From an uncultured Prevotellaceae bacterium (GTDB lineage: Bacteria; Bacteroidota; Bacteroidia; Bacteroidales; Bacteroidaceae), in contig CASGAM010000037.1 in the NCBI GenBank assembly GCA_949299545.1, positions 107,453 to 171,452 on the forward strand: a stretch of DNA of 64,000 nucleotides. Direction: 5' to 3'. The notes below the pieces were generated by a model, which saw only the letters and a program-made list of their open reading frames with translations, searched no databases and was not told where the DNA came from. Made by a program: the position numbers and the translations under genes. Below are positions 1 to 64,000 of this stretch, one piece after another (the first letter of the stretch is position 1; each line of letters opens with the position of its first letter).

Positions 1-904
1 CACGCAACGGAGCCATACCGGCACCACCACCAACCCACATCATTTCTTTCTTCGAGTTGAAAATCGGATGGAAGTCTCCATAAGGACCACTCATCGTCAC
101 TTTGTCACCCGGTTTGAGCGTAAAGATATATGAAGAAGCAATACCCGGCATCACATCCATAAAGCCAGGCCCTTGATCTTTCGGCTTAAACGGCGGAGTG
201 GCAATACGCACCGTCAACATGAAGCGATCACCTTCTGCCGGGTAATTGGCCATAGAATAGGCACGGATGGTTTCTTCCGTATTCTCGCATTTCAAGCCAA
301 ACAGACCAAATTTTTCCCAAGCCGGCAGGTACTCCGGACCGATCAGTTCCTTATCGATATCCTTATCGTAATCCATTTTATACTTAGGAATCTTTATTTG
401 TGCGTATGAACCGGGGATAAAATCCATGTGCGCGCCGGCTGGCAGCTGCACAATAAACTCTTTGATGAAAGTTGCGACATTCTTGTTGGAAATAACTTCA
501 CACTCCCATTCTTTTACGCCCATAACTGACTCTGGTACGGAAATTTCCAAATCACCTTTCACCTTACATTGGCAACCTAAACGCCAATGATCCTTAATCT
601 GCTTGCGCGTAAACTGTCCCTTCTCTGAATCAAGGATCTCACCGCCTCCGGCCGGAACCTGACATTTGCACTGACCGCATGAGCCCTTACCGCCGCATGC
701 AGAAGGCAAATAGATGCCTTGTTCTGCTAAAGTAGAAAGCAAGCTACCGCCCTGCGCAACCGAGATTTTCTTGTCGCCATTGATTGTAATACTTACGTTA
801 CCGCTGGGTGACAAATACTTCTTTGCAACGAGCAGGATGATAACCAAAAGGAGAATCGTAACGAGGAATACTCCAATGCTCGTAAAAATAAAATTCATAT
901 CCAT
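1..904 (-). CDS. nqrF: Na+-translocating NADH:quinone reductase subunit F (partial, C-terminus off window)
   Basis: NqrF is the NADH-oxidising entry subunit of the sodium-pumping NQR complex; it passes electrons from NADH through FAD to a 2Fe-2S centre on the cytoplasmic side of the inner membrane. Reading the minus strand from ATG at 904 gives an N-terminal membrane helix (about residues 6-28). A ferredoxin-type 2Fe-2S domain follows with C70, C76, C79 and C111, the spacing known for NqrF, then the FAD motif RAYSMANYP, and just before the window edge GGGAGMAPLR of the nucleotide-binding fold. About 301 codons are present; the rest of the NADH domain lies beyond position 1. A strong AGGAAAGG ribosome site precedes the start. 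It is the last gene of the nqr operon seen here, 18 nt after nqrE. Confidence 0.97.
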   Translation of the reverse strand, partial: MDMNFIFTSIGVFLVTILLLVIILLVAKKYLSPSGNVSITINGDKKISVAQGGSLLSTLAEQGIYLPSACGGKGSCGQCKCQVPAGGGEILDSEKGQFTRKQIKDHWRLGCQCKVKGDLEISVPESVMGVKEWECEVISNKNVATFIKEFIVQLPAGAHMDFIPGSYAQIKIPKYKMDYDKDIDKELIGPEYLPAWEKFGLFGLKCENTEETIRAYSMANYPAEGDRFMLTVRIATPPFKPKDQGPGFMDVMPGIASSYIFTLKPGDKVTMSGPYGDFHPIFNSKKEMMWVGGGAGMAPLR

Positions 905-922
905 TGTTTTATTCCTTTCCTG

Positions 923-1549
923 TTAAATTTTCAAACCTGAGAAACACATAAATGCCATGGCCATCAGACCAACCGTAATAAAGGTGATACCAAGTCCCTG
1001 CAACGGTTTTGGAACATTGGTATAAGCCATTTTCTCACGAATGGCAGCCAATGAAACAATGGCCAGCAACCATCCGATACCGGAACCCAAAGCATAAGCT
1101 ATGGAATCCCAAACACTGCCGATGGCCTGTGAACTGGTAGCCGGATCCATCTGTATACGCTGTTGCATAAACAAAGAAGCTCCCATAATGGCACAGTTAA
1201 CAGCTATCAAAGGCAAGAAAATACCCAATGCAGCATAAAGTGAAGGAGAAAAACGCTCTACCACCATCTCTACCAACTGTACGATTCCGGCAATCACCGC
1301 AATAAAGAGGATAAACGCCAAATAGGTCAAATCTTGTCCTAAGATTCCATTCTCAGACAAAACCTTTGTTTGTAACAAATAATCAACAGGGACAGTCACC
1401 AACAACACAAATGTAACGGCTACACCTAACCCCAATGATGTTTTTACATTCTTGGATACAGCCAAATATGAACACATACCCAGGAAGAAAGCAAATATCA
1501 TGTTGTCCACAAATATGGAGCGGACAAACAAACTAAAAAAGTGTTCCAT
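923..1549 (-). CDS. nqrE: Na+-translocating NADH:quinone reductase subunit E
   Basis: NqrE is one of the two homologous six-helix membrane subunits (with NqrD) that together hold the buried iron-sulfur centre and form part of the sodium path. The 208-residue protein is almost entirely hydrophobic and of family length. The two conserved cysteines are present: C26 in the first helix (GMCSYLAV) and C119 in the NCAIMG half-helix. It starts at ATG 1549, 34 nt after nqrD, and ends 18 nt before nqrF, so the genes are surely cotranscribed. Nothing is missing or odd. The related Rnf subunit RnfA is excluded by the neighbouring nqrA, nqrC and nqrF. Confidence 0.97.
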
Positions 1550-1583
1550 AATCTTTCTTTAATATTAACGTATGCGTCATTAA

Positions 1584-2219
1584 TTATTTCTTGTTCTCTT
1601 TCTTTTCAATCGCAGCACGTTGCGCCCAAATGAAACAACCGACGAGAATCAATGCCATTGCCGGCATGGTCATCATACCGTTGTTCATATATCCCATGTC
1701 GTAAAAACTTTGAGGGATAATCTGGAAGCCCAACAAACTACCATTACCGAGAAACTCGCGGATAGCGCCGACAACAACCAGAACAAACGCATAACCCAAG
1801 CCATTACCTATACCATCAAGGAAACTTTCCCACGGTCCATTCATCATGGCAAATGCCTCAAGACGTCCCATCAGGATACAGTTCGTAATAATAAGTCCGA
1901 CATAAACAGACAACTGTACGCTTACATCATAAGCAAAAGCCTTGAGCAACATACTTACGATTGTTACCAATGCAGCAACCACTACCAGTTGCACTATGAT
2001 ACGGATTCGGTTGGGAATCGTGTTACGGATCAAAGAAATGATAACGTTTGAAAAAGCTGTAATTACCGTTACGGAGAGCCCCATAACGATAGCCGGCTTC
2101 AACTGTGAAGTAACCGCCAAAGCGGAACAAATACCCAATACCTGAACGGCAACAGGATTGTTCAAATTAAGAGGTGATGAAAAAACCTCTTTATTCTCTT
2201 TAGAAAATAATTTGCTCAT
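1584..2219 (-). CDS. nqrD: Na+-translocating NADH:quinone reductase subunit D
   Basis: NqrD pairs with NqrE in the membrane core of Na+-NQR. The 211-residue product begins with a short cytoplasmic segment and then shows about six hydrophobic helices. C31 (GICSALAV) and C114 (TNCILMGR) correspond to the two cysteines that, with those of NqrE, ligate the intramembrane iron-sulfur centre. Length and motifs match the family. It lies 14 nt downstream of nqrC and 34 nt upstream of nqrE in the same operon. Confidence 0.97.
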   Translation of the reverse strand: MSKLFSKENKEVFSSPLNLNNPVAVQVLGICSALAVTSQLKPAIVMGLSVTVITAFSNVIISLIRNTIPNRIRIIVQLVVVAALVTIVSMLLKAFAYDVSVQLSVYVGLIITNCILMGRLEAFAMMNGPWESFLDGIGNGLGYAFVLVVVGAIREFLGNGSLLGFQIIPQSFYDMGYMNNGMMTMPAMALILVGCFIWAQRAAIEKKENKK

Positions 2220-2233
2220 TTTTCTTCCTCCTC

Positions 2234-3094
2234 TTATTCGTTAGTTGTTAAAAAAGTCATGTAACGTGAAAGGCAATCATGGAGCATGGCATTCACACCA
2301 TCAGATGTCAACGTAGCACCTGTAATGGCGTCACAACGGCTCTCGTTTGACAAGCCTTCAACAAACTTTCCTTTCTTTGCCACACTAATTGCAACTGCCG
2401 ACTTGTCAGCATTCAACAACAGCTTCCCTTCAAACTGCTTCTGGAACTTTTCATATTCAGTGATAATGTCACCAAGTCCGGCTGTTTCTCCCTTATGAGA
2501 GAAATACACACCGTAAATAGTGTTCTTATCCGCGTTGACTGCCACATAACCCCAAATAGCATCCCAAAGTCCTTTTCCCGTCATAGGCATGACATATTTG
2601 GTTTCGCCATTGACCTGGCAGACATAAAGAGGAAGATTTTCAGCAGATATGTTTTTGTCTTCTACTGTAAAACCATCCTGGTCCTTTGAAGTTCCTTCTT
2701 TCACAACTGCACCGTCAGAAGTAATGATCTTATCTGCAACAACCACTTCACTGTAGGTCTTTTCAACTTCAGACTTCTCTATTCCACGTATATTCAACGC
2801 GGCCAATATCTGGCTTTTCTTATCAATGCGCACGTTTGCCATAGATTGTGGTTCAAGAGCTTTTGAGAAGAATGCCAACAAGAAAGCCACGATAATCACG
2901 ACTACAGACGCATAAATAATGGTATAAGTGTTGCTGCTGGTGTCTATCCCTTTCTTTTTAGGCTTCGCATCGCCAGCCTCTGTTATTTCCTCAAATTCTG
3001 AGGCCGGAGCCTGACATACCGGACATTTGGCCGGTGCGGCATCACCTTCGTGTATGTAGCCACATACTTTACATCTAAATTTCTTTGTAGCCAT
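2234..3094 (-). CDS. nqrC: NqrC with an N-terminal rubredoxin domain fusion
   Basis: NqrC is the subunit with a covalently bound FMN on the outer face of the membrane. This 286-residue copy has three parts. Residues 1-40 form a rubredoxin-like knuckle domain with C8, C11, C24 and C27 (FRCKVCGY and KCPVCQA), most like the rubredoxin tail of rubrerythrin. A charged linker and one membrane helix (about residues 56-78) come next, followed by the periplasmic FMN-binding domain. The flavinylation motif TGAT ends at T261, the expected FMN-bearing threonine. The known topology of NqrC would put the rubredoxin in the cytoplasm, near NqrF. Reading frame and start (ATG 3094, 8 nt after nqrB) leave no sign of a sequencing artefact. 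The extra domain is not part of the textbook NqrC; its role as an extra electron entry or exit is inference. Confidence 0.95.
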   Translation of the reverse strand: MATKKFRCKVCGYIHEGDAAPAKCPVCQAPASEFEEITEAGDAKPKKKGIDTSSNTYTIIYASVVVIIVAFLLAFFSKALEPQSMANVRIDKKSQILAALNIRGIEKSEVEKTYSEVVVADKIITSDGAVVKEGTSKDQDGFTVEDKNISAENLPLYVCQVNGETKYVMPMTGKGLWDAIWGYVAVNADKNTIYGVYFSHKGETAGLGDIITEYEKFQKQFEGKLLLNADKSAVAISVAKKGKFVEGLSNESRCDAITGATLTSDGVNAMLHDCLSRYMTFLTTNE

Positions 3095-3102
3095 ATTCCT
3101 TA

Positions 3103-4278
3103 TTATTTTTTAATTGCACGTTTAGCTCGCTTATTTATATTACTTTGAACTACAAAGTAGTCAATGAGCGGAGCGAACAAGTTCATCAGCAGGATTGCCA
3201 GCATCATACCTTCCGGATAACCAGGGTTAAGCACACGGATAATAATGGCCATTGCTCCGATAAGGAAACCATAAACATATTTACCGCATTCTGTCCGCGC
3301 GGAAGTCACCGGATCAGTTGCCATAAACACAGCACCGAAACAGAAACCACCTACTACCAAATGCTGATACCAAGGCATAGCTGCCACAGCATTTCCTTCG
3401 GGAGCGAACTGATTGAAGATAAATCCCATCAAAGCGCCACCTACAAATACGCTGAACATTGTCTTCCAGCTTGCAATGCCACTCCATAAAAGTATCAAAG
3501 CTCCTATGGCAATCGCAATGACACTGGTCTCACCAATAGAGCCTGGAATCAAACCTACAAACTGGTCCATTACAGAAGTTGTGCAGGCAGCTCCTACTGC
3601 AGCTTCGCCAAGTGGCGTAGCCATCGTGAATCCATCAGGCAGATCGTAACCTAAACCACAAATGCTTTCCGTAGACACCCAGCAAGCGTCACCACTCATA
3701 ACTGTCGGGTAAGCAAAGAACAAGAAAGCACGTGTTATCAATGCTACATTGAAAATATTCATACCGGTTCCACCAAAAATTTCTTTGGCAAAAATCACGG
3801 CAAAAGCACATGCAACTGCAATAACCCATAGCGGGGCACCTACCGGCACAATCATCGGTACAATCATACCCGTTACAAGATATCCCTCATGAATTTCCTC
3901 GTTCTTCATTTGGGCAACAATAAATTCGATACCCAAACCTACAATATAAGAAACAATGATTTTAGGCAATACAGCCAAAAAGCCATAACCGAATATCTCC
4001 CAGAAATTTGCATCTGCCAATTTACCGGCTGCGGCAAAGTTCTGATAACCGACGTTATACATTCCGAACAACAATGCCGGCATCAAAGCTATAACGACAA
4101 AAATCATTATACGCTTGCTGTCGATGGCATCATGTACGTTGACTCCACTCTTTGAGGTCGCATTCGGCACAAACAAAAAAGTTTCAAAACCGTCGAATAC
4201 GGAACGGAAAGCGTGAAGTTTGCCTCCTTCTTCAAAATTCGGCTTTATCTTATCAAGATATTTTCTTAACGCGTTCAT
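3103..4278 (-). CDS. nqrB: Na+-translocating NADH:quinone reductase subunit B
   Basis: NqrB is the largest membrane subunit. It carries a covalent FMN, a riboflavin site and the main sodium channel, and delivers electrons to quinone. The 391-residue protein has an N-terminal cytoplasmic stretch of about 55 residues followed by roughly ten hydrophobic helices. The segment DGFTMATPLG contains T221, which by position should be the FMN-linked threonine; the S/T-x-A-T pattern is kept although the second residue is Met rather than Gly. It sits between nqrA (32 nt) and nqrC (8 nt). RnfD is the related alternative, but gene order fits only Nqr. Confidence 0.97.
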   Translation of the reverse strand: MNALRKYLDKIKPNFEEGGKLHAFRSVFDGFETFLFVPNATSKSGVNVHDAIDSKRIMIFVVIALMPALLFGMYNVGYQNFAAAGKLADANFWEIFGYGFLAVLPKIIVSYIVGLGIEFIVAQMKNEEIHEGYLVTGMIVPMIVPVGAPLWVIAVACAFAVIFAKEIFGGTGMNIFNVALITRAFLFFAYPTVMSGDACWVSTESICGLGYDLPDGFTMATPLGEAAVGAACTTSVMDQFVGLIPGSIGETSVIAIAIGALILLWSGIASWKTMFSVFVGGALMGFIFNQFAPEGNAVAAMPWYQHLVVGGFCFGAVFMATDPVTSARTECGKYVYGFLIGAMAIIIRVLNPGYPEGMMLAILLMNLFAPLIDYFVVQSNINKRAKRAIKK

Positions 4279-4310
4279 TATTGATTATTGTTTTAGTGTT
4301 CAATTAAATA

Positions 4311-5660
4311 TTAAGCCATTTCCTTGCGAAGCATGTCCAGTCCTTCACGGACAATGCGTTGCAACTCCAATTTTGAAGAATCAACAAACTCGCAGATGGC
4401 AAAATCTTCGGGTGCAACCTCATAAATACCAAGCGCTTCCATACGGTCGATATCACCTGTGATAATGGCTTTTATAAGCTGCTCCGGGAAAATGTCCATC
4501 GGGAACACACGATCGTATTCATTACTCATAATCATGTGACGTTCACCACCTTTTATACGGGCATCAAGCGCGTATTCTTTTTTACCGCATAACCAGCTAA
4601 AATATGAACGACTGGTTGAGTACTGGTTGAAACGTGGCATTATCCATCCCAATATTTCATGGACATCATCACCTTCGGGAATGACGTTGATTTCAGTCGT
4701 ATGTGCGCCAACAAATCCGTCTATCGTCGTCTTTACTCCTGTCATCACATTACCGTTGATAATGCGAACGGAATGCCCGCTTTCAACATTACCATTCAGA
4801 ATGGCAGACAGTTGCTGACCGATAATAGCTTTGCAGTAAGCCGGTTTCTTGACGTCAGAACCTGCAACGGCCATTACACGTGTAAAGTCAAGTTTTCCCG
4901 TATTAAACAGATGACCTATAAAAATAACTTCTTCAGCACCAATAGTCCATACGATTTCTCCCTTATTAATAGGGTCGACATGATTGATCTGTACACCGAC
5001 GTTACCGGCAGGTGCTGCTCCACTAAAGAAAGTAACCGTAACATTCTTTGCAGCCGTAAGTGCTGATGCAGTTTGCTTCGTACTAACGCCAAGATGCGTT
5101 TTTGCGATTTTAGACAAGACATCAAGACCTGTTTGGAAATCAGCCTCGCGTCCTTTCAACACGAACTCAAAGTCAGCGGACAAAGGCATCGAATTGAAAG
5201 CAGAAACGAAAATAGCCTTTGGCGTATCAGCAGGATTGGCAGTCACATCATACGGACGTTGCTTGAAAAATCCGAAAAGGCCGGATTCCAAAAGAGCAGC
5301 CTTAACTGAAGTGCCATCCATCAACGCGACATTTTTCTTGCCGAAATCTACATACTGTTGCTCAGCATCGGCTTCCACCTGCACACTCAGCACCTTGCGA
5401 CGTTCACCTCTCACTACCGCCGCCACTTTACCGCTAACGGGAGAGACAAACTTTACTTCGGGATTGTTCTTGTCTAAAAACAAAGCATCCCCGACCTTCA
5501 CGACATCACCCTCTTTGACAACCACTTTCGGCTTCATTCCAGTAAAATCGTCCGGCATTAAAGCATATAAGCCAGAGTATTGTACCTGAAATAAATCCTT
5601 GGCGGCTTTGCCTTTGAGATTAACATCAAGGCCCTTACGTAATTTAATTACATTTGCCAT
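4311..5660 (-). CDS. nqrA: Na+-translocating NADH:quinone reductase subunit A
   Basis: NqrA is the peripheral cytoplasmic subunit of Na+-NQR, associated with quinone binding and related to RnfC without its iron-sulfur domains. The 449-residue length is typical. The N-terminus (MANVIKLRKGLDVNLKGKA) and the conserved C-terminal block around KGGERHMIMSNEYDRVFP followed by FPEQLIKAIITGD are characteristic. It is the first gene of the operon nqrABCDEF, read leftward; a Bacteroidota -7 box lies about 40 nt upstream of its ATG. It is divergent from tamB. Confidence 0.97.
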   Translation of the reverse strand: MANVIKLRKGLDVNLKGKAAKDLFQVQYSGLYALMPDDFTGMKPKVVVKEGDVVKVGDALFLDKNNPEVKFVSPVSGKVAAVVRGERRKVLSVQVEADAEQQYVDFGKKNVALMDGTSVKAALLESGLFGFFKQRPYDVTANPADTPKAIFVSAFNSMPLSADFEFVLKGREADFQTGLDVLSKIAKTHLGVSTKQTASALTAAKNVTVTFFSGAAPAGNVGVQINHVDPINKGEIVWTIGAEEVIFIGHLFNTGKLDFTRVMAVAGSDVKKPAYCKAIIGQQLSAILNGNVESGHSVRIINGNVMTGVKTTIDGFVGAHTTEINVIPEGDDVHEILGWIMPRFNQYSTSRSYFSWLCGKKEYALDARIKGGERHMIMSNEYDRVFPMDIFPEQLIKAIITGDIDRMEALGIYEVAPEDFAICEFVDSSKLELQRIVREGLDMLRKEMA

Positions 5661-5698
5661 ATATTAGGATTAAAAAACTGGTTTTAATTAAAACGAGG

Positions 5699-5706
5699 CA
5701 AAATTA
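5699..5706 (-). promoter_or_regulatory. -7 box of the nqr operon promoter
   Basis: On the minus strand this reads TAATTTTG, a perfect match to the Bacteroidota -7 consensus TAnnTTTG. Transcription would start around 5693, about 33 nt before the nqrA ATG. A TTTG element lies farther upstream but at shorter than usual spacing (about 14 nt). A TTTTAATTAAAA palindrome lies just downstream, in the leader. Confidence 0.6.
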
Positions 5707-5749
5707 CATTAAAAATATGACAAAGTGAAGAAATCTAAAAAGAAAATAC

Positions 5750-5757
5750 TAATTTTG
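5750..5757 (+). promoter_or_regulatory. -7 box of the tamB promoter
   Basis: TAATTTTG, a perfect match to TAnnTTTG, placed divergently from the nqr promoter. A start of transcription near 5763 is implied. No good -33 box is seen. The predicted start site bears on the choice of translation start for tamB, because it leaves room for initiation upstream of the first TTG at 5838. Confidence 0.5.
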
Positions 5758-5837
5758 TTCGTGTAATTTATAGAAACATTAAAAGACTAAAAAAAATATT
5801 CCAAAAAATAGTAGGTACGGCTTTTGCCATCTACTGC

Positions 5838-8800
5838 TTGTTAATTGCACTGTTATACATACCCACAGTGCAACGGATGGTTTCGTCTGTTGTGTCCTAT
5901 CAACTGGGGGAATATTTTCAAACAGATATATATGTCGGCAAAATTGATTTCGGATTGTTTAACCGCATCACTTTAACTGATGTAGATATTAAAGACCAAC
6001 AACATCAACCTTTGCTGAAAGCAGCCCGCATATCGGCAAAAATAAATATTGCTCCCTTGTTTAACCGCCAAATCGTCATTTCCAACGTCCAATTCTATGG
6101 ATTTGACATCAACCTGTATCAAAAAGACAGTATCAGTGCACCCAATTTTGCTTTCATCATCAATAAATTCAAAAGTCAAGAAAACAAAGAAAGAACCATC
6201 CCGGACATTCGAATCAATTCTGTATTGGTACGCAGGGGAAATGTACGTTTCCATCGAAAAGACATTGCAGAGACACCCGAAAAATTCAATCTGCAACATA
6301 TCGACATCAGCAAAATCAGCGCCACTGCCTCTCTGAAGAGATTCTCGGAAGATTCTCTAAACATCAACATAAAGAAATTCAGTTGCACAGAACATTCCGG
6401 ACTTACCATTAAACAACTGAAATTTATGGTAACGGCCAACAAAAACAGGGCATCACTTAGCAATTTTATGTTTGAGCTACCATCTTCAAAAGCCAGCATT
6501 AACAACCTTGAAGCCCATTACAAACTTTGCCCGGAGCAGACAACTCCCGATAAAATTTTTAAAGGACTCTTTATAAACGATTTCCAAATTAAAGGGTACA
6601 TTTTCCCTCCAGACCTTAAAGCATTTGATTTACGTTTAGGCAACGCAGACATTCCAATCAACTTTTATTCCAACATTTCCGGTGGCTTTGATGATATAAA
6701 CATAGATTCAATCGATATTAACACACTTGACAATGAGATACAATTCAAAGCATCTGCCCAAGCACGCTATCTGTTAAATAAGGAAAAAATAAGTGGAAAC
6801 GTTAATATTGAAAAACTATCTGTAAATGAAAATGCGCTGGAACAGGTCATTAGTATGTATGTTCCTGAAACAAGACCTTTCAAGCCCTATTTACAGATGG
6901 CCGGTAATTGGCGACTCAACGGGACACTGTCATCAGTCCCCAGCAAGGTTGAAGCTAACATTGCCATACAAACAGCTGCTGGCGGAATAATGGCCACTGC
7001 AACTCTTTCGGAACAAGAAAATTTCCAAGCTGAATTTTTCACTCCTGGCTTCAACATAGACAGTTTGGTTCATAAGGATCTCAGACATGCCGCATTTAAC
7101 ATCAAATGCAATGGCAAACTTCATAAAAAAGCCATATCGGAAATTACGTTCTCCGGCAATTTCAATAAACTGACTTATAAGAATTATCCTTATCAAAACA
7201 TTAAATTAGAGGGCCGTTACCTGCCGTTGTCTGCCGTCAATGCAAAGGTTGTCATAGAAGACCCTAATCTGAACCTCCATGCCGACGCATTTGCCAGTCT
7301 CAAGAAACATAATCCGCATCTAAAGTTAAATGGAAGCATCAGCGATTTCTCGCCGGGAACATTAAATTTATCAGAAAAATACCCCGACACCCGTTTCGGC
7401 ATTACCTTTGACACCGAATTCAAAGGTACAGACATCGATCTCATGAACGGCTATTTCAAGACCAAAAACTTTTACATGGAAACCCCTACCGAAAAATACG
7501 GTATTGATAATCTTGAACTGACCAGCTATCAAAAAGATGATCAAAGAGAAATCATTCTTACAAGTGACTTCATAAACGCCAAATTATTTGGAGAATTCAA
7601 ATTCAGGACGCTTATAGGAAACGGACAAAAGCTGTTGCATAAATATATTCCAACTTTTGTGAAAATGCCCCAACATAAAGGAAAAAAGAATAAAACCGAC
7701 TTGCTTTCTTTAGAAATTGACATACACGACACCAAGCCTATACAGAAAATATTGCAAATTCCATTAGAAATCAGTGAAGGAAGCAGAATTGAAGGTTATT
7801 TCAATAGCTCAAAAGACGAATTAAGGCTATTCGCATCGTTACCGTTGATAAACTACAACGGCCAACTGTTCAAGGATTTCAGTTTATATTCAGGCATTCA
7901 GAACGATTCCATCATTTGTGGTACCTATTTTAATAAAAATATCGGCAACACCCCTGTGGATTTCAACCTTCGCGTCCGTGCTGCAGAGGACAACATTTAT
8001 ACCCGATTTTTTTGGGACAACAACAACACAAATGTTTATAGGGGTGAAATATCGGCCAACACACATTTTGGGCAAAACGAAGAAGACGACTTAGTAACCA
8101 AGGTAAATTTCTTGCCGACAGAGATCATCATCAATGATTCCTCTTGGAACATTCACTCTTCATCCGTGCTGTTGACCAAAGATTTCATTGACATCAACGA
8201 CTTCAAGATAGACCAAGGATACCGCCATCTTATCGTTGACGGCTACGTGTCACCGCATGACAATGACACACTGAAAGCCAACCTCAACGGCATCAACCTT
8301 GAATATATTTTCAATATCATTAATTTCCACGTCGTTGACTTTGCAGGCACTGCCAGCGGAAATGTTTATGCTACCCGTTTAATGACGGAGCCCTTTATTG
8401 ATGCTTATCTCAAAGTAAACCGTTTTCAATTCAACAAAGCCGTTTTGGGTAATCTTGACATCAACGGCGGCTGGGACCAAAGCAAACGTAGCATATTCAT
8501 CGATGCGGACATTCTGGATGAAGAAGCACAGGCACGAACATTTGTAAAAGGCAATATCAAACCGGGACACCAACCTGAATCAGGCCTCGAATTATTAATC
8601 AACACACAGAACATCAACCTGTCATTCCTGAACAAATATACCGATGGAATCTTTACAGACATGCAAGGAAGAGCCTCCGGATGGGTTCGTGTGTTCGGAC
8701 CATTCAAAAAGATTAATTTAGAAGGAGACATGTTGGCTCACTCGGCACGGATGACGGTAAATGCGACCAATGTTACCTACCATCTCCTAAACGATTCCGT

Positions 8801-10241
8801 CATATTGCGTCCCAATCATATTTATTTTAAAAACGCAATCATATACGATGCGAAAGGCTATGCAGGAAAAGGTGACCATTACGCTATCGTAAACGGCGCA
8901 CTCAACCATAACTACCTGTCAAACATGAGTTTCGATTTTGCGATCGATGCAAACAACATTTTAGGCTATGACCAAAAAGATTTTGGAGAAAATCCCTTCT
9001 GTGGAACTGCTTATGCCTCGGGACGCATCACCTTCAACGGCCGACCCGGAGAGGTAAATATCAACATTGAAGCACATCCGGAAGAAAACACTGTTTTCAC
9101 TTATAACTTGTCGGCCCCCACTACCCTGACAAGCAACCAGTTTATCACATACAAAAACAAGAACAAGCCTGATTCCGACACAGAATCAGCAACTGAGGCA
9201 CCTACCGTAAAAACTCCCGAAACAGACTTACGGCTCAACTTCAACTTAGACATTACTCCGGAGGCCACCATGAAAATCCTGATGGATCCAAAAGCCGGCG
9301 ACTACATAGCACTGAACGGAACCGGAAACATACGAGCCAACTTCTACAATAAGGGCGCTTTCACCATGTACGGAACATATACGGTCAACAATGGTATTTA
9401 TAAATTATCATTGCAAGACGTTATCCGCAAAGATTTCATTTTCAGCCAGGGCGGAACCATCACTTTCAGTGGCATCCCCAACGAAGCCACCCTCAACCTG
9501 CAAGCCGTTTACACGGTACCGTCCGTCTCATTAAACGACCTGAGTGCCCGTTCCACCTTCAGCCAAAACAATGTCAGAGTAAACTGTATCATGAACCTGA
9601 CGGGCAAAGCCACTTCACCCAACATCGGATTTGACTTCGACCTTCCGAATGTCAACGAAGACGAAAAACAGATGGTACGCAGTCTCATCAGTACAGAAGA
9701 AGAAAAAAACCTGCAAGTCATCTACCTGTTAGGTATTGGCCGCTTCTATACCTACGACTACCAAAACACGGAACAAAGCCAGTCTTCTGTTGCCATGAAA
9801 TCTCTCCTGTCGTCAACACTCAGCGGACAATTAAACCAAATGCTTTCAAGCATTCTCGGAAACAACAGCAACTGGAACATCGGAACCAACTTCAGTACAG
9901 GTGAGGTCGGTTGGAGCGATATGGATGTTGAAGGACTACTGTCAGGAAGACTTTTAGACAACCGCCTGCTCATCAATGGTAATTTTGGATACCGTGAAAA
10001 TACGACGACAACAAGTAACTTTATAGGAGACTTTGACATACAGTGGCTTTTAACCAAAAACGGCAATGCAAGTCTGAAAGCATATAGCAAAACCAACGAC
10101 AGATATTTCACCAAATCTTCGCTCACGACACAAGGTATCGGTATCGCCATCAAAAAGGATTTTAATTCCTGGCGAGACATCTTCAAGTATTTTGTTCCTA
10201 AAAAAAGGAGAGAAGCGTTCCTTCATCCTTCCAAGGAATAA
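5838..10241 (+). CDS. tamB: TamB/AsmA-like translocation-assembly giant protein (DUF490)
   Basis: The 1467 residues from TTG 5838 form a large inner-membrane-anchored, periplasm-spanning protein of the TamB/AsmA type, thought to help move lipids or outer-membrane proteins across the periplasm. An N-terminal hydrophobic anchor is followed by very long beta-rich repetitive sequence. The C-terminal third resembles the TamB family domain (GAFTMYGTYTVNNGIYK, FSGIPNEATLNLQAVY, and near the end LLDNRLLINGNFGYRE). The start is uncertain. In-frame codons continue upstream to 5739 without ATG, GTG or TTG and encode IKRLKKIFQKIVGTAFAIYC, a basic cap plus the first half of the membrane helix, as TamB homologues normally have. 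Translation may thus begin at ATT 5778 or 5766. It is divergent from nqrA. Family assignment is confident; the function in this organism is inferred. Confidence 0.88.
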   Translation: MLIALLYIPTVQRMVSSVVSYQLGEYFQTDIYVGKIDFGLFNRITLTDVDIKDQQHQPLLKAARISAKINIAPLFNRQIVISNVQFYGFDINLYQKDSISAPNFAFIINKFKSQENKERTIPDIRINSVLVRRGNVRFHRKDIAETPEKFNLQHIDISKISATASLKRFSEDSLNINIKKFSCTEHSGLTIKQLKFMVTANKNRASLSNFMFELPSSKASINNLEAHYKLCPEQTTPDKIFKGLFINDFQIKGYIFPPDLKAFDLRLGNADIPINFYSNISGGFDDINIDSIDINTLDNEIQFKASAQARYLLNKEKISGNVNIEKLSVNENALEQVISMYVPETRPFKPYLQMAGNWRLNGTLSSVPSKVEANIAIQTAAGGIMATATLSEQENFQAEFFTPGFNIDSLVHKDLRHAAFNIKCNGKLHKKAISEITFSGNFNKLTYKNYPYQNIKLEGRYLPLSAVNAKVVIEDPNLNLHADAFASLKKHNPHLKLNGSISDFSPGTLNLSEKYPDTRFGITFDTEFKGTDIDLMNGYFKTKNFYMETPTEKYGIDNLELTSYQKDDQREIILTSDFINAKLFGEFKFRTLIGNGQKLLHKYIPTFVKMPQHKGKKNKTDLLSLEIDIHDTKPIQKILQIPLEISEGSRIEGYFNSSKDELRLFASLPLINYNGQLFKDFSLYSGIQNDSIICGTYFNKNIGNTPVDFNLRVRAAEDNIYTRFFWDNNNTNVYRGEISANTHFGQNEEDDLVTKVNFLPTEIIINDSSWNIHSSSVLLTKDFIDINDFKIDQGYRHLIVDGYVSPHDNDTLKANLNGINLEYIFNIINFHVVDFAGTASGNVYATRLMTEPFIDAYLKVNRFQFNKAVLGNLDINGGWDQSKRSIFIDADILDEEAQARTFVKGNIKPGHQPESGLELLINTQNINLSFLNKYTDGIFTDMQGRASGWVRVFGPFKKINLEGDMLAHSARMTVNATNVTYHLLNDSVILRPNHIYFKNAIIYDAKGYAGKGDHYAIVNGALNHNYLSNMSFDFAIDANNILGYDQKDFGENPFCGTAYASGRITFNGRPGEVNINIEAHPEENTVFTYNLSAPTTLTSNQFITYKNKNKPDSDTESATEAPTVKTPETDLRLNFNLDITPEATMKILMDPKAGDYIALNGTGNIRANFYNKGAFTMYGTYTVNNGIYKLSLQDVIRKDFIFSQGGTITFSGIPNEATLNLQAVYTVPSVSLNDLSARSTFSQNNVRVNCIMNLTGKATSPNIGFDFDLPNVNEDEKQMVRSLISTEEEKNLQVIYLLGIGRFYTYDYQNTEQSQSSVAMKSLLSSTLSGQLNQMLSSILGNNSNWNIGTNFSTGEVGWSDMDVEGLLSGRLLDNRLLINGNFGYRENTTTTSNFIGDFDIQWLLTKNGNASLKAYSKTNDRYFTKSSLTTQGIGIAIKKDFNSWRDIFKYFVPKKRREAFLHPSKE

Positions 10242-10307
10242 AGTTTAACCTCACTTAATAGAACATAAACAGCTATTAATATGGATGTTACAAATATAAT
10301 TCGGCAC

Positions 10308-10315
10308 TATTTTTG
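10308..10315 (+). promoter_or_regulatory. -7 box, candidate promoter of nth
   Basis: TATTTTTG matches TAnnTTTG. If used, transcription starts at about 10321, at the first degenerate repeat unit, so the repeat array would lie in a leader of roughly 185 nt ahead of nth. No clear -33 box. Confidence 0.4.
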
Positions 10316-10318
10316 ACG

Positions 10319-10394
10319 CAACCGTTCCTTGCCGAAAATGCAAGCGGTCGCAGCAAAAATTACAAGCGGTCGCTTCTGCAAGGCGACAATTCAC
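10319..10394 (+). repeat. Modular 22/21-nt repeat array, site 1
   Basis: Two perfect cores CAAGCGGTCGC start at 10341 and 10363, exactly 22 nt apart. A degenerate core (CAACCGTTCCT) lies 22 nt earlier at 10319, and a truncated core (CGACA) starts 21 nt later at 10384. Spacers are the A-rich 11-mer agcaaaaatta after the first perfect core and the 10-mer ttctgcaagg after the second. The same core and both spacer types recur at 21142-21219 and 37611-37690. Confidence 0.8.
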
Positions 10395-10505
10395 GCTGCA
10401 TACGGGGCAGGACGGTCTATCTGGATAAAGCGAAAACAGAATCAAAGAACAGCAAATATTTTACCGACGACATGCAGATTAATACAATCTTCTAATGATA
10501 CATTC

Positions 10506-11237
10506 ATGAAAAAGCAAGAACTATACAACCTCGTCATCAACTACTTTGAAAAGAGCATGCCTGTGGCAGAAACAGAACTGCATTATGAGAATCCGTTTCA
10601 ACTATTGGTAGCCGTCATCCTGTCGGCGCAATGCACAGACAAACGCGTCAACATGATTACCCCGCCATTGTTCCGGGACTTTCCGACTGCCGAAGCAATG
10701 GCCGCCACCACACCTGAAGTGATATTCGAATACATCCGCAGCGTAAGCTACCCCAACAATAAAGCCAAACATCTTTGTGGAATGGCTCAGATGCTGACAA
10801 AGGATTTCAACGGCGAGGTGCCTTCAGACCTTGACCAACTGGTACGCCTGCCGGGAGTAGGACGAAAAACCGCCAATGTTATCCAAGCCGTCATTTTCGA
10901 GAAAGCCGCCATGGCCGTCGATACACATGTCTTCCGCGTAAGCCACCGCATAGGACTCGTATCTGAAAAATGTACTACTCCCTACAGCGTTGAAAAGGAA
11001 CTCGTCCGGCACTTTCCCGAACAACTCATCCCCAAAGCCCATCATTGGCTCATTCTGCACGGGCGCTACACATGTATGGCACGCAATCCCCAATGCGACA
11101 AATGCGGTTTACAGCCAGTCTGCAAACACTACCAACGGGTAAACGGTCTGAAAATACAAGATACGGCCGCGGCCAAAGTCTCCACCGGCAAAAAGAAAAC
11201 GGCGGCAAAAGCCGGACGAACAGCTGACGGCCGCTAA
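10506..11237 (+). CDS. nth: Endonuclease III (DNA glycosylase/AP lyase)
   Basis: This base-excision-repair enzyme removes oxidised pyrimidines and cleaves the abasic site. I place the start at ATG 10506, giving 243 residues beginning MKKQELYNLV; the longer in-frame reading upstream runs through the repeat array and is not conserved-looking. The helix-hairpin-helix LPGVGRKTANV carries catalytic K121, and D139 is in VDTHVFRVSHR. C190, C197, C200 and C206 (spacing 6-2-5) ligate the 4Fe-4S cluster. The last 30 residues are a low-complexity Lys/Ala tail beyond the family core. It lies upstream of pgk with a separate promoter between them. Confidence 0.96.
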   Translation: MKKQELYNLVINYFEKSMPVAETELHYENPFQLLVAVILSAQCTDKRVNMITPPLFRDFPTAEAMAATTPEVIFEYIRSVSYPNNKAKHLCGMAQMLTKDFNGEVPSDLDQLVRLPGVGRKTANVIQAVIFEKAAMAVDTHVFRVSHRIGLVSEKCTTPYSVEKELVRHFPEQLIPKAHHWLILHGRYTCMARNPQCDKCGLQPVCKHYQRVNGLKIQDTAAAKVSTGKKKTAAKAGRTADGR

Positions 11238-11301
11238 ACATGACATACGGCGGCCATACACACGCCCCGCTTCCTGGCTGTAAAATAAAACATCCCGCAG
11301 G

Positions 11302-11333
11302 CTTGCAGATTTAATGGAAAAAAGTTAATTTTG
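11302..11333 (+). promoter_or_regulatory. Promoter of pgk
   Basis: CTTG at 11302-11305 is separated by 20 nt from a perfect -7 box TAATTTTG at 11326-11333, matching the Bacteroidota arrangement. The implied leader ahead of the pgk ATG is about 50 nt. Confidence 0.65.
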
Positions 11334-11392
11334 CGTGGTTCTTAGATAAAGAACATGAACAAAGAAAACAAACCTTTTAAATATTAGAGATT

Positions 11393-12640
11393 ATGACTAT
11401 TGACAATTACAAGTTTGCCGGCAAAAAGGCAATCGTTCGCGTGGACTTCAATGTTCCATTGGATGAAAATGGTAAGATTACAGACGACACCCGCATCCGC
11501 GGTGCCCTGCCTACCTTGAAAAAGATTTTGGCTGACGGTGGTGCACTCATCATCATGTCACACATGGGCAAGCCGAAAGGCAAAGTCAACGCAAAGTTCT
11601 CTTTGAGCCAGATTGTTGACGCTGTTTCTGAAAAGTTAGGCGTTGCTGTCAAGTTCGCTCCCGATTGCGCCAAAGCTGCCGATGCTGCAGCCGCACTTAA
11701 ACCGGGCGAAGTTCTTTTGCTTGAAAACCTTCGTTTCTATCCGGAAGAAGAAGGCAAGCCTGTAGGCATCGACAAAGAAGATCCGGCCTATGAAGAGGCT
11801 AAGAAAGCCATGAAGGCTTCACAGAAAGAATTTGCCAAGACGCTGGCTTCTTATGCCGACTGCTATGTGAACGACGCCTTTGGAACAGCTCACCGCAAAC
11901 ACGCTTCCACAGCTGTTATTGCCGATTATTTTGACGCTGACAACAAGATGCTGGGCTACCTGATGGAAAAGGAAGTACAGGCCGTTGATAACGTGTTGAG
12001 CAATATCAAACGTCCGTTTACAGCCATCATGGGTGGTTCAAAAGTTTCTACCAAAATCGGTATCATCGAGAACCTGATGGACAAAGTGGACAACCTGATT
12101 CTTTGCGGCGGCATGACTTATACGTTTGCCAAAGCTCAGGGAGGCAAGATTGGTAATTCCATCTGCGAAGATGACAAACTTGACCTCGCCCTTGACATCA
12201 TGGCAAAAGCAAAAGCAAAAGGCGTTAATCTGGTATTGGGAACAGACTGCGTAGCAGCCGATGCATTCGCTAACGATGCCAACACACAAGTTTGCATGTC
12301 AAACAACATCCCCGAAGGGTGGGAAGGTTTAGATGCAGGTCCTGAAACACAAAAGGCTTTTGCAGCAGCCATCACCGGTGCAAAAACCATCCTTTGGAAC
12401 GGTCCTGCCGGCGTATTTGAGTTCGACAACTTCACTGCCGGCTCACGTGCTATCGCAGAAGCCATTGCCGAAGCAACAAAGAACGGTGCATTCTCACTCA
12501 TTGGCGGTGGTGACTCTGTTGCATGTATCAACAAATTCGGCATGGCCGACCAAGTATCATACATTTCTACCGGCGGCGGCGCGTTGCTCGAAGCCATTGA
12601 AGGTAAAGTTCTCCCGGGTGTTGCAGCCATTAAAGGTTGA
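11393..12640 (+). CDS. pgk: Phosphoglycerate kinase
   Basis: PGK is the cytoplasmic glycolytic enzyme that makes ATP from 1,3-bisphosphoglycerate. The 415-residue protein is of normal length. Visible motifs are [10 protein letters not shown] at the N-terminus, the substrate-site [38 protein letters not shown], and in the nucleotide domain [12 protein letters not shown] and IGGGDSVA followed by STGGGALLE. It has its own promoter and is followed at once by an intrinsic terminator, so it is probably a monocistronic, highly expressed gene; codon use is correspondingly regular. Confidence 0.98.
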
Positions 12641-12677
12641 TTCCACGGAAAGAAACATACAATAACACATTTTGTGG

Positions 12678-12719
12678 AAGGGCAACTTGTACTACTACGG
12701 GTTGCCCTTATTTATTTTT
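12678..12719 (+). terminator. Intrinsic terminator after pgk
   Basis: Nine base pairs (AAGGGCAAC at 12678-12686 with GTTGCCCTT at 12701-12709) with a 14-nt loop, then the T-rich run atttattttt. Confidence 0.85.
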
Positions 12720-12732
12720 CAACATACGTCCG

Positions 12733-13695
12733 ATGAAAAAAATCATTCTCCTGTTCTTTGCCGTGCTGATATGCTGCGCCTGTTCGGACAAAGAAAACAA
12801 AAGACAGGCTATTCTTAAAGAACAAGCCCGACGCGACTCACTGGCACTCAAAGTGGCACTTATGCCGACAACGGACTGCCTGCCTTTCTTTTATGCCCAG
12901 AAATGTGGCATTTACCAACAATTAGGGCTTGAGGTACGGTTGCAGAAATTCAATGCACAAATGGATGTCGACACAGCTCTCATAAATGGATACGTCGACG
13001 TGGCCTATTCCGATCTCATTCGCGTCGCATTGCTTCAAAGCCGCGGTTACGGCCTGTATGCCATACTGCCGATGGAAACAGACATTACCCTGATGAGCAA
13101 CAAAAGCAAGCGCATGAGAAGTCTCTCACATCTTGAAGAACGCATGACGGCCATCGCACGCCATTCTGTAACGGACATGCTCTTAGACACCATCATCGCA
13201 CAAAACAAATTAGATGCAAGCACCATATACCATCCGCAAATCAATGACATTGCCCTGCGCTGCGACATGTTGCGCAACGGTACAATAGACGCTGCATTCT
13301 TGCCCGAACCATATGCCACGCAAGCCGCCATTGAAGGACACAGGCCATTATACGCCAGCAGCAAGCAGGGCATCCAAATCATGACAATGGCAGCCACAAG
13401 CAAAGCCATAAACGACTCAAGCAAACAAGAGCAAATCAAAATGCTTTTAAAAGGCTATAGTCTGGCTATTGAGGCTCTAAATGGCGAACCACAAAAAGAC
13501 TCTGTTCGCCACATTCTGGCAACATATCCCGTCAACCCGCAAACAGCCGATTCTCTCAAACTACCCCTCTACCGCATACCGGCACAAATAGAACCGGCAC
13601 AAATACAAGTTGCCATCCGCTTCTTACGTGGCCGGCGACTGATAAATGACACATACAAGGGCGACTCGCTCGTCAACGACATATTTATTAAATAG
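12733..13695 (+). CDS. SsuA/THI5-like substrate-binding lipoprotein (orphan)
   Basis: The 320-residue product starts MKKIILLFFAVLICCACSDK, a lipoprotein signal with the modified Cys most likely in CAC. The mature part resembles periplasmic binding proteins of the nitrate/sulfonate/thiamine-precursor class (NMT1/THI5, SsuA): KVALMPTTDCLPFFYAQKCG, then GLEVRLQKFNAQMDVDTALI, VDVAYSDLIRVALL, and AAFLPEPYATQAA. I start it at ATG 12733, just after the pgk terminator, because only this start gives a signal peptide. No ABC permease or ATPase gene is adjacent, so either they are elsewhere or the protein has another role. It is followed after 16 nt by the TPR gene, with which it may be cotranscribed. 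The ligand cannot be told. Confidence 0.8.
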   Translation: MKKIILLFFAVLICCACSDKENKRQAILKEQARRDSLALKVALMPTTDCLPFFYAQKCGIYQQLGLEVRLQKFNAQMDVDTALINGYVDVAYSDLIRVALLQSRGYGLYAILPMETDITLMSNKSKRMRSLSHLEERMTAIARHSVTDMLLDTIIAQNKLDASTIYHPQINDIALRCDMLRNGTIDAAFLPEPYATQAAIEGHRPLYASSKQGIQIMTMAATSKAINDSSKQEQIKMLLKGYSLAIEALNGEPQKDSVRHILATYPVNPQTADSLKLPLYRIPAQIEPAQIQVAIRFLRGRRLINDTYKGDSLVNDIFIK

Positions 13696-13711
13696 ATATA
13701 ACATCCACAAA

Positions 13712-15925
13712 ATGGACGCATCAAGTTTCAACCTGTTATACAACGACATAGAAAAAGCATTGTTAGAAAGCCGGCTGCAAGAAGCTTTGCAAGGTGTACA
13801 AGGACTTCTGTACAATATTTCCAATCCGGCATTATCCGCTGAAGCGGAAACCATCAGACAAGACTACAGCATGATGTTAAGTTTCATGCAACAAGGAGCA
13901 ACCGACCCCCAAAGAGAAAAAATCCACCAGTCATTGTTGCAAAAGACATTCTCATTGCTCGACAATGCGGCAAGAAGTTTTAAAACGGCCAATAGCAGCG
14001 GGTTATACGCTGAAACCTATCACAAAAGCCACAATAGCGGAAGTGCCTCCGCCGAACAAATAGAAAGCCAGATTACCCTCGTACAAGAAAAAATGGCAGA
14101 CGACCGTCTTCAGCCCGACACCACGGAAAAGGAACAAATGCTGACCGATGGACAAAAAACCTTGAACCGTCTTTACAATACACTGTTCGATTATATTTGG
14201 ACCGACGGACAGTCCAACACACCGGACAACGAAGCTCTCAAAACCTTCATCGACGAACAACAACCCATACGGCAATCATTGCTCATAAGTGCCGTGCATC
14301 TGAATTTAACTTCCTTTTTCGACCCACAGAAAGTCCGGCTTATCCTGTATTATTGTTCATCCGATCATGCAGAAGTGCGCGCAAGAGCCATCACTTGCCT
14401 CATGCTTACTTATATCAAATATTACAATCGCATGAAATGTTATCCCGATTTATGCCAAGGCATCGCATTACTCGGACAAGACCAACGTTTCAAAGACGAA
14501 CTAAGCATCCTGCAACGCCAACTTCTCCTTAGCCTTGAAACTTCCAAAGCAGAAAAAAAACTCAAAAACGAAATCCTCCCCGACCTGATGAAAAACAAAT
14601 TCTACCAACGCCACAAAATGGGGTTTGAAGAGATGGAAGAGGAATTGACCAACGCCCTTCAAGGCAAGCCAAACAAAGAATGGGAGAAGAGTAACCGGCA
14701 GATCGCCGACAGTATGAATAAAATCATTGAAATGAGCAAAGAAGGTATTGATATCAACCTTGCTACTTTCTCATCTACCAAAAACTATCAGTTCTTCAGG
14801 GATACAGCCAACTGGTTCGCTCCTTTTGAAAAAGAACGGGACGAAGTACGCAGCCTTTTCAGCAACGGACAAAACACCTCACTTTACACCATGCTCAGCG
14901 CTGGCAACTTCTGTGATTCCGACAAATACTCGCTTTGCCTGCTCATAAAACAATTTACCGGTAAAGAAAGAGATTTCATGACCGCACAATTCGACAGCCA
15001 AATGGAAGAGAATACCGATGAATTAAAACGCATTACAGACAAAAAGGGTAACATACAATATGAATACAGCAACTATCTGCAAAATCTTTACCGCTTCTTC
15101 AAGCTGCATCCCCAAAGATCACAATTCGACGATCCCTTCAAAATGGATCTCCTGCTCACGAAGTATAAACAGACGGCAGAAATCCTCAACACGCCGCAAT
15201 ATCTTACAGAAATGGCAGATTTCCTGATGAAACATGAGTACTATCAAGATGCCATCGCATATATAGAACAAGCCATGAAGTCCACCTCGGTCACAGCGGA
15301 AATGCTTCAAAAAACAGCCTTTTGCCATCAGCAAAACAACCAACCCAGCCAAGCCATCTATTATTACCAGCAAGCAGACCTGCTGAATCCTGACAACAAA
15401 TGGATTCTTCAACAGATGCATCTCTGCTATGCGGCCATGGGCAAACATGAACAAGAGCTGAAGTGCCTCGAAACATTGGAAGCGATGTCTCCCGAAGACA
15501 CACATCTTTCTTCAGAAACAGGCTTTTGCCTCATGCAGCTGAACAGATATGAGGAAGCAGCCAGGAAGTTCTATCAATTGGAGTTCAACGGTACACGCGT
15601 CTTGCCCTCATGGCGCGCCATTGCATGGTGTAACTTTAAAATGAACAAGTTTGAGCAGGCAGAAAAATATTATGGGAAAATACTATCAAACGAAAAAGTA
15701 AACTGGGAAGATTATCTCAATGCTGGCCATACTGCCTGGTGTTTAGGAAAACTGCCACAAGCCGTTGAGCTATATAAGACATATCTTGAGAAATATAAAC
15801 AAAAAGCAAAAGGCAGTGATTTACTGGAACCTTTTGATAACGATCGGGATGAACTCTGTGCACACGGCATCAAACCGTTAGACATCGCCCTCATGCGTGA
15901 CATTATCATCTCGCTACCGGCATAA
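13712..15925 (+). CDS. Tetratricopeptide repeat protein
   Basis: A 737-residue soluble protein (start ATG 13712, MDASSFNLLYNDIEKALLES) with no signal peptide. The N-terminal half is helical and of no family I can name. The C-terminal part, roughly residues 500-710, contains degenerate TPR units such as MLQKTAFCHQQNNQPSQAIY, WILQQMHLCYAAMGKHEQEL and GFCLMQLNRYEEAARKFYQL, and ends with SLPA. TPR arrays bind peptides or partner proteins, so a scaffold or assembly role is likely but unspecified. It lies 16 nt after the lipoprotein gene and is closed by a strong terminator. Confidence 0.8.
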   Translation: MDASSFNLLYNDIEKALLESRLQEALQGVQGLLYNISNPALSAEAETIRQDYSMMLSFMQQGATDPQREKIHQSLLQKTFSLLDNAARSFKTANSSGLYAETYHKSHNSGSASAEQIESQITLVQEKMADDRLQPDTTEKEQMLTDGQKTLNRLYNTLFDYIWTDGQSNTPDNEALKTFIDEQQPIRQSLLISAVHLNLTSFFDPQKVRLILYYCSSDHAEVRARAITCLMLTYIKYYNRMKCYPDLCQGIALLGQDQRFKDELSILQRQLLLSLETSKAEKKLKNEILPDLMKNKFYQRHKMGFEEMEEELTNALQGKPNKEWEKSNRQIADSMNKIIEMSKEGIDINLATFSSTKNYQFFRDTANWFAPFEKERDEVRSLFSNGQNTSLYTMLSAGNFCDSDKYSLCLLIKQFTGKERDFMTAQFDSQMEENTDELKRITDKKGNIQYEYSNYLQNLYRFFKLHPQRSQFDDPFKMDLLLTKYKQTAEILNTPQYLTEMADFLMKHEYYQDAIAYIEQAMKSTSVTAEMLQKTAFCHQQNNQPSQAIYYYQQADLLNPDNKWILQQMHLCYAAMGKHEQELKCLETLEAMSPEDTHLSSETGFCLMQLNRYEEAARKFYQLEFNGTRVLPSWRAIAWCNFKMNKFEQAEKYYGKILSNEKVNWEDYLNAGHTAWCLGKLPQAVELYKTYLEKYKQKAKGSDLLEPFDNDRDELCAHGIKPLDIALMRDIIISLPA

Positions 15926-15948
15926 GGATTCTAACATTCCCCATACAC

Positions 15949-16043
15949 ATCCGGCCGCGTTTTTCTTTCATGTAGGATAAATCGTTTTTATCCTGACAAT
16001 CTATCATTATCAATAGAAGGAAAAACACGGCCGGATTTTTTTT
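15949..16043 (+). terminator. Branched terminator hairpin after the TPR gene
   Basis: Arms 15949-15969 (ATCCGGCCGCGTTTTTCTTTC is 21 nt; key parts CCGGCCG and GTTTTTC) and 16016-16036 pair over 21 positions with two wobble pairs. The loop contains a second hairpin, AGGATAAA at 15974-15981 with TTTATCCT at 15987-15994. Eight T residues follow at 16036-16043. Confidence 0.8.
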
Positions 16044-16166
16044 ATTGTTATAAAACCGGTTCAATCAAAATATAGAAAGCCAACACAAATATACCCGACC
16101 GGTTTTTATTGCTGTAAAAACGGCTTCAATCAAAATCCAAAAGGCAAACGTACAATTACCGACCAA
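16031..16166 (+). repeat. Imperfect 68-nt direct repeat upstream of the porin
   Basis: Two units begin with CCGG at 16031 and 16099. Both read CCGG, a T run, ATTG(t/c)T(a/g)TAAAA, (C/A)CGG(t/c)T, then CAATCAAAAT, then an A-rich stretch. The period is 68 nt. It is not coding and I know no family for it. Confidence 0.6.
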
Positions 16167-16215
16167 ACATACGCAGCAAACTAACCCGTTTGTAATCAGT
16201 TGCCTTTTAACTCTT

Positions 16216-16245
16216 ACCATTATAATAATGGTGAATGAAATTCAC
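16216..16245. promoter_or_regulatory. Two abutting palindromes, candidate operator of the phosphate porin
   Basis: ACCATTAT-A-ATAATGGT (16216-16232) is a perfect 8-bp inverted repeat and is directly followed by GTGAAT-GAA-ATTCAC (16231-16245). They lie about 45-75 nt before the weak -7 box at 16289-16296 and about 90-120 nt before the porin start, as expected for an activator site. The identity of the binding protein is unknown. Confidence 0.45.
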
Positions 16246-16288
16246 GGTATTTTATTTTAAACGTAATATAATTGAAACACAAAATACG

Positions 16289-16296
16289 GAACTTTG
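16289..16296 (+). promoter_or_regulatory. Weak -7 box upstream of the porin
   Basis: GAACTTTG differs from TAnnTTTG in the first base. A weak box is consistent with an activated, phosphate-controlled promoter, but this is only suggestive. Confidence 0.35.
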
Positions 16297-16335
16297 CAGC
16301 GAGAAAAACAAGTAGAACGATATTAAAAACGCATC

Positions 16336-17331
16336 ATGAAGAAAAAACTCATTCTTACCTGTGTACTTATTGTAATACCATTTTTAACCCAAGCTCAAAC
16401 GGTACAACCGGCTCAACAGGGGGAAGGAAAATTCATCCTCACAACATTTGGCAATCTTTACACCGGCTTTGGCCATAATAACGACGACCGAGGCATCGAG
16501 ATTGAACGTGCATATTTAGGCTACCAATATAAATTTTCCAACGGCATTGAATTAAAAACAGTTGCAGACTTCGGCCAGTCCAAAAACGTAAGCGACATGC
16601 AACGCATAGGCTTTCTTAAAAATGCCTACATCGGCTGGTCTAAAAACGGTTGGAAAATCTACGGCGGCTTGATTACCACCACCCAGTTCAAGACACAAGA
16701 GGATTTTTGGGGCAAACGTTACATCATGAAATCTTTTCAAGATGAATATAAAATGGGCAGCAGCGCAGATGCCGGCATCAGCGTGACCTATAAGTTTAAC
16801 GACCGCATCTCGGCCGATGCCATCGTTGCCAACGGGGAAGGCTACAAAAAAATACAGTTTGGAAAAGGCTTGCTTTACGGTTTAGGCGTGACCTTAAGTC
16901 CCATTGAAGGCTTGACAATCAGAGCATACGGCTCATACAACGAAAAAGCAGATTCCGATAACACTCCAGGCGAAAAAGGAATCACGAACCTGGCCGGTTT
17001 TGCCGGCTACAAACACAAAGTTTTCAGCATCGGAGCCGAATATAACTTCCAGATGCATAGCGACAACGTGGAAGACAATAATAAATATGGTACATCCGTC
17101 TACGCCACTATTCCTGCTGGTAAGAAAGTAAACTTGTTCGGACGGTGGGATTACCTGTCATCCAACAACGGATGGAACGCCGCCAACGACGGCATGGCCG
17201 GTGTGGCCGGCGTAGAAATCATCGCTTGCAAACAACTGAAGTTATCTCCCACGTTCCGTATATGGTCGCCCGACAACAAAAACAGCAAAAAGGACATTTA
17301 TGCACTTATCAACGCATCTTTCTCACTGTAG
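16336..17331 (+). CDS. Outer-membrane porin, probably phosphate/anion-selective
   Basis: A 331-residue outer-membrane beta-barrel. The N-terminus MKKKLILTCVLIVIPFLTQA is a cleavable signal peptide ending in AQA/AQT. The mature chain shows alternating amphipathic strands rich in Tyr, Gly and Asn (IEIERAYLGYQYKFSNGIEL, AYIGWSKNGWKIYGGLI) and ends in the aromatic strand ALINASFSL, a typical barrel C-terminus. It resembles the phosphate-selective porin (OprP/OprO) class loosely. The function is inferred mainly from its position 110 nt before pstS. A general porin remains possible. Confidence 0.8.
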   Translation: MKKKLILTCVLIVIPFLTQAQTVQPAQQGEGKFILTTFGNLYTGFGHNNDDRGIEIERAYLGYQYKFSNGIELKTVADFGQSKNVSDMQRIGFLKNAYIGWSKNGWKIYGGLITTTQFKTQEDFWGKRYIMKSFQDEYKMGSSADAGISVTYKFNDRISADAIVANGEGYKKIQFGKGLLYGLGVTLSPIEGLTIRAYGSYNEKADSDNTPGEKGITNLAGFAGYKHKVFSIGAEYNFQMHSDNVEDNNKYGTSVYATIPAGKKVNLFGRWDYLSSNNGWNAANDGMAGVAGVEIIACKQLKLSPTFRIWSPDNKNSKKDIYALINASFSL

Positions 17332-17441
17332 CAGTCATGAAGCACCGGCACGCCCGTAAAAGAGACATGGCAGCAGGCATGAATACAGATGATTAATCCG
17401 AAACAACATACTTTACAAATACATCATTAAAATTGAATCTT

Positions 17442-18512
17442 ATGAAAAAGTTTTTTAAGCCTATCATGGCAGGTTTGATAACCTTGGCCGTAGCATCATG
17501 CGGCGGAAACAAAAGTGGAGACAATGGCAACCAGCGCGCAGCAGTCGATTTAAGCGGCGCCGGCGCTACATTCCCTCTTCCGTTCTACACCATGTCTTTT
17601 GAAGGCTATGGCAGCGAAAGCGGTGATAAAGTTTCTTACGGCGGCATCGGCAGCGGCGGCGGTGTAAGAAACCTGAAAGACCAGATTGTGGACTTCGCCG
17701 GCAGCGATGCCTTCCTCAGCGACGAGGAGATGAAAGAGATGGCACCGGTCGTACATATCCCGACCTGCATGGGAGCTGTCGTCATCGCATACAACCTTCC
17801 AGAAGCCAAACAGTTGAACCTGTCAGGCGACGTCATTGCCGATATCTTTGCCGGCAAAATCACCAAATGGAACGATGAACGCATCAAGGCTCTCAACCCC
17901 GGCGCCTCTCTTCCCGACAAAAGCCTCATCGCAGTATACCGTTCCGACGGTAGCGGTACAACATTCGTCTTTACCGACTACCTGAGCAAGGTCAGCGAAA
18001 ACTGGAAAAACACTTTCGGTGCCGGAAAAACCGTCGACTTCCCTGTAGGACAGGCAGCGAAAGGCAACCCGGGCGTTGCCGGCATCATCGCACAAACGCC
18101 CTATTCCATCGGTTACATCGGCTCTGAATATGCCTTCGCTCAGAAAATCCCATACGCAAGTGTTCAGAATGCCAACGGCGAGATGGTAACGCCCTCTACC
18201 GAAAGCATCTCGGCTGCCGCTTCAGGCGAAATGCCGCAGGACACCCGTTGTTCCATCACCAACTCAAACGCAAAAGGTGCCTACCCTATCAGCTGCTTCA
18301 CTTGGCTCATCATCTACAAGGAACAGCACTACGCCGACCGCAGCATGGAACAGGCACAAGCCACACTCGACCTGATGGAATATATGCTGAGCGACTCCAT
18401 CCAACAGACAACGGCCACCGTACACTATGCGCCCCTGCCGGCAAAAGCCGTCGAACTCAGCAAACAGAACCTGAAAACCGTGACCTACGACGGACAACCG
18501 GTTCTTAAATAA
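17442..18512 (+). CDS. pstS: Phosphate ABC transporter, phosphate-binding lipoprotein
   Basis: PstS captures phosphate in the periplasm for the PstCAB importer. From ATG 17442 the product has 356 residues; the TTG nine bases upstream is less likely. The signal MKKFFKPIMAGLITLAVASC ends in the lipobox VASC, with C20 lipidated. The phosphate-site sequence SGAGATFPLPFYT, SYGGIGSGGGVRNL, the FAGSDAFLSDEE segment, and YRSDGSGTTFVFTDYLSKV are all characteristic. It heads the block pstS-pstC-pstA-pstB. Confidence 0.97.
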   Translation: MKKFFKPIMAGLITLAVASCGGNKSGDNGNQRAAVDLSGAGATFPLPFYTMSFEGYGSESGDKVSYGGIGSGGGVRNLKDQIVDFAGSDAFLSDEEMKEMAPVVHIPTCMGAVVIAYNLPEAKQLNLSGDVIADIFAGKITKWNDERIKALNPGASLPDKSLIAVYRSDGSGTTFVFTDYLSKVSENWKNTFGAGKTVDFPVGQAAKGNPGVAGIIAQTPYSIGYIGSEYAFAQKIPYASVQNANGEMVTPSTESISAAASGEMPQDTRCSITNSNAKGAYPISCFTWLIIYKEQHYADRSMEQAQATLDLMEYMLSDSIQQTTATVHYAPLPAKAVELSKQNLKTVTYDGQPVLK

Positions 18513-18545
18513 AAACAGAGTGCAATATTCGTATCCGTTGACTAT

Positions 18546-19409
18546 ATGCAAGATAAAATTTTCAGAATTCTGCTCATATTGTCAGCAATCATTGTTCCAA
18601 TCATTGGCGGGGGAATCATCTTTTCCCTCACCATTGATTCCTCAGAAGCCTTCGGCCATTTCGGGTTCTGGCATTTCGTCTTCTCCGACGACTGGGTAAC
18701 CACTGCCGGGAAAGAAAGTTACGGTGCCCTGCCCTTCATCACCGGAACACTGCTCACCACGGCTCTTGCACTGCTCATGTGCATCCCCTTTTCGCTGCCG
18801 GTGGCATTATTTACGGGAGAATATTTCCGAGGAAAAAAGATTGCAACCATACTGAGCACCATCACCGACCTTTTGGCCGGTATCCCTTCCATCATCTACG
18901 GTCTTTGGGGATTCTATGCCCTGCGCCCCGTTTTCATGTACCTCAACCTTTCCCCCCACGGCTCCGGTATCCTGACAGCCGCATTCGTGCTGGCCATCAT
19001 GATTGTCCCCTACGCAGCTTCCCTCAGCTCCGAATTCATCAAGATGGTACCGGCCGAACTGAAAGAAGGTGCATACGGGTTAGGCGCCACCCGGGCTGAG
19101 GTCATCCGCCGTGTCATTTTCCCCACTGCCGGCTCGGGAATCTTCTCAGCCTACATTCTCGCCATCGGACGCGCGCTCGGCGAAACAATGACCGTCACGA
19201 TGCTCATCGGCAATACCAACCAAATGCCGGAAACATTGCGCACGACCGGCAACACCATGGCCAGCATCATCGCCAACCAGTTTGGCGAGGCCGACGGGCT
19301 GAAACTCTCCTCGCTCATTGCCATTGGGCTTTTGCTGTTCCTCATTACAGCCATCATCAACATGATCGGAAAAATACTCATCAAACGTGCCGGCACGTTC
19401 AAGAAATAG
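18546..19409 (+). CDS. pstC: Phosphate ABC transporter permease
   Basis: PstC is one of the two membrane channel subunits of the phosphate importer. The 287-residue protein has about six membrane helices and the EAA-type loop that contacts PstB: LKEGAYGLGATRAEVIRRVI followed by AIGRALGETM. IPSIIYGLWGF is another family signature. The start ATG 18546 lies 33 nt after pstS; it ends 6 nt before pstA. Confidence 0.96.
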   Translation: MQDKIFRILLILSAIIVPIIGGGIIFSLTIDSSEAFGHFGFWHFVFSDDWVTTAGKESYGALPFITGTLLTTALALLMCIPFSLPVALFTGEYFRGKKIATILSTITDLLAGIPSIIYGLWGFYALRPVFMYLNLSPHGSGILTAAFVLAIMIVPYAASLSSEFIKMVPAELKEGAYGLGATRAEVIRRVIFPTAGSGIFSAYILAIGRALGETMTVTMLIGNTNQMPETLRTTGNTMASIIANQFGEADGLKLSSLIAIGLLLFLITAIINMIGKILIKRAGTFKK

Positions 19410-19415
19410 CATAAG

Positions 19416-20288
19416 ATGGAAAAACAAGACAATAAACTCAAATTAAGGATTTTCAAGAACAACGCCCTCTATGTGGCCATCTGCGTCCTGTCGGGACTGA
19501 CAGCCATACCGTTAGTGGCCATTCTCGGCGAAGTGCTTGTAAAAGGCTGGGAACAGTTAGGCTGGTCGTTCATCACCGAAGCCACTCCCAATGCCTACAA
19601 AGCCATGATGGCCATGTCGAACGGGGAGCCCGTACCGGGCGGTATTGCCAACGGCATCGTCGGCACCTTTCTCATGCTGACGCTGGCTTCCATACTGGCC
19701 ATACCCATTGGCATACTGTGCGGCATCTGCCTCTCCGAGTACCGCGGCAACTGGTTCGCCACGACTGTCAGTTACCTGACCGACCTGCTCCAAGGCACCC
19801 CGTCCATCATCATCGGTATCATCACCTATATCTGGGTGGTCGTCCCCATGAAAGGTTATTCGGCTTTCGCCGGCAGCGTGGCACTTTTCATCATGATGCT
19901 GCCCCTCATCATCCGTTCGACGGAGGAAACCATGAAAATCCTGCCCGAAACGCTCAAGGAGGCCGGACTCGGACTCGGCGGCAGCTACTGGCGCGTGATG
20001 CTCAAAGTCATGCTGCCCGCGTCCTTCGGCAGTATCTTTACCGGTATCCTGCTCGCCATATCGCGAGTTGTCGGCGAAACGGCTCCGCTGATGTTCACGG
20101 CGCTCGGCGGCGCAGCCATCAGTTGGAACATGGCAAAGCCCATGTCCGCCGTCCCGCTGCTGATATGGGAGTTCTTCAACGACCCCAACCTGCAAAGCCT
20201 CATCTGGGGAGCATCACTCTTCCTGCTGACCTTTGTACTTTGTCTCAACCTATTAGCTAAACGAATCGCAAAAAAATGGAAAATATAA
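19416..20288 (+). CDS. pstA: Phosphate ABC transporter permease
   Basis: PstA partners PstC in the membrane. The 290-residue protein has about six helices, the motif QGTPSIIIGIITYIWVV and the cytoplasmic coupling loop LKEAGLGLGGSYWRVMLKVM, then SRVVGETAPLMFTALGG. Its last 13 nt overlap the start of pstB, which indicates translational coupling. GC content in this stretch is visibly higher than in the flanks but the genes look native. Confidence 0.96.
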   Translation: MEKQDNKLKLRIFKNNALYVAICVLSGLTAIPLVAILGEVLVKGWEQLGWSFITEATPNAYKAMMAMSNGEPVPGGIANGIVGTFLMLTLASILAIPIGILCGICLSEYRGNWFATTVSYLTDLLQGTPSIIIGIITYIWVVVPMKGYSAFAGSVALFIMMLPLIIRSTEETMKILPETLKEAGLGLGGSYWRVMLKVMLPASFGSIFTGILLAISRVVGETAPLMFTALGGAAISWNMAKPMSAVPLLIWEFFNDPNLQSLIWGASLFLLTFVLCLNLLAKRIAKKWKI

Positions 20289-21046
20289 TCGACCCTATTT
20301 TACAGATAAAAAATGTCAGCATCGCATACGACCAGCGTGTGACAGCCGTCAAGGACGTGTCAGCCGACGTACGCCGAAACAGCATCACGGCCATCATGGG
20401 ACCGTCGGGATGCGGAAAAAGCACCTTGTTGCGCGCCGTCAACCGCATGCACGAATTGTACAAAAACATCACTGTTACGGGAAAAATACTGCTTAACGAC
20501 GAGAATATACTCGAAATGCATCCCACGGAGGTACGCCGTAAAATAGGCATGGTGTTCCAGCGCCCCAACCCTTTCCCTACGATGAGCATTTACGACAATG
20601 TACTCGCAGGATACATCCTCAACGGCATCCGGCTCAATAAAAGCAAGAAAGACGAGATTGTGGAACGCAACCTGCGCAACGTGGCGCTTTGGGACGAAGT
20701 GAAGAACGTACTGACCAAACGGGGTACTTTCCTCTCAGGCGGACAGCAGCAACGCCTCTGCATCGCCCGTTCACTGGCCCTGCAGCCCGACATCCTGCTG
20801 CTCGACGAACCGACATCCGCCCTCGACCCGATTGCGACCAAACACATCGAGGAACTGCTGGTGCAACTGAAAAAAGAAGTGACCATCATGATTGTAACCC
20901 ACAACATGACACAGGCCAAACGAATATCTGACACGTCTATGTTCATGTTCCTCGGCGAACTGATAGAGTACGACAAGTCGCAGGTCATGTTCACCAACCC
21001 GCGCGACGAACGCACACGCGCATACCTGACCGGCAAAATGGGGTAA
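20276..21046 (+). CDS. pstB: Phosphate ABC transporter ATP-binding protein
   Basis: PstB is the ATPase of the phosphate importer. The 256-residue protein shows the Walker A box GPSGCGKST, the Q-loop in GMVFQRPNPFPTMSIYDNV, the signature LSGGQQQRLCIARSLA, Walker B ILLLDEPTSALDP and the switch VTHNMTQA. It overlaps the end of pstA. No phoU follows, although phoU usually ends this operon; instead a repeat array lies downstream. Confidence 0.97.
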   Translation: MENIIDPILQIKNVSIAYDQRVTAVKDVSADVRRNSITAIMGPSGCGKSTLLRAVNRMHELYKNITVTGKILLNDENILEMHPTEVRRKIGMVFQRPNPFPTMSIYDNVLAGYILNGIRLNKSKKDEIVERNLRNVALWDEVKNVLTKRGTFLSGGQQQRLCIARSLALQPDILLLDEPTSALDPIATKHIEELLVQLKKEVTIMIVTHNMTQAKRISDTSMFMFLGELIEYDKSQVMFTNPRDERTRAYLTGKMG

Positions 21047-21105
21047 ACGGAATAACTGACGGCTACTTTCGACGAAGCACCTTCTCCAACATCCCCCTTT
21101 ACAGT

Positions 21106-21219
21106 CCGCTTGCAGATTGTCATATTTTAGGACAAAAACTGCAAGCGGTCGCAACAAAAATTACAAGCGGTCGCAGCAAAATTTGCAAGCGGTCGCAGAA
21201 AAAATTGCAAGCGGTCGCT
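21106..21219 (+). repeat. Modular 22-nt repeat array, site 2 (four perfect cores)
   Basis: The core CAAGCGGTCGC occurs at 21142, 21164, 21186 and 21208, an exact 22-nt period. The 11-nt spacers are aacaaaaatta, agcaaaatttg and agaaaaaattg; the last core is followed by unrelated sequence. Before the array, CCGCTTGCAG at 21106-21115 is the reverse complement of CTGCAAGCGG at 21139-21148 and can form a 10-bp stem with the first unit. Confidence 0.9.
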
Positions 21220-21449
21220 GTAACGAACGCATAAGATTTCTCATAAATCCCCGTCAACTGACAACTGACGAGCGTCTCGGCAAAGCGTTCCAACCATGAG
21301 GCGTTTTGCCGTAACTTATTGTTTTACAATTCATTTTGTCTCCACATAAAAAAGAGGGAAACTCTTTATATGAATTTGCAGCATAAAGGGATTTAAAACA
21401 ATCGGCAAAATAAAAAAACGGGACAAGACGGTTTATCCCGATGCATCTC

Positions 21450-21480
21450 TTTGAAATATTCAAGGAAGAAAGTATCTTTG
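21450..21480 (+). promoter_or_regulatory. Promoter of the PIF1-like helicase gene
   Basis: TTTG at 21450-21453, 19 nt, then the perfect -7 box TATCTTTG at 21473-21480: one of the best matches to the Bacteroidota promoter in the window. Transcription should start near 21486. Confidence 0.75.
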
Positions 21481-21547
21481 ATTCTCAAAAGCCGGACACA
21501 GTATGCCACTGCCCGGCTCATCACGAATATCAATACCGTCGCAATAC

Positions 21548-23674
21548 ATGTCCGAACAACCAACAGACAACCAGAACCCCGAAACAGCCATGGCGCGGGA
21601 ACTCATTGAGCAAACCGGCGCCAACCTGTTCCTGACAGGAAAAGCCGGAACCGGAAAAACCACGTTCCTGAAACAAATCGTCAAGGAGTCGCCCAAACGA
21701 CTCATCGTGCTGGCGCCTACAGGCATTGCCGCCATCAATGCCGGCGGCATGACCATCCATTCATTCTTCCAGTTGCCATTCGCGCCGTTTGTCCCCGGCA
21801 CGTCTTACAACGGCGACGCCAAATACCGTTTTCACTTCGGACGCGAAAAACTAAACATCATACGCAGCATAGACCTGCTCATCATCGACGAGGTGAGCAT
21901 GGTGCGCGCCGACCTGCTCGACGCCATCGATGACGTGTTGCGCCGTTTCAGACGCCACGACCTGCCTTTCGGAGGCGTACAGCTGCTCCTCATCGGCGAC
22001 ATCCAACAACTGCCGCCGGTCATCGACAACGACACCTGGCAACTGCTCTCGCCCTATTACGACACACCCTATTTCTTCTCCTGCCGGGCTCTGAAAGAAG
22101 CTCCGTTCTGTACCATAGAACTCAAAAAAGTCTACCGGCAAAGCGATGCACAGTTCCTGAACCTGCTCAACCACCTGCGCGAAAACACGCTGGACAAAAC
22201 GATGCTCGCAGAACTCAACAAACGGCACATCCCCGGCTTCGACCCGCCACAAAGCGAAGGTTACATACGGCTCACCACGCACAATCATCAGGCGCAAGCC
22301 GTCAACCGCTCCAAACTCGACGCTTTGCCGGGCAAAACCTATAAATATAAAGCCGACGTGAAAGGCAACTTCCCCGAACTCTCTTATCCCACCGACTTTG
22401 AACTCGAACTGAAAGTGGGCGCACAAGTCATGTTCGTGAAAAACGACATTTCGGGCGAACACCGTTTCGTCAACGGAACCATCGGCGAAATAACAGCTCT
22501 CGATGACCATCATATAGAAGTGAGGACCGTCAACGGCAACCAACCGGTTAACGTAGAGCCCATGGAATGGGCCAACGCCAAATATGTCCTTGATGAAGAT
22601 TCAAAGGAGATTGTCGAACAGATTGACGGCACGTTCGTACAATTCCCGCTGAAAACGGCTTGGGCCATCACCATCCACAAAAGCCAGGGCCTGACGTTCG
22701 ACCGCGCCATCATCGATGCCTCTTTGGCCTTTGCACATGGACAGGCTTATGTAGCCCTGAGCCGTTGTCGCACGTTGCAGGGACTTGTACTCAGTGCGCC
22801 GCTACCGTCCTCGGCCGTCATCTGCGACACATGCGTGCAGCAATTCTCGGAAAACATCCACCACAACGCTCCGACGCCTGAACTATGCGCCCGGCTTCAG
22901 CGGCAGTATTTCCTCTCGCTGTTAAGCGACCTGTTCGATTTCCTTCCACTCGAACACCGGCTACGGCACGTGACTCGTCTCACAGACGAGTTCCTCTACC
23001 GTTTGTATCCGGAACTTCTGCAAGAATACAAAACTGAATCCGAACGGTTCAACACGGCCCTCACCCAGGTAGGAGAACGTTTTGCAAACCAATATCAAAG
23101 GATGGTGGCGGCAACCGACGACTATACTGCCGACCACGCTCTCCAAACACGCCTGAAACAGGCTGCCGGTTATTTCTCTGAGCAGCTTGAACCTTTGCGC
23201 GATCTGGTGGACCGTACCAATCCGGATGTCGACAACAAAGAAGTGAGAAAGAGGTTGCAGCAAGCCTTCGGCGATTTGTCGGAAGACATCCGGCGGCGCA
23301 TCGACCTCCTCCGCCATGTCGGCCTGAAGGGGTTTGACGTGCCCGGTTACTTGCGCGCCAAAGCCCTCCTTAACATCGAAACGCCTAAAACGAAGAAAAA
23401 GAAAGCCGTACCCGTTACGCCCCAAACGTCGCCAGACATCAGCGACCCTGAACTTTACACAAAACTTGTTAACTGGAGACGTGAGAAAGCCGCACAACTC
23501 AATCAACCGGCTTACACCATACTACAGCAGAAAGCCATCCTCGGCTTATGCCGGGAGACTCCCCACGACAAGAAAGACCTGCTGCAAGTTCCTTATATTG
23601 GAAAAGCCACCGTTGAAAAGTACGGAGACGAACTGCTTGCCATCATGATAACTAAAGGCAGCAAAAAACATTGA
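21548..23674 (+). CDS. PIF1-like DNA helicase with C-terminal HRDC domain
   Basis: A superfamily 1B helicase, acting 5' to 3' in characterised PIF1/RecD2 relatives. Motif I is GKAGTGKTTFLK. LAPTGIAAINAGG with TIHSFF is the PIF1-like Ia region, LLIIDEVSMVRADLLD is motif II, and LIGDIQQLPPV is motif III. The SF1 motif V-VI region is TIHKSQGLTFD with VALSRCRTL. Residues of the last 80 codons (LYTKLVNWRREKAAQLNQPA through LLQVPYIGKATVEKYG) form an HRDC domain, a nucleic-acid binding module of RecQ-type proteins. I prefer ATG 21548 (708 residues, MSEQPTDNQNPE) to ATG 21503, since the extra 15 residues look unconserved. The role is likely genome maintenance at difficult structures. Confidence 0.9.
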   Translation: MSEQPTDNQNPETAMARELIEQTGANLFLTGKAGTGKTTFLKQIVKESPKRLIVLAPTGIAAINAGGMTIHSFFQLPFAPFVPGTSYNGDAKYRFHFGREKLNIIRSIDLLIIDEVSMVRADLLDAIDDVLRRFRRHDLPFGGVQLLLIGDIQQLPPVIDNDTWQLLSPYYDTPYFFSCRALKEAPFCTIELKKVYRQSDAQFLNLLNHLRENTLDKTMLAELNKRHIPGFDPPQSEGYIRLTTHNHQAQAVNRSKLDALPGKTYKYKADVKGNFPELSYPTDFELELKVGAQVMFVKNDISGEHRFVNGTIGEITALDDHHIEVRTVNGNQPVNVEPMEWANAKYVLDEDSKEIVEQIDGTFVQFPLKTAWAITIHKSQGLTFDRAIIDASLAFAHGQAYVALSRCRTLQGLVLSAPLPSSAVICDTCVQQFSENIHHNAPTPELCARLQRQYFLSLLSDLFDFLPLEHRLRHVTRLTDEFLYRLYPELLQEYKTESERFNTALTQVGERFANQYQRMVAATDDYTADHALQTRLKQAAGYFSEQLEPLRDLVDRTNPDVDNKEVRKRLQQAFGDLSEDIRRRIDLLRHVGLKGFDVPGYLRAKALLNIETPKTKKKKAVPVTPQTSPDISDPELYTKLVNWRREKAAQLNQPAYTILQQKAILGLCRETPHDKKDLLQVPYIGKATVEKYGDELLAIMITKGSKKH

Positions 23675-23698
23675 ACCGAAGCATGTCAGGATCTGGCG

Positions 23699-24067
23699 TC
23701 ACTTCACGGAAACAATACTGTCGACCACATATACCTGCATGCCTCTCCACGGAAGGCTGCCCAAATACTCCTTGTAGTGCAATTCCACTTGTCTTCCGCC
23801 ACAACGCATCAGTGAATCGGCAACCTCGGGGTCAGTCACCGAAAACTCAAACTCATACGACTGGACTACAGCCCCTTTGTTTTTCGCGTTGTACCCAGCC
23901 TGTATGATCTTACCCTCGTAAGTCTTAAACATATAACCTTTGTATACCACAAAGTTCAACTCTCCGGCTTTCACACCTTCACCGAATACAAAATAAAACT
24001 TGAAATATACAAAAGCCGCCAAAGCCAGCACCACGACGGTACTCAATATCACCAAAAACTTCCTCAT
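23699..24067 (-). CDS. Small membrane-anchored protein conserved in Bacteroidales
   Basis: A 122-residue protein starting MRKFLVILSTVVVLALAAFV: one N-terminal membrane helix, then a small mostly beta domain outside the membrane (GEGVKAGELNFVVYKGYMFK, VQSYEFEFSVTDPEVADSLM, VELHYKEYLGSLPWRGMQVY). Proteins of this type are sometimes labelled 6-phosphogluconate dehydrogenase in databases, but nothing in the sequence supports that. I chose ATG 24067 because it starts the helix and sits about 20 nt below a good -7 box. It converges with the helicase gene, 24 nt apart. Function unknown. Confidence 0.8.
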   Translation of the reverse strand: MRKFLVILSTVVVLALAAFVYFKFYFVFGEGVKAGELNFVVYKGYMFKTYEGKIIQAGYNAKNKGAVVQSYEFEFSVTDPEVADSLMRCGGRQVELHYKEYLGSLPWRGMQVYVVDSIVSVK

Positions 24068-24092
24068 AAATTTAGCATTAATATTCCGGCTG

Positions 24093-24100
24093 CAAAGATA
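24093..24100 (-). promoter_or_regulatory. -7 box for the 122-residue membrane protein
   Basis: On the minus strand TATCTTTG, a perfect -7 box, with implied transcription start near 24087 and a leader of about 20 nt. It supports the start codon at 24067. Confidence 0.55.
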
Positions 24101-24242
24101 AAGGATATTTCTAACACCACACCATAACTGTCGTAAAAAGAAAACTTGTTTCCACAAGCCGATGCAAAGGTTCATGCTTTTGTCGGGAGAAATATTTTAT
24201 GCTCTTGTCAGTCCCTGCCTGCGAATAAATGTCAGTCCTGTT

Positions 24243-24443
24243 CTACAAACGGGCGGAAAGCAACTTTTTGAAACAATCTACCCGGCGGCGGATTTCTTCT
24301 TCGTCAGTCAATTGCTCAATTTCCGACAAATAGGCCTTGAAGGCTTCCACGGCTTTCATTCTGCCCATTGACTTTCCGGCCTGCAAACCACTGTGATAAG
24401 GCGTATGCGGCAAAAGACTTCTGTTAAAGTTTCCATCACTCAT
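24243..24443 (-). CDS. Small conserved hypothetical protein
   Basis: A 66-residue protein, MSDGNFNRSLLPHTPYHSGL and onward, ending KKLLSARL. The first half is polar and loop-like (SGLQAGKSMGRMKAVEAF); the second half is a charged helix (LSEIEQLTDEEEIRRRVDCF). I recognise similar short proteins from Bacteroidales genomes but know no function. There is no signal or membrane segment. It is monocistronic with its own promoter-like sequence upstream at 24517-24549. Confidence 0.75.
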   Translation of the reverse strand: MSDGNFNRSLLPHTPYHSGLQAGKSMGRMKAVEAFKAYLSEIEQLTDEEEIRRRVDCFKKLLSARL

Positions 24444-24516
24444 CGTTGCTGTATAATTTAATAATTTATAGTATGCGGCTCGACAAAAAGCCTATTCCGG
24501 TCGCACAAAACGCTCA

Positions 24517-24549
24517 CAAAGTTAAATAAAAAACAAAGTCCGTCACAAG
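24517..24549 (-). promoter_or_regulatory. Promoter of the 66-residue protein gene
   Basis: Minus strand: CTTG (24546-24549), 21 nt, then TAACTTTG (24517-24524), a good Bacteroidota promoter. Confidence 0.55.
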
Positions 24550-24642
24550 AATAATCCCCTTTTTCACCAAACAGAATAATCAAGACTAAACACTTTTACG
24601 ATACAAATATCCTTATAAGCACATCACTATATCATCGTTTTT

Positions 24643-24675
24643 ATTGGATTATTCAGCCTATTATTGGTATCTTTG
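24643..24675 (+). promoter_or_regulatory. Promoter of trkH
   Basis: ATTG at 24643-24646, 21 nt, then the perfect -7 box TATCTTTG at 24668-24675. The start near 24681 leaves a leader of about 100 nt before the trkH ATG at 24781. Confidence 0.65.
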
Positions 24676-24780
24676 TGCCTGATGCCCGTGAAGCGAAGTT
24701 GCCTACACAGGCAAAAAACCGGCAAGTCTTCGGACATTACCAGTCTGAGAACAGACTTCAATATAAACAAAAAACATTCA

Positions 24781-26277
24781 ATGAGTCAGTCATCATCTAT
24801 ACATACACGGATACCGATAGAACATATCATCAACGTCAAAATGATTGCCCGGATATTGGGCATACTGCTATGGGTAGAAGGGGTTATGTTGGCAGCCAGC
24901 ATGTGCGTGTCGCTCTATTATCATGAAGCCAGCTACAAAGCATTCTTATATACGTTCGGCATCAACGTCGCTGTAGGCGGACTGCTGATGTTGTACGGCA
25001 GAAATGCCCATAACCGGGTCACAAGGCGTGACGGTTACTGCATCGTCAGCGCGTCGTGGCTGTTGTTTACTCTGTTCGGCATGCTGCCTTTTCTTTTCAG
25101 TGGCGAGATACCGTCTGTCACCAACGCTTTTTTTGAAACGATGTCAGGTTTTACAACGACAGGCGCCACCATACTCGACGATATAGAATCACTCTCGTAC
25201 GGCATGTTGTTCTGGCGCAGCCTGACCCAGTGGATTGGCGGTTTGGGTATGGTCTGCTTCACCATCGCCGTGCTGCCCATATTCGGCGGTAGCAACCAAC
25301 AGCTGTTCAATGCCGAAGCCACAGGAGTGACACACGATAAGATACATCCCAAAATCAGCGTCATGACAAAATGGATATGGACCATTTATGCCCTGCTCAC
25401 TATCGTTCTGATGGTTTTGCTGCTCATAGGCGGCATGAATTGGTTCGATGCCATCTGTCATGCATTTTGCACGACTGCCACTGGCGGCTACTCAACGAAA
25501 CAAGCCAGCATTGCTCATTGGCACTCCCCATTCATAGAGTATGTCATCTCGATATTCATGATACTTTCATGCGTAAACTTCTCACTTTACTTCCTGTGCA
25601 TGAAAGGAAAGTTCAAGCGCTTCTTCCGCGACAGTGAACTGCGATGGTTCATCGGGTCAATTCTTGTACTCACCATTGTCATCACGATTTCATTGGTATT
25701 CCAAAAAGGTTACGGTTTAGAAACAGCCTTCCGGACCGCCCTATTCCAGGTATCTTCTATTCACACATCCTGTGGCTTCGCTACAGAAGATTATACTTTG
25801 TGGCCTCCGTTCACATGGATGCTCATCATTTTTGCCATGCTGGCAGGTGGCTGTACCGGATCTACAGGCGGTGGCATCAAGAACTTGCGCATCATGATCA
25901 TGTTCCACAACATCGTCAACGAATTCAAACGACTGATTCATCCCAGCGCTGTGCTGCCGGTGCGTATCAACAAACATGTGCAGCCGCAAGCCACCGTCAA
26001 TGCAGTCATGACTTTCATCACTGTTTATCTGCTTTGCGCCTTCATCGGCTTTACCTCATTAATGGCATTAGGCGTCAATTTCATGGAAGCGTTCAGCACC
26101 GTCATTTCCAGCTTGGGCAACATCGGACCGGGATTGGGTGCCTTCGGACCCGCTTACTCATGGAACGCATTGCCCGAAGCCGCCAAATGGATTCTCTCAT
26201 TCCTGATGCTGATAGGCCGTTTGGAACTTTTCAGCGTATTGGTTCTCTTCACGCCTGCTTTCTGGAAAGAATGGTAA
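24781..26277 (+). CDS. trkH: Trk/Ktr-type potassium uptake channel subunit
   Basis: TrkH/KtrB proteins are K+ (often H+- or Na+-linked) uptake channels of the inner membrane. From ATG 24781 the product has 498 residues. Four pore-loop repeats are visible: GFTTTGATI, ATGGYST, HTSCGFATEDYT and SLGNIGPGLG, each ending a helix-pore-helix unit. I reject the in-frame extension to 24664 because it begins at the -7 box. No trkA is adjacent. cysQ follows 72 nt later. Confidence 0.94.
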   Translation: MSQSSSIHTRIPIEHIINVKMIARILGILLWVEGVMLAASMCVSLYYHEASYKAFLYTFGINVAVGGLLMLYGRNAHNRVTRRDGYCIVSASWLLFTLFGMLPFLFSGEIPSVTNAFFETMSGFTTTGATILDDIESLSYGMLFWRSLTQWIGGLGMVCFTIAVLPIFGGSNQQLFNAEATGVTHDKIHPKISVMTKWIWTIYALLTIVLMVLLLIGGMNWFDAICHAFCTTATGGYSTKQASIAHWHSPFIEYVISIFMILSCVNFSLYFLCMKGKFKRFFRDSELRWFIGSILVLTIVITISLVFQKGYGLETAFRTALFQVSSIHTSCGFATEDYTLWPPFTWMLIIFAMLAGGCTGSTGGGIKNLRIMIMFHNIVNEFKRLIHPSAVLPVRINKHVQPQATVNAVMTFITVYLLCAFIGFTSLMALGVNFMEAFSTVISSLGNIGPGLGAFGPAYSWNALPEAAKWILSFLMLIGRLELFSVLVLFTPAFWKEW

Positions 26278-26349
26278 ACTAATACCATCTGCCGCAATGT
26301 ATCAACAGTTAAAACCATCGATTACAACCTATCAAAAAAACAACATATC

Positions 26350-27159
26350 ATGGACCATAAAATGCTCACCATCGCCATCAAGGCCGCTATCGCTGCCGGC
26401 GAGGAAATATTAAAGATATACAACAATCCCGATGCCGATTTCAACATCGAGCGCAAAGCCGATAATTCGCCACTGACCATTGCCGACCGGCGCTCTAACG
26501 AATGTATCATGGCTTATCTGAAAGAGACGCCCTATCCTGTTTTGAGTGAAGAAGGCCGCCAAATTGACTATGAGGAACGGAGAACATGGAAGACACTGTG
26601 GATTGTCGACCCGCTTGACGGCACCAAAGAGTTTATCAAAAAAAACGGTGAATTTACGGTAAACATTGCATTAGCCACAGACGGCACACCACGCATCGGT
26701 GTCATCTTCGTACCGGTAACGGGCGACCTCTATTTTGCCGCTGAAGGCATTGGTGCCTACAAATTAGCTGATGCACAGCCGTCCGACTCCGTTCTCCCTC
26801 TCGAAACCATCATTGAAAAAGCAGTAAAACTGCCTGCCGAACAGCCGCAGAAGAAAGGTTTTGTAGTAGTAGCATCCAGGTCGCACCTCTCACCCGAAAC
26901 CTCAGAGTATATCAGCAAATTAGAAGCAGAACACGGGCAGCTGACAACAGTTTCGAGCGGCAGTTCACTGAAAATATGCCGGGTTGCGGAAGGAAGCGCC
27001 GACATCTATCCGCGCTTTGCACCTACCATGGAATGGGACACGGCGGCAGGACACGCCATCATACGGGCTGCCGGCAAAGATATTTACCACACGGACGAGA
27101 CAACTCCCTTGGCATATAACAAGTCGGATTTGCTGAATCCCTGGTTCATCGTAAAATAA
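26350..27159 (+). CDS. cysQ: 3'(2'),5'-bisphosphate nucleotidase
   Basis: CysQ hydrolyses 3'-phosphoadenosine 5'-phosphate, the by-product of sulfate activation, and belongs to the Mg2+-dependent, Li+-sensitive inositol-phosphatase fold. The 269-residue protein has the first metal-site motif in SEEGRQ, the hallmark IVDPLDGTKEF, and the second motif MEWDTAAGHAII near the C-terminus. The lysR gene follows after only 8 nt, so the pair is likely an operon; a sulfur theme with the downstream YeiH permease is plausible. Confidence 0.94.
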   Translation: MDHKMLTIAIKAAIAAGEEILKIYNNPDADFNIERKADNSPLTIADRRSNECIMAYLKETPYPVLSEEGRQIDYEERRTWKTLWIVDPLDGTKEFIKKNGEFTVNIALATDGTPRIGVIFVPVTGDLYFAAEGIGAYKLADAQPSDSVLPLETIIEKAVKLPAEQPQKKGFVVVASRSHLSPETSEYISKLEAEHGQLTTVSSGSSLKICRVAEGSADIYPRFAPTMEWDTAAGHAIIRAAGKDIYHTDETTPLAYNKSDLLNPWFIVK

Positions 27160-27167
27160 CTTCACCC

Positions 27168-28073
27168 ATGTCCGATTTCCGTATGAAAGTGTTCCGTTCA
27201 GCTGCACGTCATCTCAGCCTTACTAAGGCGGCCGAAGAGATGTGCATCACTCAACCGGCCGTCACACGCCATATTAAAGAGATAGAAGCCGAATACGGGC
27301 AACGTGTCTTTGAGCGTACCGGCGGCAAGTTGGTACTCACTGAAGCAGGACGCACACTGTTGGCGCATGCCGGAGACATACTGGAAGGTTACGACAGACT
27401 GGAATACGACATGAAACAACTCTCTGGCGAATGTGCCGGACAGCTGCGCATAGGCGCAAGTACCACCATTGCCCAGTATATCTTACCGCCAGTGCTTGCA
27501 AGTTTCACGGCCCGACATCCCAACATCAGGCTGCTCTTGTTCTGTGCCAACACGGAGGAAGTAGAACATGCACTGGCACGCCATGACATTGACCTCGGAT
27601 TCGTCGAAGGTATTGGCCACCGCCAATCGCTCCACTACACCGAATGGCTGAAAGACGAATTAGTGGCTGTGGTCAGTACAACAAGCCCGTTGGCAGTCAA
27701 AGATGAAATAACACTCGCCGACTTGCGTCAGATACCTGTTGTGCTGCGCGAACCGGGTTCCGGCACTTTAGCCGTATGGCAGTCTGCCTTGCGACACAAA
27801 AACATTCCTCTCACATCACTGCGCGTTATTGCACACATCGGCCATTCCGAAAGCATCAAACGTTTCATCATGCACAGCGAGGCCATGGCCATCCTCTCCG
27901 TACGCGCCGTCAGTCAAGAGGTTTTTGACGGCACGCTGAAAATCATCGACATCAAAGACTTGCCGTTGGAACGTATGTTTCACATTGTCCGCAGACAAGG
28001 ACAAGAAAACAGCGTTGCTGAAAAGTTTCTCCAATACCTGCTCAAACATAAGCCGGATTTATGCATGCCATAA
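27168..28073 (+). CDS. LysR-family transcription regulator
   Basis: A 301-residue LysR regulator. Residues 1-60 form the winged helix-turn-helix (FRSAARHLSLTKAAEEMCIT, QPAVTRHIKEIE, FERTGGKLVLTEAG); the rest is the two-lobed effector domain (LRIGASTTIAQYILPPVL). In E. coli the regulator YeiE is next to and controls YeiH-type genes; the same neighbourhood is seen here. It shares a transcript with cysQ and overlaps, at its stop codon, a T-N11-A palindrome that may be its own binding site. The effector is unknown. Confidence 0.93.
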   Translation: MSDFRMKVFRSAARHLSLTKAAEEMCITQPAVTRHIKEIEAEYGQRVFERTGGKLVLTEAGRTLLAHAGDILEGYDRLEYDMKQLSGECAGQLRIGASTTIAQYILPPVLASFTARHPNIRLLLFCANTEEVEHALARHDIDLGFVEGIGHRQSLHYTEWLKDELVAVVSTTSPLAVKDEITLADLRQIPVVLREPGSGTLAVWQSALRHKNIPLTSLRVIAHIGHSESIKRFIMHSEAMAILSVRAVSQEVFDGTLKIIDIKDLPLERMFHIVRRQGQENSVAEKFLQYLLKHKPDLCMP

Positions 28074-28085
28074 CAGGATGTTATG
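28069..28085. promoter_or_regulatory. LysR-type T-N11-A box upstream of the YeiH-type permease gene
   Basis: CATAACA-GGA-TGTTATG is a perfect 7-bp inverted repeat containing T28071-N11-A28083, the LysR binding pattern. It overlaps the lysR stop codon and lies 43 nt before the -7 box at 28128, in the place of an activator site. Confidence 0.5.
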
Positions 28086-28127
28086 CCTGATAACCAATTT
28101 CAATAAACAACAAATAAAGAAAAAACA

Positions 28128-28135
28128 TACCTTTG
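28128..28135 (+). promoter_or_regulatory. -7 box of the YeiH-type permease promoter
   Basis: TACCTTTG matches TAnnTTTG; no -33 box is seen, which would fit dependence on the LysR protein. The leader to ATG 28182 is about 40 nt. Confidence 0.5.
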
Positions 28136-28181
28136 CAGATGATAATTAAAAACAACAATCTTAAACGAATCTGCAAGCATC

Positions 28182-29237
28182 ATGTTTAAAGAAAACAAAA
28201 GCGACGTCCTTCATGGCATCTTACTGATCGTGCTTTTCTCATGTTCCGCATTTTATATCGCGGAGTTCGATTTCGTCAAAAATCTTTCGTTCAGTCCGCT
28301 CATCGTCGGTATTATTCTGGGCATGCTTTATGCCAACAGTCTCCGCAACAAGTTGCCCGAAACATGGGTACCCGGCATCAAGTTCTGTTCCAAGCAAGTC
28401 TTACGGGCAGGCGTTGTCCTGTATGGTTTCAAACTCACATTCCAGCAGGTCATGGCCATCGGGCTACCTGCCATCACGGCTGACCTCATCATCGTAACCG
28501 GCACCATCCTGTTAGGAATAGTATTAGGACGCCTGTTAAAAGTAGATAGCCAAACAGCCCTGATGACTGCTACCGGCAGCGCCATTTGTGGAGCCGCAGC
28601 CGTTCTTGGTGCAGAGCCTGTCGTCAAATGTGAAGCGCACAAGACAGCAGTTGCCGTTTCTACTGTTGTCATCTTCGGAACACTCTCCATGTTTCTTTAC
28701 CCCATCTTGTACCGTTCCGGCATCATGACCGACCTCGACGACCAGGCGTGGGCTGTCTATACAGGTTCCACACTTCATGAGGTGGCCCATGTCGTTGGCG
28801 CCGGCAATGCCATTGATGCCGCAGGCGGACATGTAGCAGACGCTGCCACCATCACAAAAATGATACGCGTAATGCTCCTCGCTCCGGTTTTAGTCATCAT
28901 GAGCCTCTTTCTTGCGCGCACCTCAAAAAACAATAGTGCTGACGGTTCAAAAAGGAAAATCACCATCCCTTGGTTTGCTTTTGGCTTCCTGCTCGTCATA
29001 GCCATCAATTCTGCTCTCCAGGCCGCGACTTTCATTCCTCAGGAAATACTCGAAACAAGCACTACCTTCATTAATAATTTCGATACCTTTCTCCTCACGA
29101 TGGCCATGACGGCTCTGGGTGCGGAAACCAGCATTGACAAGTTTAAGCAAGCGGGTGCCAAACCATTCTATCTCGCAGGACTGCTTTATCTTTGGTTGAT
29201 TTTTGGAGGATATGCCATTGCCAAATACATTGTTTGA
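28182..29237 (+). CDS. YeiH/UPF0324-family membrane protein, putative sulfate exporter family
   Basis: A 351-residue integral membrane protein with about ten helices. Family signatures include FSPLIVGIILGMLYANSL, LKVDSQTALMTATGSAICGA, STLHEVAHVVGAGNA and TMAMTALGAETSI. The family is labelled putative sulfate exporter by weak evidence; E. coli YeiH has no agreed substrate. The upstream LysR gene and cysQ make a sulfur-related or anion export role attractive, but this is inference. The gene is followed by a 27-bp hairpin. Confidence 0.9.
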   Translation: MFKENKSDVLHGILLIVLFSCSAFYIAEFDFVKNLSFSPLIVGIILGMLYANSLRNKLPETWVPGIKFCSKQVLRAGVVLYGFKLTFQQVMAIGLPAITADLIIVTGTILLGIVLGRLLKVDSQTALMTATGSAICGAAAVLGAEPVVKCEAHKTAVAVSTVVIFGTLSMFLYPILYRSGIMTDLDDQAWAVYTGSTLHEVAHVVGAGNAIDAAGGHVADAATITKMIRVMLLAPVLVIMSLFLARTSKNNSADGSKRKITIPWFAFGFLLVIAINSALQAATFIPQEILETSTTFINNFDTFLLTMAMTALGAETSIDKFKQAGAKPFYLAGLLYLWLIFGGYAIAKYIV

Positions 29238-29264
29238 CACGCCATCATAAAAACTCCGAACTGT

Positions 29265-29333
29265 ATTTGTGGGTAAAGTTTCTTGTTATTTCTGTAAATA
29301 CAAATAAAATAACAGGAAGTTTTACCCACAAAT
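29265..29333 (+). repeat. Long hairpin, 27-bp stem, downstream of the YeiH-type gene
   Basis: Arms 29265-29291 and 29307-29333 pair at all 27 positions as RNA (24 Watson-Crick pairs and three wobble pairs) with a 15-nt loop. The outer 13 bp are ATTTGTGGGTAAA and its complement. No T run follows, so it is not an ordinary terminator. It could be a processed 3' end, a transcribed small RNA or a tiny inverted-repeat element. Confidence 0.7.
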
Positions 29334-29479
29334 CGTATATCCGGCAAATGAGCATATTGTCAATCTTGTCGTTACTTAATATCCATAACAGAATAACCAA
29401 TAGACAACGGCATTCTATCCCAGTTGCAAAAGGTTTTCTAAAAATCTTCAAATGACAATGTAATTTAAAGAAATCCATT

Positions 29480-29487
29480 TATCTTTG
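29480..29487 (+). promoter_or_regulatory. -7 box of the asparaginase gene
   Basis: TATCTTTG, a perfect -7 box, 24 nt before the ATG at 29512. Confidence 0.55.
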
Positions 29488-29511
29488 TAAGTTAAAAGAG
29501 AGTGAAACACT

Positions 29512-30579
29512 ATGAAAAGAGACTCCCTCACCCCTTCCATCCTGTTAGTGTATACAGGCGGAACTATCGGTATGATAGAAAATCCGGAAACCGGCGCACT
29601 TGAAAGTTTCAACTTTGACCATCTGCTACAGTCCGTTCCTGAATTGAAACGTTTCAACTGCAACATCAGCACCTACTCTTTTGAACCTCCCATTGACTCT
29701 TCCGATATGGAACCACATCATTGGGCACGTTTAGTTCGCATCATAGAAAATAATTACGACCGTTACGACGGCTTCGTCATCCTACATGGTACCGACACCA
29801 TGGCCTATACTGCGTCGGCCATGAGTTTTATGCTGGAAAACCTTGGCAAGCCCGTCATCCTGACAGGCTCACAACTGCCCATGGGCATGTTACGAACTGA
29901 CGGAAAAGAAAACCTCATAACATCGATAGAAATAGCATTAGCTAAACAAACTGACGGTACGCCGATGGTACCGGAAGTCTGCATCTTTTTCGAACGTGAA
30001 CTTTTACGTGGCAACCGAACCACAAAAATCAATGCAGAAAACTTCAACGCGTTCCGGTCATTCAACTATCCCAGCCTGGCCCACAGCGGCATCCATATAA
30101 AATACTTTCCTTCGGCAATCAGGCGTCCGGATACCACTAAACCTTTAAAGGCTCACTATCTGTTCGACACAAACGTAGTAGTACTCACATTATTCCCCGG
30201 AATACAAGAGTCCATCATAACATCTGTTTTCAGGGTAAAAGGTCTGAAAGCAGTAGTTATGAAAACATTTGGTTCCGGCAATGCTCCACAACAGCCATGG
30301 CTCATCAACTTAATACGCGAGGCTACCGCCCGCGGCATCGTTATCGTCAACATCACACAATGCCAATCAGGGGGTGTTGAAATGGAACGCTACACAACAG
30401 GCAGGCAACTATTGGAGGCCGGTGTAGTAAGCGGTTACGACAGCACTCCCGAATGTGCCCTTGCCAAACTGATGTTCCTGTTAGGCCATAATCTTCCGGT
30501 CGATGAAGTTTGCAGACTAATGTGTACCAATCTTGCTGGAGAAATTACAATTAATGACTTCTATCACACGAACCAATAA
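29512..30579 (+). CDS. ansA: L-asparaginase, type I (cytoplasmic)
   Basis: Hydrolyses asparagine to aspartate and ammonia. The 355-residue protein lacks a signal peptide, which fits the cytoplasmic type I class. The catalytic threonines lie in LVYTGGTIGMIE near residue 20 and in ILHGTDTMAYTASAMSFML near residue 95, with TGSQLPMG following. A ZIP transporter gene starts 11 nt after its stop, so the two are likely cotranscribed, although no functional link is obvious. Confidence 0.95.
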   Translation: MKRDSLTPSILLVYTGGTIGMIENPETGALESFNFDHLLQSVPELKRFNCNISTYSFEPPIDSSDMEPHHWARLVRIIENNYDRYDGFVILHGTDTMAYTASAMSFMLENLGKPVILTGSQLPMGMLRTDGKENLITSIEIALAKQTDGTPMVPEVCIFFERELLRGNRTTKINAENFNAFRSFNYPSLAHSGIHIKYFPSAIRRPDTTKPLKAHYLFDTNVVVLTLFPGIQESIITSVFRVKGLKAVVMKTFGSGNAPQQPWLINLIREATARGIVIVNITQCQSGGVEMERYTTGRQLLEAGVVSGYDSTPECALAKLMFLLGHNLPVDEVCRLMCTNLAGEITINDFYHTNQ

Positions 30580-30589
30580 AGGCACAAAT

Positions 30590-31366
30590 ATGAATATACT
30601 TACCATAGCTTTGCTACTCCCTTTTGCAGGTACTGTTTTAGGCTCGTCCTGTGTATTTCTCACCCGCGACAAGATTCCTGCACTGACACAAAAAATGCTT
30701 TTAGGCTTTGCTTCCGGCGTCATGGTTGCAGCCTCTGTTTGGTCGTTATTGATACCATCCATGGAACAGAGTGGCGAAGGAGCTATACGCGTTCTACCCG
30801 CTGTCATAGGCTTCCTTTTAGGAATAGCTTTTTTATTAGCCATGGATAGAATTATCCCACATTTACATTTGAACAGCACGAATCCAGAAGGGCCACGCAG
30901 CAAACTGTCGCGCACAACCATGCTGACTTTAGCTGTCACCTTACACAACTTGCCTGAAGGAATGGCCGTTGGTGTTGCCATAGCTGGTGCAATAGCCCCA
31001 GATGTCGGTTTAACAATGGCTGGCGCAATAGCACTGTCGCTCGGTATTGCCATACAGAATTTTCCTGAAGGCGCCATAGTCTCCATGCCATTAAGACATG
31101 AAGGCCATAGCAGGTTACGCGCTTTTGCCATTGGTAGCTTGAGTGGAATAGTAGAACCTATTGGTGCCTTACTCACCCTTTTGCTGGCCGCATACGTCAC
31201 GCCAATACTGCCTTATTTATTGGCATTCTCGGCCGGAGCAATGATATATGTGGTCGTTGAAGAACTCATTCCCGAAGCATCAGAAGGCAAACATTCAAAC
31301 ATCGGTACCCTAGGGTTTGCCGTCGGATTTGCACTAATGATGGTATTAGACGTCGTATTAGGATAA
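30590..31366 (+). CDS. ZIP-family metal (zinc) transporter
   Basis: A 258-residue membrane protein (start ATG 30590, MNILTIALLLPFAGT) with about eight helices. The metal-path helices are visible: LAVTLHNLPEGMAVGVAIAG and LGIAIQNFPEGAIVSMPLR, both with the HN-PEG or QN-PEG pattern of ZupT/ZIP proteins. A short His-poor loop separates the halves. Zn2+ import is likely, with Fe2+ or Mn2+ as alternatives. It sits 11 nt after ansA. No Zur-type site was recognised. Confidence 0.9.
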   Translation: MNILTIALLLPFAGTVLGSSCVFLTRDKIPALTQKMLLGFASGVMVAASVWSLLIPSMEQSGEGAIRVLPAVIGFLLGIAFLLAMDRIIPHLHLNSTNPEGPRSKLSRTTMLTLAVTLHNLPEGMAVGVAIAGAIAPDVGLTMAGAIALSLGIAIQNFPEGAIVSMPLRHEGHSRLRAFAIGSLSGIVEPIGALLTLLLAAYVTPILPYLLAFSAGAMIYVVVEELIPEASEGKHSNIGTLGFAVGFALMMVLDVVLG

Positions 31367-31470
31367 GTAATGTTTATTATTCCCTAAATATCGGAAGATC
31401 TACAACGGTGTACAAAATCACACTTTTTGATTCACTTTATACTCATAAAACTAATTTAACAGCATTCGTG

Positions 31471-31501
31471 TTTGTAAAATCAAGAAAAATCACAAACTTT
31501 G
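31471..31501 (+). promoter_or_regulatory. Promoter of ino1
   Basis: TTTG at 31471-31474, 19 nt, then AAACTTTG at 31494-31501 (one mismatch to TAnnTTTG). Start near 31507; leader about 42 nt. Confidence 0.55.
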
Positions 31502-31548
31502 CAGAAACAACAAACAATTTTTATAAACTTAGGACATAAACTATTAAT

Positions 31549-32838
31549 ATGAAAAAAGAAATAGTGCAAGCTGAAGGAAAAATAGGCGTCCTGATAGTTG
31601 GCGTAGGTGGTGCAGTTGCCACCACATTGATTACCGGCGTCTTAGCTGCCCGAAAAGGACTTGCAAAACCTATAGGTTCAATCAGCCAAATGGCTAAAAT
31701 GAAAACACAAGACGGCGTAGAAAAGTTTATTAAAGATATTGTACCTTTGGCTAAACTTGACGACATTGTTTTCGGTGGCTGGGACATTTTTCCTGAAAAT
31801 GCATACGAAGCAGCCTGTTACGCAGAAGTTCTCAAAGAAAAAGATATTCGCCCAGTCAAGGAAGAATTAGAATCCATTTGCCCCATGCCTGCCGCTTTCG
31901 ACCATAATTGGGCTAAACGCCTTAACGGTACGCACATCAAGAATGTAACCACACGATGGGACATGGTAGAACAGTTGCGTGACGACATCCGCACTTTCAA
32001 AACAAAAAATGATTGTAACCGCATCGTAGTTCTCTGGGCCGCCAGCACAGAAATTTATATTCCCGAAAGTAAGGAACATGCCACTCTCGAATCACTTGAG
32101 CAAGCAATGAAATCCAACGACACGGCGCATGTCTCTCCCAGTATGTGTTATGCCTATGCCGCCATTGCAGAAGGCGCACCGTTCATCATGGGAGCCCCAA
32201 ACTTATGCATAGACATCCCTGCTATGTGGGAATTTTCAAAAAGAAAAAACGTACCCATTGCCGGCAAAGATTTCAAGAGTGGGCAAACATTAATGAAAAC
32301 CGTCCTTGCACCAATGTTCAAAACCCGCATGCTGGGTGTAAGCGGATGGTTCTCCACTAATATCCTTGGCAACAGAGACGGTGAAGTATTAGATGATCCA
32401 GACAACTTCAAAACAAAGGAAGTGAGTAAATTATCAGTCATAGAAAACATCTTTGAACCAGAAAAATATCCCGATCTCTACAGCAATGTTTACCACAAAG
32501 TGCGTATCAATTATTACCCTCCACGCAAGGATGATAAAGAAGCATGGGACAACATTGACATTTTTGGGTGGATGAACTATCCTATGCAGATTAAAGTTAA
32601 TTTTCTATGTCGCGACTCTATTTTGGCTGCACCCATAGCGTTGGATTTGGTGTTGTTCTCTGATATAGCAGCGCGTGCCGGACTTTGCGGCATACAGACA
32701 TGGCTCTCATTTTTCTGCAAAAGTCCGATGCATGACCATGAGCATGAGCCAGAACACGACTTGTTCGCACAATGGCGCCTACTCAAAAAGACGCTCCGCA
32801 GCCTTATAGGTGAAAAAGAAGCTGATTACTTAGATTAA
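31549..32838 (+). CDS. ino1: myo-Inositol-1-phosphate synthase
   Basis: Converts glucose 6-phosphate to inositol 1-phosphate with NAD+, the first step toward inositol lipids. The 429-residue protein begins with the Rossmann motif VLIVGVGGAVATT and contains the family blocks FGGWDIFPENAYEAA, VLWAASTEIY, GKDFKSGQTLMKTVLAP, LGVSGWFSTNILGN and KVRINYYPPRKDDKEAWDNI. Inositol lipids are made by some Bacteroidota, where this gene can sit in a lipid-synthesis cluster. Here no phosphatidylinositol synthase is next to it, so the remaining steps must be encoded elsewhere. A strong terminator follows. Confidence 0.96.
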   Translation: MKKEIVQAEGKIGVLIVGVGGAVATTLITGVLAARKGLAKPIGSISQMAKMKTQDGVEKFIKDIVPLAKLDDIVFGGWDIFPENAYEAACYAEVLKEKDIRPVKEELESICPMPAAFDHNWAKRLNGTHIKNVTTRWDMVEQLRDDIRTFKTKNDCNRIVVLWAASTEIYIPESKEHATLESLEQAMKSNDTAHVSPSMCYAYAAIAEGAPFIMGAPNLCIDIPAMWEFSKRKNVPIAGKDFKSGQTLMKTVLAPMFKTRMLGVSGWFSTNILGNRDGEVLDDPDNFKTKEVSKLSVIENIFEPEKYPDLYSNVYHKVRINYYPPRKDDKEAWDNIDIFGWMNYPMQIKVNFLCRDSILAAPIALDLVLFSDIAARAGLCGIQTWLSFFCKSPMHDHEHEPEHDLFAQWRLLKKTLRSLIGEKEADYLD

Positions 32839-32872
32839 AAGGGAAATATTAAATTATATACACATGATAAGC

Positions 32873-32911
32873 CCCCCTGTCTGTAAAGATTCAGACAGGG
32901 GGTTTTTATTT
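32873..32911 (+). terminator. Intrinsic terminator after ino1
   Basis: Eleven perfect base pairs, CCCCCTGTCTG (32873-32883) with CAGACAGGGGG (32892-32902), an 8-nt loop, then TTTTTATTT. Confidence 0.95.
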
Positions 32912-32944
32912 CTAAATACAAGCCATTCTGCAAGCATTTATTTG

Positions 32945-32952
32945 TATCTTTG
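32945..32952 (+). promoter_or_regulatory. -7 box of mutS2
   Basis: TATCTTTG, a perfect -7 box; the leader to ATG 32978 is about 20 nt. Confidence 0.55.
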
Positions 32953-32977
32953 CCACCGTTAAACATAAATTATCGGC

Positions 32978-35539
32978 ATGACATATCCACAAAACTTTGA
33001 AGAAAAAATAGGTTTCAACGACATACGCAAGCTACTACAAGAAAAATGCCTGAGTACTTTAGGAGAAGAAAAAGTCACCCAGCTACAATTCCACAAGGAA
33101 CATGCACTCTTAAATGAACTGCATGCCCACACCAAGGAATTTCTGAGCATCATGAACGAAGAAGAGGATTTTCCTGACCAATATTTTTTCGACGTCCGCG
33201 AAGCTATCAAGCGTATCCGCATTGAAGGTACTTACCTTGACGAACAAGAACTTTTTGACCTGAAACGTTCTTTAGAAACCATCGCGGGCATTGTCCGTTT
33301 CCTGAACCGCGATTCCGATGCCGAACCTACAACGGAAACCGGACGCATGGAGATTACGTGTAGCCGTTATCCGGCACTCTCCAGACTGGCACAAGGCGTA
33401 TCCGTATTTCCACAACTCGTCAAGTATATCAGCGAAATACTCGACCCTTACGGCAAAATAAAGGATTCTGCTTCTCCTGAACTCTTGCGAGTGAGACGCG
33501 AACTTCGTGAAACGGAAAGCAGTATCTCGCGTATACTGAACGGCATTTTGAAAAATGCCCGTACAGAAGGGTTGGTTGATAAGGATGTGACACCCACCAT
33601 GCGCGACGGCCGTCTGGTAATTCCTGTTGTACCGGCAATGAAACGTAAAATCAAAGGAATCGTCCACGATGAATCAGCAACAGGAAAAACCGTCTTCATC
33701 GAACCAGCAGAAGTCGTGGAAGCCAACAACCGCGTCCGTGAACTTGAAGGAGAAGAACGACGGGAAATCATCCGTATCCTACAAGAAACGACGGCACTCG
33801 TCAGACCATATCACACGGAAATCATCCATTCATACGAATTCCTTGGAGAAATAGACTTTATCCGTGCGAAAGCCGGACTGGCGCTTCAACTCAATGCCGT
33901 CACCCCCGAAATTAAGGACCACCCCCATATAGAATGGTACAGGGCATGCCATCCATTGCTCGCCTTGTCGCTCGCCCGCCATGGAAAAAAGATTGTCCCG
34001 CTCGACATATCCTTAAACAGCAAGAACCGCATCCTCATCATTTCCGGCCCCAATGCGGGTGGCAAGTCAGTCTGTCTCAAAACCGTAGGATTGCTGCAAT
34101 ACATGCTGCAATGCGGTCTTCCCATCCCTTTTGAAGAAAGCTCGCAGGCCGGCATTTTCGAAAGTATTTTCATTGACATCGGTGATGAGCAAAGCATTGA
34201 AGACGATCTGAGTACCTATTCAAGCCATTTGCTCAATATGAAAAATATGATGAAATACTGTGGTGACAGAAGCCTGTTACTCATCGATGAGTTTGGCGGC
34301 GGCACGGAACCTCAAATCGGCGGTGCCATTGCTGAAGCCGTTCTGCGGCGTTTTAACCATAAAAAAGCCTTTGGAGTCATCACGACTCACTACCGAAACC
34401 TAAAACATTTCGCCGAAGAGAACGAAGGCGTCATCAACGGAGCAATGCTTTACGACCGACAACACATGCAAGCCCTTTTTCAGTTGGAAACGGGTCGCCC
34501 AGGCAGTTCCTTTGCCGTGGAGATCGCCCGTAAAATAGGATTACCGGAAGATGTCATCGCTGAAGCAACGGAACTTGTTGGAAAAGAATACATCGACGCA
34601 GACAAATATCTTCAGGACATCGTGCGCGACAAACGGTACTGGGAAAACAAACGTGAAAACATCCACCGACGAGAAAAAGAAATGGAAAGAACCATCGCCC
34701 GGTATGAAGCCGAAATCGCAGAACTCCACCAGAACCGCCGAGAAATTATCAGACAAGCGCACGAAGAAGCGGAACAGTTGCTGAAACAATCCAACGCCAA
34801 AATAGAAAATACCATCAGAACGATTCGTGAGGCACAGGCAGAAAAAGAGAAAACCCGCCACGCGCGGCAAGAACTTGACGCATTCAAAAACGATATGGCA
34901 GCCATAAGCCAACAGAATGAAGACAAGATTGCCCGCAAAATGCGGCTGTTACAAGAACGGCAGAAACGACAAGCAGAACGGAAAAAACAAAAGGCGGCCG
35001 AGACCGCCAAACTGAACGCGGAGAAAACTGCACAAGAAACAACTGCCAAGCGGACGGAAGAAGCAGACAAACGCCCACTTGCCATCGGCGACACGGTAAG
35101 AATCAAAGGACAAACAGCTACTGGGACCATTGAAGAAATTGATGGGAAACATGCCATTGTCACTTTCGGAATGATGCGTACGAACATAAAAACAGAACGT
35201 TTGGAACGTGCCAGCGCTCCCGAGAATGCCCCCATACGGACACACACAACCATGAGCCGACAAACCCGCGAAGCCGTTTATGAAAAAAAACTCAGTTTCA
35301 GGCAGGACCTTGACGTCAGGGGCATGCGCGGCGAAGAAGCCATCTCCGCTGTCACATACTTCATCGACGATGCTATTCTATTGGGAATCTCCCGCGTGCG
35401 CATTCTCCACGGCACAGGCAACGGCATACTGCGCACTCTAATCAGGGAATATCTCGCCACTGTCAGAGCTGTCAGCAGTTTTCGGGACGAGCACGTCCAG
35501 TTCGGCGGAGCCGGCATCACAGTTGTGGATATTAGATGA
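32978..35539 (+). CDS. mutS2: MutS2 endonuclease/ATPase with Smr domain
   Basis: MutS2 acts on recombination intermediates and, in some bacteria, on collided ribosomes; it lacks the mismatch-recognition domain of MutS. The 853-residue protein has an N-terminal core with helical levers, then the ABC-type ATPase (Walker A GPNAGGKSV, signature around DDLSTYSSHL, Walker B LLLIDEFGGGTEP, TTHYRNLKHFAEE). A long charged coiled coil (roughly residues 520-690) comes next, followed by a small KOW-like segment (GDTVRIKGQTATGTIEEI). The C-terminal Smr nuclease domain carries LDVRGMRGEEA and RILHGTGNGILRT. All catalytic elements are present. Confidence 0.96.
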   Translation: MTYPQNFEEKIGFNDIRKLLQEKCLSTLGEEKVTQLQFHKEHALLNELHAHTKEFLSIMNEEEDFPDQYFFDVREAIKRIRIEGTYLDEQELFDLKRSLETIAGIVRFLNRDSDAEPTTETGRMEITCSRYPALSRLAQGVSVFPQLVKYISEILDPYGKIKDSASPELLRVRRELRETESSISRILNGILKNARTEGLVDKDVTPTMRDGRLVIPVVPAMKRKIKGIVHDESATGKTVFIEPAEVVEANNRVRELEGEERREIIRILQETTALVRPYHTEIIHSYEFLGEIDFIRAKAGLALQLNAVTPEIKDHPHIEWYRACHPLLALSLARHGKKIVPLDISLNSKNRILIISGPNAGGKSVCLKTVGLLQYMLQCGLPIPFEESSQAGIFESIFIDIGDEQSIEDDLSTYSSHLLNMKNMMKYCGDRSLLLIDEFGGGTEPQIGGAIAEAVLRRFNHKKAFGVITTHYRNLKHFAEENEGVINGAMLYDRQHMQALFQLETGRPGSSFAVEIARKIGLPEDVIAEATELVGKEYIDADKYLQDIVRDKRYWENKRENIHRREKEMERTIARYEAEIAELHQNRREIIRQAHEEAEQLLKQSNAKIENTIRTIREAQAEKEKTRHARQELDAFKNDMAAISQQNEDKIARKMRLLQERQKRQAERKKQKAAETAKLNAEKTAQETTAKRTEEADKRPLAIGDTVRIKGQTATGTIEEIDGKHAIVTFGMMRTNIKTERLERASAPENAPIRTHTTMSRQTREAVYEKKLSFRQDLDVRGMRGEEAISAVTYFIDDAILLGISRVRILHGTGNGILRTLIREYLATVRAVSSFRDEHVQFGGAGITVVDIR

Positions 35540-35632
35540 GGCTCATAATGAAGTTTTCATAAGGAAAATAAAAATAAATCCATTTGCAACAATTTTAATT
35601 ATAATTACCAGCCTATTCCTGGTTATTTTTAT

Positions 35633-35640
35633 TAACTTTG
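35633..35640 (+). promoter_or_regulatory. -7 box of the acyl-CoA synthetase gene
   Basis: TAACTTTG matches TAnnTTTG; about 49 nt before the ATG at 35690. Confidence 0.5.
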
Positions 35641-35689
35641 GGGCAATTTCCTTGTAATAAAAGAAGAATATAGGCTAAGATATAACATT

Positions 35690-37369
35690 ATGCTCGAAAA
35701 ATTTCTTGATCAAACGACATTTTCATCACAAGAAGATTTCAAGAAGAATTTTCACGTGAAAGTTCCCGAAAACTTTAATTTCGGATACGACGTCGTCGAC
35801 GCCTGGGCAGAACAGGAACCTGAGAAAATTGCACTCTGCTGGACAAACGACCATGGTGTACACCATGACTTCACGTTTGCTGAAATGAAAGACTATACTG
35901 ACCGCACCGCCTCATACTTCCGCTCATTGGGCATCGGACACGGTGACATGGTGATGCTGATACTGAAACGACGCTATGAATTTTGGTTCGCCATCATCGC
36001 GTTGCATAAATTAGGAGCGGTCGTCATCCCGGCCACCCACCTGCTCACCAAGAAAGACATTGTTTATCGTAACAATGCAGCAAGTGTCAAAATGATAGTC
36101 TGTGCAGGAGAAGAAATCATATTAAACCACGTGAAAGATTCATTGACTGAATCCCCAACGGTAAAAACCGTCATCTCCATCGGCCCAATCATTCCCGACG
36201 GCTTTCGAGATTTCCACAAAGGCATCGAGGCTGCCGCTACATTTGTCCGTCCAGAGCATCCCAATACCAATGACGACATCTCGCTCATGTACTTTACCTC
36301 TGGCACAACAGGCGGCCCAAAAATGGTAGCACACGACTTCACCTATCCGCTTGGACACATAGCAACAGGCTGCTTTTGGCACAATCTGGGTAAAGATAGT
36401 TTGCATCTGACCGTTGCAGACACCGGATGGGGAAAAGCCGTATGGGGCAAACTTTATGGCCAATGGATAGCCGGTGCAACCGTCTTCGTCTATGACCATG
36501 AGAAATTTCACCCGACAGACATTCTGCAACGCATACAGGATTACCATATTACATCGCTCTGCGCACCGCCAACCGTCTTCCGCTTCCTCATCCGTGAAGA
36601 CTTGAGCCAGTACGATCTCTCATCACTGAAATATTGCACGATTGCGGGCGAAGCACTGAATCCTTCCGTTTACAAAACGTTCTACGAACTGACAGGTATC
36701 AAGTTGATGGAAGGATTCGGACAGACAGAAACGACATTGACCATTGCCACATTCCCGTGGATGCAGCCAAAACCCGGTTCCATGGGTGTGCCCAACCCTC
36801 AGTATGACATTGATTTACTAAAGTCTGACGGTACACCTGCCGCCACCAATGAACAAGGACAAATCGTCATACATACAAAAGGTGGCAAACCGCTGGGACT
36901 GTTCAAAGAATACTACCGTGACCCTAAACTGACAGAAGAGGCATGGCACGATGGCATTTACTACACGGGTGACATCGCATGGCGCGACGAAGACGGTTAT
37001 TTCTGGTTTGTCGGCCGCACAGACGATGTCATCAAAAGTTCGGGCTACCGCATAGGCCCCTTTGAAGTGGAAAGCGCGCTGATGAGCCACCCTGCAGTAT
37101 TGGAATGTGCCATCACAGGTGTACCGGATGAAATCCGCGGACAAGTGGTGAAAGCAACCATCGTACTGAACAAAGATTACAGAGATATGACCAAAGAGGT
37201 CCTTATAAAAAACCTACAGGATCATGTCAAACATGTAACCGCGCCATACAAATATCCGCGCGTCATCGAATTTGTTGATGAACTGCCAAAGACCATCAGC
37301 GGAAAAATTCGTCGGGTAGAAATCCGCGAACGGGACGAACAAAAATCAAAAGACAATCCAAACACCTGA
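35690..37369 (+). CDS. AMP-forming acyl-CoA synthetase (medium-chain/acetate type)
   Basis: Activates a carboxylic acid to its CoA ester via an acyl-adenylate. The 559-residue protein shows the P-loop-like A3 motif [15 protein letters not shown], the A5 region [12 protein letters not shown]7 [21 protein letters not shown]8 [20 protein letters not shown] and the catalytic lysine in [13 protein letters not shown] near the C-terminus. It resembles the medium-chain (AcsM-like) branch more than classical acetyl-CoA synthetase, being about 90 residues shorter than Acs. The substrate cannot be fixed from sequence; propionate, butyrate or aromatic acids are candidates. It is monocistronic. Confidence 0.93.
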
Positions 37370-37462
37370 ATCTCGTAAAGCCCCTCTCATCCCCTACATA
37401 TTGTAAGGCAACGAAAGGAAAGAAAAATGTTCAGGAATGGCCCCCTATCCAATAAGTTTTGC

Positions 37463-37543
37463 AAAACAAACCTTCACTCCTTCGCAAGCTTGTATTATCT
37501 GAAAAACAGGCAATCATGAGTGAAGGTTTGTTTTATTATTCAT
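37463..37543 (+). terminator. Terminator-like hairpin with 17-bp stem and 38-nt loop
   Basis: AAAACAAACCTTCACTC (37463-37479) pairs perfectly with GAGTGAAGGTTTGTTTT (37518-37534), followed by ATTATT. The loop has its own small stem CTG-AAAAA-CAG. The long loop is unusual for a terminator, but the position, 94 nt after the synthetase stop, fits. Confidence 0.6.
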
Positions 37544-37610
37544 CTAACAATTCTTCCCCAGAAACGTATTCACAAACAAAAACAAACGCTACTTCAGAAA
37601 AGGAAAAAAG

Positions 37611-37690
37611 CAAGCGCTCGCAATAAAAATTGCGACCTGTCGCTTCTACAACACGACCTGTCGCTTCTGGAAAGCGACAGGTCGCAGCAA
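37611..37690 (+). repeat. Modular 22/21-nt repeat array, site 3 (variant cores, one inverted)
   Basis: Cores are CAAGCGCTCGC at 37611, CGACCTGTCGC at 37633 (22 nt later), the same at 37654 (21 nt later), and CGACAGGTCGC at 37675 (21 nt later). Spacers are aataaaaattg (11 nt), ttctacaaca and ttctggaaag (10 nt each). The last core, with its preceding G, is the exact reverse complement of the previous type, giving a perfect 13-bp hairpin at 37654-37666/37672-37684 with a 5-nt loop. Confidence 0.85.
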
Positions 37691-37895
37691 AAGGCCTAAT
37701 TGTTCAATATAGAAATTAATCATTAAGAAATGGGAATTACTACTCATAAATACCAGGAAATATTCTATTTATCAGACATTTATAATATCAGATAAAAAGA
37801 AGTATGGCTTTCGGAAAAACTTTTCGTAATCAGGAAGTAACCATAAGAAAAAAATTAAAATGTGCTAAAAGTGCCAAAATGCCATAAACATGTTA

Positions 37896-37903
37896 TACTT
37901 TTG
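37896..37903 (+). promoter_or_regulatory. -7 box of the M16 protease gene
   Basis: TACTTTTG matches TAnnTTTG; the leader to ATG 37937 is about 28 nt. Confidence 0.5.
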
Positions 37904-37936
37904 CACCTTAAATAGAATTAAACTAAATATCAAAAC

Positions 37937-40768
37937 ATGAAAATCAAATTCTTATTATCCCTTCTCATCCTGCCTGCGCTCACGATACATGCGCAACAAA
38001 TTGACTGGGGAAAATTAGTCCCGGCCGACACAAACGTGGTTGTCGGCAAGTTACCAAACGGTATCACTTATTATTTACGTCATAACGAAGAACCACGCGA
38101 ACGCGCCACATTCTTCATAATACGCAACGTAGGAGCACTGCTCGAGAACGATGACCAAGACGGATTGGCACATTTTCTGGAACACATGGCATTTAACGGT
38201 AGCAAGAATTTTCCCGGCAATACTATGATTTCCACGCTTGAGCGTCATGGCATCTCTTTCGGGGGCAACCTCAACGCATACACATCACAAAATGAAACCG
38301 TCTACAACATCAGCGACGTGCCTACCGGTGACGAAAGCCTTATCGACACCTGCCTGCTTGTGCTGCATGACTGGTCTTACTATCTTACACTCTCAGATGA
38401 AGATATTGACAACGAACGAGGTGTCATTACCGAAGAATGGCGCACCCGCAACAACAGCCGCAAACGTATCAGCCAACAGACTTCCGCCGTCATTTTCAAA
38501 GGCTCACAGTATGCCAAACGTGATGTCATAGGCGAACTTGACGTCATCCAGAACTTCAAGCCTCAAACCATCCGGGACTTTTACCACAAATGGTATCGTA
38601 CAGACCTCGAAGCCATTGCCGTTGCCGGAGACTTTGACGTAAAAATGATGGAAGAAAAAATCAAAAAGGTCTTCTCCAGTATCCCAGCCATCCCCAATGC
38701 TGAAAAACGTCCGTTTTTTGAAATCCCGTCTCACGAAGAAACCTATTTCTGCCTTGCTACCGACAAAGAAGCTACAAGCACGGAAACAAGCCTTATCCGC
38801 CTGTTTCGCGAGCCGGAATATGATTATCAAGGCGTCATGACATACAAGGATTTGAAAAATGACATGATGCAACGCTTTTTCAACAGCATGGCTGCAAGCC
38901 GCATCAGTGAGCTGGTACAAAGTGGCAAGGCGCCCTTTGTCAGCGGCGGTATCGGCTTCTATGAATGGGTGCGTGGCTACCATGCTTATTACGTCCAGGC
39001 CACAGCCAAACCCAATGGTGAAAAGGAAGCACTCGAGGCCATCCTGCAAGAAAACGAACGAATCTTACGTTACGGTTTCACCGACCAGGAACTGGCACGA
39101 GCAAAAGCCAACACACTGAGTTCATTGGAATCGTTCCTGAAAAGCAAGGACAAAATCCATAACGACCAATATGCGGAAGAAATGCAAAACCATTTTCTTT
39201 TGAATGAACCGTTTGTCGACACCGAAGCCTATGTGGCGGCATCAAAGGAAGTTATTGCAGCCATCACGGTAGAGGACATGCTGGAACAAGCAAGACGATG
39301 GTGGAAACCGGACAACCGTACCATCATCATCGCCGGTCCGAGCGAAGGAACCACCCATCTTTCCGAGCAAGAAGCGCGCAACATTATCACCTCTATTGAA
39401 AATTCAGACATAACGCCTTATGAGGAAGCTGAAATTTCCGAAAACCTGACAGATGCATCCCTTCTGCCACAGGCTGTCACTTCTATTAAAACGCTGAAAG
39501 CCTTCGATGCAGAAGAATGGACGCTGGAGAATGGAGCCAAAGTGGTCTACCGCAAGGCCGATTATGACAAAGACCAGGTACTGTTATCAGCATACAGTCC
39601 GGGCGGCTATTCACTCATTGACGACGTGAACCTGCTTCCGGCTGCAACAAATGCCGGTGGGTTTGCCTCAAGTTACGGATTAGGTAAATTTGACCAAACA
39701 ACACTCCGGAAAATGCTCACCGGTAAAAAAGCCCAGTGCAGTGTTTCAATCGGCGAACTTTATGAGAACGTGGCGGGCACTTCTACACCGCGCGATGCAG
39801 AAACCATGATGCAATTGCTTTACATGAACTTCTGCGAGCCGCGTTTCGACACGCTGGCACACAGGGTAATGATAGACCGCAACCTGATATATGTACGCCA
39901 AATGGCCAACCAACCCCAAACGGCCATGCGCGACTCATTCCTGCTTATCAGTTCGGATTACAACCCACGCACGTTACTGTTCAACGAGGACTATGTCAAG
40001 AGTATCACCATCGACAAAGTGGAAGCTCTATATAAAGAACGTATCGCAGACGCATCAGACTTCACCTTCTTCATCGTCGGTAACATTGAAAGGGATTCAG
40101 CCATGCTTTTGGCACGCGAGTACATCGGCAATATTCCATCTTTACACCGCAAGGAGAAATGGATAGATCGTAAGGTAAGGGCTCCTAAAGGGAAAACCGT
40201 GAAAGAAATCAGTATTGACATGGAAGTACCCAAAACGACCGTCATCATCACCATGAACTATCCCAAAAAGTATTCAGTGAAAAAGAGTATCGCACTTGAC
40301 ATCTTGTCAGACATACTCACCATGCGCTACCTTAAATCCATCCGCGAAGACCAAGGTGGTACATACGGCGTAGGCGTGGGTGGTAATGCTATTCTCGAAC
40401 CTTACGCCCGCTACAACATGACCATCAATTTCGACTGCGACCCGGACAAGGCAAACATCCTCAAACCGATTATCTACCAGGAAATAGACAACATCGTTGA
40501 AAACGGTGTCACAACGGAAGAGTTGGACAAGGTCGTCAAAAACATGCTGAAAGAATCTGCCCAAGAGAAACAGCACAACAGCTACTGGTTAGAACAACTT
40601 GAGGCTTACTACAGGACGGGCATCAACTTCGACGCACCCGAAAACCATGAAAAGATTCTGGAAGAAATGACCACAAAAGATATTAAAAAGTTTGCGGCCG
40701 AATTTTTCAAGCACGCAAATGTCGTGGACTTAATGTTTGTCCCTTCGGGCAAAACCGTCGAAAACTAA
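37937..40768 (+). CDS. M16-family zinc metalloprotease (PqqL/insulinase-like), exported
   Basis: A 943-residue periplasmic protease. A signal peptide, MKIKFLLSLLILPALTIHAQ, precedes the catalytic half. The inverted zinc motif HFLEH is at residues 79-83 and the third ligand is E160 in NERGVITEEW, 77 residues after H83 as in insulysin relatives. The second half repeats the fold without the motif (RKADYDKDQVLLSAYSPGGY, IREDQGGTYGVGVGGN), giving the usual clam-shell chamber that degrades peptides. Both halves are complete in one chain. The gene is monocistronic between its own promoter and a bidirectional terminator. Confidence 0.94.
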   Translation: MKIKFLLSLLILPALTIHAQQIDWGKLVPADTNVVVGKLPNGITYYLRHNEEPRERATFFIIRNVGALLENDDQDGLAHFLEHMAFNGSKNFPGNTMISTLERHGISFGGNLNAYTSQNETVYNISDVPTGDESLIDTCLLVLHDWSYYLTLSDEDIDNERGVITEEWRTRNNSRKRISQQTSAVIFKGSQYAKRDVIGELDVIQNFKPQTIRDFYHKWYRTDLEAIAVAGDFDVKMMEEKIKKVFSSIPAIPNAEKRPFFEIPSHEETYFCLATDKEATSTETSLIRLFREPEYDYQGVMTYKDLKNDMMQRFFNSMAASRISELVQSGKAPFVSGGIGFYEWVRGYHAYYVQATAKPNGEKEALEAILQENERILRYGFTDQELARAKANTLSSLESFLKSKDKIHNDQYAEEMQNHFLLNEPFVDTEAYVAASKEVIAAITVEDMLEQARRWWKPDNRTIIIAGPSEGTTHLSEQEARNIITSIENSDITPYEEAEISENLTDASLLPQAVTSIKTLKAFDAEEWTLENGAKVVYRKADYDKDQVLLSAYSPGGYSLIDDVNLLPAATNAGGFASSYGLGKFDQTTLRKMLTGKKAQCSVSIGELYENVAGTSTPRDAETMMQLLYMNFCEPRFDTLAHRVMIDRNLIYVRQMANQPQTAMRDSFLLISSDYNPRTLLFNEDYVKSITIDKVEALYKERIADASDFTFFIVGNIERDSAMLLAREYIGNIPSLHRKEKWIDRKVRAPKGKTVKEISIDMEVPKTTVIITMNYPKKYSVKKSIALDILSDILTMRYLKSIREDQGGTYGVGVGGNAILEPYARYNMTINFDCDPDKANILKPIIYQEIDNIVENGVTTEELDKVVKNMLKESAQEKQHNSYWLEQLEAYYRTGINFDAPENHEKILEEMTTKDIKKFAAEFFKHANVVDLMFVPSGKTVEN

Positions 40769-40775
40769 AAAACAA

Positions 40776-40817
40776 AAAAAGCCGCGTCCGCACATTTCAC
40801 TGCCGACGCGGCTTTTT
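40776..40817. terminator. Bidirectional terminator between the M16 protease and ACT genes
   Basis: AAAAAGCCGCGTC (40776-40788) pairs with GACGCGGCTTTTT (40805-40817), 13 bp with a 16-nt loop. A and T tails on either side serve both convergent genes. Confidence 0.93.
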
Positions 40818-40837
40818 CATAAATCATCCCTCCATCG

Positions 40838-41266
40838 TCAAATCAAGGACAACAATGCCTTGTCGTCAAGCGAGGCCATTCCGGTTTCTGCAATAACAGC
40901 CTTTGTCCGCTCCGCGTCATCCGTCCGGAACACCAATATGCCCTTCCCTCCCAGCAGGAAAGAATAAAGATAGGATATGGCCACTCCTGCCTGGCTGATA
41001 TTTTTCACGGCATCGGCAGCACGTCCCGGCTGGTTGTCGAGCGTTATGGCAAACACTTCCGAGATGTTTGAAGAAATACCGGCCGCTTTGAGAACCTCAA
41101 AAGCACGCATCGGCTCGGAACATATAATGCGGTAAATACCATATTCCACCGTATCGGAAATCGTAGAAGCAATCAACTGGATTTTTGCCTCCTTAAACAG
41201 TTCCAGCACTTTCAACAATGTACCGGACTTGTTTTCTACAAAAATTGAAATTTGATGAACTGTCAT
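40838..41266 (-). CDS. ACT-domain protein (amino-acid sensor)
   Basis: A 142-residue protein consisting of two ACT modules: residues about 3-70 (VHQISIFVENKSGTLLKVLE) and 71-140 (VFAITLDNQPGRAADAVKNI, VAISYLYSF). ACT domains bind amino acids and usually control an enzyme. In many anaerobes this two-ACT protein sits beside phenylacetate-CoA ligase, as here (13 nt downstream of it), which suggests aromatic amino-acid sensing for arylacetate formation. That link is inferred from neighbourhood. Confidence 0.9.
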   Translation of the reverse strand: MTVHQISIFVENKSGTLLKVLELFKEAKIQLIASTISDTVEYGIYRIICSEPMRAFEVLKAAGISSNISEVFAITLDNQPGRAADAVKNISQAGVAISYLYSFLLGGKGILVFRTDDAERTKAVIAETGMASLDDKALLSLI

Positions 41267-41279
41267 AACTATGGTTGTA

Positions 41280-42578
41280 TTAGATTAAAGTCTTGCGTAA
41301 ATCTTTCACACGGACGGCCTTTCCTTCCTGTTGAGGAAGTGTTCCTTTCGGCACTAAGCGCACAATCGGTGTGATAAGTATCTCGTCTTTCAACTGGCGC
41401 GTAATCTCTTTGGTTAACGCCTGCAGCTTCGGATAGTCGTCGCAGAAATCCTTCAACTCGACTTCCACGGTCATCAAATCGTTGGCTTCCTCGTTAGTCA
41501 AAGTGATAAGATATTCATTGCCCAGTTCCTTAAACTGCATGAGAATGGTTTCAATCTGTATCGGGAAAATATTCACACCCTTGAGAATCATCATGTCATC
41601 GCTCCGGCCTTTCATACGATCCAAACGCTTATGGTGGCGTCCACATGGGCAGTCACCCGGCAAGACGCGCGTAAGATCACGCGTACGGTAACGCAAAAGT
41701 GGCATGGCTTCACGGTTAATGGTAGTCAAGACCAACTCTCCCACTTCACCTTCTGGAACAGGTTCAAGCGTGACAGGATCGACTATTTCAACGATATAAT
41801 AATCCTCCCAAATGTGCAACCCATTCTGCTCCGTACATTCAAAAGCCACACCGGGACCGCACATTTCGGACATCCCAAAGGAATTATAGGCTTTCACGCC
41901 GAGCATCTCTTCAATCCGCCTGCGTTGTTCCTCAGAATGAGGCTCGGCACCGATAATCAACGTTCTCAACTTAGTATCCCTGCGAGGGTCAATCCCCATT
42001 TCCTCCATCACTTCGTGCAGACGACCGGCATAACTTGGAATCGCATGCAGGGCCGTCGTCCCGAAATCGGTTATAAATTTGATTTGCCGTTTCGTATTCC
42101 CGGCAGCAGCCGGAACGGTCAGCATTCCCAAACGCTCGGCTCCGTACTGGAAACCTAGACCGCCAGTAAACATGCCATATCCGGAAGAGTTCTGGAACAC
42201 GTCGCCACGCCGCAAACCCACCATATAAAGACAACGTGCCACAGCATTGGCCCATTCGTCAAGATCGTGCTGCGTATGGAGAATCACGGTCGGCGTCCCT
42301 GTCGTTCCACTGGACGAATGCAGGCGCACCACTTCCTCCATCGGAACGGCTGCCAACCCGAAAGGATAATTGTCACGCAAATCTTGTTTGGTTGTAAAAG
42401 GAATCTTCTGCAAGTCTTCCAACGACTTGATATCCTCTACCTTCAAATTGTTCTCAGCAAAGCGCTTTCTATAAAAGGGTGTGTTCATGCATCGCCCCAG
42501 CGTCGTTTTAAGGCGTTGCAGCTGCAACTTCTCAATTTCCGCTCTTGTCAGTGTTTCTAATTCTTTGTGTAAATACAT
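41280..42578 (-). CDS. paaK: Phenylacetate-CoA ligase
   Basis: AMP-forming ligase that activates phenylacetate or related arylacetates. The 432-residue length, the adenylation motif RLHSSSGTTGTPTVILHT, YNSFGMSEMCGPG, the RYRTRDLTRVL segment and RSDDMMILKGVNIFPIQIE are typical of PaaK. The anaerobic host has no phenylacetate oxygenation genes here. In Bacteroidales such ligases probably pair with 2-oxoacid ferredoxin oxidoreductases in aromatic amino-acid turnover, and those genes are not in this window. It is transcribed leftward ahead of the ACT gene. Confidence 0.95.
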   Translation of the reverse strand: MYLHKELETLTRAEIEKLQLQRLKTTLGRCMNTPFYRKRFAENNLKVEDIKSLEDLQKIPFTTKQDLRDNYPFGLAAVPMEEVVRLHSSSGTTGTPTVILHTQHDLDEWANAVARCLYMVGLRRGDVFQNSSGYGMFTGGLGFQYGAERLGMLTVPAAAGNTKRQIKFITDFGTTALHAIPSYAGRLHEVMEEMGIDPRRDTKLRTLIIGAEPHSEEQRRRIEEMLGVKAYNSFGMSEMCGPGVAFECTEQNGLHIWEDYYIVEIVDPVTLEPVPEGEVGELVLTTINREAMPLLRYRTRDLTRVLPGDCPCGRHHKRLDRMKGRSDDMMILKGVNIFPIQIETILMQFKELGNEYLITLTNEEANDLMTVEVELKDFCDDYPKLQALTKEITRQLKDEILITPIVRLVPKGTLPQQEGKAVRVKDLRKTLI

Positions 42579-42608
42579 GATAATGTTTTTCTGGTTTCAT
42601 TTTGCACC

Positions 42609-42616
42609 CAAAGATA
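42609..42616 (-). promoter_or_regulatory. -7 box of the paaK-ACT operon
   Basis: Minus strand TATCTTTG, a perfect match; the leader to ATG 42578 is about 25 nt. Confidence 0.55.
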
Positions 42617-42722
42617 CATATTTTATAACAAAACACATATGTTTCAGGAAAAAACTATCCACATTTATATTTTGTCCATTCAAGAAGACACACACCATAT
42701 TCAGGATATGCCAATTAATTGC

Positions 42723-42730
42723 TAACTTTG
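42723..42730 (+). promoter_or_regulatory. -7 box of the potassium channel gene
   Basis: TAACTTTG matches TAnnTTTG. It lies inside an apparent longer reading frame and shows that translation starts downstream, at ATG 42763. Confidence 0.55.
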
Positions 42731-42762
42731 CACCGGCACAGTCCCAAAAGAAGAAAACGCTC

Positions 42763-43668
42763 ATGAATTTCATCACAGAAATACGGCAAAGCTGGCACCG
42801 TTTCATGAACAATGACGACCTGAAGCTAAAAATCTACTCGGTCGTCTTTGAATCGGATACCCCTAAAGGCAAGTTGTTCGACATCATATTAATAGGCAGC
42901 ATCCTTCTCAGCGTGATATTGGTCATATTGGAAAGCATGCACATTTTTCCGCACTCTGCCTACCTGGAACTGAGAATATTGGAATATTTGCTGACCCTCT
43001 TTTTCACTGCCGAATATCTTGCACGTATCTACTGCCTGAAACATCCTAAAAAATACATATTCAGTTTTTTCGGCATCGTCGACCTGCTGGCAACCCTTCC
43101 TGTCTACCTGAGTTTCTTCCTTCATGGTTCGCATTATCTGCTGGTCATCCGCGCATTTCGACTCATCCGCGTTTTCCGGGTCTTCAAACTATTCCTGTTC
43201 ATCAACGAAGGCAACCTGTTATTACGCTCGCTATGGATGAGTGCCCCAAAGATTTCCATCTTTTTCTTTTTCATACTCATCCTTGTCACTTCCATGGGAA
43301 CTGTGATGTACATGATAGAAGGCGACCATCCAGGATCGGGTTTCAACAACATTCCCAATAGCATATACTGGGCCATCGTCACAATGACCACTGTCGGATA
43401 TGGCGACATCACCCCTGTCACCCCTGTCGGGCGTTTCATCTCGGCTGTCATCATGCTTATCGGTTACACCATCATAGCCGTACCGACAGGCATTGTCTCC
43501 GCAACGATGGTAAGCCAACACAAACAACGTGAAAAGCGCAAATGTCCTCGCTGCCATCGTGACGGACACGATTTCGAGGCCCACTATTGCAAATATTGCG
43601 GTGCTAGACTGAAAGAAGAAAAACATCCCGAGCACCCTAATGAACGTCCCAACGACGCACGATTCTGA
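42763..43668 (+). CDS. Voltage-gated-type potassium channel with C-terminal zinc ribbon
   Basis: A 301-residue six-helix K+ channel of the Kv/KvAP kind. S1-S3 fall at roughly residues 38-120. S4 carries regularly spaced arginines R130, R133, R136 and R139. The selectivity filter TVGYGD is at 210-215 between S5 and S6. After S6 there is no RCK/TrkA domain; instead a short linker leads to a four-cysteine zinc ribbon, C261, C264, C276, C279 (CPRC and CKYC). I chose ATG 42763 because the promoter lies just before it and the upstream extension is not protein-like. The function is K+ flux, with gating by voltage presumed from S4. copA follows after 56 nt. Confidence 0.9.
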   Translation: MNFITEIRQSWHRFMNNDDLKLKIYSVVFESDTPKGKLFDIILIGSILLSVILVILESMHIFPHSAYLELRILEYLLTLFFTAEYLARIYCLKHPKKYIFSFFGIVDLLATLPVYLSFFLHGSHYLLVIRAFRLIRVFRVFKLFLFINEGNLLLRSLWMSAPKISIFFFFILILVTSMGTVMYMIEGDHPGSGFNNIPNSIYWAIVTMTTVGYGDITPVTPVGRFISAVIMLIGYTIIAVPTGIVSATMVSQHKQREKRKCPRCHRDGHDFEAHYCKYCGARLKEEKHPEHPNERPNDARF

Positions 43669-43724
43669 CAATCAACCAAAGTTGGGCATACTATTAAATT
43701 CTGTATAAAACAAAAAACAAATAA

Positions 43725-45974
43725 ATGGGAAAAGAACAAATTGTCAGACAAACATTTCCTGTTTTGGAAATGGGCTGTGCTGCTTGTGCCGCACGCGTTG
43801 AAAAAGCTCTCGTCACATTGCCCGGTGTCCGGCATGCGTCAGTCAATTTCGCAGCCGCCACCGTTACGATAGACTATGACCCTCAGCAGTGCCAACCGGA
43901 AAACATGCGGAAGGCAGTGTGTGCCGCAGGATATGACATCGTAATTGAAGAAGCAGAAAAGGAAAATCGAGAAAAGGCAGAAGAAGCACGCGCCAACCAT
44001 CTAACATCCCTGAAACGCCACACGGCATGGGCGGCCGCCTTTTCAGTCCCATTGGTCATTATCAGCATGTTCCTACCCACCATGCCTTATGCCAACGTCC
44101 TGATGTGGCTGCTCGCTACGCCTGTCGTCATATGGACGGGACAAAGTTTCTATGCCAACGCATGGAAACAACTGCGACACCACTCGGTCAACATGGATAC
44201 TTTAGTGGCGCTCAGCACCGCGACAGCTTATCTTTTCAGCCTGTCGACTCTGTTATATCCCCGGTTTTGGACTTCACGCGGCATCGAACCGCACGTCTAT
44301 TTTGAGGCTTCAGCCGTCATCATCACATTCATCCTGTTTGGCAGATGGTTAGAGGAACGCGCCAAAGGACAAACCTCTACAGCCATTAAAAGACTAATCG
44401 GACTCCAACCTCAGACAGCCAACGTCATATCGGCCGAAGGAACAATAAAAGAAATACCGCTCAAGGACATCGGCAAAGGCATGTCAGTCATTATCAGGCC
44501 GGGAGATAAAATCGCAGTCGACGGAGAAGTGACTGACGGAAGCTCATACGTGGACGAAAGCATGCTCAGCGGCGAACCCGCACCTGTAGAAAAAACCGCG
44601 GGATCAAAAGTCTATGCCGGCACCATCAATCTCAAAGGCACTTTCTGCTTCCGGGCAGAACAGGTCGGCAACGACACTTTGTTGGGGCATATCATACGAA
44701 TGGTACAGGAGGCGCAAGGAAGCAAACCTCCCGTACAAAAACAAGTGGACCGCATCGCCGCCATCTTTGTTCCCACTATCATCACCCTTGCCATCATCTC
44801 ATTTCTCGGCTGGTGGATTTTCGCGCCGACCGACGGATTCACACATGGCCTGCTGGCTTTCGTCACCGTGCTAATCATAGCCTGTCCCTGCGCACTTGGG
44901 CTTGCCACACCCACAGCAATAACAGTCGGTATGGGAAGGGCGGCAGAAGAAGGCATCCTCATAAAAGATGCAGAGGCGTTGGAGACCGCCTGCAAAGTCG
45001 ATACCATTGTGCTGGACAAAACAGGAACCATCACGGAAGGCCGTCCGACGGTCGTCAGCTACCAATGGGCGGAAGATACGGACCGCGCAACGCTCCAACC
45101 ATTGTTCAGCGCGCTCGAACAACGTTCCGCACATCCAATGGCAGAAGCTCTCACGCAACATCTTGGCGAACCAACGGAAACGCACCAAATTGCTTGCTTC
45201 GAGGAGATGCCGGGAAGAGGCGTCTGCGGCATCGCAGACGGATATGAATGCTGTGCCGGCAACCTGTCTTTAATGGAAATGAAAAACATCGCTATTCCCG
45301 AAACTCTGAAAGATTTCGCCGTCGGGATGGATGCTGGAAGCCATTCGGTCATTTTTATGTCCGCCAACGGGCAAGCCAAAGCGGCCTTCGCCATATCAGA
45401 CCGTATCAAGCCTGAATCACATAAAGCTGTCGCTACGCTGAACCATATGGGACGTATCGTCTGCATGCTCACGGGCGACCAGTGTTCTGCGGCACAGGCC
45501 ATAGCCAAAGAGACCGGCATCACACATGTCCGTGCAGGTGTCCTGCCACATGAAAAAGCAGCCTATATCAGCGACCTGCAACAACACGGCCATCTCGTTG
45601 CCATGGCCGGTGACGGCATCAATGACAGCGCGGCTTTGGCTCAAGCAGACCTCAGCATCGCCATGGGGCGCGGTAGCGACATCGCCATCGACGTGGCCGG
45701 CATGACCATCATATCTTCAGACCTCAACAAGATAGCCACAGCCATTGATCTCTCCAACCATACAGTGCGTACCATCCGGCAAAATCTATTTTGGGCATTC
45801 GTCTACAATATCATCAGCATTCCTATTGCGGCAGGCATCCTTTATCCTGCCTGCGGTTTCCTGCTCAATCCCATGATTGCCGGTGCCGCCATGGCCATGA
45901 GCAGTGTCAGCGTCGTCACTAACAGTCTGCGCCTAAAAAAGGCATCAAGAAATAAAAAAACATTTTTTGCATAA
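43725..45974 (+). CDS. copA: Copper-exporting P1B-type ATPase
   Basis: Pumps Cu+ out of the cytoplasm. The 749-residue protein has one N-terminal heavy-metal domain with the metal-binding pair C18 and C21 (GCAAC), then eight predicted helices. Other elements are the phosphatase loop around DESMLSGEPAPVEK, the transmembrane metal motif CPC at 387-389, the phosphorylated D431 in DKTGTITEG, the ATP-binding HPMAEAL and the hinge AMAGDGINDSAALAQADLS. All essential residues are present. Neighbours give no copper regulator, so control is unknown. The stop is 65 nt before tRNA-Pro. Confidence 0.96.
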   Translation: MGKEQIVRQTFPVLEMGCAACAARVEKALVTLPGVRHASVNFAAATVTIDYDPQQCQPENMRKAVCAAGYDIVIEEAEKENREKAEEARANHLTSLKRHTAWAAAFSVPLVIISMFLPTMPYANVLMWLLATPVVIWTGQSFYANAWKQLRHHSVNMDTLVALSTATAYLFSLSTLLYPRFWTSRGIEPHVYFEASAVIITFILFGRWLEERAKGQTSTAIKRLIGLQPQTANVISAEGTIKEIPLKDIGKGMSVIIRPGDKIAVDGEVTDGSSYVDESMLSGEPAPVEKTAGSKVYAGTINLKGTFCFRAEQVGNDTLLGHIIRMVQEAQGSKPPVQKQVDRIAAIFVPTIITLAIISFLGWWIFAPTDGFTHGLLAFVTVLIIACPCALGLATPTAITVGMGRAAEEGILIKDAEALETACKVDTIVLDKTGTITEGRPTVVSYQWAEDTDRATLQPLFSALEQRSAHPMAEALTQHLGEPTETHQIACFEEMPGRGVCGIADGYECCAGNLSLMEMKNIAIPETLKDFAVGMDAGSHSVIFMSANGQAKAAFAISDRIKPESHKAVATLNHMGRIVCMLTGDQCSAAQAIAKETGITHVRAGVLPHEKAAYISDLQQHGHLVAMAGDGINDSAALAQADLSIAMGRGSDIAIDVAGMTIISSDLNKIATAIDLSNHTVRTIRQNLFWAFVYNIISIPIAAGILYPACGFLLNPMIAGAAMAMSSVSVVTNSLRLKKASRNKKTFFA

Positions 45975-45978
45975 AAAG

Positions 45979-46010
45979 TTTGCTTGTTTCACTAAAACTC
46001 CTTACCTTTG
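45979..46010 (+). promoter_or_regulatory. Promoter of tRNA-Pro
   Basis: TTTG at 45979-45982, 20 nt, then TACCTTTG at 46003-46010. A textbook Bacteroidota promoter, starting about 25 nt before the mature tRNA end. Confidence 0.8.
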
Positions 46011-46039
46011 CATCGCTTTTGAGAGATACTCAACAGCAT

Positions 46040-46114
46040 CGGGGTGTAGCGCAGTCCGGTTAGCGCACCTGCTTTGGGAGCAGGGGGTCGTGGGTTCGAA
46101 TCCCGCTACCCCGA
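46040..46114 (+). tRNA. tRNA-Pro (anticodon TGG)
   Basis: A 75-nt cloverleaf. Acceptor CGGGGTG pairs with TACCCCG (last pair G-T), the discriminator is A, and CCA is not encoded. The anticodon arm CCTGC-TTTGGGA-GCAGG gives anticodon TGG with G37, as in proline tRNAs. The T arm is GTGGG-TTCGAAT-CCCGC. Confidence 0.97.
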
Positions 46115-46170
46115 CATAAGAAAAGAGTCTATTATCTTTTATTTTCAAGATAATAGACTCTTTTCTTATG
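46115..46170. terminator. Terminator: 24-bp perfect inverted repeat after tRNA-Pro
   Basis: Arms 46115-46138 and 46147-46170 are exactly complementary over 24 nt with an 8-nt loop (TTATTTTC). The stem includes AAAAGAGTC and GACTCTTTT, so it can end transcription in either direction. It starts one base after the mature tRNA. Confidence 0.8.
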
Positions 46171-46263
46171 GAAAAAGCTATAATAGAGCAACGTAAAAAT
46201 ACAAATACTGCTTCTCTTTTTAATGTACCGGAAGAATATTTACTAAATTTTCGTTCACTTTAA
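46168..46263 (+). CDS. Possible 31-residue open frame or gene remnant
   Basis: ATG at 46168, in the right arm of the hairpin, opens a 31-codon frame ending at TAA 46263. The part LFNVPEEYLLNF resembles the start of many Bacteroidota proteins (xFxVPExYFxxL), so it may be the decayed 5' end of such a gene. There is no ribosome site and the start is buried in a stem. It is more likely a remnant than an active gene. Confidence 0.2.
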   Translation: MEKAIIEQRKNTNTASLFNVPEEYLLNFRSL

Positions 46264-46295
46264 ATAAAAAGTCGTATCCATAAAGCATACAATCC

Positions 46296-47192
46296 TTATT
46301 CCACCAATTCATAGCTGCTTACCTGGATGGGCATATCCAAGTTATGCAGCACCTTTTCGAGCATAATACCATCGAGATTGTTATATTCATACCCAAAGGT
46401 AGCGCGGATGCCTTGCAATATGAATTGGGTAGCCCTGTCCAAAGCGATGGGAAGACTGTCGCCTTGCATGATGGCACCAGTTATGACACTTGTAAAGGTA
46501 TCGCCCGTACCGGGATAATGTGCCGGAAGATAAGGACAGGTTACTTTCCAATAACGGCCACCGCCACGATTATAAGCATAAACGGATGTCATGTGCGGAT
46601 TATCCATAACGGGAACACTCGTCACTATCACAATCTCAGGCCCTTTGTCGGACAAGGCTTTTAATGATTCTTTCAAAACACGGTCGGACAGTTCTGCCAC
46701 ACTTAACATTGGTCGGTCGAGCAACAGGAACAATTCCGTCAGATTTGGCGTGATAATATCCGCAGTACGAATCAGGCGGCGCATCTCTCCTACCATTTCA
46801 TCGGCCATACCCACATAAAGTTTACCGTTATCACCCAAAACAGGGTCCACCACCACAAGATCATTCGGACGACGGAAACGCGTAATGAGTTCCTCAACGA
46901 TTTTAACCTGACGGGCAGAACCAAGATAGCCTGTATAAAAGGTGTCGAAACGGACATCCATCTGTTGCCATTTCCGGATAATGTTTTTCATCTCGTCCGT
47001 CAAGTCCAAAAAGGAATAATCAGGATATTGCGTATGGGCGGAAAGGACAGCCGTCGGTAAGGGACATACTTGGAACCCCATTGAAGAAAGGATGGGAATG
47101 ACGGCCATCAATGACACCCTTCCCATTCCGGAAAGATCGTGGACGGCAACGACCTTTTTAACCTGATTCTGAATACGCATTGACTCTATCAT
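46296..47192 (-). CDS. Pyridoxamine/pyridoxal kinase (ribokinase family)
   Basis: Phosphorylates B6 vitamers with ATP. The 298-residue protein shows the N-terminal KKVVAVHDLSGMGRVSLMAV, the substrate lid region LSAHTQYPDYSF, VVVDPVLGDNGKLY, ITPNLTELFLLL and the anion hole/catalytic-base motif YPGTGDTFTSVITGAI, with D in GTGD as the general base. It lies only 11 nt after the tolC-type gene and appears to be the last gene of the efflux operon, an unexpected pairing. PdxK, PdxY or a hydroxymethylpyrimidine kinase are alternatives; the family fit is best to pyridoxamine kinases of Bacteroidota and Firmicutes. Confidence 0.88.
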   Translation of the reverse strand: MIESMRIQNQVKKVVAVHDLSGMGRVSLMAVIPILSSMGFQVCPLPTAVLSAHTQYPDYSFLDLTDEMKNIIRKWQQMDVRFDTFYTGYLGSARQVKIVEELITRFRRPNDLVVVDPVLGDNGKLYVGMADEMVGEMRRLIRTADIITPNLTELFLLLDRPMLSVAELSDRVLKESLKALSDKGPEIVIVTSVPVMDNPHMTSVYAYNRGGGRYWKVTCPYLPAHYPGTGDTFTSVITGAIMQGDSLPIALDRATQFILQGIRATFGYEYNNLDGIMLEKVLHNLDMPIQVSSYELVE

Positions 47193-47203
47193 TAAAGTAC
47201 AAA

Positions 47204-48550
47204 TCAGTTTTCACTTAAATAATGAAGGACATTTCCACTCAACAATAACAGGGATATTTCACACATTTTCGTGTCATACTGGGCTGTAAGGATGCGTTCC
47301 TCTGCATCCAGAAGGCTCTTTTGGGCTTCACGCATCTCGATACCCGACAAGCCTCCGTCCAAATAGCTCTGATAGGAAACCTCATAATTATCTTGGGCAG
47401 CAATGATATTCTCCCGCTCGAGCAGAAGTACCTGCCAATTGTTCTGATAAGCCTGCCAGAGATTGTTCAACTGCGATTTTAGGGCTAATTTCAGGTTTTC
47501 GCGTTCCAGTTTCGCATAATCGACAGCCAGTTCTGCATTGCGTTTCTGCATCCTGCGTTTACCGTCAAAAAGATTAAAGCCAACCGTAATGCCGGCATTC
47601 AGTCCCCAGTTGTCACGCGTCTTCGTCGTCGAAACTGCATATTTGTTCAGCGTATAGCCATAACCGGCATTAAAGCGTACATAAGGGTAGTCGCGTGACA
47701 TAACCTTTTTATAGTCCATCTGAGCAAACGCCGTATTTTGATCTGCTTCAAGTAAAGAAGCGTTGGTTTTCAATGTCGCCTCCCACAACTGCTCCAAATC
47801 CAGTTCTGCATCCAACACAATCGTCGTGTCTCTGATTCCGATGAAGGCTGTTACGTTTTCGTTCCCCATCAGTTCATTAAGTTTTATAAGAGAAGTTTTG
47901 AGCGCTTCCTGTTGCCGCATATATTGTGCACTATCGGCATTAAAGTCCACTTTTGCCTGTAAATAGTCAAGCCCGGAGTTATCACCGATGGAATAACGCA
48001 ATTCGACAATACGCATACGCTCTTTGGACAAAGACATGGCATAACGGAAATTTTTAAGCCTTATCTTCTCCTGTATGAAATTGTAATACTCAGCCGTGAG
48101 TGATGACACAAAATCCTCGATGGCGATACGCGTCTGCAATTCGCCTTGTTCTTTCAACAATTGGAGCTGTTTATAATTGGTCCAAACGCTGAAACCATCA
48201 AAAATAGTCCAATTCAAATCGATTCCAGCATTCACGGTCTGGTCGTAAGCGTTACGGTCGGTCAGTCGTACATTCGTTTCACGGGCAGTCGTACGTGTCG
48301 TGGCCAAATCACCTCCATACGAAGCTGTCAGATCCACAGTCGGTAACAGACCGGCATTAGCCCTCGTCGCGTTATTCTCGCTCACCTCTTGTTGGTTGAG
48401 TACCATTCTGATGTCGTAGTTATTACTCAGCCCCTTTTCGAGACATTCCTGCAAAGTGACATTTCCGACTCTTTCCCACTCCGACTGAGCTGTCATGGAC
48501 AGACATCCCGTCAAAAGGAAAACGGCTATCATCAATCTATTTTTCATCAT
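47204..48550 (-). CDS. TolC-family outer-membrane efflux protein
   Basis: The outer-membrane channel of a tripartite RND pump. From ATG 48550 the product has 448 residues; the longer frame inside the acrB gene is rejected. The signal MMKNRLMIAVFLLTGCLSMT contains L-T-G-C, a possible lipobox, so the protein may be a lipoprotein like OprM, although cleavage at AQS is also possible. The mature part has the two repeated helical hairpins (LQECLEKGLSNNYDIRMVLN, FEDFV-type helices, YLQAKVDFN, GGLSGIEMREAQKSLLDAEE). The start overlaps the last 14 nt of the pump gene, indicating coupled translation. Confidence 0.92.
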   Translation of the reverse strand: MMKNRLMIAVFLLTGCLSMTAQSEWERVGNVTLQECLEKGLSNNYDIRMVLNQQEVSENNATRANAGLLPTVDLTASYGGDLATTRTTARETNVRLTDRNAYDQTVNAGIDLNWTIFDGFSVWTNYKQLQLLKEQGELQTRIAIEDFVSSLTAEYYNFIQEKIRLKNFRYAMSLSKERMRIVELRYSIGDNSGLDYLQAKVDFNADSAQYMRQQEALKTSLIKLNELMGNENVTAFIGIRDTTIVLDAELDLEQLWEATLKTNASLLEADQNTAFAQMDYKKVMSRDYPYVRFNAGYGYTLNKYAVSTTKTRDNWGLNAGITVGFNLFDGKRRMQKRNAELAVDYAKLERENLKLALKSQLNNLWQAYQNNWQVLLLERENIIAAQDNYEVSYQSYLDGGLSGIEMREAQKSLLDAEERILTAQYDTKMCEISLLLLSGNVLHYLSEN

Positions 48551-51500
48551 TCTTATGATTAATTCTGTTAGTAGAAATATAACTGTAAATAGCAGGGACA
48601 ATATACATGGTAAGGAAAGTGGACACCAACATGCCACCAACCACGGCCACACCCATCGCGATACGCTGGTTGCAACCCTCACCCGTAGCAAAAGCCAGCG
48701 GAATCAGACCTAGGATGGTAGACGCACTGGTCATTAGAATAGGGCGCAAACGCTGTAAAGCAGCATCATGTATGGCCTGCATCTTATCTTCACCATTCTC
48801 TTGCTTTAAGTTAGCAAACTCAACAATCAAAATACCATTCTTTGCCACCAAACCGATCAACATGATGATACCGATTTGACTGAAAATATTCATCGTTATA
48901 TCTCCGAAATACATGAAGACCAGCGCACCGGTAATGGCCAACGGCACGGTAAGCATAATAATAAGAGGATCTTTGAAACTTTCAAACTGTGCTGCAAGAA
49001 TCAGGTATATCAGTACCAAAGCCAACACGAATGCGAACATGAGGCTAGAAGAACTTTCGCGATATTCTTTTGAGTCTCCTGCCAATGAGGTTCTGAAGGT
49101 ATCGTCAAGTACATCCTTTGCTATTTTATCCATTTCATCTAGTCCCTGGCCAATCGTCTTCCCTTCGGCCAAACCGGCTGATATGGTGGCGGAAACAAAA
49201 CGGTTGTAACGGTACAGCTTGGGTGGTGCAATACTGTTCTCCAGCTCAATGAGATTGTCCATCTGTATCATCTGACCATCCTTACTGCGCAACGTAATGG
49301 CACGCAAGTCTGCCGGTTTGTTTCGTTGCTGGCGGTTAATCTCACCGAGAATCTCATACTGTTTGCCGTTCATATAGAAATACCCCATTCGCTGGCCGCT
49401 AAGCCCATACTGCAAGGTCTGCGCAAGGTCTTTCGTACTCACTCCCATAATGTTGGCCTTATCACGGTTGATATGTATCCTGACTTCTGGGAGCGTAAAT
49501 TTCAAGTCAACATCCGCCATTTGGAAAGTCGGATTATCATAGACACGCGCCATAAATTCTGGTAATATTTTTTCAAGCTTTTCAATGTTCGTAGCTTGCA
49601 ACACATATTGTACCGGCATGCCGGCGCGACGTCCGCCGAACGAAGTCTGTTGCTGGACAAATGCACGCGCCTTCGTCTTTTTCTGAACGGCACGGGAAAT
49701 CTCTTCTGCCACTTCCATCTGTGTATAATCGCGCAAGCGCATATCCTTCAATGTGATCTGGACATTTCCCGAACCGCTCGACACACGCGCTGTCACAGCT
49801 TCTGCGTCGGGCACTATTGAGTCGACCAGCAAATTGATTTCTTCCGTATAATCGCGCATGAACTCATAAGTCGCTCCCTCGGGTCCTTTTGTATTAATGG
49901 TAATCTTTGAACGGTCTTCCAGTGGTGCCATTTCTGCCGGAATAAGATTCCATAAATAGAATATAAGACCAATCATGATGGCCATAAACGGCAAAGTCCA
50001 CACCCTATGTCTCAGGATAAACCGGAGAGACTTACTGTAAAGGTTATTCAAACCCACAAAGAAGGGTTCTGTTATTTGATAAAAGAAATTTTTCTTTTTC
50101 TGTTGTTTAAGCAATTTGGTGGCCAACATCGGCGTAAATGTCAACGCCGCAAACGAGGAAATGATAATAGAACCGGAAATCACCATACTGAACTCTCGGA
50201 ACAAACGGCCGGTAGTTCCTTCCATAAAGACAATCGGGAAGAACACGGCAACGAGCGTCACGGTCGTAGACACAACGGCAAAGAAGATTTCCTTCGCCCC
50301 TTCAATACCGGCTTCTTTCGGCGACATGCCACGCTCGATACGGATATAAATATTCTCCGTCATGACAATGGCATCGTCCACTACCAGGCCTACGGCCAAA
50401 ACTATAGCCAACATGGTCAGCACATTGATAGAAAAGCCCAGCAGATACATGATGAAGAACGAACCTATCAATGATACGGGTATCACGATACACGGCACTA
50501 GTGTCACGCGCCAATCACGCAAGAACAAGAAGATGATGATGATAACGAGTACAAACGCTTCGTAAACTGTCTGCTTCACTTCATTGATAGAAGCGCGGAT
50601 AAATTTCGTAGTATCGAACCCATAGCTGTAATGTACATCTTCTGGAAGATCTTTCTTCATTTGTTCCATACGCTGGTAAACTGCGTCGGCGATATCGATA
50701 TGATTGGCTCCGGGCTGTGGCACAACTACCACACCAACCATCGGGACACCGTTCATTTTCATATAACTCTGAATATCTGCAGCTGCCAATTCTGCACGAC
50801 CAATATCACTGAAGCGTACAATCTGCGTACCGTCACTCTTGATAATAAGGTCATCAAACATTTTCGCTGTATCCATCAGTCCCAACGTACGGATATTCAG
50901 CTCAATGGTATTACCTTCGATACTTCCAGAAGGCAGTTCGACATTCTCCTTGTCAATAGCATCCTTGACATCCATCGGTGTAAGTCCGTAACCGGCCATT
51001 TTAATAGGGTCGAGCCATAGGCGCATGGCATATTTTTTTTCACCCCATATTGAAACGCTGCTGACATCGGAAATAGTCTGCAACTGCTCTTTAACTGTCA
51101 AATCGGCAATCTCGCTCAATTCGAGCAAAGAACGTTTATCACTCTGCAACGCAACCATCAGTATTGGTGAAGCGTCAGCATCCGCCTTCGATACTGTCGG
51201 TGGATCACAATCACGCGGCAAATATCTCTGTGCCCTTGATACCTTGTCACGCACATCATTAGCAGCCGTCTCGAGATCAACAGACAATTCAAATTCCACT
51301 GTGATACGGCTCTGTCCCTGTTGACTCACACTCGTCAATGAACGAATTCCAGGGATACCGTTGATATTCTGCTCCAAAGGTTCCGTAATCTGATTCTCTA
51401 TAACATCTGCGTTGGCACCTGCATAAGAACATGTCACAGAAATAATCGGATTGTCAACCGAAGGATATTCACGTACACCCAAATAAAAATAACCTATGAT

Positions 51501-51575
51501 ACCAAACAGCAGGATAATGACCGTCATCACGGTAGCGAGTACCGGCCGCCTGATACTTAATTCTGATATATTCAT
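48537..51575 (-). CDS. RND-family efflux pump, inner-membrane transporter (HAE1/AcrB type)
   Basis: The proton-driven pump of the tripartite efflux system. The 1012-residue protein has twelve helices and two large periplasmic loops. Visible landmarks are RRPVLATVMTVIILLFG at the N-terminus, the proton-relay aspartate pair in AVGLVVDDAIVMTENI and the motif RLRPILMTSASTILGLIPLA in the second half. It falls in the hydrophobic/amphiphilic efflux group rather than the heavy-metal group. It lies 7 nt after the adaptor gene and overlaps the outer-membrane gene. The substrates cannot be told from sequence. Confidence 0.95.
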   Translation of the reverse strand: MNISELSIRRPVLATVMTVIILLFGIIGYFYLGVREYPSVDNPIISVTCSYAGANADVIENQITEPLEQNINGIPGIRSLTSVSQQGQSRITVEFELSVDLETAANDVRDKVSRAQRYLPRDCDPPTVSKADADASPILMVALQSDKRSLLELSEIADLTVKEQLQTISDVSSVSIWGEKKYAMRLWLDPIKMAGYGLTPMDVKDAIDKENVELPSGSIEGNTIELNIRTLGLMDTAKMFDDLIIKSDGTQIVRFSDIGRAELAAADIQSYMKMNGVPMVGVVVVPQPGANHIDIADAVYQRMEQMKKDLPEDVHYSYGFDTTKFIRASINEVKQTVYEAFVLVIIIIFLFLRDWRVTLVPCIVIPVSLIGSFFIMYLLGFSINVLTMLAIVLAVGLVVDDAIVMTENIYIRIERGMSPKEAGIEGAKEIFFAVVSTTVTLVAVFFPIVFMEGTTGRLFREFSMVISGSIIISSFAALTFTPMLATKLLKQQKKKNFFYQITEPFFVGLNNLYSKSLRFILRHRVWTLPFMAIMIGLIFYLWNLIPAEMAPLEDRSKITINTKGPEGATYEFMRDYTEEINLLVDSIVPDAEAVTARVSSGSGNVQITLKDMRLRDYTQMEVAEEISRAVQKKTKARAFVQQQTSFGGRRAGMPVQYVLQATNIEKLEKILPEFMARVYDNPTFQMADVDLKFTLPEVRIHINRDKANIMGVSTKDLAQTLQYGLSGQRMGYFYMNGKQYEILGEINRQQRNKPADLRAITLRSKDGQMIQMDNLIELENSIAPPKLYRYNRFVSATISAGLAEGKTIGQGLDEMDKIAKDVLDDTFRTSLAGDSKEYRESSSSLMFAFVLALVLIYLILAAQFESFKDPLIIMLTVPLAITGALVFMYFGDITMNIFSQIGIIMLIGLVAKNGILIVEFANLKQENGEDKMQAIHDAALQRLRPILMTSASTILGLIPLAFATGEGCNQRIAMGVAVVGGMLVSTFLTMYIVPAIYSYISTNRINHKNDEK

Positions 51576-51582
51576 AAGCCTA

Positions 51583-52668
51583 TTACAATTCTACGTGATC
51601 CAACACAACCGGCAAATCAGTACGAAGCTGTAAGGTACCGGACGTAATCAATGTATCCCCAACTTGTAAACCAGACAAGACCTGAACTACAGCATCAGTA
51701 CGCAAACCTGTTTTGATTTCTACAGGCTGAGCCTTACCGGATCTGTACAAAAAGACTTTGTCCTTACCCATTTCCGGAATAATGGCCTCAGCAGGAATGG
51801 CGATAGCATCGGTAATCTCCTGTTTTTTCAACACAACGCTGATGTAACGTCCGGGCATTAAAGTACCTCCCGTATTGGCATAGATAGCCCTGACGGTCAT
51901 GGAATGAGAATTGGCATCAATAGCTGATTCTTTGGCATATACCTTTGCCGGGAAAGATTTTAATGAACCATCAATGTTAAAAATGAGTGATGTACCAGGA
52001 TTCACTTCATCTGAATAACGTTCCGGAACAGAAAACTCAACCTTCAACGGAACAACACGCGTCAATTTGCTGACAATCGTTGTCGGAGATGCATAAGCAC
52101 CGACACTAATCTGACGTAAGCCGATAACGCCGTCGAACGGCGCACGTAATTCGGTTAATTCGATTTGTGCTTTCACAATCTCTATCTCCGCTTTCAACGT
52201 TTCCAAAGAAGTACGAACCTGTTCATAGGCTTCTTGACTAACTGCATCCCGCTGCAACAAACGTTTCTGACGATCAACACGGTCATTGGCCAATTTCAAC
52301 TGGGCGGTCAAACGACGAAGTTCAGCTTGTAACTGACGGTCGTTCACTTTTGCCAACAACTGACCTTTAGTAACATAGCTGCCTTCTTGAAAATTTATCT
52401 CAACTATTTTACCAGAAGTCTCAAAAGACAAATCAACCTCCTCGTCCGGCAACAAAATCCCCGGAATCTGAATTTCATCGGACAAATTACCGGTTTTAAT
52501 TCTCATACCGTTAACATTCAACACTTTCCTTTCCTTTGATTTACTTTGGGCAACTTTATCGGCTGTTTGCAGTTCTTCATTTTGTTTCGGCATCTGGGAA
52601 TAAATGCCCCAAACTACCAAGCAACACACAATAAATATTGCCAGTCCCCACTTCGTTTTTTTGTTCAT
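51583..52668 (-). CDS. RND efflux periplasmic adaptor (membrane-fusion protein)
   Basis: AcrA/MexA-type adaptor linking the pump to the outer-membrane channel. The 361-residue protein begins MNKKTKWGLAIFIVCCLVVW, an uncleaved anchor or signal. It then has a lipoyl half (VDLSFETSGKIVEINFQEGS, VTKGQLLAKVNDRQLQAELR), a helical hairpin, the second lipoyl half (LRAPFDGVIGLRQISVGAYA) and the beta-barrel and proximal domains. First gene of the operon adaptor-pump-outer channel-pyridoxamine kinase; no regulator gene is adjacent. Confidence 0.94.
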   Translation of the reverse strand: MNKKTKWGLAIFIVCCLVVWGIYSQMPKQNEELQTADKVAQSKSKERKVLNVNGMRIKTGNLSDEIQIPGILLPDEEVDLSFETSGKIVEINFQEGSYVTKGQLLAKVNDRQLQAELRRLTAQLKLANDRVDRQKRLLQRDAVSQEAYEQVRTSLETLKAEIEIVKAQIELTELRAPFDGVIGLRQISVGAYASPTTIVSKLTRVVPLKVEFSVPERYSDEVNPGTSLIFNIDGSLKSFPAKVYAKESAIDANSHSMTVRAIYANTGGTLMPGRYISVVLKKQEITDAIAIPAEAIIPEMGKDKVFLYRSGKAQPVEIKTGLRTDAVVQVLSGLQVGDTLITSGTLQLRTDLPVVLDHVEL

Positions 52669-52780
52669 AAGCGTTATTTCATTTTATCTTTTTCTAAAGC
52701 ATTAGAAACATTTGCTTATAGATTGATGCCCCAATGGCAAAAAACAATATATAAACAATTAGAATATCCAGATGATTTTA

Positions 52781-52788
52781 CAAAATTA
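52781..52788 (-). promoter_or_regulatory. Candidate -7 box of the RND operon
   Basis: Minus strand TAATTTTG; the leader to ATG 52668 would be about 107 nt. No other box is better placed and no operator palindrome was found. Confidence 0.4.
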
Positions 52789-52935
52789 TAAAAGAATATA
52801 CAAAACTAAAGTAACAGGCCAAATTTTAACAGAAAAAAGCAAATAATGACATACGGAAACAGAAATCTCCAAGTTATAGATACTAACAATCAATGTAACT
52901 AATAAAACAGATTTTAATGTATATACTAATATCTA

Positions 52936-53598
52936 TTATCGTGTCAATAAAGAAACAAGTTCACCATAATCTGAGATGAGATAATCAGCCCCGGCTTCCG
53001 TTAGCTCATCCTTGTCTCCATATCCGAACAGCACGCCTGCGGCATCTATTCCCACTTCATGCGCCCCGGCTATATCGTATTTTCGATCGCCAATCATTAA
53101 TATCTCTGCTTTATGCTGTTCCAAACCCATCGTACAAATAATATGTCTGATGACATCCGCTTTGGAATGTAAAACCCCATCATCATCACGACCGCCAACA
53201 AACTCAAAATAGTCTTTCAAACGAAATGTTTCCAAAACGATATCGGCCATACGTTTCATCTTTGAAGTAGCTATCACCAAACAGAATCCCTTTTTCCGCA
53301 AGCTCTGAAGACACTCTTCTACACCTGGATAAGGATTGTTCTCATAAATGCCGATCGCGACATAACGCTCACGATAAACAGCTACGGCCGCTTTGGCCTC
53401 TTCAACAGAAAAATGATAAAACTCACGGAAGGAATCCTCAAGAGGCGGGCCTATGAACTTGTTTAAAGAATCGGGATTGTCAACTTCTATCCCGAAATGC
53501 GACAAAGCATACTGCGCAGAATGTACAATGCCACGTGCAGAATCTGTCAAAGTGCCATCCAAATCAAAAAAAAGATATCTATATTGTTTTCTCATCAA
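52936..53598 (-). CDS. HAD-superfamily phosphatase (phosphoglycolate phosphatase-like)
   Basis: A 220-residue cytoplasmic HAD hydrolase. Motif I is YLFFDLDGTLTDS, with the two catalytic aspartates at D12 and D14. A helical cap (HSAQYALSHFGIEVDNPDSL) follows. Motif II is VIATSKM, and motifs III-IV are K164-like in EQHKAEILMIGDRKYDIAGA. The closest named groups are Gph and PpaX, phosphatases of phosphoglycolate or pyrophosphate; which substrate applies is open. It is monocistronic, divergent from the HU/SPOR operon. Confidence 0.9.
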   Translation of the reverse strand: MMRKQYRYLFFDLDGTLTDSARGIVHSAQYALSHFGIEVDNPDSLNKFIGPPLEDSFREFYHFSVEEAKAAVAVYRERYVAIGIYENNPYPGVEECLQSLRKKGFCLVIATSKMKRMADIVLETFRLKDYFEFVGGRDDDGVLHSKADVIRHIICTMGLEQHKAEILMIGDRKYDIAGAHEVGIDAAGVLFGYGDKDELTEAGADYLISDYGELVSLLTR

Positions 53599-53655
53599 CT
53601 TTCCAAATAAAATTATTAATTAAAAAAGCTCAAACCAACCCGGAATATGGACATG

Positions 53656-53663
53656 CAAAGATA
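53656..53663 (-). promoter_or_regulatory. -7 box of the HAD phosphatase gene
   Basis: Minus strand TATCTTTG, a perfect match, about 58 nt before the ATG at 53598. Confidence 0.5.
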
Positions 53664-53720
53664 CGCAAAATTAAAATAACGACATAACTTCATTACTCCT
53701 CACCAATTTTTCCGTTATAT

Positions 53721-53753
53721 TTTGGCACAATCCGGAGAATTTAACTACATTTG
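53721..53753 (+). promoter_or_regulatory. Promoter of the HU/SPOR operon, possibly leaderless
   Basis: TTTG at 53721-53724, 21 nt, TACATTTG at 53746-53753. The ATG follows at 53759, only 5 nt after the -7 box, which is where transcription normally starts, so the mRNA would have almost no 5' leader. Confidence 0.65.
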
Positions 53754-53758
53754 TAACT

Positions 53759-54811
53759 ATGAAAGAATTAGTAAGACATATTGAAATATTATTGTTAGAC
53801 AATGACTGTGTCATTATCCCTGACTTCGGGGGGTTCGTAACACAGCGTATTCCTTCAAAATATATAGAAGAAGAAATGTTGTTCCTCCCTCCTATCCGAA
53901 CCGTCGGCTTCAATGAACAGCTAAAAGAGAACGACGGACTGTTGGTATCTTCTTTCATGAAGGCATACAACACGACTGAACTGGAAGCAATGCAAATGGT
54001 TAAACACAAAACAATGCTTCTCAAACAGGAACTATTGGAAAACAACTTGTGCGACATGGGCAGTTTAGGCCAGCTTTCTGCTGATGCAGACAACCACATT
54101 TCATTCTCGCCATGCCAAGCAGGAACAATTTGTCCTGCATTTTATGGATTAGATGCATTAAGTTTCTCCCTCCTTACGGAAGAAACACCAATATCGGGTA
54201 CAATGACAAAACCGACAGACAATAAAGACGACAACGTTATTGTTATCAGATTGAAAAAGTCATGGTTACATAATATCGCAGCTGCTGCAGCGGTTATTAT
54301 TGCTTTTCTGATTATGTCGCCATCAGCCCACAACACAGGATTTGTTTCTAATGAAAAAGCAGAGTTTGCCCATCTCATGACCATGCCTGCCCCAAAGACA
54401 AAACAACCTGCCACGCTGGCAAAGGCAGAAACGCAAAAAGCAGAAAACAATGCTGTCGATATGGCAGGAAATAAACCAGAGTTACCGGCCACCAATGAAT
54501 CTGCTGCCACAAAAACTGTGAAAGAAACGATCTCGACATCAAACACACAAGCTACTAGACAACAAACGGCCAACGAACCGACAGGTTTTTGTATCGTCGT
54601 AGCCAGCGCCATTCCAGAACGAAATGCCCAAGCATTTGTCGAACAACTGAAGGCAAAAGGCCATGAGAATGCCCAAGTCTATAAAAAAGGGAAAATGATA
54701 CGGGTTATCTTCCCGGGGTACAAAACAGAAAGCGAGGCTTATCAGGCACTTCATAATTTAAACCGTCAGGCAGACGAGTTCAGTTCTGCATGGGTTTACC
54801 ATATCAAATAA
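53759..54811 (+). CDS. CCDC81-type HU-domain and SPOR-domain protein
   Basis: A 350-residue inner-membrane protein of a kind widespread in Bacteroidota. The first 140 residues hold two HU-like modules of the CCDC81 bacterial type (LLLDNDCVIIPDFGGFVTQR, VGFNEQLKENDGLLVSSFMK). One membrane helix follows at about 164-182 (NIAAAAAVIIAFLIM), then a low-complexity Ala/Thr/Lys linker. A C-terminal SPOR domain (FCIVVASAIPERNAQAFVEQ, MIRVIFPGYKTESEAYQAL) closes the protein. SPOR domains bind denuded peptidoglycan glycan strands at the division site. A cell-division or envelope role is likely, while DNA binding by the HU-like part is not shown. First gene of a five-gene operon. Confidence 0.9.
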   Translation: MKELVRHIEILLLDNDCVIIPDFGGFVTQRIPSKYIEEEMLFLPPIRTVGFNEQLKENDGLLVSSFMKAYNTTELEAMQMVKHKTMLLKQELLENNLCDMGSLGQLSADADNHISFSPCQAGTICPAFYGLDALSFSLLTEETPISGTMTKPTDNKDDNVIVIRLKKSWLHNIAAAAAVIIAFLIMSPSAHNTGFVSNEKAEFAHLMTMPAPKTKQPATLAKAETQKAENNAVDMAGNKPELPATNESAATKTVKETISTSNTQATRQQTANEPTGFCIVVASAIPERNAQAFVEQLKAKGHENAQVYKKGKMIRVIFPGYKTESEAYQALHNLNRQADEFSSAWVYHIK

Positions 54812-54815
54812 GAAC

Positions 54816-55343
54816 ATGAAAAGAGTACGTTGCCCGAAGTGTGACAATTACATCACCTTTGATGAAACCAAATATGAAGACGGCCAGTCTCTTGTCTTTG
54901 TTTGCGATGTTTGTAAAAAACAGTTTGGTATCCGTATCGGCCAATCCAAACTGCGCGCCACACAGAAAGAGGAAGTGCTGAACGAACAGGAAAACGCCGA
55001 CGCATACGGCAGTATTGTTGTCGTAGAGAACGTTTTCCATTATAAACAAGTGCTTCCCCTCCAATTCGGCGACAACGTCATCGGAAGATACGTTAAAGGC
55101 ACAAGCATCAACACTCCTATTGAGACAGTCGACCCGAGCATAGACACAAAACACTGCATCATCAATGTCAAAAATAACAAACAAGGACGTTTGGTCTACA
55201 CATTAAGAGATGCTCCAAGCAACACCGGTACTTTTTACATGAACAATATCCTTACAGATTATGACCGGATAATTCTTCATGATGGCGACATTATCACGAT
55301 CGGAGCAACGACATTGATTATCAGGACCTCACATAACTCCTAA
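54816..55343 (+). CDS. Zinc-ribbon and FHA-domain protein
   Basis: A 175-residue protein. Residues 6-37 form a zinc ribbon of MJ0042 type with two CxxC pairs (CPKC and CDVC). The remainder, roughly residues 75-172, is an FHA fold (VIGRYVKGTSINTPIETVDP, IDTKHCIINVK, LHDGDIITIGATTLIIRT). FHA domains bind phosphothreonine peptides, though the typical GR-S-H signature is loose here (GRY, then KHC). It starts 4 nt after the SPOR gene, so it is cotranscribed and probably translationally linked. The partner kinase is unknown. Confidence 0.88.
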   Translation: MKRVRCPKCDNYITFDETKYEDGQSLVFVCDVCKKQFGIRIGQSKLRATQKEEVLNEQENADAYGSIVVVENVFHYKQVLPLQFGDNVIGRYVKGTSINTPIETVDPSIDTKHCIINVKNNKQGRLVYTLRDAPSNTGTFYMNNILTDYDRIILHDGDIITIGATTLIIRTSHNS

Positions 55344-55352
55344 AACCTTTTT

Positions 55353-57479
55353 ATGCAGACAGATTTCAGCAAGTTGGTTGCCACCTCTCTTTCGCTTTCG
55401 GAAAAACAAGTGGCACGCACCTTGGCATTGTTAAACGACGGCGCGACCATCCCATTTATCAGCCGTTATAGAAAAGAGGCTACAGGTTGCCTCAACGAAG
55501 TACAAATAGGCGAAATCAAACATCTAAGCGACAAGTACAACGAATTGCTAAAACGCAAGACGACCATCATCACTGCCATCGAAAGTAAAAGTGAATTGAC
55601 AGATGCGTTACGCCACCGCATTGAATCCTGTTGGGATGCGAATGAACTTGAAGACATCTACCTGCCCTTCAAGCCGAAAAGGCGTACCAGGGCTGAAATA
55701 GCCAAAGAAAAGGGCTTGGAACCTTTGGCGCATTTAATTCTACAACAAAAAGAAACACGCATCAGAGAGAAAGTTAAGGAATTCATCAATGACAAAGTAT
55801 CTGATGAAACAGACGCCGTCTGTGGTGCCAAAGATATTATCGCTGAAATGTTCAGCGAAAATGAACAATGCAGGAACCTGTTGCGCCAACATTTCAGCAG
55901 GAAAGCCATCATCTCGTCAAAAGTCATTAAAGGAAAAGAAACGGAAGGGCAAAAATACCTGAACTATTTTGATTTCAGCGAACCGCTGAAAAAATGCACC
56001 TCACACCGTTTGCTGGCATTACGCAGGGGCGAAGCGGAAGGTATCCTGCGAGTGAAGATAGCCCCGGACGACGATGAATGTACGGAAGCTCTCCACCGTC
56101 TGCTTGTCAAAACAAGCAACATTTGCGGCCAATGGGTTGCCGAAGCAGTCGACGACAGCTACAAACGACTTTTGAAGCCATCAATTGAAACAGAATTTGC
56201 CACTTTATCAAAAGACAAAGCAGACGACGAAGCGATCAAGGTATTTGCCAAAAATCTGCATCAGCTATTGCTGGCACCGCCTTTAGGACAACGACGCGTA
56301 TTAGGTATTGATCCGGGATTCCGAACGGGCTGTAAGGTTGTGTGTCTTGATGCTCAAGGTGCGTTGTTACACAATGAAACCATCTATCCGTTTCCGCCAA
56401 GGAACGAATACCTGCAGGCCCAACGCAAACTACAGAAATTAGTAGAACAATACCAGATAGAGGCCATTGCGATAGGCAATGGAACTGCAGGTCGTGAAAC
56501 GGAAGATCTCGTCAGGAAGACTACTTTCGGCAGAACCCTGCAAGCCTTCTCTGTAAACGAAGACGGTGCATCCGTTTACTCAGCCTCCCCCATTGCGCGT
56601 GAAGAGTTCCCTGATTATGATGTCACGGTCCGCGGCGCTGTCTCCATCGGCCGCCGTCTGATGGACCCACTGGCCGAGTTGGTGAAAATTGACCCCAAAT
56701 CTGTCGGAGTCGGACAATACCAGCATGACGTGGATCAAACAAAACTGAAAAATGCACTCAACGAGACGGTAGAACTGTGTGTTAATGCCGTCGGAGTCAA
56801 CTTAAATACCGCCAGTCAGCAACTCCTCACTTATATTTCCGGTTTAGGCCCTCAGCTCGCCCGGAATATTGTCACATACCGTACCGAGAACGGGCCGTTT
56901 GCCAGCCGGACCGACCTGATGAAGGTGCCACGCATGGGCGCAAAGGCATTTGAACAGTGCGCCGGATTCCTGCGCATTCCCGACAGCAGCAATCCTTTGG
57001 ACAATACGGCCGTACATCCTGAAAGGTACACGCTGGTCAACCAAATGGCCAATGACCTTGGAACCTCTGTTGAAACTCTCATAAAAGACAAAGCGCTGCG
57101 TGAACGTATCCGATTGAATGATTATGTAACGGAAGAGTGCGGCTTACCAACTTTAAAGGACATCATGAAAGAAATAGAAAAACCGGGGCGCGACCCGAGA
57201 AACCAAATACAAGTATTTTCTTTCGCACCGGACATCCACGACATCGATGACCTAAGAGAAGGTATGATTCTACCCGGCATCATTTCCAACATCACCAATT
57301 TCGGATGCTTTGTTGACATTGGCATCCATGAAAAAGGACTGGTACATATCTCTGAGATAGCGGACAAATACATCAGTGACCCTTCGGAAGTTGTCAGCCT
57401 CCACCAGCAGGTAAATGTTAAAGTCCTCCAAATTGACAGAGCCCGCAAAAGAATCTCGCTCTCATTAAAAAACATTTAA
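55353..57479 (+). CDS. tex: Tex-family RNA-binding transcription accessory protein
   Basis: A 708-residue cytoplasmic protein. An N-terminal helical Tex region is followed by a YqgF-like RNase H fold (RVLGIDPGFRTGCKVVCLDA). A double helix-hairpin-helix (LTYISGLGPQLARNIVTYRT) comes next, then a C-terminal S1 domain (GMILPGIISNITNFGCFVDI, GLVHISEIADKYI). Tex binds nucleic acid and is the bacterial relative of eukaryotic Spt6. The length is slightly short of the usual 720-780 but all domains are present. Spacing in the operon is 9 nt before and 2 nt after. Confidence 0.95.
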   Translation: MQTDFSKLVATSLSLSEKQVARTLALLNDGATIPFISRYRKEATGCLNEVQIGEIKHLSDKYNELLKRKTTIITAIESKSELTDALRHRIESCWDANELEDIYLPFKPKRRTRAEIAKEKGLEPLAHLILQQKETRIREKVKEFINDKVSDETDAVCGAKDIIAEMFSENEQCRNLLRQHFSRKAIISSKVIKGKETEGQKYLNYFDFSEPLKKCTSHRLLALRRGEAEGILRVKIAPDDDECTEALHRLLVKTSNICGQWVAEAVDDSYKRLLKPSIETEFATLSKDKADDEAIKVFAKNLHQLLLAPPLGQRRVLGIDPGFRTGCKVVCLDAQGALLHNETIYPFPPRNEYLQAQRKLQKLVEQYQIEAIAIGNGTAGRETEDLVRKTTFGRTLQAFSVNEDGASVYSASPIAREEFPDYDVTVRGAVSIGRRLMDPLAELVKIDPKSVGVGQYQHDVDQTKLKNALNETVELCVNAVGVNLNTASQQLLTYISGLGPQLARNIVTYRTENGPFASRTDLMKVPRMGAKAFEQCAGFLRIPDSSNPLDNTAVHPERYTLVNQMANDLGTSVETLIKDKALRERIRLNDYVTEECGLPTLKDIMKEIEKPGRDPRNQIQVFSFAPDIHDIDDLREGMILPGIISNITNFGCFVDIGIHEKGLVHISEIADKYISDPSEVVSLHQQVNVKVLQIDRARKRISLSLKNI

Positions 57480-57481
57480 AC

Positions 57482-58294
57482 ATGAAATACAAGCTCCTGG
57501 TCTTGGATTTAGACGGCACCCTTACCAACAATAAAAAAGAAATCACGCCGCGCACCAAAGAAACACTACTGGAAGCCCAAGAGCGAGGCATCAAGATTGT
57601 TTTGGCATCAGGCCGCCCCACTTACGGCATCGTACCGTTAGCATCCACTTTACAACTTGAACAATACGAAGGCTTTATAATTTCCTTTAACGGTGGGCAG
57701 ATAACAAACTGGAAAACAAAAGAATGTATATACAAAAATGAGCTATCGCCTTCGCTATATCCCTATCTCTACGATTGTGCCCGAAAGAATGATTTTATCA
57801 TTCTGAGCTACAAAGACAAGTACATCATTTCCGAAAATGCCCAGAACCAATACGTTCAACATGCGGCTTTTCTCAACAAGATGTCCGTCATAACGGTACC
57901 AAACTTTCTGGATGCCATTAACTTCCCCGTCCCCAAATGCCTCATCGCTGGCGAGCCTGAGAAATTAGCCAGGCTTGAAATGGAAATGAAAGAAACACTC
58001 AAGGACAAAATGAATGTATTCCGCTCGGAACCTTTCTTTTTGGAGTTAGTGCCGAAAGGCATTGACAAGGCACAAAGTCTGGCCGTCCTTTTGAACAAAT
58101 TGGGACTTTCAAAAGATGAAATGATAGCTTGCGGCGACGGATTCAATGACCTTTCAATGATACAATATGCAGGACTGGGAGTTGCCATGTCGAACGCACA
58201 GCCTATCATAAAGGAAGCTGCCGACTACATTACCTTATCTAACGAAGAAGACGGAGTAGCGGCTGTTGTCGAAAAGTTCATATTCAACGCATAA
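57482..58294 (+). CDS. Cof-type HAD phosphatase
   Basis: A 270-residue cytoplasmic sugar-phosphate or FMN phosphatase of the Cof/YidA subfamily. Motif I is LLVLDLDGTLTNNKKEI, motif II is LASGRPTYG, the C2-type cap lies between about residues 85 and 190, and the motif IV region is IACGDGFNDLSMIQYAG. It follows tex after 2 nt and precedes the symporter gene by 9 nt. The substrate is unknown, as is usual for the group. Confidence 0.9.
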   Translation: MKYKLLVLDLDGTLTNNKKEITPRTKETLLEAQERGIKIVLASGRPTYGIVPLASTLQLEQYEGFIISFNGGQITNWKTKECIYKNELSPSLYPYLYDCARKNDFIILSYKDKYIISENAQNQYVQHAAFLNKMSVITVPNFLDAINFPVPKCLIAGEPEKLARLEMEMKETLKDKMNVFRSEPFFLELVPKGIDKAQSLAVLLNKLGLSKDEMIACGDGFNDLSMIQYAGLGVAMSNAQPIIKEAADYITLSNEEDGVAAVVEKFIFNA

Positions 58295-58303
58295 ACACTC
58301 ATC

Positions 58304-59464
58304 ATGAAAACATTTAAAATAGGCTTGCTCGGCAGAATCATCATCGCCATCATTGCCGGAATTATCTGCGGCAATATTTTCCCGCACACCCTTACACGCG
58401 CCTTCATCACTTTCAACGGTCTGTTCAGTGAGTTCCTCACATTCTGCATCCCGCTCATCATTGTGGGATTAGTGACACCGGCCATCTCCGACTATGGAAA
58501 AGGAGCCAAAGCTCTGCTCGGCGCCACCCTTCTGTTGGCATATTCCTCTACTGTTTTTTCCGGTTACCTGGCCTATTTCACAGGAATTACCATCTATCCT
58601 TCCATCAGCCAGGACATTGTGATGGAAGAGACGGCAAAAGCAGACAGCCTGCTCCCCTATTTCACTATCAAGATTCCGGCCTTGATGGATGTAATGTCAG
58701 CCCTCATCCTGTCATTCATGTTAGGACTTGGCATCGCATACCAAAAAACGGACAAACTGAAACAAGCGGCCGATGAATTCAAACAAATCATACTCAAAGT
58801 CATCTCTACCGCCATCATCCCTCTGCTACCTCTCTATATTTTCGGCATATTTGCAGGAATGGCCGTAACAGGCGAAGTTTACCACATCCTTACGGTCTTT
58901 GCGAAAATCATCGGTATCATTTTTGCCCTGCACATCCTGCTTATACTTATATTCTACGTGGCAGCAGGCTGTATCGTGAAACGTTCACCATTCAAACTCA
59001 TCAGGGAAATGTTGCCGGCCTACTTCACGGCATTAGGCACACAATCAAGCGCTGCCACCATTCCCGTCACATTGCACCACACCATTAAAAACGGCGTAAC
59101 ACCCGACATAGCCGGTTTTGTCATACCGCTCTGCGCTACCATCCACCTCTCCGGCAGTATGCTCAAAATTGTATCCTGCGCCCTGGCACTGGTCATTCTG
59201 AACGGCGAACCTTACGGATTCGGGCTCTTCACCGGCTTCATCCTTCTTTTAGGCATCACGATGGTGGCCGCTCCAGGTGTGCCCGGCGGTGCCATCATGG
59301 CCGCACTCGGTGTTCTTGCGAGCGTTTTGCACTTTGACCAAAACAATCAGGCCGTCATGATTGCACTCTACATCGCCATGGACTCTTTCGGGACAGCCTG
59401 CAACGTTATCGGCGACGGCGCGCTGGCACTGATTATCGACAAATATTTCAGACGCAAAAACTAA
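58304..59464 (+). CDS. Dicarboxylate/amino acid:cation symporter (DAACS family)
   Basis: A 386-residue GltP/DctA-type secondary transporter that takes up glutamate, aspartate or C4-dicarboxylates with Na+ or H+. Eight helices and two re-entrant loops are expected. The hairpin serine-rich motif reads LGTQSSAATIPV, and the substrate/cation region contains LCATIHLSGSM and APGVPGGAIMAALGVL, followed by AMDSFGTACNVIGDGALALI. Given the Na+-NQR pump in the same window, sodium coupling is plausible. Last gene of the operon; it converges with rlmD, 13 nt apart. Confidence 0.92.
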   Translation: MKTFKIGLLGRIIIAIIAGIICGNIFPHTLTRAFITFNGLFSEFLTFCIPLIIVGLVTPAISDYGKGAKALLGATLLLAYSSTVFSGYLAYFTGITIYPSISQDIVMEETAKADSLLPYFTIKIPALMDVMSALILSFMLGLGIAYQKTDKLKQAADEFKQIILKVISTAIIPLLPLYIFGIFAGMAVTGEVYHILTVFAKIIGIIFALHILLILIFYVAAGCIVKRSPFKLIREMLPAYFTALGTQSSAATIPVTLHHTIKNGVTPDIAGFVIPLCATIHLSGSMLKIVSCALALVILNGEPYGFGLFTGFILLLGITMVAAPGVPGGAIMAALGVLASVLHFDQNNQAVMIALYIAMDSFGTACNVIGDGALALIIDKYFRRKN

Positions 59465-59477
59465 TGTCACCGAACAT

Positions 59478-60896
59478 TCAACGCTTCACCAACAACACTA
59501 CGTTCTCTACATGTTGCGTATGCGGAAACATATCCACGGGACGTACACCGGCAACCTTGTATTTCGCATCCAGAAGATTCAAGTCACGCGCTTGCGTAGC
59601 AGGATTACAACTGACGTAAACGATACGATCCGGCTCAGCCCTGAGAATTGTGTCGACAACATCTTTGTGCATGCCCGCCCGCGGCGGATCGGTAATGATA
59701 ACGTCCGGACGACCATATCGTTCGATAAACTCTTCATTCAGTATATCCTTCATGTCACCGGCAAAGAACAACGTGTTGCCGATACCGTTAATCTCCGAGT
59801 TGCCCCGTGCATCTTCAATCGCCTCGGATACATATTCAATGCCGATTACCCGGCGTGCCTGGCGCGCCACGAAGTTTGCGATAGTACCGGTTCCCGTATA
59901 AAGGTCGTAAACCAGTTCATGGCCAGTCAACCCGGCAAAATCACGTGCCACGCGGTAAAGTTCCAGCGCCTGTTCGGTATTTGTCTGATAAAAGCTTTTA
60001 GGGCCGACCTTGAACTTCAGCTCCTCCATCTGCAAGTATATATGGTCATTCCCCTTATAGGTCACAACTTCCAAATCACCGAAAGTATCATTAAACTTAC
60101 AGTTGTTCACGTATAACAAGGACGTAATCTCAGGAAACGTTGCGTCAAGAAAAGCCATCACCCCTTCAGCCTGACTCTGCTCCGTCTCGTCGGTGATACA
60201 AAACTGCATCAGCACCATCAGTTCGCCCGTATTGGAATTGCGGATCATCATGTTACGCATAAGTCCTTTATGCTCACGCTGGTTATGAAACGTCAGTCCA
60301 TGTTCGTTAGCATAATCACGTACGGCGTTACGGATACGGTTATTGATGTCATCCATCAGCCGGCAATCGTCAATAGGCAGGATTTTTTCAAATGAACCGG
60401 TTATATGGAAACCAACGGCATTATGCCTGTCAATAACCTCTTCAGAACCGACCTCGTCCGCCGTGAGCCAACGTTTATCAGAGAAACCGAATTCCAATTT
60501 GTTCCGGTAAGCCTCTGTCTTTTTCGACCCTAAAATCGGCAAGACCCCATCCAGTTCCACCTTGCCTATTCTGACAAGATTGTCCATCACTTGTTTTTGC
60601 TTATATTTCAACTGCTCATCGTAAGGCAACATTTGCCATTTGCAACCGCCGCAAACACCAAAATGCGGACATATCGCCGGTTGACGCTGCAAAGAATAGC
60701 TGTGGAATCTGACTGCCACCGCCTCACAATAATGATGTTTCTTTTTTACCACTTGCAAATCGACAACATCGCCAGGCACCACAAAAGGCACAAAAACCAC
60801 CATGTCATCCACTTTGGCCAGCGCCTTCCCTTCTGCCGCCACATCCGTTATCACAACACCTTCCAACAAAGGCAAACTTTTCTTTTTACGTGACAT
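59478..60896 (-). CDS. rlmD: 23S rRNA (uracil-5-)-methyltransferase, RlmD/RumA type
   Basis: Makes 5-methyluridine in RNA using S-adenosylmethionine. The 472-residue protein has an N-terminal TRAM domain (ITDVAAEGKALAKVDDMVVF). The iron-sulfur cysteine set lies in CPHFGVCGGCKWQ, with a fourth upstream or downstream. The SAM-binding VYDLYTGTGTIANFVA and the catalytic cysteine segment DRIVYVSCNPATQARDL complete the class. Which uridine is modified (U747, U1939 or tRNA U54) is not certain from sequence. It is divergent from ppdK. Confidence 0.92.
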   Translation of the reverse strand: MSRKKKSLPLLEGVVITDVAAEGKALAKVDDMVVFVPFVVPGDVVDLQVVKKKHHYCEAVAVRFHSYSLQRQPAICPHFGVCGGCKWQMLPYDEQLKYKQKQVMDNLVRIGKVELDGVLPILGSKKTEAYRNKLEFGFSDKRWLTADEVGSEEVIDRHNAVGFHITGSFEKILPIDDCRLMDDINNRIRNAVRDYANEHGLTFHNQREHKGLMRNMMIRNSNTGELMVLMQFCITDETEQSQAEGVMAFLDATFPEITSLLYVNNCKFNDTFGDLEVVTYKGNDHIYLQMEELKFKVGPKSFYQTNTEQALELYRVARDFAGLTGHELVYDLYTGTGTIANFVARQARRVIGIEYVSEAIEDARGNSEINGIGNTLFFAGDMKDILNEEFIERYGRPDVIITDPPRAGMHKDVVDTILRAEPDRIVYVSCNPATQARDLNLLDAKYKVAGVRPVDMFPHTQHVENVVLLVKR

Positions 60897-60936
60897 AAAA
60901 CTTCAATAAATATACAAGAGTGTTATTGTGTAGTTA

Positions 60937-60970
60937 CAAAAGTAACATTTTTTTTTCATTTTTGCCCAAA
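60937..60970 (-). promoter_or_regulatory. Promoter of rlmD
   Basis: Minus strand: TTTG (60967-60970), 22 nt, TACTTTTG (60937-60944). The leader to ATG 60896 is about 35 nt. It nearly abuts the ppdK promoter. Confidence 0.55.
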
Positions 60971-60975
60971 ATCCT

Positions 60976-61005
60976 TTTGTATTATTCATTTTTTGACTAA
61001 GTTTG
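60976..61005 (+). promoter_or_regulatory. Promoter of ppdK
   Basis: TTTG at 60976-60979, 18 nt, TAAGTTTG at 60998-61005; the leader to ATG 61046 is about 35 nt. Confidence 0.6.
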
Positions 61006-61045
61006 CACCTATAGATTTTGTTAACTTTAAAACAACTTTGAAAAA

Positions 61046-63772
61046 ATGAGTGTAAAGAGAGTTTATACCTTCGGGAATGGTAAAGCCGAAGGTAAAGCAG
61101 ACATGAGAAACCTTTTGGGCGGTAAAGGCGCAAACCTTGCGGAAATGAACTTGATCGGCGTGCCGGTACCTCCTGGATTCACCATCACGACAGACGTTTG
61201 CAACGAATACTACGAGATTGGAAAAGACAAAGTAGTAGAATTACTGAAAGATGACGTCATCGCCTCTGTAAAACATATCGAAAACTTGATGAACTGCAAA
61301 TTCGGCGAAGCATCCAACCCGTTGCTCGTTTCCGTACGTTCAGGAGCGCGTGCATCCATGCCGGGTATGATGGATACCATTCTGAACCTCGGTCTGAACG
61401 ACGAAGTCGTTGAAGGATTGGCAGCCAAGAGCGGTAACCCAAAATTCGCATACGACTCATACCGCCGCTTCGTACAGATGTACGGCGATGTGGTTTTAGG
61501 TATGAAGCCTGTCAATAAAGAAGATATCGACCCATTTGAAGCCATCATTGAGCAAGTAAAGGAAAAACGAGGCGTTGTGCTGGACAAAGACTTGAACCTC
61601 GACGAACTCAAAGAGCTTGTAAAACTGTTCAAAGCCAGCATCAAGGAAAGAACCGGGAAGGACTTCCCCACCGATCCGATGGAACAGCTTTGGGGCGCGA
61701 TCTGTGCCGTGTTCGATTCATGGATGAACGAACGTGCCATCCTTTACCGCAAGATGGAAGGCATCCCCGCAGAATGGGGTACCGCGGTCAATGTACAGGC
61801 CATGGTGTTCGGTAACCTCGGCGAAACATCTGCCACCGGCGTATGCTTCAGCCGCGACGCCGCTACAGGTGAAAATCTTTTCAACGGCGAATGGTTAGTC
61901 AACGCACAGGGCGAAGACGTGGTAGCCGGTATCCGTACTCCGCAACAAATCACAAAGATCGGTTCACAGCGCTGGGCTGCCCTCCAGGGTATCTCCGAAG
62001 AAGAGCGCGCCTCTAAATACCCGTCCATGGAAGAAGCCATGCCGGCCATCTATAAAGAACTCGATGACCTGCAAACAAAACTGGAAAACCATTACCATGA
62101 CATGCAGGACATGGAATTCACCGTTCAAGACGGCAAATTGTGGTTCCTCCAAACCAGAAACGGCAAACGTACAGGTACGGCCATGGTGAAGATTGCCATC
62201 GACATGGTACACGAAGGCATGATCGACGAAAAGACCGCCTTGAAACGTTGCGAACCAAACAAACTCGACGAACTTCTCCACCCCATCTTCGACAAGGAAG
62301 CCGTTAAAAAAGCCAAAGTGCTGACACGCGGATTGCCCGCATCACCGGGCGCTGCTTCCGGACAAATCGTATTCTTTGCAGATGACGCAGAGAAATGGCA
62401 CAGCGACGGCCATCGTGTCGTGATGGTACGTATTGAAACCTCGCCCGAGGACCTCGCCGGTATGACAGCCGCAGAAGGTATCCTGACTGCACGTGGCGGT
62501 ATGACCTCACACGCAGCCGTTGTTGCACGCGGTATGGGTAAATGCTGCGTATCAGGTGCAGGCGCCATTTGTGTCGACTACAAGGCTAAAACCGTGGAAA
62601 TCGAAGGTCAGGTATTCAAAGAAGGCGACTATATCTCACTGAACGGTTCTACCGGAGAAGTTTATGCCGGAGAAGTTCCTACAAAAGCAGCAGAACTGAG
62701 CGGAGACTTCAAGGAACTGATGGACCTTTGCGACAAATACACCCGTCTGCAAGTACGTACAAACGCCGATACGCCTCACGATGCACAGATCGCACGCAGT
62801 TTCGGTGCCAAAGGTATCGGTCTGACTCGTACGGAACACATGTTCTTCGATGGACAGAAAATCATCGCCATGCGCGAAATGATTCTGAGCGACACGGTTG
62901 AAGGACGCGAAAAGGCATTGGCCAAACTGTTGCCATACCAGAAAGCCGACTTCAAAGGCATCCTCGAAGCCATGGACGGCTGTCCGGTCAATATTCGTCT
63001 GCTCGACCCGCCATTGCACGAGTTCGTACCCCACGATCTGAAAGGACAGGAAATCATGGCCAAAGAAATGGGTACAACCGTTGCCGAAATCCAGAAACGT
63101 GTTGAAAGCCTCTGCGAACACAACCCGATGCTTGGCCACCGCGGTTGCCGTCTGGGAATCACATTCCCCGAAATCACAGCCATGCAGACACGCGCCATCC
63201 TCAGTGCAGCCTGCGAACTCAAGAAAGAAGGCAAGAACCCGATGCCGGAAATCATGGTTCCGCTCATTGGTATCCTTTACGAGTTCAAGTCACAAAAAGA
63301 AGTCATCATGAAAACCGCAGAAGAAGTATTTGCAGAAGAAGGCGTACGCATTGACTTCGAGGTCGGAACAATGATAGAGATTCCACGTGCCGCCCTGACA
63401 GCCGACAAGATTGCGTCAGAAGCTGAATACTTCTCATTCGGCACAAACGACCTCACGCAAATGACTTTCGGATATTCACGTGACGACATCGCCAGCTTCC
63501 TGCCGGCATATCTCGAGAAGAAGATTCTTAAAGTCGACCCATTCCAGGTTCTCGACGAAAAAGGTGTAGGCCAACTCATCAAGATGGCAGTAGAAAAAGG
63601 CCGTGCCGTACGTCCGGGCATGCGAACCGGTATCTGTGGTGAACATGGCGGCGAGCCGAACTCTGTGAAATTCTGCCACCGCGTAGGCATGGATTACGCA
63701 TCCTGTTCACCGTTCCGCGTGCCCATCGCACGTTTAGCAGCGGCGCAGGCAGCGGTAGAGGATACTCTCTAA
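61046..63772 (+). CDS. ppdK: Pyruvate, phosphate dikinase
   Basis: Interconverts pyruvate, ATP and phosphate with phosphoenolpyruvate, AMP and pyrophosphate; many anaerobes use it in place of or beside pyruvate kinase. The 908-residue chain has the ATP-grasp domain (LLGGKGANLAEMN, VSVRSGARASMPGMMDTILN). The swivelling phosphohistidine domain carries the catalytic His in GGMTSHAAVVARGMGKCCVSG (H in TSHAA), and the PEP/pyruvate barrel has GIGLTRTEHMF, MLGHRGCRLGI, FGTNDLTQMTFG and the C-terminal GICGEHGGEP. All active-site elements are intact. It is monocistronic with its own promoter and is followed by a hairpin. Confidence 0.98.
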   Translation: MSVKRVYTFGNGKAEGKADMRNLLGGKGANLAEMNLIGVPVPPGFTITTDVCNEYYEIGKDKVVELLKDDVIASVKHIENLMNCKFGEASNPLLVSVRSGARASMPGMMDTILNLGLNDEVVEGLAAKSGNPKFAYDSYRRFVQMYGDVVLGMKPVNKEDIDPFEAIIEQVKEKRGVVLDKDLNLDELKELVKLFKASIKERTGKDFPTDPMEQLWGAICAVFDSWMNERAILYRKMEGIPAEWGTAVNVQAMVFGNLGETSATGVCFSRDAATGENLFNGEWLVNAQGEDVVAGIRTPQQITKIGSQRWAALQGISEEERASKYPSMEEAMPAIYKELDDLQTKLENHYHDMQDMEFTVQDGKLWFLQTRNGKRTGTAMVKIAIDMVHEGMIDEKTALKRCEPNKLDELLHPIFDKEAVKKAKVLTRGLPASPGAASGQIVFFADDAEKWHSDGHRVVMVRIETSPEDLAGMTAAEGILTARGGMTSHAAVVARGMGKCCVSGAGAICVDYKAKTVEIEGQVFKEGDYISLNGSTGEVYAGEVPTKAAELSGDFKELMDLCDKYTRLQVRTNADTPHDAQIARSFGAKGIGLTRTEHMFFDGQKIIAMREMILSDTVEGREKALAKLLPYQKADFKGILEAMDGCPVNIRLLDPPLHEFVPHDLKGQEIMAKEMGTTVAEIQKRVESLCEHNPMLGHRGCRLGITFPEITAMQTRAILSAACELKKEGKNPMPEIMVPLIGILYEFKSQKEVIMKTAEEVFAEEGVRIDFEVGTMIEIPRAALTADKIASEAEYFSFGTNDLTQMTFGYSRDDIASFLPAYLEKKILKVDPFQVLDEKGVGQLIKMAVEKGRAVRPGMRTGICGEHGGEPNSVKFCHRVGMDYASCSPFRVPIARLAAAQAAVEDTL

Positions 63773-63812
63773 GTTTAGAAGCCCTCAGGCAGAATAGCAA
63801 TTAAAATTTGTA

Positions 63813-63854
63813 TCAGGCTGTAATCTACCGATTTATACGGTGATTACAGCCTGA
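63813..63854 (+). terminator. Hairpin after ppdK, terminator-like without a T run
   Basis: TCAGGCTGTAATC (63813-63825) pairs with GATTACAGCCTGA (63842-63854), 13 bp. An inner 4-bp stem ACCG/CGGT and a 7-nt loop follow a single bulged T. It is 41 nt past the ppdK stop and no T run follows, so it may protect the 3' end. Confidence 0.6.
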
Positions 63855-63924
63855 GTTGCGTTAAGACAGTTCGTGCAGTTGACATCAAAAAATGAGCCAA
63901 ATGAGCATATTTGTTTTACTCTAT

Positions 63925-63964
63925 GTTTACCCCAAAAATCATCATGTTTACCCCTGTTTACCCC
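63925..63964 (+). repeat. Three direct copies of GTTTACCCC, helically phased
   Basis: Copies start at 63925, 63946 and 63956, with spacings of 21 and 10 nt (two turns and one turn of the helix). The first and third are followed by AAA. They lie near the right edge, upstream of whatever gene follows, and look like binding sites for one protein. Confidence 0.65.
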
Positions 63965-64000
63965 AAAGAATTTCTAGTATTTATCTAAAAAGGAAATAGG

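Follow-up and report, generated by a model that had tools for sequence, protein, structure and literature searches.

A dispersed intergenic element of quasi-palindromic sites at 21- to 22-bp steps in a Prevotellaceae genome

Results

The window, by which we mean the whole 64,000-nucleotide stretch of DNA analysed, contains three plus-strand arrays of a short repeated core, designated W1, W2 and W3. W2 (21141..21218) consists of four cores (21141-21152, 21163-21174, 21185-21196 and 21207-21218) in a single orientation, with steps of 22/22/22 and A-rich, 10-nt spacers. The initial annotation had reported the 11-nt core CAAGCGGTCGC four times at exact 22-nt steps at this site and as a 22-nt pair at a second, and both observations were reproduced, with starts at 21142, 21164, 21186 and 21208 and at 10341 and 10363. 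It divided the repeat into an 11-nt core and 11- or 10-nt spacers, which calls for a small correction: the unit is 12 nt long, including the preceding G or A, and the spacers measure 10 nt (step 22) or 9 nt (step 21). W1 (10340..10373) has two cores 22 nt apart, followed by a probable decayed third core, GCGACAATTCAC (10383..10394, plus strand), which lies 3' of the 9-nt spacer TTCTGCAAG and was recognised by eye, outside the core scoring. The left flank of W1 (10318..10339, plus strand) resembles, also by eye, the conserved left flank of element family X, with the consensus ...tCaccgtTt.T.Gc.GAAAaT. At the third site, where variant cores had been noted, W3 (37610..37685) comprises four of them (37610-37621, 37632-37643, 37653-37664 and 37674-37685) at steps of 22/21/21, the last inverted relative to the preceding two. 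Upstream of W3 lies one arm of a longer element, a CCTTCACTCC...GTGAAGG hairpin (37450..37539, plus strand; arm profile, E 4.6e-11), and no right arm was detected at this locus.

Matches to the core are more frequent in the window than expected. Allowing up to two mismatches, GCAAGCGGTCGC has 11 matches against 4.7 expected (2 of 100 shuffles reach 11) and GCGACCTGTCGC has 11 against 3.5 (0 of 100 shuffles), while the pattern GYRASSNGTCGC, built post hoc after the sites had been seen, has 6 against 0.38 (0 of 100 shuffles). The string ACAAGCGGT occurs at 10362-10371 in the window and inside other ACAAGCGGTC cores; it equals the uptake-signal core of Actinobacillus-type Pasteurellaceae, most likely by coincidence.

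Throughout the source genome (2.3 Mb, 79% complete) the unit is a 12-bp quasi-palindrome, and both sorts of core represent a single variable site, GCNNNNGGTCGC, that can face either way. The forms GCGACAGGTCGC, GCAAGCGGTCGC, GCGAGCGGTCGC and GCGTGCGGTCGC each occur in both orientations, and exact copies number 98 for GCGACAGGTCGC and 40 for GCAAGCGGTCGC genome-wide, compared with 0 and 1 for the respective reversed-pattern controls. From the places listed for the core searches we parsed 88 clusters, so that the genome total is at least the parsed number; 14 were single cores and 74 had two or more, and one two-core cluster with a step of 48 was left out. The remaining arrays, at least 73, have steps of 20 to 23 and comprise 51 with four cores, 12 with three, 6 with two and 4 with five. 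A genome-wide search, as the initial annotation had proposed, thus revealed many further arrays, and the step near two helical turns that it had noted is general: 195 of 199 steps in the 73 arrays are either 22 (104) or 21 (91). Cores also lie at or near contig ends of this assembly (C6:2, C9:57, C24:57 and C12:495), which means that the element may interrupt assembly and that its number may be underestimated.

The four-core arrays are strikingly uniform. Their span is 76-78 bp in 51 of 51, the middle step is 21 in 45 of 51, and the steps run 22/21/22 in 25 arrays and either 21/21/22 or 22/21/21 in another 20. This constancy of span and step order indicates a fixed-size element rather than an open-ended tandem repeat. 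The 10-nt spacers are AGCAAAATTT and its reverse complement, with variants, the 9-nt spacers are CTTGTAGAA or TTCTACAAG and variants of these, and many middle spacers contain GTAG or CTAC. Two sorts of spacer exist, as had been proposed, but free interchange between them is not supported: spacer length follows the slot in the array.

Unlinked arrays can be near-identical, with pairs sharing 95-99% of positions over 80-95 nt (98.9% and 96.6%, each over 87 nt, in two examples), which indicates that the array spreads as a unit and bears out the earlier suggestion that copies at unlinked sites are related by descent or transfer. In most of the best 60 pairs the similarity stops a few to about 40 nt beyond the array. 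In some pairs it extends for 100-170 nt; the array then sits in the middle of a larger element whose two arms are inverted copies of each other, each carrying TTCACTCCTTCACC ... GGTGAAGGA. TACA, TTT and AAAAA lie at fixed distances outside this motif in 45 arms that were picked for carrying it. With the arm profile at E up to 0.1, 31 loci had at least one arm and 21 had both, and in 16 of these 21 the arms enclose a parsed array; 57 cluster entries have no arm, a count that includes W1-W3 under alternative names although W3 does carry one. Most arrays outside the armed subset have short conserved flanks only. Twenty-two exact arm matches were found, which were inspected for short elements only. 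By eye, the variable parts of the arms look complementary within one element and differ between elements. Alternating purine-pyrimidine runs such as CGCGCGCACGCACGCGCG adjoin the ends of armed elements at four loci of the source genome (L027, L065, L202 and L206). Judged from these sequence comparisons, the amplifying unit is mostly the whole four-core element of about 77 bp, partly with longer arms, rather than the 22-bp unit alone. The initial proposal of a mobile or amplifying short-unit system accordingly holds for copying between sites, but not for the size of what is mostly copied.

In related species we found arrays with a similar step and other letters. The exact core is present in only 0 to 2 copies in each of 17 congeners, which are represented by one genome per species and whose compared genes mostly have an identity of about 65-80%. 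A scan of all genomes for two perfect GCGACNNGTCGC sites 21-22 apart returned 62 stretches, 23 of them from Bacteroidales and 13 of these from a single genome, RUG13285; none of 392 further genomes sampled from Bacteroidales has this exact two-palindrome pattern, and the GCGACNNGTCGC dialect is accordingly sparse. RUG13285 belongs to another lineage, its phosphoglycerate kinase being 80% identical, compared with 95-96% for two congeners. Sites that differ from GCGACRYGTCGC at no more than one position number 386 there, against 77 for the reversed control, and among 30 fetched places 23 hold four or five units of this type, with 84 of 92 steps equal to 22 and half-sites that are mostly GCGAC, GCCAC or ACTAC. 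RUI002, which has a few such arrays, shows no enrichment of GCGACRYGTCGC (30 sites; reversed control, 36).

Within the genus, strand-matches to GTTTCARRSYYYGRAAC number 285 in G009, 34 in G017, 5 in G001, and 1 in G006, with none in the remaining 14 of the 18 genomes, and TTTTGCGCAARA occurs 55 times in G002 compared with 0-9 times in other genomes; reversed controls gave 0 in G009, G017 and G002, each for its own pattern. Palindromes of the CTTTGCGGCAAG type in G001 and of the AGTACTCGAGTACT type in G007 also recur at a step of about 22. In G009 and G017 the flanks of some arrays are common to several loci over 130-160 nt, and at one orthologous locus, with flanking proteins 95-99% identical, the array has 4.9 units in G017 and 8.9 in G009. 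Taken together, these sequences suggest that the layout may matter more than the letters.

Several other repeats and possible carriers came to light in these searches. A Prevotellaceae MAG has a 16-unit array of period 21 (L142:895 onward), far longer than the four-unit arrays, and loci L112, L114, L137, L141 and L143 (contigs PNKH01 of an Isosphaera sp. MAG, a planctomycete) have the palindrome GGTTAGCGACGCGTCGC-AGACGCGTCT-GCGACGSGTCGCTAACC and variants, with two sites 22 apart. G107, with 4 exact cores, was rejected as an array carrier on finding an unrelated, protein-like repeat with a unit of about 66 nt (by eye). We also rejected carriage by phages, five patterns having given 2, 1, 0, 0 and 0 stretches in viral contigs, with L168, L169 and L275 being GC-rich and, by eye, apparently unrelated. 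Carriage by plasmids was rejected as well, the W2 region having no plasmid match.

The prominence of period 22 was assessed by applying Tandem Repeats Finder to 101 stretches, none longer than 20 kb, that came from congeners and members of the family and order. We kept 86 of these, some centred on single core matches or on pgk and pst loci, and left out 15, namely 14 near known arrays or arm matches and the congener stretch L375, which has two period-16 arrays. Among noncoding arrays with periods of 12-40 in the 86 stretches, 22 of 73 have a period of exactly 22, and the next commonest period, 15, accounts for 8. When coding arrays are included the proportion is 28 of 148. The peak is not accounted for by coding repeats, as 22 is not divisible by three. 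Block-shuffled sequence gave period 22 in 1 of 39 arrays and 200 kb of E. coli K-12 in 0 of 14, the latter being a small control in which the Bacteroidales rate would give about 3.

Palindromy beyond that of shuffled units (p<=0.01) was found in 6 of 44 noncoding units of 21-24 bp and in 0 of 96 units of three other classes. With the near-array stretches left out and coding units included, the corresponding figures are 3 of 53 units of 21-24 bp against 0 of 59 others, or 9 of 53 against 2 of 59 at p<=0.05. Only 9 of the 44 noncoding units of 21-24 bp are palindromic at p<=0.05, so this class may be mixed. We also scanned the window, together with the stretches from congeners and family members, for pairs of palindromes. 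An ORF mask left only 125 of the 1,178 kb as intergenic; this part held 26 pairs, of which 11 had lag 22, and the masked part held 23, of which 3 had that lag.

The position of the arrays relative to genes was judged from crude longest-ORF calls, with coding and noncoding split at 250 aa. The 73 arrays of the source genome lie in 23 convergent, 42 tandem and 3 divergent gaps, with 5 of indeterminate orientation, so the initial description of the arrays as intergenic and downstream of genes holds there. Other gaps in the array loci divide as 7 convergent, 17 tandem and 9 divergent of 33, and all gaps in the window as 2, 15 and 4 of 21. In RUG13285, 16 of 27 arrays are intergenic (convergent 9, tandem 3, divergent 2, indeterminate 2) and 11 lie inside an ORF call. 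The downstream preference is thus clear in the source genome, with weak evidence for it in RUG13285, and it is absent from a set of 35 arrays (29 congener, 4 family and 2 window), among which 12 are in divergent and 8 in convergent gaps.

W1 (10340-10394) and an array of G002 (L320, near 13400) both lie directly upstream of nth, which encodes endonuclease III, and their units are unrelated. By eye, no array was seen at the nth locus in G001, G007 or G012, and the shared position may therefore be due to chance. A FopS paralogous sRNA of Bacteroidetes (Rfam RF04319) was found at L003:1203-1274, about 230 nt from an array; RF04319 was not found at 20 further loci. Together with the named genomes in which the arrays recur and the protein identity to these, this sRNA match places the source genome, by inference, in Bacteroidales.

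The location of the arrays downstream of genes in the source genome raises the question of whether they act as RNA. As has been proposed for REPs, the palindromes might form stacked hairpins in the transcript that end transcription or protect the mRNA. Any two cores are able to pair, and by eye the arms are hairpins with A and T runs outside, much like a bidirectional terminator. Yet the mean folding energy of 51 source-genome arrays (-40.1) equals that of the same arrays with cores permuted (-39.6, sd 1.1, 40 rounds), and Rfam matched no family at threshold on any array in the window and at 27 loci. Across the spacers of RUG13285 arrays, the types of half-site agree in 40 of 109 cases where 50 are expected, and mirrored positions (n=19) agree without excess: 8 against 9.4 for 1-8, 4 against 7.3 for 2-7, 12 against 11.1 for 3-6 and 13 against 12.1 for 4-5. 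The order of the cores thus shows no selection for RNA folding, pairing between sites seems to be unselected, and we regard a 3'-end RNA element as an improbable account of the arrays.

The two halves of one RUG13285 unit agree in 74 of 141 cases, compared with 62 expected, and agreement at positions 5-8 is 14 compared with 10.3. Half-sites are therefore not wholly independent, and slight agreement within a site is what a dimer site would yield. That each site is symmetrical, that successive sites are two turns apart, and that this spacing is retained when the letters differ all point to recognition of double-stranded DNA.

Discussion

We propose that the arrays are a non-autonomous, intergenic interspersed repeat of the BrickBuilt or BIME sort, with a body of about four quasi-palindromic 12-bp putative dimer sites at 21- to 22-bp steps, a reading to which we assign a probability of roughly one half. 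The element combines high copy number, fixed size and near-identical unlinked copies with a preference for downstream gaps in the source genome, a longer armed version and arrays of the same step in relatives. Given the 21- to 22-bp steps, its sites would lie on roughly one face of the helix, along which a dimeric protein may bind the double-stranded palindromes cooperatively. The element could be copied by a recombinase or transposase acting in trans, and the candidate binder would be either this same recombinase or, on the host's side, a nucleoid protein or a topoisomerase. A family repeatedly renewed from a few active copies would also be expected to give one homogenised dialect per species.

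More tentatively, a Bacteroidales-wide system may write palindrome arrays of two-turn step into intergenic gaps, with the letters replaced lineage by lineage as a fast-evolving DNA-binding or recombinase protein co-evolves with its arrays, and BrickBuilt would then be one dialect among others. A wider class behind BrickBuilt-like arrays is possible. If layout is conserved while sequence turns over, something reads spacing and symmetry. Were this true, it would offer a testable handle on a protein, DNA-binding or mobilising, of one of the major bacterial groups of the gut, and the isolated BrickBuilt case would become a class open to survey.

Alternatively, the arrays may be sites for a host chromosome-organising protein, such as gyrase or a nucleoid or segregation protein, that are kept by selection and dispersed as a by-product. 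A step that stays near two turns while the letters differ between species, the four sites per array, and the location at gene ends, where positive supercoils gather, would all be in keeping with such a role. On the other hand, the core is nearly absent from close relatives, which would be odd for a housekeeping protein unless the two co-evolved fast, and near-identical whole copies point to copying, so we consider a host site array rather unlikely. Simple slippage of palindromic seeds, with neither function nor helper, would suit the differing unit numbers at the orthologous locus of G009 and G017, but it is very improbable, leaving unexplained the unit shared by scores of unlinked sites, the fixed four-core size and the period of 22 common to unrelated units.

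Our findings can be set beside several known systems. Like CRISPR arrays, those described here have short regular repeats; unlike them, their repeats are 12 nt long and their spacers, of 9-10 nt, recur genome-wide in two sorts. The likeness to MITEs lies in a short, noncoding, dispersed element with long inverted arms in a subset, and a target-site duplication and a parent transposase would be further marks of such an element; arms were undetected at most arrays. With REPs, BIMEs and REPINs, as these are presented in the excerpted texts of PMC3733652, PMC12306157, PMC2817692 and PMC3116915, the arrays have in common short palindromes that lie outside genes, often 3' of them, in many copies and in mixed orientation. 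They differ in having a regular 21- to 22-bp step and four sites, and no constant GTAG or CGTC tag.

Membership of a REP or BIME family moved by a Y1 (RAYT) transposase would account for palindromes that lie outside genes, face either way and are present in many copies. The GTAG or CTAC of many middle spacers in the source genome matches the REP tag described in the excerpted text of PMC3733652, which also reports CGTC-tagged palindromic repeats in Bacteroidetes. A Y1_Tnp match was found in G009, which is rich in arrays. This is, however, the only one among the 18 genomes of the genus, source genome included, even though G001, G002, G007 and G017 (99% complete) have arrays; the source genome, at 79% completeness, has no match, and the G002 and G009 units used as search patterns contain no GTAG. 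Such a family is thus hardly probable, and a Y1 transposase is unlikely as the helper. The initial annotation had allowed that there might be no further arrays, or that chance or a known REP family might explain them; we found none of these to be so, no Y1 transposase having been found in the source genome at its 79% completeness and no Rfam match at threshold on arrays in the window and at 27 loci. REPs and BIMEs therefore resemble the arrays in place and palindromy, while their tag and transposase are inconstant or missing here.

A closer parallel comes from Porphyromonas gingivalis, itself a member of Bacteroidales. BrickBuilt, as the excerpted text of PMC4596501 describes it, is an intergenic MITE in which 23-nt tandem units lie between a leader and a tail, with 19 copies in strain ATCC 33277, units predicted to form long stem loops, and TIRs that match IS5-family elements; the same text cites 22-nt tandem repeats in strain W83. 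Among the literature matches listed, and in the parts of those sources drawn on here, no description of arrays of this kind in Bacteroidales appeared besides the P. gingivalis work. In BrickBuilt as in the present case, tandem units are embedded in a noncoding element that is dispersed between genes and bordered by flanking segments, which here are found in a subset, with arms on both sides at 21 loci and around a parsed array at 16. The printed unit consensus of BrickBuilt is circularly palindromic at 18 of 23 positions (p ~0.006) when R is read as A and Y as T, and at 14 of 23 when the ambiguity letters are kept. Its unit, AGAYCATARTATCCTCTCRTRTG, is unrelated to the GCGACAGGTCGC and GCAAGCGGTCGC cores, and its unit number, 1 to 22.8 in the excerpted PMC4596501, contrasts with the four that predominate here. 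Although it differs in sequence, in the number of its units and at its ends, BrickBuilt is the nearest described system to the arrays that we report.
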